A stretch of 64,000 nt of DNA from positions 2,026,001-2,090,000 of the forward strand of contig JAIGNY010000327.1 of assembly GCA_020152595.1 (NCBI GenBank). Reading direction: 5' to 3'. A program made the position numbers and the translations under genes. Below the pieces are notes generated by a model. That model ran no database searches. It saw only the letters and a program-made list of their open reading frames with translations, and was not told the DNA's origin. Below, in pieces: positions 1 through 64,000 of this stretch. The stretch is from Chiridota heheva. Lineage: Eukaryota; Echinodermata; Holothuroidea; Apodida; Chiridotidae. Every line of letters begins with the position of its first letter. Position 1 is the first letter of the stretch.

Positions 1-1308
<1,308 letters not shown>

Positions 1309-1649
1309 TTTGGTTTGTTGATGTTTAACGGCACCGCGACAGTCAAGAGTCAAATGTGCCAAGAGGGTGTTAAAAACTAAGGTGCTCGAGTTAGGATAGA
1401 GAGGAAAGAGAGGTGGAATAGAGAGAGGCAGGGAAAGAAGGTGAATAAGAGAAAGAAGTTACGGTAATAAAAGGAAGGTGAGGAAGGTAAGGCAGAGAAG
1501 GGAAGGAAAGGTAGGTTTAGATCAGGTAGAATAAATTGTTTTTGCGGAGAAAGGTGATGAAGTTGGTGGTATAATTGTTTTTGGAAGGATCGGAAATGGA
1601 GATGGAGAGGGAGAGGTGTGATCTGGAGTTCAGGTGTATACAACAGGTT

Positions 1650-4600
1650 AAGAGGATTTGATTGATCGAGAGATCGGTATTGCATGTAGGGCAGAGAGGA
1701 GCAGGGGAGCCGGGAAGTAGGTGAGAGTTGGTGAGAAAGGTGTTGCCGAGGTGGATGCGGGTGATAACAATATCCTCCCTACCGTTGCAACTGTGCAGGG
1801 GGATGTTGGTCCTGACTTTGGATTTGATGGTGTGAAGTTTGTTACTGGTCTCGAGATTCCAGGAGCCTTGCCAGGTTTTACTGACTGACTGAGGTAGCTG
1901 GAAGTGGAGGAACGGAGGTCAGAGTTTGGGATAGGAAAAGGAGAGATGTGATTCGAGAAAGCCTTGTTGGCGGCTCTGTCGGCTCTCCTAACGTGGCTGG
2001 GATCCAGAAAAGATATTTTTGTCCCAAAAGAGGAAAGAGCTTGAAGTTTATTGAGGATTTGTAGGATGAGTGGATTGGACCAGAGCATGTTGAGGATGCC
2101 AGTAAGAACGGATTATTGTTGGAGAAGATGAAAAGCGGGGTCAGAAGAAGAGTTCAACATAGTTTAAGGCCAGGAGGATGACCTTTGCTTCGGCAGAGTA
2201 TATAGAGGTTCCGTCGGGCAGCTTTGAGGAGAGGGTGAGGTCAGGACAGGCGGTGGTGGCTGCAGAGGAGCCTTCCCGTGTGGAGCCGTCAGTGAAGAGA
2301 AAGGAGTAGTCATGGAAATGTCTACTAAATTGGCAGTATTTGGAGCGGAAGAAAGCTGGGTTGTGGAGAGCTTTCGTAAATGAGGAAAGACCAAGGTATA
2401 TAAAAGGGGGGGGGGGGGCGGTAAATAGTCCAGGTGGGTGTGGGCTGGATGGTATGTCTGGCAATCGAGAAAATGTTGATGTTAGCTTTGGGAAAGTGGG
2501 AGTGCATCCGGATCCCGAAACGTGGGGGAATGCGTTTGTTGAGATAAAAAAGAGGTTGGTGAAGGAGGGTAAGCGAATGGAATGGAATGGAAGCAATGGT
2601 TCCACGGATCAGTGAGGATGCGGAGAACAAAGAGAGGCCAGCCTTCGTGCATCTAAGGTCCAAGGAGAGTTCGTTGGCCTCTACGTGGAGACTGGTGATG
2701 GGGAAGGTGTGAGTTGGCGCCAAGGCAAAGCCTTAGGGCAGTGTTTTCGGTGACCCCAGGTGTTTTAAGTCAAGTTTGCGGGCGGAGGCGTAGATGAAGT
2801 TACCATAGTCCAGCCTGGATCTGAGAAGGGAGCGGTAGAAAGTGAGCAGGGTGAAACAATTGGCTCCTGTCAGTGCTGGAGAGGACCTTGAGGATTTTGT
2901 GACAGTCTGTTTTGAGGGTGTTGATGTGGGGGAGATAGGAAAGTTTGGAATCGAGGTGATTCCGAGGAAGAGAGAACTGTCTTTAGTGGGGATTATAAAA
3001 TCTTTGAGGAGGAGATTGGGGCAAAGGAAAAGGAGTTTTTGTTGTTGAAATGGATGAGAACAGTTTTTATCTTTTGAGAAGCTGACAATCGTTGGATTCG
3101 CTCCAGTGAGCCAGGCTGTCCAGGCAGTGTTAAATATTATTTTGGAGAGTATGGAAGGATGGGGAGGATGAGTAGATAATGAAATAGTCAACATAATTGC
3201 ATAGAGGGAGCATTTGATGTTGGGATGAGTGTTTTGGTGATGCTGTTAATTTTGAGGATAAAGAGAGTGGGGAGAAGATGCTGTCCTGGAGGATACCCGA
3301 TTGTTGGGTGTACCTTTGAGACTAAGTGTTTCCGATGCGTGCTCTGAAGTGGCAGGAATGGAGAAAATTCTGGATAAAGGTGGGGAAGGGGCCTTGAGGT
3401 CGGAGGAGTGAAGATCCCTGAGGACACCATATGACCAAGTGGTGTCGAAGGCCTTTTCAAGGTCAAAGAAGACAGAGATGAAGTTTGAGGACGTGGTCAG
3501 GCAGTTCCAGTTTTTCCTGAAACTATTTTGAGCGGGGGAGAAGATGGAGTTCTTCTCAAGGTACCAGCAGAGCCTGTTGTTGACCATACGTTCCATGATC
3601 TTGCAGATGCAGGAGGTAAAAGCGATGGGCCGGTGGTTATTGGGGTTGGACCTGTCTTTGTTAGGCTTGGGGATGGGGGTGATGATGGCCTCTCACCAGA
3701 TTTTGGGGAAATAGTGTCAGGACCACGAGTAATTGTAATTTTTGAGGATGTCTAGGGAATGACTGGGGAGGTTTTTGAGCAGATTGTGGTGAATGCCGTT
3801 TGGGCCTTGAGAGGAGAAGGATCCAGATTTTCTTGAGGGCGGAGGAGAGCTCGGAGTAGGTTAACGAAAGGTTGTAGTTTTTGGATTGTTAGACTGGAAG
3901 TTCAGAAGGTTCTTTTTAGCCTCGATTTTCTGGTTGCGGAAGGAGTGAGAAAGTTTTTATTGAGGAGGTATTGGCGAAAGTGAAGGCTAGGCAGTCGATG
4001 ATGTCTTTGAGGTCGGTGATTTTGGTGTTGTTATGCTCGAGATGAGGGATATTGTTGGAGGAGCTTTTCCCTTTAAAGTTTCGGATCATGTTCCAGACCT
4101 TGGAGGGGGCGGTCTGGAGATCCAAGGACGAGACATAGGTTTCCCAGGAGACCTTTTTGATGAGTTTGATGGTCCTTCTGGCCTTGACTCTGAGGATGCG
4201 AAAGTTATTGAGGTTTTGGGGTGAGGTGTGGGTTTTGAAAAGACGGAGGGCTTTGTTTTTGATGGAGATAGCTTTTTTGCAGTCAGTGGTAAACCAGGGT
4301 TTGAAGTTCTGTGGGTGAAGGTGGAAGTGGGGATATTATTGGCGACATCTCGGAAGTGAAGAGAGAGACCGAGTTATTGGAGAGAAGAATGTCATTAATG
4401 ATGGAGATATAACACATAGTGGAATAGATGCCCTGTCTGCATGCCGAAATCTTCAGTTGGTTGGGAAAGGGTGTGACGAGGGGTGAAGATTAGGATGTGG
4501 AAATGGTGACTCCCGCAGAGTGAGCCCTCCAGTCTGAGAAATCGACAAAGAGGGAGGGGTCGCAAATGGAGAAGTCAAGGTTGGTGAAAGTGCCAGTACC

Positions 4601-5121
4601 TGGGTGCAAATAAGTGGGGGAGCCGTTGTTGGGAGGCAAAGGTTGTGGTAGATCGGAAGATTTTCAATTGTTTTCCTCTGGCAGTAGAAGTAGAGAAGCC
4701 CCAAAGGGGGTTGTGTGCCCTCAAATCACCTGTTAGGATAAGGATTTGGGAGGTTGGAAAATGAGGTCGTCGAGGTCAGAGGGGGTAAGGGAGAGTTGGG
4801 GGATGTAAAGGTTGCAAAAAGTGATGGTTTTGTGTAAGTCGGCGAGACGGCAGGTAGCCTAAAGGTCGGATTGGTTTAAATTGGGACAAGGCTCAAGGGG
4901 ACGTCATTTCTGACGTAAATAGAAGAGCCACCAGAGGCTCTTCTGGAGTTTTGGGTGATAAAATGAGATCCCGTGTATCCTGGGATGGGGATAGAGTCGA
5001 GGGAGGAAAGAAAGGTTTCTTGTAGGCAGATAATGCTAGGGTTGAAGGTAGAGATCAGAAGTTCAAGTTCTTCAGAGTTGGCAGAGAGACCGCAGCAATT
5101 CCAATGTATGATGTCTGCCAT
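1650..5121 (-). pseudogene. LINE ORF2 remnant: endonuclease, reverse transcriptase, RNase H
   Basis: The fragments lie in different minus-strand frames, so the gene is broken. The endonuclease start reads IIHWNCCGLSANSEELELL and is followed by the IICLQET motif (near 5,050); its C-terminal part LDFSICDPSLFVDFSDW lies near 4,550. Reverse transcriptase motif A reads FFDLEKAFDTTW (near 3,450). The catalytic box near 3,190 reads YVDY instead of the usual Y-x-D-D, so the second metal-binding aspartate is lost, and a frame break adjoins it. RNase H shows FTDGS (near 2,285), then IYSAEAKVILLAL (near 2,190), and later PSHVRRADRAANKAF (near 1,970), which fits the usual PSHVGI-x-GNERAD block with an internal deletion. 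I infer that the copy is dead. Confidence 0.85.
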
Positions 5122-5473
5122 TTAAAAGTGATGTGGAGAGAGAGACTCCCAAAGGGGGACCTGAGCCCGGAGAGGGCTGTCTGACCACCATGTCTTGGAA
5201 GGGATTGTGATCGATGAAAGGGAGGGTCAAAGTTTGATTGAGGGGTTTCCCCGTCACTGAGGGGTGACTTGGTTGGAAGGGAGTGTTGAGTATATGGTGT
5301 CTTGAGTTCGGTACCTTGAGGGGGTTCTTTTGGTGTTGGCTTGAATGGTGGTGGGGACAGAATGTGAGGTTGAGGTGGTCTGTGTCAGTTGGCAGGGGAT
5401 CTGTGGATGTTTTGTGAGTTGTCTTTGGTTATTCGTTGAGTTGAGGTGGTCTTGTAGGAATTGAGATCTTTTT

Positions 5474-6700
5474 TCAGGAGGAGGGGGAGTTCTTTGTGAA
5501 ATGGTTTACCCAGGGTGGGGGATTGATGCAGCATGGTGGTGTGAGGGGCCTGAGGTGTTGGTGGATGAGGAAGAGGTAGGTGGTAGGGAAGGGGTGGGGC
5601 GAGGTGGAATAAGAGCGGTTTTTCGAGCGGTCTGGGTCAACCCAGACTATGTCGGTCTGGATGCCCTTGAAGACAGTGCAGGTGGGTGGCGAGGTGGTGG
5701 AGTGGGTAATGATTTTGGAATAAGTGCGGGTGTTTTGGTTAAGTTGATTTGGGGATTTAGAGTCCAAGATCTTTCTGGCCTCGGGGTAGGAGACATTTTT
5801 AAGGATTTTTTTTATCCTGGATATCCCTTCTCCTTGAGCCACTTGGGGCAGGAGTTGGGGTGATCTCCAGAGCAGTTGGATTTATTATTGCAGGTAGTGG
5901 TTTCATGGGAGGGAGAGCCGTAGGAGGCACAGCAGGATTGGGAGCGGCAATTGGTTTTACTGTGGCTGTATTTTTGGCAATTGTAGGGATGTAGGGGGAG
6001 ATGGGAACGTTGAGATAACCAACATGGATGGAGGTGGAGGAAGGTGTTGAATGTGAAGAAGTAGGTGTTGGTATGAATTGTAATGTGGCATTTGATGACC
6101 CCCTGGATGAGTTGAAGTAGTGGTGAGGGGAGGGGGAGATGTTGACTCCAGTGTTTGGAAGGGTAGTAGAAGCCAGGAGTAGTTTTGACTGGGGGAGGTA
6201 GAACATTTGACAAGGTCTCTGGATCTCAGGCGTATATGGTCGAGGGTACATATGAGGCCCTGAAGAGCTTTGGTGAGGGTGAAACGGGAGAGGGATTTGA
6301 GGCCTGTGTCACCAGGAGGGGAAAGAAGGGGGAGGGGGAGAAACTATGATGAACTTTGGCCATGGTGTGGTGGTGGAAGGTGGGAAGATGTAAGGAGAGG
6401 AAAGGAATGGTAAGGGGAGACAAAAGAGGCTGAGGAAGGTCGTTTGAGGTGTTTCAAAGAACATTCTGAATTTTGAGGGGAGAAACTGGGGGCTGACATC
6501 TCCATTGTGATGGAAACAAAGGGAGTGGGGAGGGTGAAAAATAATGACTGAAGTCAAAAAAAAAAATGAGGGGAGGGGAAAAAAGGGCAGCAGATACCCC
6601 AGGAGCAGGGAGAGGTAATAGGTAGATTAAAAACCCAGGTGGAAAAAGTGGAGGGAGGTAAGGAGAAGCCCGGGAGCTACCCTCATTGGCGGAAAACACC
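5474..6700 (-). pseudogene. LINE ORF1 (gag-like) remnant
   Basis: Upstream of the endonuclease ORF on the minus strand, two or more overlapping frames carry ORF1-like sequence. A cysteine/histidine-rich segment around 5,990-5,815 contains NCQKYSHSKTNC, then a CCASYGSPSHETTTC block and NCSGDHPNSCPKWLKEK. This spacing is like the CCHC knuckles of LINE ORF1 proteins, which bind the element RNA. A further segment near 5,800 reads VSYPEARKIL, a phrase common before the end of such proteins. The N-terminal part is low-complexity and Pro/Ser-rich. Frame changes between segments mean it is not intact. Confidence 0.65.
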
Positions 6701-6760
6701 GGTGCGATGCGTGTGGTAGGCTAGGTGGAGGATGGGTGTAGGTCGAGAACGGAGAAAAAA

Positions 6761-7344
6761 TGGAAAGATCTTACCAAAAATCCAAAGGAAAAAGAACGGA
6801 AAATCCAATTCACGAAGAGAAAATGGTAAATAAAGTTATTTCATTAGAAAGAAGAGTCTGTAGAGGTAAAGATGGTTTATAGAAAGTGACTCAATAAAAA
6901 TCTATAGAGATGAATCTATAAAAATCTCAGAGATGGATCAATAAAAAACATTAAACAAAGGGATTTTGCAGCATGTAAATTTGTACATGTAAATAAATAT
7001 AAAGAATATGAAAAGTAATTTCAAGATTAACAAGCAATAATTATAATTTATTGGCAGAGTCACATTAATTTACAAAAGAAGTCTTGCTATTATGTACAGT
7101 ATATTACAATTAAATAGCATAAGAGCTGTACTAATACAGCACAATCAATTATTACAACACATATTCAAACATTGCAAAACATAAATTTGTGTGCATAAAG
7201 AAAAAAAGGCAATATTTTGTGATAACTATGTATACAAAAAGAAACAATTGAAGTAGTGAGTTGTAATGACTTACAGAAAACTTTACATCAAATTCAAACT
7301 GTATTTTTAATTTGTGGATACAAGTGTACCAGTTTTTATAAATT
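6761..7344. other. AT-rich spacer, no gene seen
   Basis: AT-rich DNA between the 5' end of the LINE and the next repeat. No gene, RNA or clear repeat boundary was recognised. Confidence 0.5.
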
Positions 7345-7440
7345 AGTCAATAAATAAATAACAATAATAACAATTTATTGTGTGCCAGTATCCATAAAAA
7401 AAGATGCTCAAGGTACAGCAACCACCAATGCAAAACAATA
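7345..7440 (-). repeat. 3' tail of a CR1/L2-like LINE (copy 1)
   Basis: A (AATAA)-rich stretch is followed by a block containing GTGCCAGTATCCATAAAA and GATGCTCAAGGTACAGC. The same block with the same AT-rich flank occurs at about 38,568 and about 57,397. At 57.4 kb it forms the 3' end of a recognisable LINE, so this is probably a severely 5'-truncated copy. Confidence 0.6.
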
Positions 7441-7459
7441 AGAATCAAACATTTAATTA

Positions 7460-7617
7460 GGGGATAATGGACACCAGCTTTCCAGACCGTCACATTGCCG
7501 CGAGATATTGGACGATTCAGTTACTTTAGCGGACAAGCCGATAGTCTGTAAGGGAGCGCAATTGTTCAATATACCGCGAAAATGGGACGGTAGGGAAAGC
7601 AGTAAGTCCATTACCCC
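7460..7617. mobile_element. Fold-back MITE
   Basis: Nearly the whole 158-bp segment is an imperfect inverted repeat. It begins GGGGATAATGGAC and ends with the complement of GGGGTAATGGAC, and similarity continues inward for about 60 bases on each side. No coding content and no clear target duplication. Confidence 0.6.
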
Positions 7618-8449
7618 TGTACATTCACACCTATCCATATTTAAAATTCAGAAGCAAATAATAAAATGGGACACAATATTTTCTTTAATAGTAAAAATTT
7701 TAGAACATAATTTACTACCGAAATGAACTAAGATCAGCAAGTACCTTAGGAAAAAGCTGAATAACCCATTTTGGTTATTTATATTTATGAGTACAGGCAT
7801 AAGTTTGAAGCGCTACGCCATGCACAAAATACACTTTTATTTAACGCATGCAAACTTTCTTATGCTTACAGTGTACACATGATGTATGCATCATTTACCG
7901 TATGCATAATATTTGTTTATGTTCAAATCCAAGTTCCCATAGGCTCCAAGATAAAAACAAATTAAAATTGAATTGTTTAAAAATAGTGCATACGCACATT
8001 GTGATTTATACCTAGTTTACACAGAAATTTTGACATAAAGATTCCTCTGCACGCATGATGCCTTACCCTTCAGCTTTATTCGGCATAGGAAATTATGAAC
8101 TAGTTTTGTACGTAATGAAAATAAAGGCAAGCTTTTGGGAATGAAAATATTATTAGTTTGTTTCACCGTGCATCTGCTTTTACAAGTACACAACACATAT
8201 AATGGTGCTGTACACAAAAGCGTGCGTATTTTGAATGGAGTATTGCGTAGCGTGTGCATGTTTTCACTTGCTTCCTGTACGCAAGTTACCAGCTGTCAAG
8301 CAACATGAAAAATGTACCATAACATTAAAGCAAAATTATGCGAAACAATATTGCATAACGGATGACAAACTAGGCATTGGAAATGATATAAATCCCCTCT
8401 CCGCTAATAATGCATATTCCAGACTGTCACACATTTCAACCCGTCCCAA
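7618..8449. other. Spacer, no gene seen
   Basis: AT-rich sequence with no recognised gene or repeat boundary. From about 8,380 it starts to resemble the flank of the CATGCCATCCC-type repeat also seen near 12,360. Confidence 0.45.
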
Positions 8450-8765
8450 ACGTCATCCCATGCCTATACTCCATGCAATTACACCTGAATACCAGATAAA
8501 TACTGTATGTGATTCCACCATTTGCATGACCCACATGCCATCACAACTGAAATCCAGATGACACCCCACCACGTGCCATTCCACACTGTTCCACATGTCG
8601 ACCCACCCTGTTCCACATGCCAACCCACCCTGTTCTACACGCCAACCCACCCTCCTCTACATGCCAACCCACCCTTCTGTCCAACACATCCTAACCCACA
8701 TCCCATCCAACCCTGCCCATACATACAATTCCACTCTGTCCAACATGAAATCCCACCCTCATCCT
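8450..8765 (+). repeat. Dispersed minisatellite-bearing repeat (CCACATGCCAACCCACC type), copy 1
   Basis: Degenerate tandem units of roughly 20-24 bp built on CCACATGCCAACCCACC. A shared leader (GACATCCCACCAC-like) precedes the array. Related copies occur around 12,360-12,423 plus 13,750-14,110 (one copy split by a hAT insertion) and around 43,925-44,535. Confidence 0.7.
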
Positions 8766-9039
8766 AATTCCTTCAGCTACTTTATCATCATCTTATAGTC
8801 TACCCGACATTCCACTTATTGTTTATATTTTCTAACCCCCTAAAATAAAATTCTTGAGAAGTGAGGAAACTATTATTTGCTTCTTTAGTCATGGAAAGAC
8901 AAAAAATTAGACTCCTCTTCATATGATGTCAATATCATAACAAAACTAGAAATGTGAAGTTATTAAGTCTTTCTGATCTTGGGTCAAATATTTTTGAGAT
9001 TATTTATTTTTGATTTCAGGTCAAATATTTTGCAGCAGT

Positions 9040-9625
9040 CTATTTCTATGCAAATAACCTAATTACTATGCACACTATACCTCACTTATTATCTCAGGTT
9101 AATTATTTTGTACGAAAGTCTGTTATGCAAATAACCTATTTAATATGCACATTACATCTCACTCTAGACAATACTCTTTACATATATAATAATTTGTGTA
9201 AACAAACTCTTACTCTTGCTTTAATTTAAGACATATCATAGATACAAATATTTTGATTGTTATGCAAATAAGTTAATTAGTATGCACTCATGTTACCCCT
9301 ATCATGCTTATTTGAACAGTACCCATTTCCTCTACCCCTGTGCCAAGTTACATGAATGTACACCATTCATAACTTAAGTTTTTCATTCATGTTAAACATT
9401 TTATACAAAAGCCTACTGTTATGCAAATAACCTAATTAATATGCACTTCACCTCACCATTAAGTGTAGACAATGTTCTTCACATATATGATCATTGTTAT
9501 GCAAATAAGCTGATTAGTATGCACACACAACCCCCAAATCATGCTCATTTGATCAGTACCCATGTCTTCTACCCTTATGCCAGGTCACATGAATGTCCAC
9601 CATTCATAACTTAAGTTATGAAAAC
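9040..9625. repeat. Two-unit tandem duplication rich in ATGCAAAT octamers
   Basis: A unit of roughly 295 bp occurs twice (about 9,118-9,410 and 9,411-9,625, the second truncated). Each contains ATGCAAATAACCTA, then a GTAGACAATG-like block, then ATGCAAATAAG, and a block ending CACCATTCATAACTTAAGTT. Five exact ATGCAAAT octamers lie within about 460 bp. No gene. Confidence 0.75.
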
Positions 9626-9924
9626 TTTGACCAAAACTTTATCTAACCAAGTCTCACTGGATGCTGACACCGATCAGCCGACACAGGGGTAGTAGAATAG
9701 CTCTACTTTTCTTCGAATAGTTGAGCTAAAAATGAAATTCCATGGGAATATTCATTTAAATGAATTAAAAGAAGTGCTGAGCTTGATATGGTTCAGAATT
9801 CTGTTCCAATATGAAGGAGCTGCAGAAGGGAAAGAGTATTTTCCCCATGTTCTACAAGTCTGTGGTTCAGTTCAAAGAAATCTGTCATTGGAGCGCAGGA
9901 ACTCACGATATGAAGGCACCACAT

Positions 9925-10260
9925 TTAAAGGAGACATAATAAAGTCTTGACACAATCCTTATTTTATACAATAGGGGATTAAAATCAAAACTACCAATAA
10001 CAGCAAGTCAAAATCTCATTCCTATCTCAAGTTATCCTGTTTGAAGTCAACACATGGAAGTTGCCATTTTGTTCAATTCTGTATTGAAATCGTGTGCATG
10101 ATGACACTATTTCCCCAACAGAGACACAAGAATTACGATGTATTTTTTTCAATAAATTTTATTGAATTTGATTTTTATTCAAAATAATGTGACACAAAGT
10201 TGTAAAGTCCTCTTTCATATAAGATAAATTCACTTGACCACTGAGCTAATCTTTTAAAGC
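9925..10260. repeat. Dispersed repeat, unoccupied relative of the 60.6-61.9 kb element
   Basis: The sequence from AAAGGAGACATAATAAAG through GTCAAAATCTCATTCCTATC to AATGTGACACAAAGTT matches 60,627-61,560 in order. It lacks the CAGACCC-type insertion present in that copy. The right part (10,210-10,260) ends with a MITE-like end, GACCACTGAGCTAATC, also seen at 20,684-20,939. Confidence 0.6.
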
Positions 10261-10369
10261 AATTTTGGTACTGTTGTTTCTACATACAGCATGCTACATT
10301 CTATGAGTTTATTAGCTGAATTATAGAAGTCACTGAAACATGAAAATAATATTATACAGTTCTTATAAA

Positions 10370-10830
10370 GCGCATTGCACTGAAAAACAAATAAAATAAA
10401 AGAAGGGGGAAAATCAAAACAACTTATAGAAATGAGAAAAGATGTGTTTTAAACAATGATTTAAAGTTAGTTATAGTTTGAGTCTCTTTGATATGTGTTG
10501 GTAGATTTTCCAGAGAAAAACAGCTGAAGATTGAAACGGACGATGACCATATGACTTTGTAAAACAAAAGTAGGAGTGATAACTTAGAACTGGAGCATAG
10601 ACAGCGAGTCGGAGTGTACATGTAGATAAGATCCTGTATGTAAGTGGGACAAAGGTTGTGGACACATTTTGAATGTTAACAGAAGAACTTTAAAGTTGAT
10701 GTGCGATTTAACAGGGAGCCAGTGTAAGTTGTGAAGGATTTGAGTTGCATGAGTAAATGGTTTAAACGTGTGACCAGTCTTGCAGCAGAGTTCTGTATGC
10801 ATTGCAGTTTAGTGAGTTGACAAGAAGGGA
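10370..10830 (-). mobile_element. CR1/L2-like LINE 3' fragment
   Basis: Minus-strand frames encode LHNLHWLPVKSHINFKVLLL and, after frame changes, ENLPTHIKETQTITNFKSL. These match the conserved C-terminal region of CR1/L2-type reverse transcriptases (LHWLPV..RI.FK). The same region is better preserved at 57,581-57,979. Near 10,367 the sequence TTATAAAGCGCATTGCAC marks the 3' end. Pseudogene fragment. Confidence 0.75.
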
Positions 10831-11159
10831 GACCTTATAAATACCACTTCATCAACTTTCTCAAATTCCCAGTCCTACCATCTGAATTCTGTCTGTGAAG
10901 GACAAATTTTTAGTATTTTTCAAATTCAATCTTCAATGTGCCTCTAGTAGCATTCCAACACAATCAAGAAACAAAACTGAATTTCTTCATTAAAAATCAT
11001 TTTTATAATTCATCCCACATCCAAGAATCACATCAAATTTCCTGTCTTCAGTACCATGAAATCATTTCAAACCTCTTCAGGTTGTCGGCACAGCAGCCAT
11101 ACTCCCTTCATGACAGTTTGGAGATCAGTTTGCATGTAATACCTGACTTCAGAGACACA

Positions 11160-12050
11160 CAGTTGCGTAGCTAGGGAGGGGGGGGGGGAAGGAGACAGGG
11201 GAAATTGCCCCCCTGGCCAGATATTTTCAAGGTTTCAAAAAATTTGTAAAATAAGGGTGTTTCAGCTGATGTCATGAGGTCACATGACTTTGTTTACATC
11301 ACCATTTAGTAGGACAAAACACTGCCGTCTGCTGTACACTTAATTAGCCTTACACACGTTTGCATGTTGTTATGTAAGATTATTTTTGTAAGATACCAGG
11401 TAAGATAATTATGCTGGAATCTTGCTGTGCCATTGGTTGTACTAATAGATGTTTGCTGGGAATAAAAATATGTTTTCTTGATTTCCATCTGATCCTGATT
11501 GAAGTTGGAAGTGGGTTTCTGCTCTATGACATGAAGGCTTTCAACCTACGGTTCACACAAGGATTTGGAGCGAGCACTTTATATCAGGTACATGTATGTA
11601 GGTTTTGTCTGAGTATAATGAACAATCAGCTGGCATTAACTTTAAAGTTACTCTTTGTATACCCGGTGAATATATAAAACTTAAGGAAAATATTAAGTAA
11701 AATTGAAAGTAAACAAAAAATTGCAATTAGTCAAATTCGCTGAACTGGTACTGGCTAGTACGTTAGCATGTAGTATGTTTGTTGTATGTATAATGTGACT
11801 GAAGTGTGTGAAGACGCGTGAAATGCAACAACACTGCTGCCCTGCAAAATGGCTTCCAGTCAAGTTACAGTCACATGATAAAAACCCTACATAGAATATC
11901 TATTAAGAGTTATCATCTGACTTTTGCCTCTAAATTCCCGAAAGTTTTCTTCCAAATTTCTGAAAATTTGGCTCAAAATATCAGACTTTTCCTCAAAATT
12001 ACTGACTTTTCCTGTAAAATGTCGCGCAAAAAGATCTAGCTTCACCACTG
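11160..12050. mobile_element. Possible hAT-like element just downstream of the MARCH5 stop codon
   Basis: The left end CAGTTGCGTAGCTAG and the right end CTAGCTTCACCACTG are partly matching inverted repeats of the CAGTGGCGTAGC type. Flanking 8-mers agree only partly, so a target duplication is not secure. If real, it ends 48 bases past the MARCH5 stop codon, inside what should be the 3' UTR. A G10-type homopolymer lies near 11,175. No transposase was recognised. Confidence 0.4.
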
Positions 12051-12097
12051 CAAGGACACTTTTATAATGTGTAAATACAGTAAGTAGTCGCATTCAC

Positions 12098-12286
12098 TCA
12101 GAGACCTATTTCCTCTGGTGGAGATGCAGGAGATGCAAAAGCAGAAGATGAAGGAGTAACAGGTGAGATTTCCTCCGTGTCGGTCTCGATAAAATCTCTA
12201 ATTACTCGGTGAGCTTGACGAATGTACTGTTGTTGTTGGTAGAAGATTTTGAGGGCTCCTTTTATGGCAACGAAGGCTATTCCACC
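12098..12286 (-). CDS. MARCHF5: MARCH5 coding exon 4 (last segment and C-terminal tail)
   Basis: The acceptor TTTACAG|GG is at 12,287-12,288. It encodes GGIAFVAIKGALKIFYQQQQ and YIRQAHRVIRDF, matching the family, and then an extra acidic and Ser/Pro-rich tail ending in EEIGL before the stop. It is separated from exon 3 by a 6.0-kb intron. Confidence 0.93.
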   Translation of the reverse strand, partial: GGIAFVAIKGALKIFYQQQQYIRQAHRVIRDFIETDTEEISPVTPSSSAFASPASPPEEIGL

Positions 12287-15200
12287 CTGTAAAGAAAAAT
12301 ATAATAAGAGGCACTCATATTTTCCTGTCATTTACTTCATACATAACTAGACATCACAAACGATACAAATCCCCTGACCGCTGTTAACACACCTTCTGCC
12401 CTATGTCTCACATGCCATCCAACTAGAGCTGTGAACGTTTAGGGATTTTAGTAAACGTGTACACGCCAAAAAAAGCAAGCGTGTATTGTGTACACGAGTT
12501 TAGTACCGTAATTTTTGGAAATACACCAAAATTGCTCCAAAACTAAGAGGCGAAGTAAAAAAATCATCCAACCAGTATGGCAAAAGTACTGACTGCATTG
12601 CCCAAATAGACGCTGAGTTTTGCTTTCCAAATCGTAAAAAGTTTACTTCTACAGTATAAATCATCATTTTTATGGAAAATATGCATGAAAATTCAGTTAA
12701 GAAAGAACAGATAACATCCTTTCAATGTCATTTAAACTCAACGCGTAACTTTTTTTGTCCTATTCGCTACGGCTTTCAAAGTTCTGTGAAAATCTTGCAT
12801 ACTAGGCCCCTATGATATACCTCGCCGTAAAACATTTCAAAACTACGCCACCACCACCAGGAAATTCTGAAATATCAGTAGTCCTCTCGAAAAAATGGCC
12901 GCCATCTTTGCGAAACATGCAGAATTTGAGCTCTGTTAAAACCTTTTTCTGTTTGTTTATTATGCAATATTTTTTCTTTCTTGCAAAATTTATTTGACTC
13001 ATCAGGTAATAATTAAATGTAAATGTACTGATTGTCACGATTCAAGCATTTTTTAGTCGATAAAATGGGCGACGACGACGAATGAACACACAATTACAAT
13101 GACGGGGTCGTCACCTGCGTAATCGGTTATGATAGAAACAATGCTATCATGAAACCTTAATACGACCCGGACGAGAACACAGGTACGACGTACGGACAGA
13201 CATAACATCGACAACCAAGTCAATGTCCACAGCCTTTGATAACCAGTTGTGATGCACTGGCGTGTCTACCCAACCCAGGCTTGAACCCAGGACCTCGTGG
13301 TCTGTAGACATGTATAATAACCGCTACACCACAGTAGGTAGAGATAAAACGGGCCTTGATTGCGTGGGATTTAAAGCCTTCTGGCCTAACGTTAGGCCTA
13401 TTGTTAGTTTCACTGTTTACTGCTGCACATTCGCGGTGCATTTTACAAGTTAGATTACTCAGATTTCGGCGAAATCAAAGTGCATAATATTCCCATTCAT
13501 TGGTGATTACTGCGCATTTGTGATTCGCACATTTAAAAAGGATTATGCTAATCGGGTTTACAGTTTGTAAAAAGTCATTGAATGGAATTTTGTCAGCCGA
13601 ATGTGTGTGTGATTTGAATAATGAATATTGATTTTCAACGACAAGACACTATGGTGTATAAAAAACGATTACTCGCAATGAAGTATTTAGTAAACGTTTA
13701 CAAGATTTGCGAGCGTGTAACATGTACACGCTAAACGGTCACAGCTCTACATCCAACCCTGATCCACATGCCATCCCACTCTATGTACTACATGATGTAA
13801 TCAAACCTAAAATCATGTCATTTCACCACCCACGTGCCATCACTCCTAACGTCCAGATGACATCCCACCACATATTGTGCCACCCTCTGTCCCTCATGCC
13901 ATGTCATCCTCTTTCCTTCATGCCATCTCACCTCTGTCCCACATGCCCTCCCACTCTGTCCAACATGCCTTCTCACCCTCTGTCCCACATGCTGTCCCGC
14001 CTTCTTCCCACATGCCATCCTGCCCAACAATCTTTCCCACCCCCAAGCTCATCTTATCCCAACAAAATACTCTACCTACCAATCAGTTGTAACCCCATTC
14101 TAACTCCCTCCTAATCCCCACTATCATCCATGTTCTCTCCCCATCCAAAACAAATACTTGTCCAACCCACCCACTTCTATCAACCTAACAAGCCCCATTC
14201 TAACACCTACCATTCACCTACCATCCTCTATTCACCTGCCACAACCCAATCCACCTTCATGTACCACCCCAATACACCTCCTATCCCCATTATAGATCTA
14301 TCACCCCAATGAAGTCAATATCCTCTATTCCTGTGAACAAATCATTTAAGAACAGTTGAAATACCTCAAAACAAACATAATTGTTACCCAACTAGTACAA
14401 GTAAGACTTAAAAAATGTTTAATCAGTGGTGTTTCCTTGTAGGGGTATATGGGTTATTAACCTTCCCACTTTAAAAAATTGTCATGTGCTGTACATGGTA
14501 ATGTTAACCCTTCTCTTTAAATGCATCTGCTGTAATTGTCTACTAAAAAATTTGATGAAAATTTGACCCCTTTCATTTGTTACTGAACCTCCCCCCAACC
14601 CCCATTTATTTTTCCTGGTCATGCTGCTAGTTTTATTCTTCCATTCATCAATGTAGTAAGTCAGGTAATTGATAGTATATTAATTGTTGAGATGTTTTGC
14701 AAAAATAATCGTGTTCAACTCACACCATGTATGACCAAACTGAATTCCAAACTGCTAATGATTGTTTTTATACTGTAAATAATGAAATTCATTCCTATTA
14801 AACACACGACAATCCTTTAGCCTTCACCTATTTCCTTGCTTTGTAATACTGCATTGTTAAGTTAAAGAAACCAAATCTTTGGAACTACCTGTATATCCCT
14901 TCCAGCATACGTGTACAACATGATCAGCTTGCCTTAAGCAGTTTAGATGCAAACTTAAATCCTATTTATCCGAACTAACTGATTTTAGCTTTTATTGTCA
15001 ATTTAAATTAAAACCTGCATGGGTGGGGTGGTATGGATGGGGTATAAGCTTTACCAATATTATTATAAATAAAATAAAATTTCCAAAGAAGTTTTTCTAC
15101 TAGTTAATAATCTTAAAGGGTTTTTTCTAAGCATTTTTGTTCACTTCATATACCTTTTAAATTATAATTTGTATACATTTTTTTCTTAATATTTTTCTTT

Positions 15201-18200
15201 GTTACAATGATCTTGTTACACATACTTTGTCACTGATATAAAGAAACAAATACATTAAATTGTAAAAAAATCAAATAATGATAACTATAACATTTTTAAC
15301 ATTACAAAGTTCTGCCAATGATAAAACAAAGGATTATAAAATTAGGCAAGAAAAACAATTCCTAATATTCAAGTCACAATATTGTGTTCCAAATTGAAAG
15401 GATTAGTCCTTTGGCTAGCAATACATTGAAATGAAAACATCAACCTAATTGCCAAATAGACCATTTTATATAATTTGATATTTTCAGCTTAAAAATAAAT
15501 CACTCTGTTGGGCAAAGTGGATTTAATACTTCACAAGATGTTACCTTTTGCTGGTTTTGGTTTTAGCCTTATTCTATATACAAGAAAATTATGAGAATGT
15601 TAAGTAATATGATGGTGCACAATATGCCCATGATTTCATTAGGTTTGACAAAACTAGGGCTGTCACTGTTGACTGTGTTGCCCATTGTTATGGGTAAATC
15701 AGATATAAATTGTTGTGGACAAAAATATCATGATATATCACCTATATCGTAATATCTATATATTATTATAAATTTCAGGAAAACGTTTTGGGCTTTAAAG
15801 CATGCAGTTCGATGCAGATCTCAGTTTTACCACAAAATTTAAGATCTTAGGAAAGGAAGCATAAAAGATTCAGATATGCTGCAAAAATTTAGTTAAAATC
15901 TCGTTTATTTTAAATGTCTGTGAAATTCTATTTCGCAAACTTTTGCTTCAATATATATGCATTTTACGTGTGATACGATATGTTGGTCAGGATATTTTTG
16001 ATATAGTGAAAAAACAAAAACAATACACTAATTGATGATCGTGATAGCTCTAGAAAAAACTACAAAACATAGTTGGAAATAGATTATACTGTACATGTGA
16101 GATTTTTAACATTGGGGGTACTGAGACCCTGACTACTGCTATTTATACACTTTGTAATCACAAAGAATGTGCAAATGCTTACATGGAGCAAAAGAAGCTA
16201 CAAAATATGCCATCAAAAATATTCTAGCAAAGTTCGCTACTTGTATCTAACCAAAAAAGGAGAATGTTTAGTGGTTCCGATGTATTCTTTCATTGTACAT
16301 GTACGTTGACTTTCAAGTTTTATGCTAACTAGAAATGCATATAATGAAATATATTCATAAGCCATGCCCACCATGCACATAAATAAAATAGAAGCTGTTG
16401 ACAACAGTACAAGTATGATGCAAAACATGCATATGATTGCACATTACCTACTGTTTTAAGAATTTCACACACAGCCTCACCTGCGTGACATCACTACCAA
16501 ACCAATCGGTCACACATACGGACCATAACTCATCTATGTAGGCTAACTCATATGACATGTGTGCAATGTCTTTACAAGTTCTTTAGAGCATTTTTACATC
16601 AAGTCATGCATGTTAGTGATAGAACCTGTTGACAACATAAGCATGTACTCAATTATTCACATAACTGACAAATAACTTGCAAGTATGACTATGGTTGCTA
16701 TAAATTTATCACTTTCTCAAGATTTTTTAATTTTATATTAATTCCCCCCCCCCCCCCCTGACCCCTTTACCCACTTAGCAATATGCATGACATCACCACC
16801 AAAACAAAAGGGCACACAAACAGACAATGGGTTATCTGTATACCACATATGACCTGTATCCAATGTATTGTCCTTGTGTTACTGTGTTAATTATAAGTTC
16901 TTTTCAGCAAAACCATATTTAGCCCAGCCCTACTATTGCATGTATATTTATGATATCCAACAATTTTATGCCATGAATACTGTATGTATATACTAGCTAA
17001 CAAGATAAATATACCAAGTATGAATCAAAACAGACATGTAGTTGTTAAAATATAAGCACTTGAAGATTTTTAATAAGGCCCAAACTACTCCTATGTACCA
17101 TATATATGACATAAACAAGTGTCGTTCTGGAGATGTTTACGAGCTATATTTAGCAAAATCTCATCCAGCCCTGCCCACTACGCATATTAATGAGATTCAA
17201 AATATCTTCACAATGAGCATGTGAACACTAGCTAACAACATTACTATACTACATATAAAACGAAAAGAACTAGCTGTTGTTGAAATATGGGCATTTCAAG
17301 ATTTTAAAGCCCCGCTCACTCATTAATATGCATGACATCATCACCAAAACCAATAGAACATATGTACAGCCCATGGGCTGTCTGAGTTTTACATATGACA
17401 TGAATCCAGTTTATTATCTTTAAATATCGTATTTTAAAGCTCTTTTCAGCATAATCATATTAGGCTCCGCCCAATATGCATAATAATGAATTTCAATGTT
17501 TTTACACCATGCATAAATATGTACACACTAGCTAACATCATAGTTACACTACATATGAAACAAAAAAGACATGCGGTTCTTAAAATATGAGCATTTCAAG
17601 ATTTTTTCATCAAGCCACGCTTTATCATTAATATGCATGACATCATCACCAAAATTAATAGGGTACATCTGCGGACCATGGGCTACCTGTGTAACACATA
17701 CGACATTAAATCCAATGTATCGTTCTAGAGATTTCGTGTTATACAAGTTCTATTTGGCAAAAGCACTTTAGGCCGCCGACTATGCATATTAATGAAATTC
17801 AACTTTTTATACCATTAACATGTGGACACTATCTGACAACGTAATTATTCCAAATATGAAACAAAACGGACAAACAGTTGTTGAAATATGAGCACTTCAA
17901 ACTTTTTCACATTAAGCCCTCACCACTTATTAATCTGGAAGACATCACACCAAAAACAATAGGGCACATTTTCGGACCATGGCTTATCTGTGTACCACAT
18001 ATGACATGAATCAATGTACCGTTCTTGAGATATCATGTTTACAAGCTAGACGTAACACACACACACACATACACATGCATGACAAGCGGACCAGACAAGT
18101 CCCTGATGCTGATAGCATCGGAACCAAAAATTGCTTCAATAAACATTTAATTATTTGGTAATTTTTTTTATCAATGCCAAAACAAATGTTTTTACCCATG

Positions 18201-21114
18201 TCTTACCTCAACAAGGACCATCACAACTATCCATGGACCAGAGTTTATCTGGCAATAAGGCATTAAATCCAATCTTTATGTTTGTACATATTCTGTTTAC
18301 TTACCAGCATTGTTCTCTGCATGTTGGAGTTGATGTTACTGAACATCAGTTTACCACAAACTGTAGCGATGGTCGGAAAGATCATAGCTCCACATAAGAT
18401 TCTTGTTGCCGAGATTGGGTATGTTGATGAGTGCGTATCCATGGGAACCCTCGGAACTTGTCCCGCTGACATTTCCGAGAACAGGGAGTTAAAGTATGGC
18501 AGTTTTGAGGAGTACTTGCGCCAAAGTCTAAGAACATACTCCTCCCAACGAACCATTTTTCCAAGAATCAATACCACTGGGATTGTGGGAAGTCCAATCA
18601 AAAGAAAAATGGGATCGGCACGTTCCATTACATCCAAGCCCTCTTTGTGGCCTAATAATTGCATGACAGTTACAGCACCATATGTCACCGCTGTCCAATA
18701 AATGGAGCCAATCACAAGACCCCCTGCAGCAAAAGGGCATATCTTGTAAATTATTTTATCCAATACATCCAAGATGTTAACAAATGTCCCTGCAATAAAA
18801 ATGAGAATTAAAGAAATTAACTCAAACTAACTCTATTGCATGTCTTTGGCCAATTCTGCTTACCTTGTGTTACCCTTTGATTTACTAAATATGAAACAGT
18901 AATATTAGTAAAGAACCTGCTTCATCTTGGAACTTCTACTGTCAATATCTACGTTTAGTCTCAAAAACAATCTTTGGTCAAATTTCCATTAATCAATCTC
19001 ATTTTCTTTGGGGTACTTTAAAGTTATGATCAAATTAGACAGGTAAGTTTGTTAGGTCATACCTTCATGTTAACTTTGGTAAAAGCAAAGTCAAACATTG
19101 ATTGAGTCCCACTTTGTAAGAACCAAGTTTTCCAATTACAAATTTTGCTAAATTTGTCAAGACATTGCGAGTTATCCAAGAATCAGGCTATTATATCCCA
19201 ATCTAGATATAGCTGTAGCTTAATCTGCAATGATATTTATAATGGGCTAGAATATCCCATTGTGTATATCAAATATATACCCACATTGGTACATCAACCT
19301 GAATATTTCAGTGCTAAGAAAATTAATTATTAAAATGAATATGCACACAAATAGATGAATTTCCACACCAAATTATGAATATTCATCAAACTGGTAAAAA
19401 CAAGAGTCACTTCTGTTATTGAGAAGTGTATATATTGATAATTTAATTAGAAGGTTTTGGTAAAACTGATTCTGATTAAAAATTTGTATTAATTTATCAT
19501 GCATAAATTATGGTAAGTGAGGGCAAAACTTGAATCCTAAATGGAATGATGACAGTTTGGATATCTTGTTTGGGATATCATATCCCAATGGAGATATTTC
19601 AAACAATTTCCCGTTAGGAACATATACGGCACTGCAAGAACAAGAAAATCAATCTTACCTAACTCAGGAAAGGATATTGCATACTCTGTGTTGCACTGGG
19701 GACATGAAACCTTTGCAGTACTGTTGCCTCTTTGCTTTTCATCCACCCATCTTTGCAAACAACACTGGTGAATCCATTTTGTGGTTCCACGACAGCGACA
19801 AGGTCGCACCCATTGAGCATACGGATCATCGTCCTCTGTTGCAAAGCAAACCCAACAACTCTTCCTGCAGAATACATAGATGGAACTATATTCTCACTGC
19901 AACCAGACTCAGGTGAAATAGAAAGCTGTGACATCACATCCTCACAGTCTTTACATACTCTATAATGTTCCCTGAGATTTTGTGACTTAAAAACTTTGGT
20001 TCATATGTCAAGAAAGTAGTAAAACACAATCTAGTATGGTAATGATAATTAAACACCTCAAGAATTTTTGAAGAAGAAAAAATACTTCATAAATACAAAA
20101 AACGTTATTTTTATTTTAAATACATAAACAATTGTTTAAGGAAGTGATGATGAGCGCAACAACTTTCTTAAATTAGACTTTTTAAACCAGTCATTTTCAA
20201 ACAAATGAGTTAGGACTTAAAAACTTAAACATTTCTTTACCATAATAATGATATTATTAGTTTTTTCACCATAGTGTTTCTTTTGATGACCACTTTCATA
20301 TAAGACGCAGTTGCTTTGCTACTGAACTAATCCTTTAACACAGCACCCTTGGCAACATTCCTGTCAGGAAATGACAGAACACAAAATATTGTTTAAGAAG
20401 TATTTTTCATGGCCTTGAATTGTTTGCAGCAAATTATTTTCTATATATATATATTTTTGCAGCAAATTATTTTCTATATATATATATATATATATCTTAG
20501 CACCACTTGACTTCCCCATGAATAAAATAATGTGAAATTAAATCTTGTTTAAACTGTGGGCCATCGAATACACAATTCCCTTGCTATGTAAAGTTTCGTA
20601 GTATGAATATAATACAACAATAATTTATCTTGTCATATTTTTTTTGCAATTTTCAAAACAAATGAACGACACTGTTAGCATAATTAAAGGATTAGTTCAG
20701 TGGTCACCCAAGTTTATCTGATATGAAAAAGGACTTTGATAGAAACAAAATGGTGAAAAAATACTCTAATATCTATTATTCCATTAAGGATGATTTCAAT
20801 CAATTCTACACAAATGATACAGAACTTTGAATTTAACAATGTCCTAAATGGAATAAGATTTTTGAATGATTTCTTTGCAATTTTCGAAGTCCTCTTTCAT
20901 ATAAGATGGACTTGATCCACCACTGAATTAACCCTTTTATGCTTACTTTGATCAAATCATACCTATCTTGGGAGGGTATCCTCCTTCGAACTGCATCCTT
21001 ACCAGGCACCTGAACGGTATCTTTGCCAGGCACCTGAACTGCATCCTTACCAGGCACCTGAACTGCATCCTTACCAGGCACCTGAACAGTATCCTTGCCA
21101 GGCACCTCAGTCAT
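12098..21114 (-). CDS. MARCHF5: MARCH5-type mitochondrial E3 ubiquitin ligase (four coding exons)
   Basis: Coding exons on the minus strand are 21114-20963, 19864-19659, 18789-18305 and 12286-12098. They sum to 1,032 bases (343 residues plus stop); all three introns are GT-AG and the phases fit. MARCH5 is a mitochondrial outer-membrane RING-CH ligase acting on fission/fusion factors and quality-control substrates. The RING-CH domain covers about residues 54-108, with ligands C54, C57, C73, C75, H83, C86, C105 and C108. Four hydrophobic segments follow (about 139-161, 178-195, 250-269, 282-297). Family blocks VRPCRCRG, RWVDEKQRGNST, GSIYWTAVTYGAVTVMQ and GHKEGLDVMERADP are preserved. In-frame TAG and TGA stops lie just upstream of the ATG at 21,114. 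It is longer than the usual 278 residues because of an N-terminal 8-residue repeat array and a Ser/Pro/Glu-rich C-terminal tail. No polyadenylation signal could be chosen with confidence. Confidence 0.95.
12424..13749. mobile_element. hAT-type DNA transposon (non-autonomous) with perfect 8-bp TSD
   Basis: The left end TAGAGCTGTGAACGTTTAG and the right-end complement TAGAGCTGTGACCGTTTAG match at 18 of 19 positions. Flanking 8-mers are identical: CATCCAAC at 12,416-12,423 and at 13,750-13,757. An 8-bp duplication and AGAGCTG-like ends are hAT hallmarks. No transposase ORF is recognisable in the 1,326 bp. It split an older CATGCCATCCC-type repeat. Confidence 0.88.
13261..13335 (-). mobile_element. 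tRNA-like SINE head inside the hAT element
   Basis: On the minus strand this reads like a degenerate tRNA: an A-box-like TGTGGTGTAGCGGTTA and a B-box-like GGTCCTGGGTTCAAGCC at normal spacing. It differs from the SINE family at 42.3 and 45.4 kb. It probably heads a short SINE whose body runs toward lower coordinates. A functional tRNA gene is unlikely because the arms do not pair convincingly. Confidence 0.55.
13750..14110 (+). repeat. Dispersed CCACATGCCATCCCAC-type repeat, copy 2 (right part)
   Basis: Right part of a minisatellite-bearing repeat whose left part lies at about 12,350-12,423; the hAT insertion separates them. Units are variants of CCCACATGCCATCCCACC. CA/CT-rich sequence continues to about 14,310. 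Confidence 0.7.
15655..16052. mobile_element. hAT-like MITE, copy 1
   Basis: Ends TAGGGCTGTCAC and (complement) TAGAGCTATCAC match at 10 of 12 positions. Flanks GACAAAAC (15,647-15,654) and GAAAAAAC (16,053-16,060) agree at 7 of 8, consistent with a hAT 8-bp duplication. A related inverted copy lies near 36,270-36,650. Confidence 0.7.
16273..18125. mobile_element. TIR element carrying internal ~300-bp tandem repeats (copy A)
   Basis: Bounded by GGTTCCGATG and its inverse CATCGGAACC. Inside are about five diverged units of roughly 270-320 bp, each with an ATTAATATGCATGACATCA-like block, CACCAAAACCAATAGG and CACATATGACATGAATCC. A second copy with the same ends, in inverted internal orientation, lies at 58,511-59,968. 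No coding region was recognised and no target duplication is clear. Confidence 0.7.
18305..18789 (-). CDS. MARCHF5: MARCH5 coding exon 3 (transmembrane core)
   Basis: The acceptor TTGCAG|GG is at 18,790-18,791 and the donor CTG|GTAAGT at 18,304. It encodes TFVNILDVLDKIIYKICPFA through three hydrophobic segments to SNINSNMQRTML. It ends in phase 0, matching exon 4. Confidence 0.95.
18790..19658 (-). other. MARCH5 intron 2
   Basis: An 869-base intron bounded by GTAAGA and TTGCAG. AT-rich, with no recognised repeat or gene. Confidence 0.85.
19659..19864 (-). CDS. MARCHF5: MARCH5 coding exon 2 (RING-CH domain)
   Basis: The acceptor is CTGCAG|G at 19,865-19,866 and the donor TTAG|GTAAGA at 19,658. 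The exon encodes KSCWVCFATEDDD through CPQCNTEY to SFPEL, the entire RING-CH zinc-binding module. It ends with one base of a Gly codon completed by exon 3. Confidence 0.95.
19865..20962 (-). other. MARCH5 intron 1
   Basis: A 1,098-base intron bounded by GTATGA and CTGCAG. It holds short (TA)n tracts with a local duplication near 20,430-20,500, and the MITE at 20,684-20,939. Another MITE-like end is visible near 20,285-20,340. Confidence 0.8.
20684..20939. mobile_element. TIR MITE with TTA flanks (Harbinger-like?)
   Basis: The left end AAGGATTAGTTCAGTGG and the right-end complement AAGGGTTAATTCAGTGG are inverted repeats, and similarity continues inward through CATATAAGA-type sequence to GGACTT. 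Both ends are flanked by TTA, compatible with the 3-bp TWA duplication of PIF/Harbinger elements. It ends 23 bases from the MARCH5 exon 1 donor. Related single ends occur near 10,210-10,260 and 20,285-20,340. Confidence 0.65.
20963..21114 (-). CDS. MARCHF5: MARCH5 coding exon 1 with 24-bp coding minisatellite
   Basis: It encodes MTE, then four full and one partial copy of VPGKDxVQ (x is T or A), then RRRIPSQD and the first two bases of an Arg codon. The 24-bp DNA repeat spans about 20,990-21,106. The donor is AG|GTATGA at 20,962. Joining to exon 2 (G|AAG) gives R-K-S-C-W, which fits the family's D-R-S-C-W. The repeat itself is not part of the conserved family; the exon's place is supported by the exact phase match. 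Confidence 0.85.
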
Positions 21115-21136
21115 TTTATCAATCTATCATGTGTCT
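21115..21136 (-). other. MARCH5 5' UTR start and upstream splice acceptor
   Basis: On the minus strand, a pyrimidine tract (TTTTCTCTTCTGTTTCTTTAG) of acceptor type ends at 21,135, just 20 bases upstream of the ATG. In-frame TGA and TAG stops lie between them. This suggests that the ATG exon is preceded by at least one non-coding exon at higher coordinates, which I could not locate. Confidence 0.6.
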
Positions 21137-21398
21137 AAAGAAACAGAAGAGAAAAATATTACACTAATTTAATCTTGATTTCTTCTGAACAAATAATCTT
21201 TTCTCCAAGAATTGACATAAATTGTCCCTTGTTTTTAATTTCTAGCCTCTAGCCAACACTTGAAATGGCAACCATAGGGGTCCTTTAAAGTTGGAATAAT
21301 TCTGCTTCTTTAATAATCAAGTGATTGTTATTTATTCATTATTCAATTATATCAAATAATGAATCAATTTGATTATATTCAATGATGAGTAAGACTAT

Positions 21399-22909
21399 TG
21401 TGGCCTATAGGCCCGCTTGAAATGGCAATCATAGGGATCATTAGAGTTAGATACTTAGGCTGCATAAGAAAATTCTCCAATTTTGTTGCATTTCTGATTC
21501 TAATTTAAAAACGGCAGGATAAATTTGTTAAAAATCCACACCCTGCAAAAATAGTAACTTTCCTTCCTTAGGTGCAAAATTAGACAAAGTTTGAGAAAGT
21601 TTTTAAGGACTCCCATGTGTCTTAGAAATGAAATTCCAGTCGTTTTTATTTACAAAATCAAGAAAATCAAATTATTTACATTTGATCATGAGCAAATCTG
21701 AAATTTGGAATGAAAATTACTGTTCCCAAAATATGTTGACTGTTATTTAGTCATAAGTGAAAGAGTCTTGATTTTATTGTGTTCTGAATTTTACATTATA
21801 AATCATGCATTTTGGAGTGTACGGTGTATAAATCACATACCTTGAGGTCTTCAAGTTTGATCTTCTATAGGATCTATTTTATTCCTTTGAGTTACATTTG
21901 TTATGAGTTGAATTTATATTTAAGTAGAGTAAATTGGTTTCATGGTTGCTGCTCCAGAATTATCAAATCATAATGCTGGAACTTTGTTTATCGTATGTAC
22001 ATCTGAGAATCGAGTGACGTCAGCCTTTGAATATCTATTCTTAGAGCCTTTGAATATCTATTTTTAGAGCCTTTGAATACTATTCTTAGGGCGTTGCATG
22101 ATGTTCACATGTTGATCACATGCATAGCATGCCTGAGGCTTCATTTGCATACAATTACTTACTTGTATACTTTTGTCCAATGGGTAAGTTAAATTAATCA
22201 TGGGACCTTAAACATTCAATCACCTTAGTGTCGCCATGAGCTTGATTTACATATTATGGTACTTTCCTCCAATTAGAAAGTTAGATCTAAACAGGTGTTT
22301 AGGTTTATCCAATGAGGATAGTTGTTTACTTGAAAGGTATTGGAAGGGCACGTATGCTCTATTCAATCTGAGTCGGTCTCGTTTGTGCCGTCGTACTGTC
22401 AAGTCCTGTGTTGTGGTTTTCATTATTTATTACGTATCGTCTGTTAATAAGTGTTATAATCTTTGTTCTACAACATTGTCAAACACTTGCAAAACTTTTG
22501 GAATACATAAATATTTTGAGGATTTAATAAATTTATGATCAGAACCTGAAGATTTTTTCTCTGTTGTTTCGTTTAATCCACTGTGTACAGTTCTGTAGAC
22601 TTTGTTATTCAACCTGTGAGATTGTCAAAGTAACCACAATCTTACAGAGGTTACAAACAAACCGCTGTTTTAAGTCTAACATGGCTTTTAAAATAGCTTC
22701 AAATTTCCCTGGATTTTACACCTAAGGAAGAAACGTTTGAAATTTTGTTGCAAGGAATAGACTGCTAACAAATTTATCTTCCAATTTTTAAGAGTTACAT
22801 GACTAGGGATGCAAGAGGTTTTAAATAAGAAACAAAAATAAACAAAATTTGAGATTTTTCATATGCAATCTAACACCAATAATCCTTATGATTGCCATTT
22901 CAAGTGTGG
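21399..22909. mobile_element. Long inverted-repeat element of about 1.5 kb
   Basis: Left (21,399-21,470) and right (22,850-22,909) arms share CTTGAAATGGCAATCATA as inverted repeats. Further inverted similarity lies inward, for example CCTTCCTTAGGTG (left, near 21,567) against TTCTTCCTTAGGTG (right complement, near 22,720). A partial copy of the arm lies at about 21,247-21,290. The centre has three copies of AGCCTTTGAATATCTATT (22,020-22,090). No transposase recognised. Confidence 0.55.
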
Positions 22910-23156
22910 CCTACCACTGCTAACGAATTTATGTTGCAATCTTTAGGGATTTCATGACTAGGCATGGGACGCTGAGGAGAGAGAAGAAGGGGGGGGGGGG
23001 GGCTTGGCAGGCACGTTCCCCCCTCCTTTTCTCGCAACTCATAAGGATGACATGCAAATTTGTAACAATTAATGTTGCAAAAGGTATGAACAACAGATCA
23101 AGTCCACTGACAACTGATAATTAGAAAAAGTCAAACAAAATGTCCCATCTGAATAT

Positions 23157-24307
23157 TACCGCTGCCAACGAAGTTGGATGGAGATTATGTTTTTAACTCT
23201 TGTTTGTTTGTTTTTACCTCCGCCAACGTATAGTAGTTGTACGGAGGTTATGTTTTCCCTCTGTTTGTTTGCTTGCTATCAAGATATCTCAAGAAATGAT
23301 AACTGGATCGGATTAAATTTGGTAGGGGTTTTGTGGATGAATTGACTAAAATTTGAGACGTATTGGAACAGGGGAGGGGTAAAAATGGGGGTCGGGACAT
23401 CTTTTCACCCTGTTTGTCTGTCATCAAGATATCTCAAGAACTGATGATTGGATTTTGATTAAAATTTGGAACTAATTGGAAAAGGGGAGGGGCAGAAATT
23501 GAGGGTTGGGGATGTTTTAGGATGAGATCTGTCAAGACTAAGTTATCAAGACCAACTTGAAACTTTGCAATGAAATGTGCTGAACAATGACTTTGCACTC
23601 TGAATGAAGATCCAAACAATCAATTTTCTGGACTCAAAGAGACTTGTGCACTTGCCAGTTGTATAACTCACCCCTACTACCCCTGGCATGCCAATGTCAG
23701 TCAAATATGAGTCATTGACATCTGAAACAGTGATTCATTTACATGTGCATCATTGTACCAAGTATTCAGTCACCTGAGTGACATTGGTTTGAGTCAATTG
23801 ACTTCAGACCTATTGACTTTGTACAGAGGTGAGTGATTTGGGTTAAGTAATTTCAGAAGAAATGTCAGTCACCTAAGTGACTGAAAGTGCGTCATTGTAC
23901 ATGTTTTGGTCACCCAACTTGCTGCAATGACTCACCTTGTCTGGGGGTGTAGGGTGAGTCACACAATTGACAAATGCATTAAATTAAGGGTTTTCTGGAA
24001 TCAAAGAAAATGAAACAATTGGTTTCTGCCATGAATGGAAAACGCTGAAATGTGAATGCTAGCTGAAAAAGAGCTCAAACAATGATGCTTCACTTGAATA
24101 AAACTAAAAACAATGGAATGGCCTTGGAAGAAATCCAGTCAGAAGATAATCTTCAAGTATTTAGATTGCAAATAATTATTACAGATCAAAACTTGGGAAT
24201 GAATCTTGGTGGGCCTAGGATTTCTGAGGTAGATTATATCGGGTATTGGGATCAAATGAACTATATCATTATTCTAGGCATGCTGAAATTGCAATGGGGC
24301 AGAGGTA
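23157..24307. mobile_element. Dispersed TIR element with TACCTCYGCC ends (copy 1)
   Basis: The left region TACCTCCGCCAACG and the right-end complement TACCTCTGCC form a short TIR. Internal sequence (GATATCTCAAGAACTGATGA, repeated twice with variation) matches 46,557-47,515 in inverted orientation along nearly the whole length. A second left-end-like block lies at 23,215. This copy carries an extra insertion at about 23,650-23,977 that the other lacks. Confidence 0.7.
23650..23977. mobile_element. Nested small TIR insertion
   Basis: This roughly 330-bp segment is absent from the second copy of the host repeat near 46,875. Its ends are inverted repeats: CAGTTGTATAACTCACCC on the left and the complement of CAATTGTGTGACTCACCC on the right. 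Repeated GTCATTGACAT / AGTCACCTGAGTGAC-like motifs lie inside. Confidence 0.65.
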
Positions 24308-24712
24308 TGCGCTGGATGATGGCAGCAGCAGCTGTTTTGTTGCCTTTCTTGGAGCCAATAGTTTTGGTTGAAAACAAAACTGTGTGCGAAAACAATTAAA
24401 TAAAATATCTAGAAATGTTTAGATCATTGATGTTACAGCCCGATGGGAGTGTTTTGAACTTTGACTGTACTGTGGAGAGCTTGTCAGACAATTTTTATGA
24501 AAAGAATAGTCAAAAATAATTCGCTAAGAGTAACAAAAATTACCTTTAAAATAGTTTTTGAAGACATGGATGGGCTTCAAACATTGATTTTAATCATTGT
24601 GAGCGAAAAAAAAAAACAAGGGTAAAATCACAGGTGTTCCTAACGTTTGTCAGACTATATATATTTTTATGATAAAGAATAGTCAAGCGGTACATACGGG
24701 GTTAATCTGCAC
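24308..24712. other. Spacer before the 24.7-29.2 kb element
   Basis: AT-rich, with a direct repeat of GTCAGAC...TTTTTATGA-AAAGAATAGTCAA at about 24,484 and 24,651. No gene recognised. Confidence 0.45.
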
Positions 24713-25140
24713 CCCAGGACTCTTCCAAACCAACTTTTTAGCTTCTTTTTATAGTCCTAAAACACATTCACGATGTTAACAAAAAAAAAAAATCCGGCAC
24801 TCTGGAGATATTCAAGATGGCGTCCAAAATGGCGCCAAAAATGGGACAATTCTCTAAAAAGTCATATATTGGCCATAAGCAATAATTATCTTTAAAAAGA
24901 AACCTCAAAATATTATCATAGGAGCTGTTGGGAACACTTGCAACCATATTTATATTTTTGCATAACTTTGCCATATTCCAAATCCAATATGGCGGCCAAT
25001 ATGGTGTCCAAAATGGCCGCCAAAATGACAAAATTCTAATTTAAAAGTCATATATTGTCCATAATTAAAAGAAAGTACAGAATATTATTTTAGGGCCATT
25101 GGGAACTCTTACCAACCATGTTTGTATTGTTACTATTTTC
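24713..25140 (+). repeat. Left composite terminal inverted repeat
   Basis: Reads outward to inward: terminal CCCAGGACTC block, CGATGTTAAC, an A-tract, CGGCACTCTGGAGATATTC, AAGATGGCGTCCAAAATGG, then about two copies of a unit containing AAAAGTCATATATTG, CTCAAAATATTAT and CTTGCAACCATATTTATAT. It is the inverse of 28,656-29,171. The inner limit is approximate. Confidence 0.85.
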
Positions 25141-25303
25141 TAAATCATAGATGGCCTATGGGAAAATTGTTTTGTATGCATCAATTTGGTCTGCATGAAT
25201 CCAATTTACCCTTTTAAAATCCAAGTCGGTATCGCAGACCGTTTTTGCAGAGTCCTATTCCGAAAATTTTAGACTGAGTTAGCAACAACACTACAACGTT
25301 AAA

Positions 25304-28300
25304 ATGGCTCATTTAATAGAGGAAAACATAACCTTTAAAAAAAAGTTGAAGACCCAGTACACACACAAGTCTCAATTCCCAGAACCAAAGAGCACTCTCT
25401 CAAGCTAGACACACCTGCTCCATTGCCACCTTTTCATATTGCAAAGAGAAAAGGTCCTAACATAGACCTACAGAATGTCCAGCAGCCAGAAGAAAATTTG
25501 GCTTTGTTACAGAGAGCTTTAACAGTGTACTTCATCTGGGCTTTCTGTCGAAAAGCAAGTAGTACTGACAAGCAGCAGATACCAGCACTGTGTGGGTTCA
25601 TTTCTGCCATTGGATGCCCCCAAGTGAACTTACCACCATTGACTTTTATCCGTCCATTACCGAGCCTATCACAGAGTACAATGTTGTGAAAGAACTGTTG
25701 CGTCAATGCGAGAAGGCTACTGAGGAAGTTGGACAGCGTTACACAATAACTACATTTGACCTTGGTGTAATCATGAAAGCCATGCCTATCATATGGGACA
25801 ACCCTGCAGCTTACAAGAACCACATCGTCCTCATTGGAACCTTCCATACCATCATGAACTACTTGAATATGCTTGGACATAAGATGGCAAGTTCTGGCTA
25901 CTCTGAGCTCATTATAGAAGCAAATCTCACAACCTCTGGCTGCCTGAAAGGAGTTCTAAATGGCAAAGCGTATAGCAAGTCCATGTGGTGTCTGAAAGTA
26001 GTAAGTGAAGCCTTAGAACGACTACTTCTTTCAGCTTATATCGCCCAGAGGGATGAAACTGCTCACGGCCCCACAAATGCAGATGCTCTGGATGCCTTGA
26101 TAACACTCTGTAATGCTGAGAACTTTAATGCTGTTCTTCAAGATCCTACAATTCAGCAGTATCTAAATGACTACACGGTGTTCCAAGAGCGAGTCCGAAA
26201 TGGAGAACTAGGAAAGACCGCCAAGTTCTGGATATCTTTTTTGGATCATGCACACCGTATCTTTATGCTGCTCTATGCAGTAAAGACAAACAATCTGAAA
26301 TTGTACCACAAGTGCATGGCGGACATGGCAGACTTGTTCTTTAGCTTTGGAGGAATCAATTACTCTAGATACCTCACCTGGTTTGATGCATTTCTCGCCA
26401 ACATTGAGGTCAGTCATCCAGGAGCTACTCGATTACTAGAGAAAGGAGCCATATCCGTTGCCAGGTCCAGAATACCCGGTAACTTATGTGCCGTAGACAA
26501 GACGATAGAGGAAACCTTCATGAAGTTTGCCAAGTCCCATGCTGGTGCTGGTGGAGCTGGTTTTACTGGAATCTTAGAGAACTACGGTGCTTACCAGCGA
26601 TGGATTCGGACGACATCAGAACGTAGTAAGTACTACCAGGCCACATTGGAGATATGTGACATGTGTCTTGACAATGATAACGCCAAGTGTGGCAAGCACC
26701 GTGAGCAACTCCAGACAGAAATCAAAAGGAGTGAAGCTGCAGTACAACGAGTAATGGATGCCATAGAAGGCTTCCTCAACCCATTCGACATAGCAGACAA
26801 AGACCGCTTGTATGAGATTTCATCTGGCAATCCCATACCTTCTGAGATAGAACATGATGTTCTAACTGCTGAGGAAGCTGGCAGGTTGGAGAAGGAGAAG
26901 TTTGTTGAGGAGAGGCTAAAGAAAAAAGATGACGACGAAGGACGAAAGGAATTCTTTGACCCGTTGAAGAAGTTAAAGCTGAAGACCATGCAAAAGTTGA
27001 ACAAGAAAGTTAAGCTAACATCTGCTCAAGGAAATGCTTTGAAATATCAAGAGCAGGGGGGGTATAGCCTTTCAAATTCTTGTGAAGTCACAGATGCTCT
27101 CTCAACCTGTAAGCATTGATGAACTGATGAATTACTGCATTACACTAGTACCTCATGCTCTAGGTACTCCCGATGGCTTCATGGCAAAAACCAACAAAGC
27201 AGCAGCAGTCCACTTCCTCAAAAGCGACGTGCCTCAAGCTTCCTTACCGTCCAGAAATGCTGGAGAAACACTCTTCATTGAAGATGGGAATGCCCATTTC
27301 CATACATTGAAGGATCTGCCTCCAACCTTCAAGCAAATTTCTTTCAAGCTGCTTGACCAAATAAGCCATAAGCCAGATGTAATCTTCTCAACTGACATGT
27401 ATCTGGAAGAGTCCATCAAAAGTCAGGAGGGCTTCGCCGTGGCTGCAGTGAGAAAATCCTCTTGGAAGGCATCAACACCAGAAAGCCAGCCAATTTCAAG
27501 GTCTTTCTGCAGAATGACGAAAATAAAAAGCAGTTGTGTCAGCTCATGCTTCGCTCTTGGAGTAGTCCAGAAGCAGCACGACGTTTAGTAGGAAGGAAAG
27601 TTATACTTGTGGTTGAAGGTGTTCCGTTCTTGCTAACATCTACCGACGGTGCATCTGTGCAACAACATGAAATCCCAGGGCTTAGATCAAACCAAGAGGA
27701 AACAGACAGCCGAGTGATCCTGTATTTGTTTTATGCCAAGGAACATGGTTACAAACAGGCAGTTGTACACAGCCCAGATAGCGATATCTTCTTCATATTG
27801 TTGTACTATGCAGAGAAATTGCGACCACTGACTGTTCTGTTTGACACTGGCAGTGGAGTTAACCGGAGACTCCTTGACATCTGTGACATAGCAAAAGACT
27901 TGGGACCCACATACTGTAAGGCACTTCTCGGCATTTACTGCTTTACTGGTGCAGATTGCAACTGCGCTTTTAAAGGAAAGGGGAAGAAAATTCCTCTGAA
28001 GACACTTGAAAAGAGGCCACGCTACCAAGACTCTTTCGTGAAGTTGGGCAATAGCTGGGAAGTTGAGGAGAGTCTAGTTGATGAGCTGGATGAGTTTGTG
28101 TGTGCTCTATATGGCTTTCCTAGACTTAAGCATGCCAATCAAGTTCGATGTGCAATGTTGAAGAAGATGATTGGCGAAGGAGAGACCATCAAGTCATCCA
28201 AAGTAGATTTGTCCAGGATGCCACCTTGTAGACAGTCGCTGATCCCACACATCAAACGTGCAAATTACAGGGTAGCTCAATGGAAACGGGCACACATACC

Positions 28301-28520
28301 CATACTTGAAATCCCGCCTCCTACAGCACATGGATGGGCTCTTTGTGATGGATACATTGAGCCAGTGTGGTCAGAGGGACCTATCTTGCCGTCATGTCTT
28401 CAAGATATATTGGCTGATGACACTGAGGAGGATTCATCTGATGAAGAATATCCTGAGGAAGATGGTGTTCCAGATGAATCAGATTATTCCAGCCTAGACT
28501 CTGATTCTGACAGTGACTGA
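25304..28520 (+). pseudogene. Large element protein (about 1,070 residues) broken by about four frameshifts
   Basis: Reading starts at ATG 25,304 (MAHLIEENITF), shifts frame between 25,337 and 25,400, again at a C5 run near 25,618, at a G7 run near 27,056, and near 27,428. The main segment to about 27,060 has the conserved-looking phrases TTFDLGVIMKAMPIIWDNP, IGTFHTIMNYLNMLGHKM, GKTAKFWISFLDHAHRI and SRYLTWFDAFLAN. Its end is Lys/Glu-rich (EKEKFVEERLKKKDDDEG). From memory, predicted proteins with this order of phrases are scattered in fish and invertebrate genomes without known function; I cannot confirm this here. The protein ends in an acidic tail (EEDSSDEEYPEED to SDSDSD). Three of the four shifts lie at short runs, so assembly error is a real alternative to decay. 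The gene lies centrally between the TIRs. Confidence 0.8.
27429..28520 (+). CDS. C-terminal FEN1/XPG-like (PIN-fold) nuclease domain of the element protein
   Basis: Counted from the Met at 27,462, acidic residues are spaced as in FEN1/XPG internal regions: E79, E80, D82 (NQEETDSRVILY), then D106 and D108 (VVHSPDSDIFFILL), then D165 in CFTGADCNCAFKGKGKK, which resembles the aspartate plus helix-hairpin-helix of flap nucleases. An upstream block, IFSTDMYLEESIK (27,390-27,419, other frame), may supply the first aspartate. FEN1-family enzymes cut branched DNA using metal ions held by such residues. That this one is a nuclease is inferred from motif spacing only. The reading frame is open from about 27,429, so an artificial start was not chosen. 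The acidic C-terminus follows residue 320. Confidence 0.7.
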   Translation, partial: GLRRGCSEKILLEGINTRKPANFKVFLQNDENKKQLCQLMLRSWSSPEAARRLVGRKVILVVEGVPFLLTSTDGASVQQHEIPGLRSNQEETDSRVILYLFYAKEHGYKQAVVHSPDSDIFFILLYYAEKLRPLTVLFDTGSGVNRRLLDICDIAKDLGPTYCKALLGIYCFTGADCNCAFKGKGKKIPLKTLEKRPRYQDSFVKLGNSWEVEESLVDELDEFVCALYGFPRLKHANQVRCAMLKKMIGEGETIKSSKVDLSRMPPCRQSLIPHIKRANYRVAQWKRAHIPILEIPPPTAHGWALCDGYIEPVWSEGPILPSCLQDILADDTEEDSSDEEYPEEDGVPDESDYSSLDSDSDSD

Positions 28521-28655
28521 TTCATTATAAACACAGGTTATTTTAAATGTATAAAATATGAACATTGTAGAAGAAACTAGTAACTCTTATGAAAAGATAA
28601 GCGGTGGACATTCGCTATATAAAATGTCCATATGTAAGCAATTTTTTTTCATGAT

Positions 28656-29171
28656 TTTCTTTTTTGATATACTTGGCGGCCATTTTGGATGCCATACTGG
28701 CCGCCATATTGGATTTTGAACATGGCAAAGTTATGCAAAAATATAAATATGGTTGCAAGTGTTCACAACACCTTCTAGAATAATATTTTGAGGTTTCTTT
28801 TCAATGATAATTATTGTTTATGGCCAATAACTTTTTGATTTTTTTTAATTTGACCATTTTGACGCCATTTTGGACGCCATCTTGGCCGCCATATTGGATT
28901 AGGAACATGGCAAAAAATATGAATATGGTTGCAAGTGCTCCAAAAAGCTTCTAGAACAATATTTTGAGGTTTCCTTTCAATAAAAATTATTATTTATGGC
29001 CAATATATGACTTTTTATAGAATTTTACCATTTTGGACGCCATATTGACGCCATTTTGGACGCCATCTTGAATATCGCCAGAGTGCCGAGATTTTTTTTT
29101 GTTAACATCTTAAATGTGTTTTAGGACCATAAAAAAAGAAGCTAAAAAAGTTGGTTTGGAAGAGTCCTGGG
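28656..29171 (-). repeat. Right composite terminal inverted repeat
   Basis: Inverse of the left arm, ending CCTGGG at 29,171. It has two successive units of about 190 bp, each with GGCCGCCATATTGGAT, CAAGTG and AATATTTTGAGGTTTC blocks. It is about 90 bp longer than the left arm because of extra GCCATTTTGGACGCC repeats. Confidence 0.85.
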
Positions 29172-29570
29172 TAAAATGGGTTTTGGGTAAAGATCCAAGT
29201 TAAAACTGAGTTTTTCCTAAACACCTCAGACCTCTCTTAAAACAGCACAGGAGGTTATAGGATTGTATTATACACCGGACTAAAACACGGCTGGCATTAG
29301 ACCTAGTCCACAGTCAAACGGTGTCTGTGGCTACGTTATGTTAACGTTATGTCCTAATAACTCCTATGCTACAGTGAGGCTAACGTTAGGGCTTAGGCCT
29401 ACTCAGTCAGACAAGTTTTAGGTTAGGCGCTGGGCGTACTCGAATTTTATGTAATTCAAAAACAGGATTACGGGTAATTATCACCCATAATAAACAATAG
29501 CAGAGGTAAAGCTCATACTCAGAGAGTTCACGCCGCAATCACAGACACCTACCTCGGTTTTAAGGCGTTT

Positions 29571-29710
29571 GACAGAATCTCCAGCCGGGTGTCTTTTTAT
29601 GACGTCAATTCTACGTCATTTGGCTAGCTTAAATTTAGGTTTGCTTATGTTAGGTATAGGTTAGGTGGGTAACTTGTCGAACGTAAAAACACCCGGTTAA
29701 AGATTCTGTC
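29571..29710. mobile_element. 140-bp TIR MITE
   Basis: The left end GACAGAATCTCCAGCCGGGT and the right-end complement GACAGAATCTTTAACCGGGT are inverted repeats, with similarity continuing into GTGTYTTTAYG. A CRE-like TGACGTCA lies inside at about 29,600. No clear target duplication. Confidence 0.65.
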
Positions 29711-30232
29711 GGCTGCGGTTTTAGGCCTACACAAGATTTAGTGTGCGCCGTAAGTAAACACCATCCTATTACATTTTTAAACCTTTAAAAATGTACATAT
29801 TATTCTAGCTAAATACACATAAATTTAATAAAACGATATTTCAAGTGGCTTATAAATAAAATAAATATTTATAACTATTATAAAAATGGTTACAGATATG
29901 ATACCTAATATTGATATTATTGATTAATATCTTTGAAGATAGAGTGTTTGCCATTTTTCAATCAAATGTCACCTGAAAGATTGGATAAGTCACATGACCT
30001 TTTAAAAAAAAAAAAATTTAGGGATTGAAATTAGAATAAACACTTTTAAAAAAATATTTCTTATCAATGATGACAAAAATGAAACAACGGTGAAAAACTA
30101 GTTACACATCTATCTATATATTTTTTAAAGTAGTTTTAGTTCTAAAGATTGTAGAACTGTTTGGAAAATGACTGGTGTATGCAGGGCTTCTAGGGAAAGA
30201 GTGATATATTGGGATTCAGCATCTCAATGGTG

Positions 30233-30677
30233 ACATGTATGGCCCCTGGCATGTATGGCCCCTGGCGTGTGTGGCCCCTGGCGTGTGTGGCCCCTGGCGT
30301 GCGTGGCCTCTGGCGTGCGTGGCCTCTGGCGTATGTGGCCCCTGGCGTGTGTGGCCCCTGGCGTGTGTGGCCCCTGGCGTGTGTGGCCCCTGGCGTGTGT
30401 GGCCCCTGGCGAGTGTGGCCCCTGGCGTGTGTGGCCCCTGGCGTGTGGCCCCTGGCATGTGTGGCCCCTGATATGTGTGGTCCCTAGCATGTGTGGCCTC
30501 TTGCATATGTGGCCCCTGGCATGTGTGGTCCCTGGCATGTGTGGCCCCTGGCATATGTGGCCCCTGGCATGTGTGGCCTATGGCATGTGTGGCCCCTGGC
30601 ATGTGTGGCACCTGGCATGTATGACCCCTGGCATGTGTGGCCCCTGGCATGTGTTGCCCCTGGCATGTATGGCCCCT
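30233..30677. repeat. 16-bp minisatellite, about 27 units
   Basis: Tandem units of GGCCCCTGGCGTGTGT and variants (GGCATGTGT in the right half). The left half is CG-richer and the right half has CG changed to CA, as expected from CpG decay. Because 16 is not a multiple of 3 and the unit lacks stops, all forward frames stay open; the apparent proteins are artefacts. Confidence 0.95.
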
Positions 30678-33421
30678 TAAGGGGTACAGGGAAAACCTCT
30701 AGAAATTGATCGATTTACTCTTTTCTCTCAAAGAAATCATGTTTTGGTGTAAATCTGGCACAAGTTTGTAGAGTACAAAAAATCGCAACTTGCGTAGTCA
30801 ATTATAAGGTGATAGGAAAAGTATTTTATTTTAAAGAACAATTCTAATAAATAATTGATCAAATAATAGCAAATGTGTTTTCAAAGAAACAATTATGTGA
30901 AGATGTTTCGTTGTTTCTGTTAATCATCAACAAGCAAATCAAATTCCTGTTTATTTCTTTTGATTTATTGCTTATTGCAACGAGGCTCTTTGATGACATT
31001 ATGTGTGGGCACGAAGCACTCGGCATGGAGACCAGGGCAAGCCTATTTGATGCCGGGTGTCAATGGTGTAAAAGTATGGTGGCTGAAGGAATTCATGGCA
31101 AGAAGGGCAGATAATCAAGTGGGGCACTTCCCTTTACTCATTTAGGAATTTAGGAAACGGGGAGGGGGATGTAGGGGATGGAAAGGGAGGGGGATTACAC
31201 AGGGAGAGGATTCACCATTCCGGTTGCATTCTTTTTTCTCGACTGGAAAGTAAAATTGGGAATGGCACGACATTTTGTTAACATTTGGCATCATTTCATA
31301 AAATTCTCAGAAAATTTCCCAAAAAGAAAGAAAATTGCTCAAAAATGAAAAAAAATTCCCAACAATTTCCCGAAACTTTGTTAAAGGAGATTTTCCGGTC
31401 AGCAGCAACTTTAGATTTGAAATTTGAAGGTTCTTTCCCTATCCCAGCTCTGAGAGGTAATATATGCTCCTGATGATAATCTGAAACAGGAAATCGAGTA
31501 TTTAGTTCATGATAAAGTGCTCAATGCCTACAAGGGCTATGAACAAATTGTTCTTTAAGAATTACAATAAATTTATATCGCTTTTAAAAGGGCACCTTGC
31601 TAACAACCCCGTTCGCCCCCAGGGAAGTAGCTTGATGGGGTCGGTGTTACACCCCTAATTTTTTCCGTCGGGCAATTTCCATTTTGACTATTTTGTCGGG
31701 AAAAAATGGCACAGTATTTAAGAAAATCAAGTTGATATCGTTGTATCTTTATGTTTCTTTACAAATACAAATTTGTTGGCCGGGCACAGATCTTAGTCAG
31801 CCTGGTAGACATGTCGGATGTATACATCACTTGAACAAAAGAGCTTCCACACACAAAGTTCCAAAATGTAATTAATAAACAGAGGACAATTTCATATCAT
31901 GCAATTAAAATTTATTCAGATAAGCATTTGGCTTACAATTCTTCAACAGGCAGAGGAGAAATTTCCGCTGAAAATTGATAAAATCCGGACAAAAATTTTG
32001 GGGCTTGTGAGCAAAGCCTTCTTATTGGTTTAGGGGCAAAACTCCGGTAGCTGAAAAGAGTTCTTGCTTTTGATGCCCTGATAATGGTTTAGAATCAAAA
32101 GAAAGCTCCAAAGTGTAAGTGATTAAAAGAGAAAAAATTCAAAATCTAAATGTTGAAATCTTCTCAAATAAGTATTTGAGCAGTAAGCACCCAAATATTC
32201 TGAGTATAATGTTGTTAGCATCATGCCGAGTCTGCCGCGGTCAGGATAACATGGTTTGGATATCTGATATCTGATGTCAGGATTCAAGTACTAAGTTTAA
32301 TCATGATTGTCAGAATATTCAATGTCCTTAATTTGACAAGCAAATAAGAAGTCCTTATGGTTCTGGTGGATTCTCATCATTTTCTTATTGACAGCAAATC
32401 AAGCGCCATATATCAGTATTTATTAGACAAAGTAGCTTAAATTTTCAGCTGATCAGGGGCAAGGGTCACCACGGTATTGTTTTTTCTTGGACCTCAAAAC
32501 TTAAGGTGCCCACCGTGACCTTTAGTGAAATTTTTGAGGTATAACTTGCACAAGTTTGTGTCACTTTGTTAAAACTGTCAACAACACACACACACAAAAA
32601 AGGTGAGAGTTATGGACGCTTTTTCAGTAGGTAGGTAGACAAAAGTCTAATGTTGGGCAACACTGTCTTTTTGGAAAATTTGAAATAGAATGTATTCCCA
32701 GGAAGCGCGTACAATTTCACAATTTTTTGGGAGATTATTCACTTTACTGAAAAGATCGGATATATAATATTTAAGAAAGTTTTTAAATGTTTTAAAGAAA
32801 AGGGCACTTTTTTCCTGAAATTCCTGAAAAAAAAAGCACATTTCTTCGCTAAAAAAGCACATTTTAAACCATTGAGAAAAGTGTGTGTGGTGGGGAATTT
32901 GCCCTTTGATTAGACGTTTTTCGGGATGGGGAACTTTTCTCCTGTTCTGCCGCCTCTGGCGGGCATAAACCCCAAAGAAAAGATGCTATCTTGTCCAATA
33001 TCCTTGACTCACTGCAGGCTCGGAAAAAAAACTTCATTGATTTGAAAAGCGAAAATAAAAGTTCAGCGCCTCCAATTCTATTTTTTTTTTTTGCTCTTAA
33101 CGGTTTCTAAACCTCTTTATTTCAGTTGGATATCGACGACACGTCTGAAATTAACAAAAAACATATTTTTTGACTGTTGGTAAAAAAAGATCCTTTTCAG
33201 TATTTGCTTTAAGTAAACGTTGAATTTAAACAAAAATCTTGAAATTAAACAAATATAGTGTTTTGATCTCTGCAAGTTGGACGAATTTCTGTAAGATTTG
33301 TTGGGAAAAATCTACCGGCACTTATTACGTAATCGATAGAGATTTAGAAACCGTGATGAAAACAGAACAGGATACAATACAGTAATATGCATATGCGCTG
33401 CACGTTACTTTGTATGCTGCG

Positions 33422-33428
33422 TATAAAA
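33422..33428 (+). promoter_or_regulatory. TATA-like box, candidate CPEB promoter
   Basis: TATAAAA in the context CTGCGTATAAAACTACGAG lies about 425 bases upstream of the CPEB ATG. Transcription would start near 33,450-33,460. This is inferred from position only; a spliced leader from further upstream is equally possible. Confidence 0.35.
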
Positions 33429-33564
33429 CTACGAGAACAAATTGTTCTTTCGACGCGATGCACATTGCACTGTATACTGACTGCTGACACTCATTAAACC
33501 CTCGTGGACTGGTGGATCAACAGCGCACATACTGCAACACTAACAGCTGTTCTAAATTTTGTGG

Positions 33565-33710
33565 ATGATTGCAACATAATCATCATGTCAACATAAATAA
33601 GCAGAGCAAATTGCATGAAATTCATCATAAGGAACAAGCAAAAATTTCACTGCAGCTTTTATATTTCAAAGCAAGGGATTTTCAAAGGGTGCAGATCGTC
33701 GGTGAAGTAA
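33565..33710 (+). promoter_or_regulatory. Three upstream ORFs in the candidate CPEB leader
   Basis: If the leader is unspliced it holds short ATG-initiated ORFs at 33,565-33,579 (4 codons), 33,585-33,596 (3 codons) and 33,615-33,710 (31 codons), all closed before the main ATG. Such ORFs commonly reduce main-ORF translation. Their use here is inference. Confidence 0.4.
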
Positions 33711-33852
33711 ACACGAGACTGCAAGAGGCAGACGACAACGGAAGGATTGTTTCAAATTTCACTGCAGCCGATTGAGTTCAGGTCTCATTGAGTAAGGCAG
33801 CAACCTAAACGGAGAAGTCTTTTTCAAATCATTTGCTGCTGCAGCGATTTAA

Positions 33853-34947
33853 ATGGGGGAATTTGGATTGGATGTTAAAATAAACGGTTTTAGAGCTTTA
33901 TCCCCGTTAGAACTGTACCCAAATTCAGAGAGTGTGTCTTTGTTTTCACCAGACCCAACAATGCAAGATGATGTGCTATTGGATAAAAATGCTGGAAAGC
34001 AGCATTTTCAGCAGTTGTCCCCAAATGTTGACTTGAACTCTGACCACCAGGAGGAAATTTCGCCATTGTCAAAGACTCCAACTTTGTCTCATTCTGGGGA
34101 ATCAAGTACATTGACTGTGACAGAGAAGCTGAACAAACAGAATGTTTTAGAAGGTGTGTCAACTCCCCAAGTTTCAACACCACAACCTCCACCACTTACT
34201 TATGATCTTGGCCCTCAAGACACCCTTGCATACCCAAGAAGCGGCAATACCGCCACGTCTACTTCTCTTTCCAATTCTGCTTTTATGGCAAACAACTTGT
34301 GGTCAGCGCTTGGTGCAGATGATTCAGTGTTGCAGGGCATTTCTACAATGAATGGTGCACTACAAATGCAAAACATTCCCATGAATTCATCAATGTTTAA
34401 TCCAACATTAGCTTCACAAATGACCCTACAGCAGCAGCAAGCAGCACAGCGTCGCAGCCTCCCTCCACAACCCAGTCCCAGCTCACATTCACACTCACAG
34501 AATTATTTATCAACTGCACAGCTCCAAGCACAGGCTCAGTTGCAAGCCCAAGCAAGTAACCTAATGCTTCAGAGTAACAAACACCTAAGTTGGAATGGCA
34601 GTCAGCAACCCACTTGGAATTCTCAACAGCAAAGCTTAGGCAACAACCCATGGGGAAGTGTTGGATCACCTCCATCTACTTTTCCTAATCAGAATCGACG
34701 CTCCATGCCGCCTATGCCGAGCAGCGCCCTATCACCTACAAAACAACGGTCCCCTACCAATTCTGTCATCTCACCTCCAAAGTTTCCCCGCAGTGCCAGT
34801 ACTTCGATGATTGGGGGTAACAGAAGCTATTCACCTCAATTGCAAGCTAGTCTTAACTCTATGCCTACTACATTTGATTTCTCTCGAAATGATGGAAAAC
34901 GATATGACAACATGACCAACGGAGGGAATCCTTTCTTCTCCTATCAG
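33853..34947 (+). CDS. CPEB-like coding exon 1 (disordered N-terminal region)
   Basis: It encodes 365 residues ending NPFFSYQ, with donor CAG|GTGAGT at 34,948. Gln-rich stretches (TLQQQQAAQRR near residue 200, and LQAQAQLQAQ near 225) and Ser/Pro-rich stretches dominate. Reading on past the donor gives only seven more codons before a stop, which supports the splice call. Confidence 0.9.
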
Positions 34948-37900
34948 GTGAGTAGAGTTATCTCGCACTAATTTACCTTATTATTGAAGTAAATTATATA
35001 CAAGTTTAGTTAGGCTATAGTATGTGGACCAGTTGAACAAAAAGACAAGTTCCAAGGAAAACATTCACAAAAATTCAGTGTTCATAGAAAAATCACCAAA
35101 ACCACCGAATTAATAAAATCTATTGCTTTCCACCTATAACAATCATCGATATTGTTTTCATTTTTAAGAAATTGTAATGCTATTTGTGAGGGTGATTTAG
35201 CCATAGGCCTACTGCCATGTTTTCTGTTTACTCATAAACTACTCAGAAAATTCAAATATACAGTATGTTGTTTGCTAATAGTCTTTCTTTATAACAGGAA
35301 GAACTGCAAATATGTTTTCTGTAATTTTGATAGTGTCAATATTTTTTTGGGAAGTTTAAAATTTTTAGTCATGGGACTAGTTCCACTAAAATTTTTAGTT
35401 TCAAATTGTGTAAAATGGAACGTTATGTCGTACTTGCAGTGAATGATGTTATTTGTTGTTACATGCACCATTATTCTAGTCTTACCTTAAGGAATAAATG
35501 ACAAATTGACTTAATTTGGAAATTCATGTTAAGCCCTACCTATAAAGCCTACAAGTTAAGCAGAGTATTGGTGATCAAATGAATTTTGGCACTCTTTAGA
35601 TCAAAATTGAAAGAAATTAACATAAAATGCTTTGAAATGATGTTGACATGATAAAAACCTTAAACTAAATTAAAATAGGTGTTTTAAATAGATATATCAA
35701 AAATAACACACCTTAAATAGTATTTGAATTTGGTAAGTTTCAGTAACATAACATAACAAGATTACGGGCTAAGAAAGGTTAGTCCACCCCATGAAAAGCC
35801 TAAATTAACACCGCCACCACCAAAAAAAAATTAAAATCAAAGATGCCCAGAGTTAGTAAAGAACTTATCAATGTTGACTTTGAAATTGTGAACATAATTG
35901 GAGCTAACTACCCACTCAGTCAAACCATTCCACTCATCATACAACTCTTTGTGAAAAGCTAAAATGCCAAATATCCTATCCGTGAGAACTCTTTGGTCAA
36001 CTTCAAACTGTTACCACGTGTCACATGAGGATTATATGTAGCTGAAACATGCAAGAAATACAGGAAGTCAAAGTATCTCTACCAGATAGGAACTTAAAAA
36101 CCTGAATCAATTCATCGCCACGTTCTCTTCTCAACTCAAGTGTGGTCAAACCAAGAATTCGCAACCTACAGTACATTCATAAGAGAGATTCCTTCTGAAT
36201 AAGTCTAGACCAAAATTACCATTTAAAGTCAATTATTTGATCTTTGACACTTTTAAGTGCCATGTCCCATTACAGTATGTGCTGGACACAACCCTGCATC
36301 ATCGTGATACTGTTCTTTCCATGATATCAAAAATATTGTGATATGCCATTTTCATGTACAGAGCTGTTCATATAAAGTGCATATCACAGCAAAAATTTGT
36401 GAAACAGAACTTAAATTTAAAAACATTTGATTGAAATGAATGGAATTTTGACTGAATATTTGCAGCATATCTGATTTTTTTATGCTTCTTTAGCTTTTAG
36501 GTTTGTAAGATCTGCGTGCTGAAAACCTTAGCAGTTTTCCAAAATTGGTAATCGTAACAAAGCTATGGTGATATCGCTATACAATTTTTTGTCCTTGATA
36601 ATCAAGATCTCGTAAAAAGATTTCATTTACCCATAATGTGACAGCCTTAGTCACAGAATGTGCACCTTTTGTACATTGTTTACTATTAGCCTACTAAAAA
36701 GAGCTTAATTTTTGAGTACAATTTGGTTCGGTAATTTTGAAAAAAAGAAGAAACTTTTTCAGCTTCTGTTTCATGGCTGATCAGATTTGTTTAAGATTCT
36801 TCACAAGTACACACATACTGTACACACATATTTTCTATGCAATTTGTGAGAACACAATAAAATAGAAGTTTGGCCATTCAGATTTGCCTTCTATTAGCTT
36901 ATAGCTTGAAATTCTAAAAGCTTTTAAATGACCAATTTTTATTAGTTTGTGAAGCAAGCTAATTTTTAGCTGTAATTAGCACTGTACACGTGGAGACCAT
37001 TTAATAATGCAGTATGGTATGCAGTACAAAAGACAATATATTGTGTACAGTGTACTACAAACTATAGTGCAGAACGGTTGCAAACTTAACCTGGGAAGCA
37101 GACTGCAGTCAACCTACAATATGGTTATTTTGTAGAAATATACAGTATACATGTTAGCAACTTACTGTGCAATGTACATGTACTGTACTGTAAGTAGCAA
37201 ATTAGTAGCAGGTACTGTGAAAGACTTGAACTGCCCTAATTTGGTAAATGTAAAATATTTTATCGGAGTTAATTTAGTGTTTGATGTTGTTAAACTCATG
37301 CATTGAAACAACATGATGTCTAAAATACTTCACATTCTTTGTGCATGAATGCTGTAAGACATACTGTATTGTATTCAGTAGCATAGCCAGAGTGGGGATA
37401 TCACCCCCCCCCTACCCCCTCACCCCCATTTTAATCCGTCTGTTCAGATTTGAATCTATCGGGTCAGATTGGTGCCGTTGGTTCAACAAGCTTTGACATT
37501 CCAGGTGATTATTATGTTTTTATATTTCAAAAGGGCACTTTCTCAGAAAAAGGTTCTTTGTTAATAATATATCACTCACTTTGATTTGTTTTGTATATAA
37601 CAGAAGTTGCGTTATAATTTTTTGCCTGGCGTATTTGCTTACGACAAGCACTTGAAGTTTGGCGTATTTTGTCAATTTGCCGTCGTATGTACAGGGCATT
37701 GCGTAATGTACAGGGCATTACGCGCTAGTGAAGCATGCAAATAATTGTTAACACAACACACTTGTGTAGGCCTGCCTCGCTAAAGTGAATGAAAATTGTG
37801 CTTAAAATACCAAAAACATTAAAAATCGGACTATTATTATCATAAAAAATATTACGAAAAAGTTCCTACCCAATCCTTGTATAATGTTGATTGTTGAGTC

Positions 37901-40900
37901 ATGAAATTTGGGTTAACAATCCCAAAATAAACTAGAAAATACTTTTGTTTATCGTATCCAAACTTTCATGAGGTTTTAGTGAACTTTTACCAATTGTCAA
38001 CGACAATATACTATTCAGATCTTGAACACGCCTACTTCTTTACAGTATAGTAACTTGACTTGCAGACTGATCACTTCACAGATACACCATCAACACAATA
38101 CAGGAGGAAAGTTAAATCCTAGGTAATAATATCGTTGACAATTGACAGCCTGCATTCAAAACAACATCAAAACTGTCACATACCATACACTGTACAGTGT
38201 ACGTACATCATGCATAGGGCCTATGTACTAGCCTATATGTGTTTATGGTAGCACTATGGGCATGTCGAATCATTCGGCCGTTAGTCTCGTAGTTGTGTCA
38301 TTTTTCTTTTATTTATGAGTAATTCAAAATCATTTTTGTGTGAAATAAAACATTGAGTCGCATCAGAGAGGTCAGATGTTCATGATTTTAGTTATGTTAA
38401 TGAAAAACTCTGGCGTAAAATTCCACATGCTATATCTAAATCTTACGATGCAGGTACAACCTGTGTCGTAAGAAATTTCAGCCATGGCGTAATATACGAT
38501 AAATTTGTCGTTAACGCGATCTCTAGTATATAATATATTATAGCTCTCTTTGACATAAATTTTGACTTGTATAATAATAATAATGAATACTTGTTATGCA
38601 CTAGTATTCATCAAAAGTGATGCTCATGGTGCAGCGACACAATAATTAATGCAAAACAATGTAAACAAAAAAGAAATAATGGGTAAGAATACTGCAAAAT
38701 ACTACAAAATACACTTTGATAATATGCGTTGCAACATACTTTTTTGTCCTTGAAATGTCAATTTTGCGGGGGCAGCCCCTTGACCCATACCGCTCCACCA
38801 GGGACCCTAAAGCGGGCCCCTGGACTCCACGCCGACAAGTCGAGTGCACACCTTCGGTGTCACCTCAAGTACACCACTAAATATTGTGTTGGTTCAATTC
38901 AATTCCCGGCACCCCCCCTCCCCCCTCCTACCTTCCAATATGAATATCCTGGCTATGCCACTGATTGTATTCAAAATGAAACTTCTTCTATCCTAGGATG
39001 GTTCAAAGTATACTGTATTCTGTGATTAAACTAGCTTCCCTTTTTAATTTTTTAGTCTATGAAACTTAGGATTTATGTAAGTAACAGTTTAGTAGCAGGT
39101 ACAGTTTATTTTGTTTGATAAGTTCAATTGTAGAATGCAGTAGAATGCAATGAAAGAAATTGTAAGGCAGCAGTGTACAAGCATATTGCAAAGAAATTCA
39201 ACTGCAGTCTTCCATAGAATTTCCTTAGCTCCAGTCTTCCAAACAAAATTTCTGTTCTTTTAAATCAGTATGGAGAATCTTTTCTACAAAATGGTTCCTG
39301 TTTAAGAAAGTAGACCCAGAATTGCTCATAGCCACCCTGTATCCATCTTGTACAAAATGTCATTAAGCATCACCAACACTGATAACAGATATCCCCCGTG
39401 GACATTGTCTATAATTGAAAAACCAGCATTGACGTCTTTTTCTATCTTTGGCTCTGGATTTCCATCCTTCTGAATACTCATGAATATTCATATTGATCTC
39501 CTAAATACATGTATGTTCTTACTGTACAAAGAGTGAAGGTGTGAAGGAGGAGTTTTTGCAGATGACCTTCACCTCGATACAGTGTTCCTGCTTAAGTGTA
39601 AACAAAGACATCAAGCTCAAGTCTGAAGTGTGTTATCTGGTGTCGGAACCAATTGGTAGTCCAGAATGCGTCATTGCTCTGTATCCATATTTATACTACA
39701 GAGCAATGATGTAACATTCCAATCAAATACCGTTAATATCATCGGGGCTTATGTCAATAAAAGTGCAGTAAATGAATTTTTAATAACATCTACTGTACTA
39801 GCTGAACTTCTGAAGAGGAGCCAAGTTAAGATATTAAAGCATCCTTGGAATTTTTTCATCAACATCATATGATGCTGTACAGTACTTCCCCAAATGACCT
39901 TGTTTCTTCAGTCATTGCCAAAGATAATGATCAAAGCAGGTGAGGTACTGTACAATGTTAATATTGATGGTTGATTTATTTACGAGCTTGTGATGTGTGA
40001 TTAAAGGCAGTTTGTGTGAGAGTTGGATGTTAAGTATATATCACTCATATAGTGTGTACAGTAATACCCATCTAGCATAGATCTAAATGCGTTTTGTATT
40101 GAACACAGATGTACATTATAGTTTGCACTTGAAGTCATTTCACTTTACCATTTATTAGGAAGTAAAAATCAAGGATAGTGTAAAGGGTAGATGGAATACT
40201 TCCTATACCGCTATTAAATGATAAAGATTTGGGACCGATATGGAGTCGCGATTTTGGGGGCTTCGCATGATAGTAATCTGACTACGCCGTTAAATTACAA
40301 TTTGCTGTGCCCTCGTTGCATTGGTTTGTTTACTCCTTGTCGACCTTGAACACATGAGCTGACTAGAACTGAACGTGTGTATCATGTGACGTCCTCAAAG
40401 TGCTGGCTCCATATCAGCCCCATATACTTAACACAGTGTTCCATCTTCCCTTTACGCTCTCCTTGGTAAAACTCAAATTAAAAACTTGATATACAGTATT
40501 GTATCTGGAGGAGATACAGAATAGAATACAAGTAGTGTAATATTTACAGATCTATTGTACATTAAACTGTTTGTTCTTTTTCTGACACGAGATAACATTT
40601 AGAGTTTTTTTTTATTAAGAAACTCCTTAACTTGCAGGAGGCCAGACCGCCATATATTTTGTTTGACTTTAAAAAGTCTTTGATGATGTCATCTACACTG
40701 TCTGCAGCTTAAAAATTAATTACAGTTTTGTGAAGTCCGATTTTTTACTGCTAGGTACTGTAGACTAAGGTTTGTTTTCTTTCTTTTTTTATTTTTGTGA
40801 TTAAGTTATGAATGAAATTATTGATAAACATCATAAATATGCTGGTCCAAAGTAATTGAGTAATTTATTTAATATATACAAGTCAAATGTTATAAAATGC

Positions 40901-43900
40901 ATTTGATTAATGAACATATATGTGGGTTTGCAATTGCATCATAGACTTGATTCAAAGACTAAAAGGAGGTACTGTACATGTCAAATGTTTTGCCTTTTGG
41001 TAATACTGTACTTTTAAACATTGATACTATGGTTATTTTCTTTCCTTTTTTTTGATGAAATGTTAAGTTTAATGGTTAAAAATTACATGTAGTAACACTG
41101 CAATTAAGTTTTTTCTAAACATTAAGGAATGCTGATCAGTGCATATTTCAGAATGGATGCCAAGGGTTTGGATTTTTGAAGGGACATTCCCTGATTGTAC
41201 TGCATACTAATTAGATTCTGGAAGTAGGGATTTTCAATAAATCCCTATGTTTCATTTTCACATTTCAAAAGAAAGTATAGATGTCTCTTTCTCTCTGGCT
41301 GGTTTACTTTCAACTATGAAATTAAACCTAGTTAAAAAATTGCTGACATTGAGACCCTCATTTTGACTTCTTGTTGTCCCCTTAATTATTTACAATATGC
41401 TCTTTAATAATTGTAACTCCTTCCCCTTCTCGGAAAGCCAAATTGTAACATTATACAGCATTATGCATGAATTCAGGTGACATTTTAAATGCCTTTTATC
41501 GTGTTAACGGAGACAGAAATATGTGATACAATTGAATGCTTTTGGCTGGTCTAAATATTTGCACATAGACTAATAAGCCAATAAAAACTTGCTCTGGAAG
41601 TGACATTACTAGTACACTGTATGTAGCACAATAGCGGGTGGAGTGTCAAGCAATTTTCTCTAGATGATTGATTCTCTCTTTAATGTGTTAAGACACACCT
41701 AGAGCAAGCTTGCCATTAAAGGATCTATGTTTTTAATGGTACATTGTTTCTCTCGTTCAGTCAGGTATTTTATTTCTAAATCGAAAAAGCATAAAGATTC
41801 TGTGTAGGACTCTTTTAAACTTTGAAAATAGCCTATATTTGCTCAATATTTATACAATATATTTATACCTTCATTTCAAATTGGGACAATTGATTGAATA
41901 AATTATTAAACAGTGAAAGAGACTCAAAAAAAAAAAAAAATTATTCATAAATGTTAAACTAAAATGTGAGATAAATATGAAAACCAACAAATCAATTCTA
42001 TAGGATTTACATGTACAGTACATGACAAAGAATAACTTGTTTCTGATACATATAATTGAAGAAAATTATTAAGTCTTTTTGAAAGGATTAAAACATCTTG
42101 GACCATAAAGCTGAAAAAAAAGAAATCGATTCAGAAAAATTAAAAGCCTCAACTACAAAAATAATGTAAAAGATTATACAAAACTAAGGAATATTCCTTT
42201 AAAGGTCCCCAAACTTATCGTCAGAACACTCTCCTTTATGCAATCTTTGGACCATGATCAGTCTGGGAGCATTCTTAAACATAAGAACAGGAGCAGGTAG
42301 CTCAGTTGGTAGAGCACACGACTGAGATGCTAGAGGTACCCGGTTTCCCGGTTCAAGCCTCGGACAGGTCTAACCAGTTGTTCCACAGCTATGCAGACAG
42401 ATACGCCGATTATCAAAGCAGAAGTACGTCGTTTGCAGCTCCTGCTCCTCATTCAGCTGCTGAGAAAAGTGGCAATGGTTAAATGGTCTCGCCGTCCTTT
42501 GGAGGGGACATAAAGCCATCGGTCCCGATGGTAGAACAGTCACACCCTACCTGGTTCTCTGAACTCTTCTGGAAAAGAGTAGGGTGAAAACCCGATGTTC
42601 ATCCACTTCCGTCCCGGTCGCACGAGACTGGCATCTGCTATGCAGGCTATAGCTTGGCGTCTATGCTCCATATAGGAGTCTTGCCGAGTTTCCGTAAGGG
42701 AGGATCATGTACAAACAAACAAACAAACAAGAACATTTTGCTACATGCCATTTTGTGATGATCCTTTGTTATCCTAACATTAAAGCCTTATGCAATGTTA
42801 CATACAATATTTCCAAATTTCAATGATGTGGGAAAAATATTTTTGCTAGGGGAAACTTAGAACTCATAAAAACACCTCCATTACTGGTATGACTAAATAT
42901 TATCCACTCTAAGCTTGCACGGTTTTGCCCCAACGTGATACCGGTCAGTTTCCAGAACAAAAACAGGTTTTAACCGGAAAACTAGTTTTTTTACTTGTAA
43001 CAGCCTAAAGTGCATTACAGTAACTATAACTGCACTGTTATATGATAGCAGCTAATGATGTTTGTATCACAGTATTTTATGTAAATAATGTTGAAAATTA
43101 TTTTGGTGTAATTGAAGCTCACCAAAGTCACGAAAGTGACGGACATCACATTAACATTGACGCACATCACATTAACATTGACGCATATTTTGATGCACTA
43201 AAAAGAAATATACAATTTTAGGTTTAATAGAAGGAACAGTAGACAGCAGCTCAGTATATTACTAAACTTATGGGCTCTCACAAATGTACCAGGATTAAAC
43301 TTAGTACATGTACATCTGGTAAGTGCAGGTCATTTATTGATAAAGGATCAATTAAAACTACTGGTTTCAATTTATTTAGTTGTGATATAAACAATACTGG
43401 GAAAAACAAAAAGAAAACCAATTTTTACCATCTTTTGGCAGGTTTTTACAGTGATTTAGATCTTTTCAGTACGTTCGTTGTTTTTCATAAAACATGAGTT
43501 AGACCGAAATCGTTGTTTCGTGGAACCAGTTTGAGTTGCGAAACCGTAGACTGCGCAAGCTTAATTTATCCCCATTTTATATGTTTACACCATTTTCAAA
43601 ATATTAGAAATAATTGACAATACAACTAGGGTTTTAGGTGTGAAACAGCCATTTAGAAAATTCTAATATAAAAAAAAGAAAAAAGTTTTTGCGTTTCACA
43701 TGGAATATTTTAGGAATATATGTATTAGTAGCTGTCAATTAAAATGACATTTAAGCATGTGCAAATTTATGAATGCACTGCACATTATCCCTCCCCATTT
43801 TTAGGACAATGGCACAACAACTTTAATGTAAGAGGGAACATTTCAAAAGGCACCCTGTGATTAACTTGATTTGAAGGTGTCTTATGGGAAGAAACACATT

Positions 43901-46900
43901 TGAACAGCTCTTGTCTTGTTTCTGAAACCTCAGATGGATACCATGTGGGGCACAGGGAAGGATGTTATGTGGAGCAGGGGTGGGATGATATGTGAGATAT
44001 AGGGTGGAATGTCAGATGGGACATGGGTGGGGTGGATAGTGGGATGTTTTTATAATTGACTTGTGAGATGTGTGTCAATTTGAATCAGTATGCGAGCCGT
44101 GACGGTATTTATCGTTCTAGTTTAATTTTATATTGTTATATACATGTGGCATCCCACCCTATGTCCCACGTATCATCCCTCCTTATGTCACATGTCCCAC
44201 ATGTAATCCCTCCTTATGTCCCAAATCCCTGTTCTCCTAGATACTCCATATGGCATCCATATCTATGTATCACATGATATCCCACCCTTTGTTACACATG
44301 GCATCCCTCGCTATGTGCCACATAGCATTCCTCCCTATGACCCACATGGCATATCGTTATATCCTACATGGCTTCCATCCATATGTTTCAAATGTCATCC
44401 CCACCCTATGTTCATATCTATGTCCCACATGGAATCCCATCCTAATGTATGTCCCAAACAGCATCCCAACCTTGTCCCACATGGCATCCAACCCAGTGGT
44501 CCCACATGGCATCCCACACGATGTCCCTAATGGAAGGAACATCCATTTCGAAAGCACAAATACATATAAGGCACCGAATCCACTCAAATACTAAACAAAA
44601 AAATTTGGGAAGTAACAGTATTATTTAATGAGTGTCAGTGATGCTTACGGCAAGAAAGTCTCAATTGACCTCTTGACCTGCATTGCGCAATACATATTAT
44701 CGTTACCATGAACTGGCTTGTTATATTGTACTGTACATGCACAGTAACTAAACATTTTGTATTTTACACAACCACGTATACTGTACTGTAATAATTTCTA
44801 CTTTGAAAGAACGTTTGAAAGAGAACGGATATATATATATATATATTATACTAAGTTCAGTGTTTCTTATATGAACATACAATCATGTACTATGTTGCTT
44901 TTCTTTCGTATTACCATGGAGCTATTAACTGAAAGGTATTACCTGTTTTCAGCTCATCGTGGTTGTTTGTTTGTTTGTATTTCACTTTTAGGCATATGCC
45001 AGGGAAAGAAAGCATGCGTAAGTCAGTGTCTTGTTTTCAGTGTGGACCCAAGGAATGTGCCAGGATGGCAAGGGGATGAAAATTGGGTTAACACTCTGCC
45101 TTTTTCGAGAAGTGTTCAGAGAACCAGGCAGGGGTTGAAACTCCTACCATCGAGACCAATGGCTTTACGTCCCCTGCGAAGGACGGTGAGCGCTGCCAAC
45201 CATTGGCCACTTTTCACAAAGGTTGAGTGGGGGAGAAAGTGTGATGCAGAAGACAAATCTCTGCGCTTGATGTCAGCATATATCATTCTGCATATCTGTG
45301 GAAAATCGCTGGTTAAATCGCCTTTGGACTCGAACCTGGGACCTCCAGCATCTCAGTCGTATGCTCAGCTGACTGAGCTACCTGCCTCCCTAAAATGTTA
45401 AATTCTTTTAATAGTTTCAGACATTGTTTAAAACTTATTCTTACTATTTACTTGACATTTAAATATGACAATGGTATCACTATTGGTAACTTGTGATGAG
45501 CACATTCATAAATTTGCTTTCCAAAAGTATACTTCACTTTGTCAATATATTTGCTCTTAAGCAATATATTTGCTCTAATGGAACACGCGTACAGTAAAAT
45601 CTCATAAAAGCCAACTGCATCACAGAACTGTACATACATACTCGTTAGTATTAGATAGACAAGCTGTGCTTGAAAACATAGTGTCATCACCAGCTGTGGT
45701 TTTGCATAATTAGATTCGCCTCTTTGCATCCGTTGCAATACTGTGCATCGACAGTACGCAAATGCACTGTGTGTGTATCTAGTGTAATGATTAGTGCAGA
45801 AAACTCGATATGTTGTACAGTGCATCATAATATTTCTTACTGAATTGATTAAATTTGTATCAATGAGGGAAGTACTGATGTTTCACCCACAAATCATTTG
45901 TCTGGCTATTTTAGCTGGTTACTGGGTCTTTAGAAATATACAATTGGTTACACGATAAAATATTTACAAGATTTGGAAATGGACTTGAAAGGTACTGTAC
46001 ATTATGTTGGAAAATAATGTTAAACACTTGATATTAGTGTCCTTAGCCTTGCTGTATCGTGTTGACAAAAATACTCTCTAAATATTCAATGATGTAAATT
46101 TGATCAAAATTACAAGTTTGTGCAGATTACTGTAAAGTTAACCTCAAACAAGGTGTTACCAAATTAGAACTTATTATAAAATGTTTATTATTCTTGTGTC
46201 AATATATATTTGCAAACAGATATTTTAGAAAATCAAAAAATTGTGCAAACTGCAACACATCTACTGTGCAGTATGTTCTGTAACAAAAAAAGGGTATTTA
46301 AATTACTTGAAATAATCATGGGGCCTGCAGTATGTATTGAACATCTATTTCTGCATTAATCATTTAAGAGTTGGATAATAGATAAAGAAATTGAGCAGAA
46401 AATCGTGCTCCTGAAAGGATGTACACTGTAGAATCAATGAAACTTTTTGTTTGTTTGTCTCTAATGATTGTCTTTTAAAGGACTACTTTTGTAGGTCATT
46501 CCACAGCAAGTGGCAAAACATACTGAAAATAGAATATTAGCACTCTCTAGAGTGCATACCTCTGCCCCATTACAATTCCAACATGCCTATAATAATTTTA
46601 GAGTTCATTTGATTCCCATACCCAATATAATCTACCTCAGAAATCCTAGGCCCACCTAGATTTATCCCCAAGTTTTGATCTAATGATCATTTGCAATCTG
46701 AACACTTGGATATTATCTTCGAACTGGATTTCTTCCAGGGCCATACCATTGTTTTCAGCTTTATATCAAGTGAAGCATCATTGTTTGAGCTCTATTCAGC
46801 CAGGATTCACATTCCATGATTTTCCATTCATGGCAGAAACTTGTTTAATTTTCTTTGATTCCAGAGAACGCTCGATGTAAGTCTCTTTGAGTCCAGAAAA

Positions 46901-49900
46901 TTGATTGTTTGGATCTTCATTCAGAGCGCAAAGTCATTGTTCAGCACAGTCCATTGGAAAGTTTCAACCTAGTCTTGACAACTTAAGTCTTGGAAGATCT
47001 TGTCCTTAAACATCCCCACCCTCAACTTCTGCCCTTTCCCCATTCCAGTTAGTCCCAAATTTTAACCACTTCTTCCTAAAACAGTAATAAAATCACACAA
47101 CAATTTTAATCAAAATCCAATCATCAGTTCTTGAGATATCTCGATCACAGACAAACTCACCTTAAAATGTCCCCACCCCTCCATTTGTACCCTTCCCCTG
47201 TTCCAATATGTCTCAAATTTTAATCACTTTTTCCTTAAGCAGTAACAAAAGCACACACCAAATTTGATTAAAATCCAATCATCAGTTCTTGAGATATCTT
47301 GATGATAGACAAACAAACAAAGGCATAAACATGCCCCCCCTCCCCACCCCTATTTGCATCCTTCCCCTGTTCCATGGTCTCAAATTTCAATCACTTCTGT
47401 AAGCAGTGACAAAACCACACACCAAATTTATTCCAAATATCAGTTCTTGAGATACCTTGATGACTGGCAAACAGAGGCGAAAACATAACCTCCGTCCAGC
47501 TTCGTTGGCGGAGGTAATTAGGAATTGATACTGCATGTTTCAGTCTTGCCACAGTGGTGAAGTAGTAAGTCTTGACTAATACAAGCAACATATTTTGCCC
47601 CAAAATGTTCATCTATTTAATAGATGTTGTCATTATAATATGCCTGTTAGGCAGAGGTTCAAAATGGTGAGGTATTTCTTGTGTCAACAGTACCTTATAT
47701 TTCATGTTGCAGGAGATATTTGGTGCCTTCTTTCATTAACAAAACTTGTAGCACAGATTAAGTAGTCTGTATCTTGCTACTCTTTGACTCTTTTAAATTT
47801 CTAAGCATCGCATTTAAAATTGAGAAGGGTACTGTGACTTACATGACAAAAATATACCTTAGTTTAACCTTATATACACCCCCTTGTAGTAAAGTTTAAT
47901 GAGGTACATACACAAAGGTAGGTAAGAAGGTGATATACAGTAATATAATCATCATTATGGCTTAATATTATACTCTAAAACAAAACAATGAGCATTTCAG
48001 TGTGTGACTTGCGTGACGTCACGTAAGTCACAAAGGTCCGTGTGAATTACGTGACACATTAATAGTTATCATTTTCTACAGTGTTTGATTAATATTGGCT
48101 TTAAATGGTGGAGATTTCACAGCTAACAATATAAATAACATTCTGATCTACTATATGTCCCATTTTGAACAAGGAAAGTGGTATACATTATCTTTTGTAA
48201 CACATTAAAAGAAAACAATACGCATGGACAATTGTCATTGATATCCATATTTAATGCATGAAGCAGTACATTACAATACTATGGTTTGAAACAGTTTTGA
48301 ACAAGAAAAAATATTCAAACGTGGGTTCATCAAAGAGTTGTACAATTTAGTTTTTGAGTTACAGTATTCACCATACAATCATAATTTTCAACTTCTTACC
48401 TGTATGCATAGCTAAAGATGCTAGACAACTGCAGCAATACAGCTATACAGAATGTAGCATTCCATTTACTGTGTTGAAATCGTTAATGTTGCAAAACATT
48501 AATATAAGCTGCTTTTAAAGCTTAATACAAATTTTCTTGCTGATTACTTTACTGTAGAACAAACTTACTATGACTTGTGAATACTGTGTAACATGTATGT
48601 AATGTACTGATGCATAATACCAAATATTTGTGTAATCGCTTGACTATACTTAGCTTTAAAGTTATGGAAGCCATTTCATGCAAACTTTTTGTCTTTTTGA
48701 AGTTGCTCTTCTGTTGTTGGAATATCAAGCACATCTTCACATTCATGTTTATAGTTTCCTCATTTTTTCCTGCGTTTCAAAAGAAAAAAACAGTTCTTAG
48801 AGATAAAGTTATTAAATAATATTCCTCATTTTCTCCTTCTTCTTTCCATTCAAACAGTTCTCTCACCCTTCATTCCAGGGGCTTTCCACACAACATCTCA
48901 TCTCAAGTAAAGTTTCTGTACCACTAGTGTTGTTTCTTTCAGATGACACTGTACTACAGTATCTACAGTTTACTTCCATCTTTCTTGAGAGAGATCCAAT
49001 ATTTCTTTGCCATTTTTGCCAATGCTTGAACAGTACAATACCACTGTACCATAACTTTCTTTTGAGGGAAAGGTGGCAACATCTGAGGAACCCTACAGTG
49101 GCATATTCAGGGTGGGGGAGGAAGGTTTTAAATTAAAACTTTGGATGGACTGAAAAAACGAATAAATTATTTGTTTGTTGCTTTTCACCCTCATTGGTAC
49201 CAACTTGTCAGTGACTGTAACAAACTGTATGGCCCTCCACTGTTTTGGGGAAAATATGGATGGAGAGGGTATGCACCCCACACTTCTGCTTATGCCCCTG
49301 CATGTCTCCATACTGACTTATGCTTTCCATCTCATTTAAGGAAATTTTAGCCACTTCTGCACAAACACTAAGCCACATTATACCTTGCCCTCTGGCTGCT
49401 TAAGTGGATACACCACTGAAACATACTGAAATGCTGTTCTGTGCCTCTGGGGCCTTTTGAAATACAGGTTTGGAAAGCATACATTTTCAAAACATGAGAT
49501 TCAAACTTTTTCGTTCCCCATTCTCTCCTGATGACGAGATGGTTTTCATATCTCTTTTGTGCTAGTCATGGCTGCCTTTTTCCTTGAAGTTTTACTGTGT
49601 TCTCTTGTTGATCAGCATCTCTGTCCGTGTATGCAAGGCTGTAATTTTTTGGCTATCTCTCTTTATAGCATGATGTACAGTAGCTATAGGAATTGAATAA
49701 AGAAAAACACTTAATTTGGTTCTCTTTTGATGTGCTGAGCTTGATTTTAAGAAAAGCAATAAATGAAACAAAAATGAAAAGGTAAAATAGTTTTCAAATG
49801 CAGAACTGTATGCAATTAATACAAAATAAATATCTTTTTATCTAATTCATTAGGTAACAATATTGATAGGCTATTCAAAAAGTCTAAAACAAAAATTATA

Positions 49901-51385
49901 ACTAACGTCTAGTCAGGCTTACAAAAGATATACCCCCACGTAGCACAGGCCTATACATATATAATTGAAGAAAAAGGTAGAAGTTTTTACAGAACTGGTA
50001 TATGCATATATTACATTAGGGAATCAAATCTAAGGAATTAAAACAATGGACAAGTTACAATTTTGTTATAGAAATGTTATTATAAAAACTATATATGCTG
50101 AAATTTATCAAATATTCTGCTTTGAAATATTGTTTTATTATGCTGAAAATGTAAGCCTACTTTTCTTCTTGAACTTGGAAAGCATGAAGTTGTAAACGTT
50201 GTTTTGGCCTACAAATAAGCTTGTATCACTATGGCAACAACAATTGCTCAATGGCATGAAATATGTATTGATTTTAATTGTCTTTATCTATTTTTAGCAC
50301 ATGCCAGACATGAGTATAACAAAGGTGTGTGTTTTTTAATGCATTATCATAATAGAAATTTAAACTCAACTTAAGACTTGTGAATTATGTGACGGACCTT
50401 TGAATAACAAAAATTCCTTTATTTATTTATTACAATTTTTTTTTTTCTTTTTCTAATCATACTTTAATTCTTGAACATGTACAGCACAATACTAAATAAG
50501 AACTAATCACCCCAGTTTCTACAGTATGACACCTCACAGAAATTTTTAATTTTCTAAAAAAAATCTGAAATATTGTAATTCTTTGCATGACTTATGTGAC
50601 GAACATTCATGATACTGTAGATACCTACCCTTGCAGTAAGCTAAGTAACCATTATCAGAATGAAACACAATGTATCTAATTTAAAATTAAATATATACAG
50701 TACTTCTATCATATGTTTCTCATTATCTTAACAATGGAGACATGCTTTGTTCCAAATTTCACTGTGATCTGTGACTTACGTGACCTGTTCCTTCTTTTAT
50801 GAAAAGGGGAAAAGTGGAGGAAGAATGTGTTCAAAAATCTTTAGGAGATAACAGTGTATGAGTTTAAAATTGATTTTGATTTGTGTAGAAATGACTGAAA
50901 TCAGACAACAACTTTGTGACATCACATCCTCACATTCCTTACCATGCATTTATCAAGATTATTTTCCTCATCTAAATCTTAGGGAATTTTTTTAACATTA
51001 CAGTACATGCACTGTAGAATAAGGTTTTAAAATGGTAGTGTAGTAAAACTTTGCCAGCAAAAAGACAGATAGCATTCTTTTAGTTTGCACTTAAGAGTTG
51101 TCACATTATGCAACCACTTGTCCCCGGATGACTTTAGGGGATTCTTTTAAATCATGTTTTGTAAAAATAAAGCATGCAAAGATCCATGCATTAAAGCGAA
51201 AAGTTGTACTTTATCTTAGTTTACATATACAGTATCTGCAGTGAAGATTATCATTTGTTTTCATGTATTTTAGGAATCACGGAGCAACAGTGGAGGAATG
51301 GAGCCGCTTAAGATGACTGCCTTAGAAACACAGCTGTTGGATATCATGAGGGCCAACAGTATGGGAGACATGAGACAACAACCTT
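33853..51385 (+). CDS. CPEB2/3/4-type cytoplasmic polyadenylation element-binding protein (5' part)
   Basis: Two coding exons are visible: 33,853-34,947 (365 codons, phase 0) and 51,274-51,385 (37 codons plus one base). CPEB proteins bind U-rich elements in mRNA 3' UTRs and switch poly(A) length and translation. The start MGEFGLDV resembles the vertebrate CPEB4 start MGDYGFGV. Further matches are NGALQMQNIP, QRRSLPPQPSP, NNPWG, SPPKFPRSAS and, in exon 2, ALETQLLDIMRA, corresponding to the conserved SLESSLIDIMRA helix just before the RNA-binding region. An in-frame TAA lies directly before the ATG. The N-terminal region is Gln/Ser/Asn/Pro-rich and looks disordered. The two RRMs and the zinc-binding ZZ domain were not found and should lie beyond 64,000. 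A CPEB1-type assignment is less likely because of the start and the exon 2 helix. Confidence 0.88.
36270..36650. mobile_element. hAT-like MITE, copy 2 (inverted)
   Basis: The right end TTACCCATAATGTGACAGCC is the inverse of the left end of the element at 15,655, and internal blocks (ATATCGC, GTTTTC...AACCTTAGC) follow in inverted order. The left end is degenerate and the boundary approximate. Confidence 0.55.
37376..38963. mobile_element. hAT-type DNA transposon (non-autonomous) with perfect 8-bp TSD
   Basis: The left end CAGTAGCATAGCCAG and the right end CTGGCTATGCCACTG are inverted repeats (one mismatch). Flanking 8-mers are identical: ATTGTATT at 37,368-37,375 and 38,964-38,971. Internal C-rich tracts lie next to both ends. 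Its 1,588 bp carry no recognised transposase. A LINE 3' tail (38,568-38,665) and a CGGGCCCCTGGACTCCA block, shared with about 61,390, lie inside. Confidence 0.9.
38568..38665 (-). repeat. 3' tail of a CR1/L2-like LINE (copy 2)
   Basis: An (ATA)n flank is followed by CACTAGTATTCATCAAAA and GATGCTCATGGTGCAGC, matching 7,345-7,440 and 57,397-57,490 in the same orientation. Nested in the hAT element. Confidence 0.65.
42290..42730 (+). mobile_element. tRNA-derived SINE (plus strand)
   Basis: The head has an A-box-like TAGCTCAGTTGGTAGAGC (42,298-42,315) and a B-box-like GGTTCAAGCC (42,350-42,359). The body contains CCGTCCTTTGGAGGGGACA, and the element ends in a (CAAA)n tail at 42,730. AAGAACA flanks both sides, compatible with a target duplication. 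A related copy lies inverted at 44,960-45,390. The tRNA-like head is degenerate and not a working tRNA gene. Confidence 0.88.
43925..44535. repeat. Dispersed CATGCCATCCC-type repeat, inverted arms
   Basis: The left part (43,930-44,045) has units like GATGTTATGTGGAGCAGGGG; the right part (44,147-44,535) has units of CCCACATGGCATCCCACCC in the opposite sense. The two arms are inverted around about 100 bp of other DNA. Related to the copies at 8.45 and 13.75 kb. Confidence 0.65.
44960..45390 (-). mobile_element. tRNA-derived SINE (minus strand)
   Basis: On the minus strand the head reads GGGAGGCAGGTAGCTCAGTC and later a B-box-like GGTTCGAGTCC, then a body with CGTCCTTCGCAGGGGACG, ending in a (CAAA)n tail at about 44,960. 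It is the same family as 42,290-42,730 but inverted. A plus-strand open frame across it is a chance artefact. Confidence 0.85.
46557..47515. mobile_element. Dispersed TIR element with TACCTCYGCC ends (copy 2, inverted)
   Basis: Begins TACCTCTGCC and ends GGCGGAGGTA. It matches 23,157-24,307 in inverted order, including AGTTCTTGAGATATCT repeated three times. It lacks the nested insertion of copy 1 and so shows the empty site. Confidence 0.75.
47830..50790. repeat. Region with scattered TGACTTACGTGAC-like motifs
   Basis: Variants occur near 47,833, 48,003, 48,045, 50,380, 50,590 and 50,767, some inverted, one around a TGACGTCA core. A CAAAGGTCCGT block accompanies two of them in opposite orientation. 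This may be a decayed repeat or a binding-site cluster. No gene seen. Confidence 0.4.
51274..51385 (+). CDS. CPEB-like coding exon 2
   Basis: The acceptor TTTTAG|GA is at 51,272-51,273 and the donor CTT|GTAAGT at 51,386. Read in phase 0 from exon 1 it gives ESRSNSGGMEPLKMTALETQ and on to LLDIMRANSMGDMRQQP. The ALE-xx-LLDIMR phrase fits the conserved helix of CPEB2-4 proteins. It ends one base into the next codon. Confidence 0.85.
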
Positions 51386-52379
51386 GTAAGTTCGCCATCA
51401 GAATACTTATGTTTTTTTGCCTCTCTAAGAAAATTTGAGATTTCTGTTTACCTATAATATGCTTGCAATTATGTGTTGAGCTGATACCTGCTTACAGCGA
51501 GCTCATACAGTACCTTAAAAAAAGTTCCTTTATCCCCATGATCTTGGAGAAGGTACCAATTGCAAGCTCATTTCAAAATTACGACTTTGTAAAAATTGCG
51601 AGCTTGCAGAGAGTTCACGGCAAGCATGGTTAGCTAAGAGCAAGGTCGCCATCTATATTATAAGTTAAATCCATCCCAGCAATTAGGCCCATAAAGCTGG
51701 TGCTTATCTCTTGCCTTGCATATGTGTACTCATGATTAATTGTGAGGACAATTGCAGGCAATGTGGGGAAGGCTTTTTCTTACTGGAAGAAATTATTTTT
51801 ATGATAAGTCTTGTTTTACAACATGCATCATTGAAATCAATTTATTGATCATTGATGCCACATGCTTGTGAAAAAAACACACAAAAAAAACACACTTTTA
51901 CTGGAAAAGTGATGTTTGAAAATTCACTGTTGCTGCTTAAAAAGCAGTTCTTGGAACAGCCGAACAGCAGGAAATTTAATCCCTGTATAAGGGTCTACCT
52001 TAATACTATGTTCATTATGTTTAGAGAGAATATTAAGAAATAAAGTTTGTGAATTACTGTACCTTCAAAAATATCTGATATGGAAAAAAGCATCACTGAT
52101 CAGAAATGGTCAAATTTGAAGTTGACTTTGAAGAAAATGGTTTTGGAGCTTCCTTTTTCTTCAATTACAGATCTTTCTGCATATATGTTGAAGTAAATAA
52201 CAAATATGATTCAAAACAGCTGAGACAAATCCCTTATAAAAACTGAGTGTTATTTAAGCTTGGAAATTAGCTTGTTAAGCTTGCCATTAGATCGCACCAG
52301 CTCACTGTTTGCTTACGGTGAGCATATACATGCTTACGTTAGGAGTATACCTTCTTGGAGTGAGCTTACATAGTGTTTG

Positions 52380-53297
52380 ACAAATCGCTCAAACATTCAC
52401 TTGCCCGCCGGGCAGACACATTCGCAGTGATGCTTGCCGGGAAGCAAAATCCACTTGCCCGACAATAATCATAATAATATTGGAGAGGGCGATGCGCGTT
52501 ATGGTAAAATATTTATAACGGCATTATTTACTGAGAATGCTGTATAAATAATAAAAGACTTACACCTATCCAAAAAAACCAGTGGAAATTGTAATCCATT
52601 TATTCTCTACAAATATAATATATCACGGTGCCGTTAAACATCAACAAACCAAACTAAACAAATATAAAGCAATAATAGGCTCCATAAAATAAAAAAAGAA
52701 ACACGAAAGTTCAAAAAACTTTTGCGTAAACAAGTGGCAAAGGCAGGTCAAGTTTGTCATGTAACAGTACATTATATACAGCATACGGTATGCCCTGTAC
52801 GATACTGTATGTGTACATGGAAGGGAATTGGACCCACTGGACCTCGGCAAGAAACTGACTGGATATAAATATGCATGAGATTTTTTACGCTAGATATGAT
52901 TGGTTGGGGGGAGCAAGCCTCGCTAGTAAAACGGAACGCATTGCGCACATATTGAACCAGCTTTGGTGGCCTGGATCATATATCTGTACTGTACATTATA
53001 TGTTTTGTGTGTACGTGTGCGATATATGTTTACATACGTCTTGGTGCGTGTATGATGTTGTTATGGTGAGGTTTGAGATCATTTTGTAACATAACAAAAT
53101 AATTTGGTTCCCAAATAAATGAAATATAAGTCTCTTTAAAGTTATTTTCTGGGCATTTCCATCAGTTATATTGGAGTAAGTATAATCTGTGTAATGAATT
53201 AAGTTTTTAAAGAGAAATTCACTCTATTTGGATTAATTTATGGTTGCCCGGCGGGCATTTCAACTTGCCCGGACTTACGTCCGTACAGGCGATTTGT
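52380..53297. mobile_element. TIR element inserted in the 21-bp minisatellite
   Basis: Ends ACAAATCGC and its inverse; just inside both ends is CTTGCCCGCCGGGCA-type sequence in inverted orientation. Minisatellite units lie on both sides (52,285-52,379 and from 53,298). A LINE 3' tail (52,626-52,660) is nested. No clear target duplication. Confidence 0.55.
52626..52660 (+). repeat. LINE 3' tail, same family as the 1.3-6.8 kb element
   Basis: CGGTGCCGTTAAACATCAAC followed by AAACCAAAC matches the 3' terminus of the LINE at 1,309-1,340, here on the plus strand. Probably a 5'-truncated insertion extending to the left. Confidence 0.6.
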
Positions 53298-54166
53298 TGA
53301 TTGTTGGCTTACATGTGCTTACGGTTAGTGTATACATGCTTGGGATGAGCATATGCATGCTTGCGGTGAGCCTATACGTGCTTACGTTGAGTGTATACCT
53401 GCTTGGGGTGAGCTTACAGTGAGTGTATACATGCTTGGGGTGAGCGTATACATGCTTGTGGTGAATGTATACATGCTTACGTTAAACGATGTATACATGC
53501 TTACGTTAAACGTGTACCTGCTTCGGGTAAGCTAACAAGTGCTTACAGTGAGTGTATACATACTTGCAGTGAGCATACATGCTTGTGGTGAGCGTATATA
53601 TGCTTGGGGTTAGTGCATATGTGCTTGCGGTGAGTGCATACGTGCTAGCGGTGAGCGTATACATGCTTGGAGTGAGGGTATACATGCTTGGAGTGAGGGT
53701 ATACATGCTTGGGATGAGCATATACATGCCTGGGATGAGTGTTTATGTGCTTGCAGAGAACGTATATGTGCTTCCAGTGAGTGTATACATGCCTGGGGTA
53801 AATGCATACGTGCTTGTGGTGAGTGTACATATGCTTGGGGTGAGCGTATACATGCTTGGGGTGAGCGTATACATGCTTGGGGTGAGTGTATATGTACTTG
53901 CAGTGAGTATACATGCTTTGGGTGAGCGTATACATGCTTGGGGTTAGTGCATAGGTGCTTGCGATGAGTGCATACGTGTTAGCGGTGAGCGTATACATGC
54001 TCGGGTTGAGTGCATATATGCTTGGGGTGAGCATATACATGCTAACAGTGAGCGTATACATGCATGGGATGAACATATACATGTTTGCAGTGAGCATATA
54101 CATCCTTGGGGTGCGTGTATACACCCTTGGGGTGAGCATATTCATGCTTGCAGTGAGCGTATGCAT
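53298..54166. repeat. 21-bp minisatellite, about 40 units
   Basis: Units like GTGAGCGTATACATGCTTGG with variation in the last bases (GGG, GCG, GCA). Since 21 is a multiple of 3, frames stay open and give false proteins (VSVYMLG repeats). The array starts earlier, at about 52,285, and resumes after 54,430; two elements interrupt it. Confidence 0.95.
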
Positions 54167-54430
54167 CAGGCATGTGAGACTTCAGCTATTTAGCTGATTT
54201 CAGTAATTTTCCAAGCTAATTTCACCTATTTTCTGCATTATTAACAATACTTGGCTATTTTGGTGGGAAATTAATCAATTTCAGCATGTGAGACTTCAGC
54301 TATTTAGCTGATTGCAGCTATTTTCTAAGCTAATTTTACCTATTTTCTGCATAATGGACAATACTTAGCTATTTTGGTAAGAAAATTGATCAATTTCAGC
54401 TACTTTTATAAATCATCACTCACATGTCTG
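54167..54430. mobile_element. 264-bp TIR element in the minisatellite
   Basis: Ends CAGGCATGTGAG and (complement) CAGACATGTGAG. Inside are two tandem copies, about 115 bp each, starting GTGAGACTTCAGCTATTTAG. Array units flank it directly on both sides. Confidence 0.7.
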
Positions 54431-55903
54431 ATAACATGCTTGCAGTGAGTTGGTTGTAGCCTCAAATGAGCTTGTTATCTGCAAGCTCAAGGTTTCAATC
54501 GTGAGCTTGTTGCCATTTCTGCAAGGGATTTCTTTAAGCTTTCCATTTGTGGACCCCTTTACCCCCTCTCTACCCTCTGTCAGCAAAACTGTTATACTTT
54601 CTTTATCAGTATCTAGACACTTTAAAGGTTGTTATAAATATTATAAGCCAATAGACCTTCAAATGTAGTGAGCCACATTGATGAAACACAGATTTGGCCT
54701 GCTGGGTTCTCTTTCATACAAGCATTTACCCCTCAAACTGATCAATAAGTGAAGGCCATCATCCTTTGGGGTGAAGATTACCCCTGTTGTCTCCTGCTTA
54801 CTGCAGATCAATTAACACACAAAAGCTTTCACATAAACAAGTAAACAGTACATGTTGTTGGTGAATAGGAACTGTCAACTGGGAATTACATTTGACTTTT
54901 ATCTTGTCTTTAGGCTTTTTGAATTGTTGTAGTTTTGACAATGTACTTGCATGTATGTTCTTAAACATACTAAATCAATTTACCAATTCACTGCACAAAA
55001 AAGTGAACAATGTTCAAACAAGCATGAAGTGTAGAGCACAGTACCTTTGAATTACTTATCTTAGTTCAGCTTCATGAAAAAAATTTAAATTATAAATTAT
55101 AGGTACAAATGTATGTTATGCCTTAAGGTTATTGTTAGTAATTTGCAAATACTGATTTCAAGTTATTTTTATAACAGTGTCAGTGTTATATTTAGAAAGT
55201 GAGAATATCTGTACCAAAGGTAAAGTCTGTGTTTACAAACTATAAATATGTCTCTTCAAGAAGTTCCTCATTTTCTTTTCTAAAAGACAATAAAAAGTTT
55301 TATTTGTATTGAAAGGAAAACAGAGAGTGGAGTAAAAGCTTTGAACTTTGTCATCATATTTACATTTGCTGCAGTTGAGGACCTTGTGCACTTGGTTCTT
55401 TTTATAGTCTTGCGAGTATGGTTTATTTTTAATCATATGGTGTATTTTTATTCATATGGTTTATTTTTAATCATTGTATTAGAGTAGCAGTTGACCAAAA
55501 AGTGCAGGCACTGTTTTCTATGAATGATGGCAGTCTCCTCTCACATCAATTTATACTGTTGGTAGTTATTGATACATTATATGTTCACTCACTCATGATG
55601 AGCATGTACTGTAAAAGTCATGGGAAGATGTACAAGGTTTGAGTTCTCAGGTTGGCATTTAGTACAGTAGCATTGTTACACGCAAAAGATGTATTATATG
55701 TAGTATTCTATGGACCATAGAATAATATGCTAGGCCCCTCTTAGGTTCAAGTGGTCTTTAAAAACCTTGAATTTTGTTTTGTTTTTTTGGCACATAGCAT
55801 TCCTCCTACAGTAGTCGGTTACAGTACCTGTAGTCTGTTACACTACCTGAGTAAGTATAGGCACCACAGGGTAAAGCATTACTAAACTGCATTTAAAAAC
55901 TTA

Positions 55904-56471
55904 AAGGAATTTTCCCATGGATTTTCATTTTTTCATATATGATAGAGAAAATTTGTACAAAAGTGAAACAAACCATGTTAATATCTTAATCCGTTTAGAA
56001 GTTATAACAATTTAAATGAGTAGAAAATTGTTCATAAAAACACCTCATACATTGTGTCCTTCAGCTTGGTGATGTCATCAAGGCAATTCCAGCACAGTTC
56101 TTATGTATTTCTTATAAATTTAATCACACTTTTTTTACATTACCGAACAGCAGTTTTGATTCATAATAGAGATAGGGTGGAATATACAATTTACAAGAAA
56201 ACATTTTGTATTTTTCTCGGTGTACATCACATTTACAATAATAAAAAAATCCAAATCATTTGAAAAAAAAATACAAAAGACGTTTGTTGAAATTGTCTCT
56301 ATGACATCACAGATGTTGCCAATCAGTCACTTTTGTCCAAATTTAAAAATACTTTAAAATTTCGAAACTTTTAAACAAAATAAGATATCAACATAATTTT
56401 TTTACCACTTTGTTTCTGAATTTTTTTCTCTATCATATATGAAAAAATGAAAATCTATGGGAATATTCCTC
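55904..56471. mobile_element. TIR MITE of 568 bp
   Basis: Left AAGGAATTTTCCCATGGATT and right complement GAGGAATATTCCCATAGATT start inverted repeats that continue for about 90 bases through TTTTTTCATATATGATAGAG. No coding content was recognised. Confidence 0.8.
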
Positions 56472-57396
56472 TAAAAATAAGTGGATTGCCATACATTGAA
56501 AATATTTTCATAATTAAAAAGACGTTTAAAACACATAACATTCACCTTACTTTGTATTTCTTTATTCAGAAATGTAGTTTTTAGTTCCTTGATTCTGTGG
56601 GCATTAAACTTGATTTCACTATGCGATTTTCCTTCAAATAGTTCTCAAAAAAAAGTTCAGGTCAGTAATGCAAAGAATTTTTGCTTCAAGTTAAAATGCT
56701 ATCCATGCTCCTAGTCCCTGGAATTATTCCTACTGTACTTTATCCATAGTGTTGCATTTCTAGTTGATTTCCCTTTTACTGGAAGGACAATTTGAAATAA
56801 GGAGTGGCAAATCAGTTTTGTGGAAAGAATTTCAATGCTTGACTTGTACTGTACCTGGCAGGGATGGGAGGATAATGAAAAGGGATAATATCAAGCCTAC
56901 CGTATGATAGATTTCAGCTGAAGTGCTTTTTAAATTTGATGTTATAAGTTACTGCTAAAATTAGGTGGGAAATTTTAGCAATGTTTTGTATTGCAGTACA
57001 ATATAGTGCATGTTATGATTCTAGGTATTTCTCGAAATAATTTGATCAAATTTGGTTTGGCTTTTACAGCTAGTGCATCAGAGCAATGTGTTTCTTGTAT
57101 AGACTGCACAGAAAAAAGCTCTTAGGCCATGGTTAAAATCCCTATGCCGGATCGACATGATTTTTGTTGATTTGGAAGTGCCATTTGTGATAAATAATTT
57201 TGGGATCATACCAAACTGATACGGAGATACATGTACAGTAATTTGTATATCATTTCAAAGAACTCCTTTGATTCTTTCATATTCTAACCATTTTTGATGT
57301 GGGTCACATTGAGATTTTCAGAGTAAAATAGAGCCAAACATGGGTAATTTTTATATTTTCACCCAAATTTCCAAAAATTGATGAATATTTAGTCAT

Positions 57397-57985
57397 TCAT
57401 AATAATAATAATAATGATAATATGAACATTTATAAAGCACCGGTATCCATCAAAAAAATGATGCTCATGGTGCTTTTGCAAACACAACAATGATAAATGT
57501 ATCAGCTATAGTCACAGTCAGAATGTCTCTTTAAACAGGTATGTTTTTAAGTTCCTTTTGAACATGTTGGTGCTGGGTGATCACTTGAGTGCAAATGGCA
57601 ATGAGTTCCAAAGTTTCACTGCTCCAATCATAAAACATCTGTCACCCCATTGTGTTTTTGCATTATACTCTTGAAGCAGTCCTTTACATGAAGATCGTAA
57701 ACCACAACGTGTTGGCACATAGTCATTGAAAAGTGTAGATAAATAAGAGGGCATTATACCACCATTCAGGCGCTTGTAAATTATCAAGCAAACCTTGAAA
57801 GTGATTCTCTGCGGAACTGGCAGCCAATGTAAATCTGCAAGCACAGGTGTTATGTGTTCAGACTGTTTTGTGCGGGTGATGATGCGAGCCGCAATATTTT
57901 GGAGTCTTTGCAGACGTTTCAGCTGGATGTTTGGAACCCCATATAGGAGGGAGTTATTTGAGTCGATGCGCGATGTCACAAAAGC
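57397..57985 (-). mobile_element. CR1/L2-like LINE 3' fragment with (AAT)n end
   Basis: The minus strand encodes 132 residues of the reverse transcriptase C-terminus: SNNSLLYGVPNIQLKRLQRL, LHWLPVPQRITFKVCLIIYK and GAVKLWNSLPFALK. The 3' UTR ends in ATTATTATTATT near 57,397. Better preserved than the copy at 10.4 kb, and it identifies the short tails at 7.3 and 38.6 kb. Confidence 0.85.
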
Positions 57986-58510
57986 ATGGACAAGAGTTTC
58001 AGCTGCATTTCTCGTTAAGTATTTGCGAATTCGTCATGAATATCAAATACTGTAATTCTATTCAAATTTTGCCAAAATCCCCAAATTAATACTTTTGGGC
58101 GTTTTACACTGTTATTTACCATTTTTGGTCCATTTTGAAGCAACATCTTAAAAAAAAAATCAAAACGGAATTTTTTTTAGGCCATCTAATAGAGCTTGAA
58201 GCTAGCTTTCCAAATGAACTACTATGTTGATGCATAGCTCCCTCAGAAAAAAAGAAATTAACAAAAGACTTTACCGTAGAGACACATTTTTTTTTCTCTA
58301 AAAAAATTGTGTAAAAAACATAAGTGAAAATCTACATGTAGGATATATGATAAAATAGTTTGAAAGAGGTGAACACTGAAGGAGGCAGTCTCAAGTAAAG
58401 ATAAATTAGAATGATTTTAAAATTCCTTTTAGGCTTGTTGACTAGTATGTGTTAATCCACTATACCTGTTGCGCAAAATCATGACCATACACAGCATTTC
58501 ATACATTTTT

Positions 58511-59968
58511 GGTTCCGATGTGATAGCATCAGGAACCTATGCGGTCATAATTGCATATGTGTGTACATATGTAAGTGTATGTGTGCGTAGGTGTATGTAC
58601 AGCTAGTATGTGTGTTGGTATGTGTGTTATGCCAAGCTTGTAAATATGATATCTCAAGAACAGTAAGGTGGATTCATATCATATATGATACACAGGTAGC
58701 CCATAGATTGTATATGTTTTTGGTGACGATGTCATACATATTAATGAGGGCGGGGTTTATGTGAACAAATCTTGAAATGCACATATTTCAACAACCGTAT
58801 GTCGGTTTTTGTTTCATATTTGGTATGATAATGTTGTTAGCTGGTGCCCACATGCACATGGTACAAAAACGTTGAATCACATTAAGTAAAGTGGTTTTGC
58901 TAAATAAAGCTTGTAAACACCAAATCTATAGAATGACAAGTTGGATTTATGTTATATGTGCTTCACATGTAGCCCATGGTCCCCAGATTGCCCTATTAAT
59001 TTTGGTGTTGATATCATGCATATTAATGAGTGGGCTGGGCTTAATGTAAAATCTGGAAATGTTCATATTGTAATTGGATTTCTGTTTTCATATTTTGCTA
59101 TTATTATGCAATGTTGTTATTGTACTAGTGTGTATATGTACATGATGTAAAATCATTAAATTTGATTAATATGCATGTTGGTTAGGATTTAATGTGATTT
59201 TGCCAATAATAGAGCTTGTAAACATGAACACTCAAGAATGAAACATTGATGTCAGATCTGGTACTGTGATTATAAACATTGTATAACTGATGAAGTTATT
59301 ATTCCTTTTACTTGTTACTTTCACATCCAAAAAACATAAGAGCAGTTCAGTTAATTGATGTGTATGTCATTCTTTTGTTGAATTATGGAGTTTTTTTTAT
59401 GGTTTGTTTGTATTTTGATATAACACATTAATGCACTACATGTATGCATTGTTCTGTACAAAACACTCTTAACATCATTACAATAGCCATTCAGTGGCTA
59501 CCTTATCCCCAACATACACAATGATATACTAAATATCATGATGTACTAAATATTAATCATTATGTAGTAAATATTAATCAAGATGTACTAAATATTTATC
59601 ATGATATTCTAAATATTCATCATGATATACTGAAAATATACGATGATATAATAAATATTTATCATGATATACTAAATATTCATCATGATGTACTGAAAAT
59701 ACATGATGATGTACTAAATTGATATTGATTTGAAACAGTATTGATTTAGGCAAATGTATTTGATAGCATGTACATATGTATATGTCAGAATAGGAGTGGC
59801 TTTCATGAGAATGCAATCCAGTCTGCTAATGCTACTCTAGTTAATGATATGCATGGTGGGTGTGGCTTATGAATAAATATCATGGAACAAATATTTCATG
59901 ATATGCACTGACATGACAGTTACTACAAATTTTGCAAATCAATCAGCTGATGAAAAAGCATCGGAACC
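58511..59968. mobile_element. TIR element carrying internal tandem repeats (copy B)
   Basis: Bounded by GGTTCCGATG and CATCGGAACC, like copy A at 16,273-18,125, with the internal units in the opposite sense. About two to three units remain, each with a CATATTAATGAG block and a ACATGTAGCCCATGG-like block. A separate array of ATGATATACTAAATATTCATC units lies at about 59,520-59,720. Confidence 0.7.
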
Positions 59969-60626
59969 ACAACTTTTTTTGGTTTATACATGTAAATAGT
60001 AAACAGTAAATAATAAGAGTATATTGAAACGTGCCGAGCGAGAACACAGGAGGCAGGGTCCTTGGTCCGAGTTGCTGGGCGACCAGGAAATCGGAAAACT
60101 GAAGAAAGTGACTAGGTGAAACAACTGGATAAAATAAAACTTTGGATTTATTACGTCGTCTCAAATTCACACTTGGATAAAACAAAAATAGAAATAGAGC
60201 CATGCACTAGGCTTAGCTTCATTTAAACCTTAAGTCTTCTCTTATATGACTAAGGCTAAGTCAAAGCTACTTTGCTTCCCTATTCCAGGTGCCTACAACT
60301 CTAACCTCAATGACACCAAACACTGGTTCTGTACTCAAACTGATTCTAACTCAAACCTGAAAACAACACTTATCCCCACTAAATTATTTTTAAAGACAGT
60401 AACCAGCTCACAGGTCATGTGATAAGGACCAGCTAATTATAGAATGCTAAATCTAACAACCTGGTAATCTGCATAAGGCAGTAAGCTTATCTAAGACAAA
60501 TTTCAAGTTACCTCTAGGATAAAGAACATGCAAATGAAAGGAATGCATGAGATGAGATAAACCTATTGTGCATCTCACACACAAAAAGCTCAGCTCAGGA
60601 CAGCTCTAGAAATATGCAAAGCTGAA

Positions 60627-61892
60627 TTCAAGGAGACAAAGTCTGATATAATCATTATTTCATATGATAGAGGACAAAAATCTTAACCAAGTGCCAAAAC
60701 CGCAAGTCAAAATCTTATTCCTATCTCAAGTTATTTATCCTTGAAATCGACACATGGGGCTGCCATTCTGTTCAATTCTGTGTTGAAATATTGTGCATGA
60801 TGACATAATTTCCCCAATAGGAACATAAGGATTATGATACAGACCCCTAGCTTTGCTGTTTTACAGGAGCAACCCGCCCTGCCCCTCATATGATAGAGGA
60901 CAAAAATCTTAACCAACTGCCAAAACCGCAAGTCAAAATCTTATTCCTATCTCAAGTTATTTATGTTTGAAATCGACACATGGGGCTGCCAATTTGTTCA
61001 ATTCTGTATTGAAATATTGTGTACGATGACATAATTTCCCCAATAGGAACATAAGGATTTTAATACAGACCCTTAGCTTTGCTGTTTTACAGGAGCGACC
61101 CGCCCTGCCCCTCAGTGGGGCCGCCCTACCCCCTGGGTGTCTGCCCTGCCACTCATAAAAAAATATATAATTTGTTATAAAGATTTGTAATTTATTTTAA
61201 ACTTAATAATCTTAATTAACCTCATAAATGAATACCTTACGTGGATACAGAACACAGAATGATAGCATAGTAAGCAAGTGTCCTGTTTGGCTCATGAATG
61301 GCCCTTATCAATCAGAATAGTTTCATTCTGAGGTATGATTATTGCTAAAATCCCAGAGCTTCTTCAAATTGGGATTGAGCCTTAAGGGGGCCCCTGGACT
61401 CCATGCCGAAAAGACGCAGCGCTTCGCGTGTGCATTAATGTGCCCCTCAACAAGTCTAGCACCCTTCCCCTTTTTAAATTAAGCTAGGGGTCTGATGTAT
61501 TTCTTTATAAAGGTGATTAAAGTTTTTATTTCAAAATGATGTGACACAAAGTTTTAACAGCATGTTTTGATAATTTCATGTGAGCACAAAAATGTCCTTG
61601 ACACTTACAAAAGAAAAACATTTTTTTATAAGCTAGGAAACTTGAGGTACATTATTAAGAAATAAATTCCAATATCCTGCTGGGCTGATGACATTATAAT
61701 GACATCATAATCTGCATGTTTTGAAATCAAAATGGCAGCTTTGATGGTACTATTTAGTAGTATTTAAGTTTTTAATAATTACAATAGATGTGTTAAATTG
61801 CTTCGGGAGGCATGGAACGTGGTCATAAGATATGTTATTTTCAATTCTATCATATGAAATAAGAATTATGTCAGACTTTATGTCTCCTTGAA
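60627..61892. mobile_element. TIR element with nested insertion and internal duplication
   Basis: The left end TTCAAGGAGACAAAGTCTGA and the right-end complement TTCAAGGAGACATAAAGTCT are inverted repeats, continuing to TTTCATATGATAGA. A 226-bp tandem duplication starts at 60,661 and 60,887. The nested CAGACCC element (61,066-61,494) interrupts it. The relative at about 9,925-10,260 lacks the insertion. Confidence 0.7.
61066..61494. mobile_element. Nested TIR element (CAGACCC ends), 429 bp
   Basis: Left CAGACCCTTAGCTT and right AAGCTAGGGGTCTG are inverted repeats. The related copy near 10,135 is uninterrupted, giving the empty site. A truncated left end of the same element lies at 60,840-60,886. 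The body is GC-rich (GGAGCGACCCGCCCTGCCCC) against AT-rich surroundings. Confidence 0.75.
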
Positions 61893-62898
61893 CTTATTTT
61901 GGGGTAACATTTCATCCAAACCAAGGTTATGCCTTCGAAATAAATTGACCATTTTGTGTGAGAATATATGTACTTTTTAGAATGAAAAGTTTATCTGGTG
62001 AGTAAAACTTGGGATGAAATTTGCATTTTCCCAACCATGAAATCATTCTCATATCTTATGTCATTCCTTATTTAAGGTAATTTGCATATCAATTAGTATG
62101 CAAAATATAATAAACAACCTTATGAATATCATACAATTGATTTTCAACATTTTCAAGAGCCCATAAACAGAAAAACTCCATTTTCAGGTTATAGCTTTCC
62201 CACAATATTGTAAAAATTGATTATAATTGGTCATGATATAGGTCAAAATATGACATGAACTAATTTGTATATTTTAATTGTTCATACTTCCAAAACAATC
62301 GTGAGTGGTATCATTAAAAGAACTTTTCATCAACATTGAATAATTTTTATCAAATATACCACAACTGCTTACCACAAGAGAGTACATAAATACAAAGTGA
62401 GGCAGTTCTGTTCACTGGGCATGCATATTAAATGAGCTAATTTGCATCTTCCAGTTTAAAATTATGTGGGCCATTGTGAAGATCAAAGTACTACCTTTCA
62501 GTTAACACAAACTTGTAATGATAGCAAAGGAAATAGAAATGTCTTATCTTTTTGAATAAATCTGACTTAATTTCAAAATCTGCCAAACCAGTCAGGACAT
62601 GGCAATTTACTCTCTTTTGGGGCAAAATTATCCAATAAACCAACAAAAAATATACCCAAAGTTGATATTTATTCAAGATTAACACAATAACAAATGCAAG
62701 GCCTCTTCAAATACAACCCTGCTCAGAATGGATTTCATTTTACGGACCGCTGAAGGTGAGGTACACCTATTCCAAATTGAAATTACAACTCGTAAAGAAT
62801 GATCTGGTGGACGGGGCTTGTCTTGAAGAGAATGACATCCAATACCTCACTAATTTAAGAGCCATTTTTATTTGAGGTGGCTGTGTCTTGTGTCATTA

Positions 62899-63260
62899 AG
62901 GCCGTAACACACCGGACGCGGCGAGTGATTTTTTAGATAATCATGCAGGAAACAAATATTAAAAGATGCTTTGACGTTTTGCTTACACACGATGAAGTTT
63001 ACAATTGAGGTTTTCTGATGATACTGGAAAATTTGTTAAAAATACTTTTTTGTTCAAACTGTGGAGAAAATGTCGCGATGCGAATTTTGCATTAATGGGC
63101 GTAGAAAGGCCCTTTCAATCAATTTTCAGTTATCATCTGAATAGCCATGTGATGACGATGTTTCATTGAAAACAAGAGGTCAAAATGATTCTTTTCCTTT
63201 GTTTTATTCAATTTTGTAAATCAAATTGCTCGCCATGTCATGTTCGATGTGTAACGGCCT
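62899..63260. mobile_element. TIR MITE of 362 bp
   Basis: Left AGGCCGTAACACACCG and right complement AGGCCGTTACACATCG match at 14 of 16 positions. No recognised coding content and no certain target duplication. Confidence 0.65.
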
Positions 63261-64000
63261 CTAGTCTAACCTGTTTATTCATCAGGCTACAATATTTGTA
63301 GCAAATACAATAATTCAGGGATCCATTGGATTGCCCCATTCCACCTCGTGCTGTACAAAATTACTGTACAAACAGGTACAATGTTTTAATACCTGTGATG
63401 ATCATGACTTGCCTTGGTTTTGCAAGCACCAGGTCAGTATTTCATGAAGTGTGTTGCATTGTTGATTGTGCTGGGGCAAACTTTGGACCGGCCTCAAGTG
63501 GGTCTGCACAATCAGACAACTTGTTTAAACTGTAAACATTCCTAGCACAGATAAGTACTTTTTTGTGTAATATCTATTGACCTTTATCAGATAGAGGTGT
63601 CTCTGATGAAAGAATACCTGCTTTAAGTTTTTTTACTGCATTTATCTAATGGTTGAGAGGTTGGCTTGCTTGCATTATTTAAGTAGATTCAAGGTAAAAT
63701 AGAGTAAAGCATTGAATGACCATGCATACTGTACAGTGTCTCTACTTTGTTTTTCTCGATCCCAGCTTTCTGGCTTTTAGTTCCCATGTCTCTCAATCTC
63801 CCCTTGTTTTCTTTCCTTCCTACCTCTGGAATGATCTAACCTCTCAGGCACAATTTGACCCTCGCTGTCGTGGTGCCATTAGGCCTTTATCAAACAAACA
63901 AACTGTACGTGTGCACAAAGCATGATATTAGTAGAAGGGATTTTCACAGAAATTTACCTTGAAATCTTCAGTGCAAATAAATTGAAAATGATGTAGCAGT

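Follow-up and report, generated by a model that had tools for sequence, protein, structure and literature searches.

A decayed, internally deleted and non-autonomous copy of a DNA transposon lies within the window (the whole 64-kb stretch of DNA that was analysed), and its broken gene joins a probable transposase to a predicted FEN/XPG-type nuclease. Its features are listed below (residue numbers follow P0001).

24680..24712 (about), + strand: left outer terminal sequence, a degenerate TAGACGGGTACATACGGGGGGTTAATGTGCAC that forms the actual left terminus (outer ends of 37 further copies compared)
24713..24739, + strand: left inner terminal inverted repeat, 27 bp, 100% complementary to 29145-29171
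24740..25068, no strand: left subterminal inverted region, containing 12-bp tandem repeats of the CCAAAATGGCGG type (inverted pairs, motif counts)
25334..25348, no strand: internal deletion junction, common to the window copy and nine others
25339..25689, + strand: first coding stretch, stop-free; the preceding N-terminal part of the protein is missing
25569..27119, + strand: transposase-like region, homologous to the DUF6589 stretch in related families
25758..25760, + strand: D365 codon, the second of the conserved D residues, invariant in 8/8 rows, two of them from the window family
25845..25847, + strand: codon of the conserved H in GxxH (H394), invariant in 8/8 rows
26496..26510, + strand: DxxxE motif formed by D610 and E614, the latter a candidate catalytic residue; invariant in 6/6 covering rows (of 8)
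27043..27588, + strand: start of the nuclease, in another frame, with D codons at 27283-27285 and 27394-27396
27396..28520, + strand: remainder of the nuclease and acidic tail, with E at 27696-27701 (two codons) and D at 27705-27707, 27777-27779, 27783-27785 and 27954-27956
28673..29144, no strand: right subterminal inverted region with 176-bp and 12-bp tandem repeats (inverted pairs)
29145..29171, - strand: right inner terminal inverted repeat, 27 bp; past 29171, where an outer right end would be expected, there is none

Element ends and copies

The preliminary description of this DNA had reported near-identical inverted ends and taken them as the limits of the element. Inverted-repeat comparison matched 24713-24739 with 29145-29171 over all 27 nt, and long inverted subterminal regions follow inside them, with arms of 44, 56, 66, 135 and 157 nt (partly overlapping, 84-93% complementary). 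The repeats are therefore real, but the true termini of other copies, TAG...CTA, lie about 30-45 bp further out (37 fetched end pairs). Inside each terminus is a poly-C run of 3-16 bases, whose length varies from copy to copy and, within a copy, from one end to the other, and the outer ends of the window family are two, unlike each other. We regard the outer 35 bp as the element's own ends because 3-bp duplications directly flank them; that they are a separate target element, invaded by this one, was considered and dropped.

With up to 3 mismatches, the 19-bp end was found at two sites only in the window (chance expectation, 0.01), and the exact 19-mer occurred 240 times in the genome (122 forward, 118 reverse; control pattern, 0). 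Target duplications were scored in the 37 end pairs, of which 34 were placeable: 3-bp duplications flanked 32/34 (control pairings of left and right ends from different copies, 74/1,122), 4-bp matches were found in 0/34, and the 3-bp duplications comprised 17 different sequences. At copy L027, neighbouring tandem units in the flanks preserve the empty target site, which has just one TAT. The element is a real DNA transposon that has transposed repeatedly. The same-genome search and boundary alignment proposed in the preliminary description thus yielded many copies with a 3-bp duplication, and its view that the repeats tie this DNA to mobility was borne out.

The window copy shares its deletion junction, A-run length aside, with L022, L026, L029, L033, L034, L035, L037, L047 and L055 (10/38 copies, the window copy plus 9/37 others), in differing flanks; eight of these ten are placeable and seven of the eight have a 3-bp duplication, so a deletion derivative has been amplified. 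One alignment showing the deletion gap of the window copy puts the gap edge about 30 bases off. The N-terminal 224 residues of P0001 were absent from the window element by tblastn (best E, 0.88). The gene is frame-broken, since its four stop-free stretches, all on the + strand, overlap in different frames. We call the window copy non-autonomous because it shares the deletion junction, is broken in frame and has neither the N-terminus, the first conserved D nor the right outer end; its left outer end is degenerate.

Transposase-like region

Upstream of the nuclease and in the same gene, a conserved-column scan (D, E, H, N, K, R, C and W in eight rows) found eight invariant columns, among them D198-N, D365, H394, D610 and E614. 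This D-N, D, H, D, E series has a DDE-like layout, and by its sequence the region is a probable transposase. An earlier view that the window family is without the first catalytic D was dropped when the D-N motif was found in full-length copies. Pfam DUF6589 covers the transposase-like region of relatives: 3/12 rows of the alignment of this region (A2) matched it at E up to 1, and related family L066 did so above cut-off (E, 1.6e-7; 30.8 bits versus 27). In the genome, 27 DUF6589 matches were found, 26 marked over the cut-off (two only with neighbours; controls, 0/14). By contrast, the window family falls below detection, its transposase region having no Pfam match in the window frames or in other copies; the stretches of L068, L069, L059 and L064 had no DUF6589 match at E up to 0.1. 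Profile A2 had no matches in the PDB, and a PDB search with the P0001 sequence returned only a tRNA ligase (E, 1.9). Given the invariant residues and the L066 match, the statement in the preliminary description that there is no known transposase signature is not supported.

FEN/XPG-like nuclease domain

The preliminary description had also recognised a flap-nuclease-like protein from the spacing of its acidic residues, which is present: in the 374-aa stretch they are E101/E102/D104, D128/D130 and D187, its own numbers plus a constant 22. The D codons at 27283-27285 and 27394-27396 we take to be D34- and D86-like (FEN1 numbers). D10, D47, E148, E149, D151, D175, D177 and D234 are invariant in six nuclease sequences from five families (alignment A1 held six stretches; partial L062, L067, L068 and L069 were omitted and added later in a 12-sequence comparison), and ExD, DxD and GxD each occur in 12/12 sequences from nine families. 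In the extended alignment the seven acidic positions stand in FEN1 order, as in FEN1, EXO1 and XPG, and are kept in relatives wherever covered, except for one D-to-E change; of the two N-terminal positions, the first is covered by only 9 of the 12 rows (D in 8/9, E in L070) and the second by only 8.

Searched against the PDB at E up to 10, the nuclease profile gave five matches only, all EXO1 (E, 0.02-0.58), along the helix-two-turn-helix stretch of EXO1. Aligned with archaeal FEN1 by hhalign, it scored 42.5 (P, 9.9e-5; probability only 58%; 93 confidently aligned columns), against a best printed score of 22.4 from 30 column shuffles, 17.6 for the reversed profile and 22.0 for the transposase region; global mode gave no alignment (score, 0.7). 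Pfam nuclease families had no match among the six nuclease sequences. Together, the conserved positions, the EXO1 matches and the score above shuffled controls support the prediction that the gene encodes a FEN/XPG-type nuclease, one that is ~20% identical to FEN1, EXO1 and XPG and differs from them in being fused to a transposase-like region.

Several weak matches were set aside. On the window frames Pfam gave nothing above chance (DUF2524; E, 0.13), and we also took as chance PF14441 on L058 (E, 0.039), PF18276 in 2/6 nuclease members (best, 0.015) and TCR in one (0.39), FTA4, TEDC1, UspB and Apolipo_F in one transposase-alignment member each, and PF18276 (0.041) and PRP21_like_P (0.034) on related-family stretches. 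The window's own C-terminal stretch matched 9l56 (0.45) and then lipoxygenases (1.4) in the PDB. Three scans of viral contigs gave no confirmed relative. Near the stretch ends, L060, L064 and L066 had no long terminal-repeat pair, and L059 had partial pairs of 68 and 51 nt.

Classification and proposed mechanism

The window family does not match the defining features of several other groups: EnSpm/CACTA elements end in CACTA, and the window-family termini are TAG...CTA; piggyBac and Kolobok duplicate TTAA, and the window family has 17 different 3-bp duplications. The nuclease of AcademX is of XPG type. According to the excerpted text of PMC10045372, AcademX elements have 3-4-bp target duplications, AcademH of the same superfamily (Academ) carries a helicase and has 9-10-bp duplications, and this difference is linked to the encoded nuclease or helicase. 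The window family likely belongs to AcademX, a placement that fits because its duplications are 3 bp, within that range, and because it encodes a nuclease, recognised here from sequence; AcademH differs in its longer duplications, and no helicase was among our Pfam matches. In KolobokD and KolobokE a DDD/E transposase is accompanied by an additional nuclease, but these nucleases belong to the DEDDh and PD-D/ExK types rather than to FEN/XPG (PMC9587614, excerpted text). The preliminary description had called the element undescribed, which holds at most for the family: no description of it was found in open-licence literature (titles and abstract starts), where DUF6589 was not mentioned either. 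The family would be new; the kind of element is already known, AcademX having been described in print (PMC10045372, in the text excerpted).

We hold it probable that the window contains what decay and internal deletion have left of one member of a cut-and-paste DNA transposon family, which most likely falls within the AcademX lineage. Assembled from several copies, the complete gene would encode one protein of roughly 1,400-1,500 residues, with a Cys/His-containing N-terminus, a DUF6589-type DDE-like transposase region and a C-terminal FEN/XPG-type nuclease. The DDE-like region would cut and join the 3' ends of the element at sites staggered by 3 bp, and the nuclease may trim or cut a branched or flapped intermediate during excision or gap repair. 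Deleted copies, that of the window included, were probably mobilised in trans by full-length relatives, because one deletion junction recurs in different flanks with 3-bp duplications.

That the family is instead a separate, unnamed superfamily, sharing with AcademX no more than the duplication length and the presence of a nuclease, seems unlikely. Its TAG...CTA termini may favour that reading, and its long subterminal inverted regions, poly-C runs and two unlike outer ends are described here for this family; the two features stated for AcademX in the excerpt of PMC10045372 are both present. FEN, EXO1 and XPG genes are universal in hosts. This, and the movement of deletion derivatives without a whole gene of their own, would suit a nuclease captured from the host as cargo that plays no part in transposition, which we nonetheless find quite improbable, given that a transposase-like part shares a locus with the nuclease in 8/9 fetched families (the ninth, L063, had none within the ~1.7 kb of upstream sequence examined) and that the nuclease and the transposase part show similarly low identity between families (19-53% for the nuclease; 12 sequences, nine families). 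Staggered strand transfer of the DDE type leaves fixed short duplications, whereas enzymes of the FEN type cleave flaps where DNA branches. That the nuclease itself is the recombinase and the upstream region only binds DNA, close to the mobilisation chemistry first suggested, is very improbable: its acidic set is complete and it is conserved about like the upstream part (25-32% versus 21-34% identity of other families to the window family), but that part of the same protein has its own invariant DDE-like residues, and the strict 3-bp duplication matches DDE-type transfer.

Within the favoured reading of a DDE-like transposase fused to a nuclease, the labour at the ends might be divided, the DDE-like region cutting the target-joined strand and the FEN/XPG nuclease cutting or trimming the other, which we consider rather unlikely. 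In Tn7, two proteins share the two strands, and the suggestion is drawn by analogy with it. If it were true, the variable poly-C runs would be a trace of end processing or of slippage in repair. DUF6589, a family whose Pfam title names no function, is joined here to a FEN-like nuclease and is now tied to genuine transposons whose ends and target duplications are defined. Candidate residues are named for testing in both predicted active sites, and whether transposition needs a fused flap nuclease becomes a question that can be asked directly.

The probable Academ-type transposon at window positions 24713 to 29171, a decayed copy, belongs to a mobile family in Chiridota heheva. Family copies share their ends and have target duplications of a constant 3 bp; a deletion derivative has spread repeatedly, and both candidate active sites are conserved. 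Features of the element and its neighborhood are as follows.

24713–24739 and 29145–29171: inverted repeats of 27 bp, perfect complements, with more inverted arms inside
24713–25068 and 28673–29171: subterminal regions with tandem CCAAAATGGCGG-type repeats
30234–30677: minisatellite with a 16-bp unit repeated 28 times, 1 kb away from the element
18263–18826, minus strand: open stretch whose translation appears to resemble a segment of a MARCH5-type ubiquitin ligase of mitochondria
53316–54166: long 21/42-bp minisatellite, whose minus strand reads as a repetitive open frame of 178 residues

The inverted ends claimed in the preliminary description are present, and the element's 19-bp end sequence occurs exactly 240 times (122 forward, 118 reverse; control pattern, 0) in the 1.1-Gb genome, with no match elsewhere in the window at up to 3 mismatches. 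The proposed search for other copies bounded by terminal inverted repeats (TIRs) yielded 37 facing pairs, fetched from the genome matches listed (the window's own pair is extra) and 3.4 to 5.5 kb long. These copies extend approximately 30 to 45 bp beyond the 27-bp inner repeat, with the outer sequence TAG[T/A]CGGGTA[T/C]ATACGGG[T/G]GGTTAATGTGCAC (with variants), a C run, and then CCCAGGACTC. The C run spans 3 to 16 bases when the inner repeat's CCC is included. Its length differs from copy to copy and also from one end to the other of a single copy, a variation that may be genuine or may come from the assembly. The two outer ends are unlike, with a TACATACGG form upstream of the gene and a TATATACGGG form downstream; both were recognized in 29 of 37 copies and a single form in 8, and the order was never reversed. 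AAAATGGC was counted 5 times in the 860 bp of ends, once in the 3,599-bp core, and 10 times in the remaining 59,541 bp of the window. It also lies close to the ends of the related-family stretches L059, L060, and L066, though not of L064, and may therefore serve as a transposase binding site common to some families.

At the insertion boundaries, a 3-bp duplication was found directly outside TAG...CTA in 32 of 34 placeable copies (L031, L037, and L056, of the 37, were unplaceable by script); 4-bp flank agreement was found in none of the 34. When left and right flanks were taken from different copies, 74/1122 agreed. The copies without a duplication were L029 and L052, although a less refined parse had counted 3-bp matches in 31/35, L052 among them. 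The L027 insertion sits within a tandem repeat, whose adjoining units represent the unoccupied site, with one TAT versus two when occupied.

In the window copy, the left outer end is degenerate and the right one is absent; the copy's own duplication is therefore unreadable. Its gene is split into overlapping stretches in different frames, and the N-terminal portion of the encoded protein is missing. Allowing for differences in A-run length, its deletion junction is also found in 9 of the 37 copies (L022, L026, L029, L033, L034, L035, L037, L047, and L055), which have differing flanks and, in 7 of 8 placeable cases, a 3-bp duplication; the deletion derivative was therefore mobilized repeatedly, presumably in trans. 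A second deletion group (L024, L032, L036, L051, and L057; 3.4 to 4.1 kb) has a further 197-column gap in common. Aligned positions agree with the majority base at 96 to 99% per copy, so the family probably arose fairly recently.

The longest-reading copies (L042, L045, L046, L054, and L058) retain stops or frame changes and were pieced together into a protein of approximately 1,400 to 1,500 residues; single stretches reach 964 residues in L046 (P0001) and 1,187 in L058. Searching the genome with P0001 returned at least 62 stretches (47 of 1,534 candidates scored). A query modeled on the nuclease part of proteins widespread in animals returned at least 150 matches (150 of 1,250 candidates scored), including the window copy (7.3e-27). 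From these searches, the DUF6589 search described below, and one further search, eight further families were sampled (L059/L060, L061/L064, L062, L063, L065/L066, L067/L068, L069, and L070/L071, grouped by our reading of identity), with between-family nuclease identity of 19 to 53%. Related families L059, L062, L063, L064, and L070 end in a Cys-rich CXC-like tail (Pfam TCR, weak match in 1/6 members), which the window family lacks, having an acidic tail.

The initial finding of no known transposase signature is not supported: relatives match DUF6589 (a Pfam family without stated function), and D-N, D, H, D, and E residues are invariant. Of 12 stretches from relatives, 3 matched DUF6589 at an E value of ≤1. 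L066 matched at 1.6e-7 (30.8 bits versus a cut-off of 27; profile positions 19 to 386 of 410) and L067 under the cut-off; the other five proteins tested alongside did not match. The genome held 27 matches, 26 marked over the cut-off (two only with neighbors in frame), and 14 control genomes held none. The best, on contig C1581, is an open frame of 1,774 residues with the FEN-like nuclease toward its end as well. A scan of eight proteins from seven families (single D/E/H/N/K/R/C/W, coverage of ≥6 rows) found eight conserved columns (D-N, D, H, W, D, E, and R); their order begins D ... D ... GxxH. The putative catalytic residues D-N, D, H, D, and E correspond to D198-N, D365, H394, D610, and E614 of P0001, of which the window copy retains D365, H394, D610, and E614 and lacks D198.

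The FEN/XPG-like nuclease recognized from raw sequence was borne out by sequence comparison. Eight acids are invariant in six sequences from five families (D10, D47, E148, E149, D151, D175, D177, and D234; L042 numbering). Across 12 sequences from nine families, ExD, DxD, and GxD occur in all 12, the D47-type residue in 8/8 covering rows, and D at the first acidic position in 8/9 (E in L070). With L042 only, the best PDB match, at an E value of 0.13, was the 5'-3' exonuclease 9l56; this alignment falls on or close to the E/D, SPDxD, and GD motifs. Lipoxygenases came next (1.5 and above). A six-sequence profile gave five PDB matches at an E value of ≤10, all exonuclease 1 (best, 0.02) and spanning GCD and the helix-two-turn-helix stretch; Pfam nuclease models matched none of the six. 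A seven-sequence nuclease alignment was compared with 49 archaeal FEN1 sequences (from 53 loci, leaving out three partial loci and one for length), scoring 42.5 (P, 9.9e-5; probability, 58%) versus 22.4 for the best listed of thirty column shuffles, 17.6 for the reversed profile, and 22.0 for the transposase region; global mode found no alignment. The extended alignment places both N-terminal D residues, E-x-E/D, DxD, and GD in the same order as FEN1, with low confidence except in the C-terminal third.

AcademX nucleases are of the XPG type. Nuclease-bearing Academ elements have already been described, which makes the element less surprising than first proposed. The window family is a probable AcademX family, a placement based on published features: its 3-bp duplication and encoded nuclease fit AcademX and differ from the 9- to 10-bp duplications and helicase of AcademH (PMC10045372). 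In such an element, a DDE-like core would join the 3' ends to the target at positions separated by 3 bp, and a branched or flapped DNA intermediate may be processed by the FEN-like nuclease fused to it.
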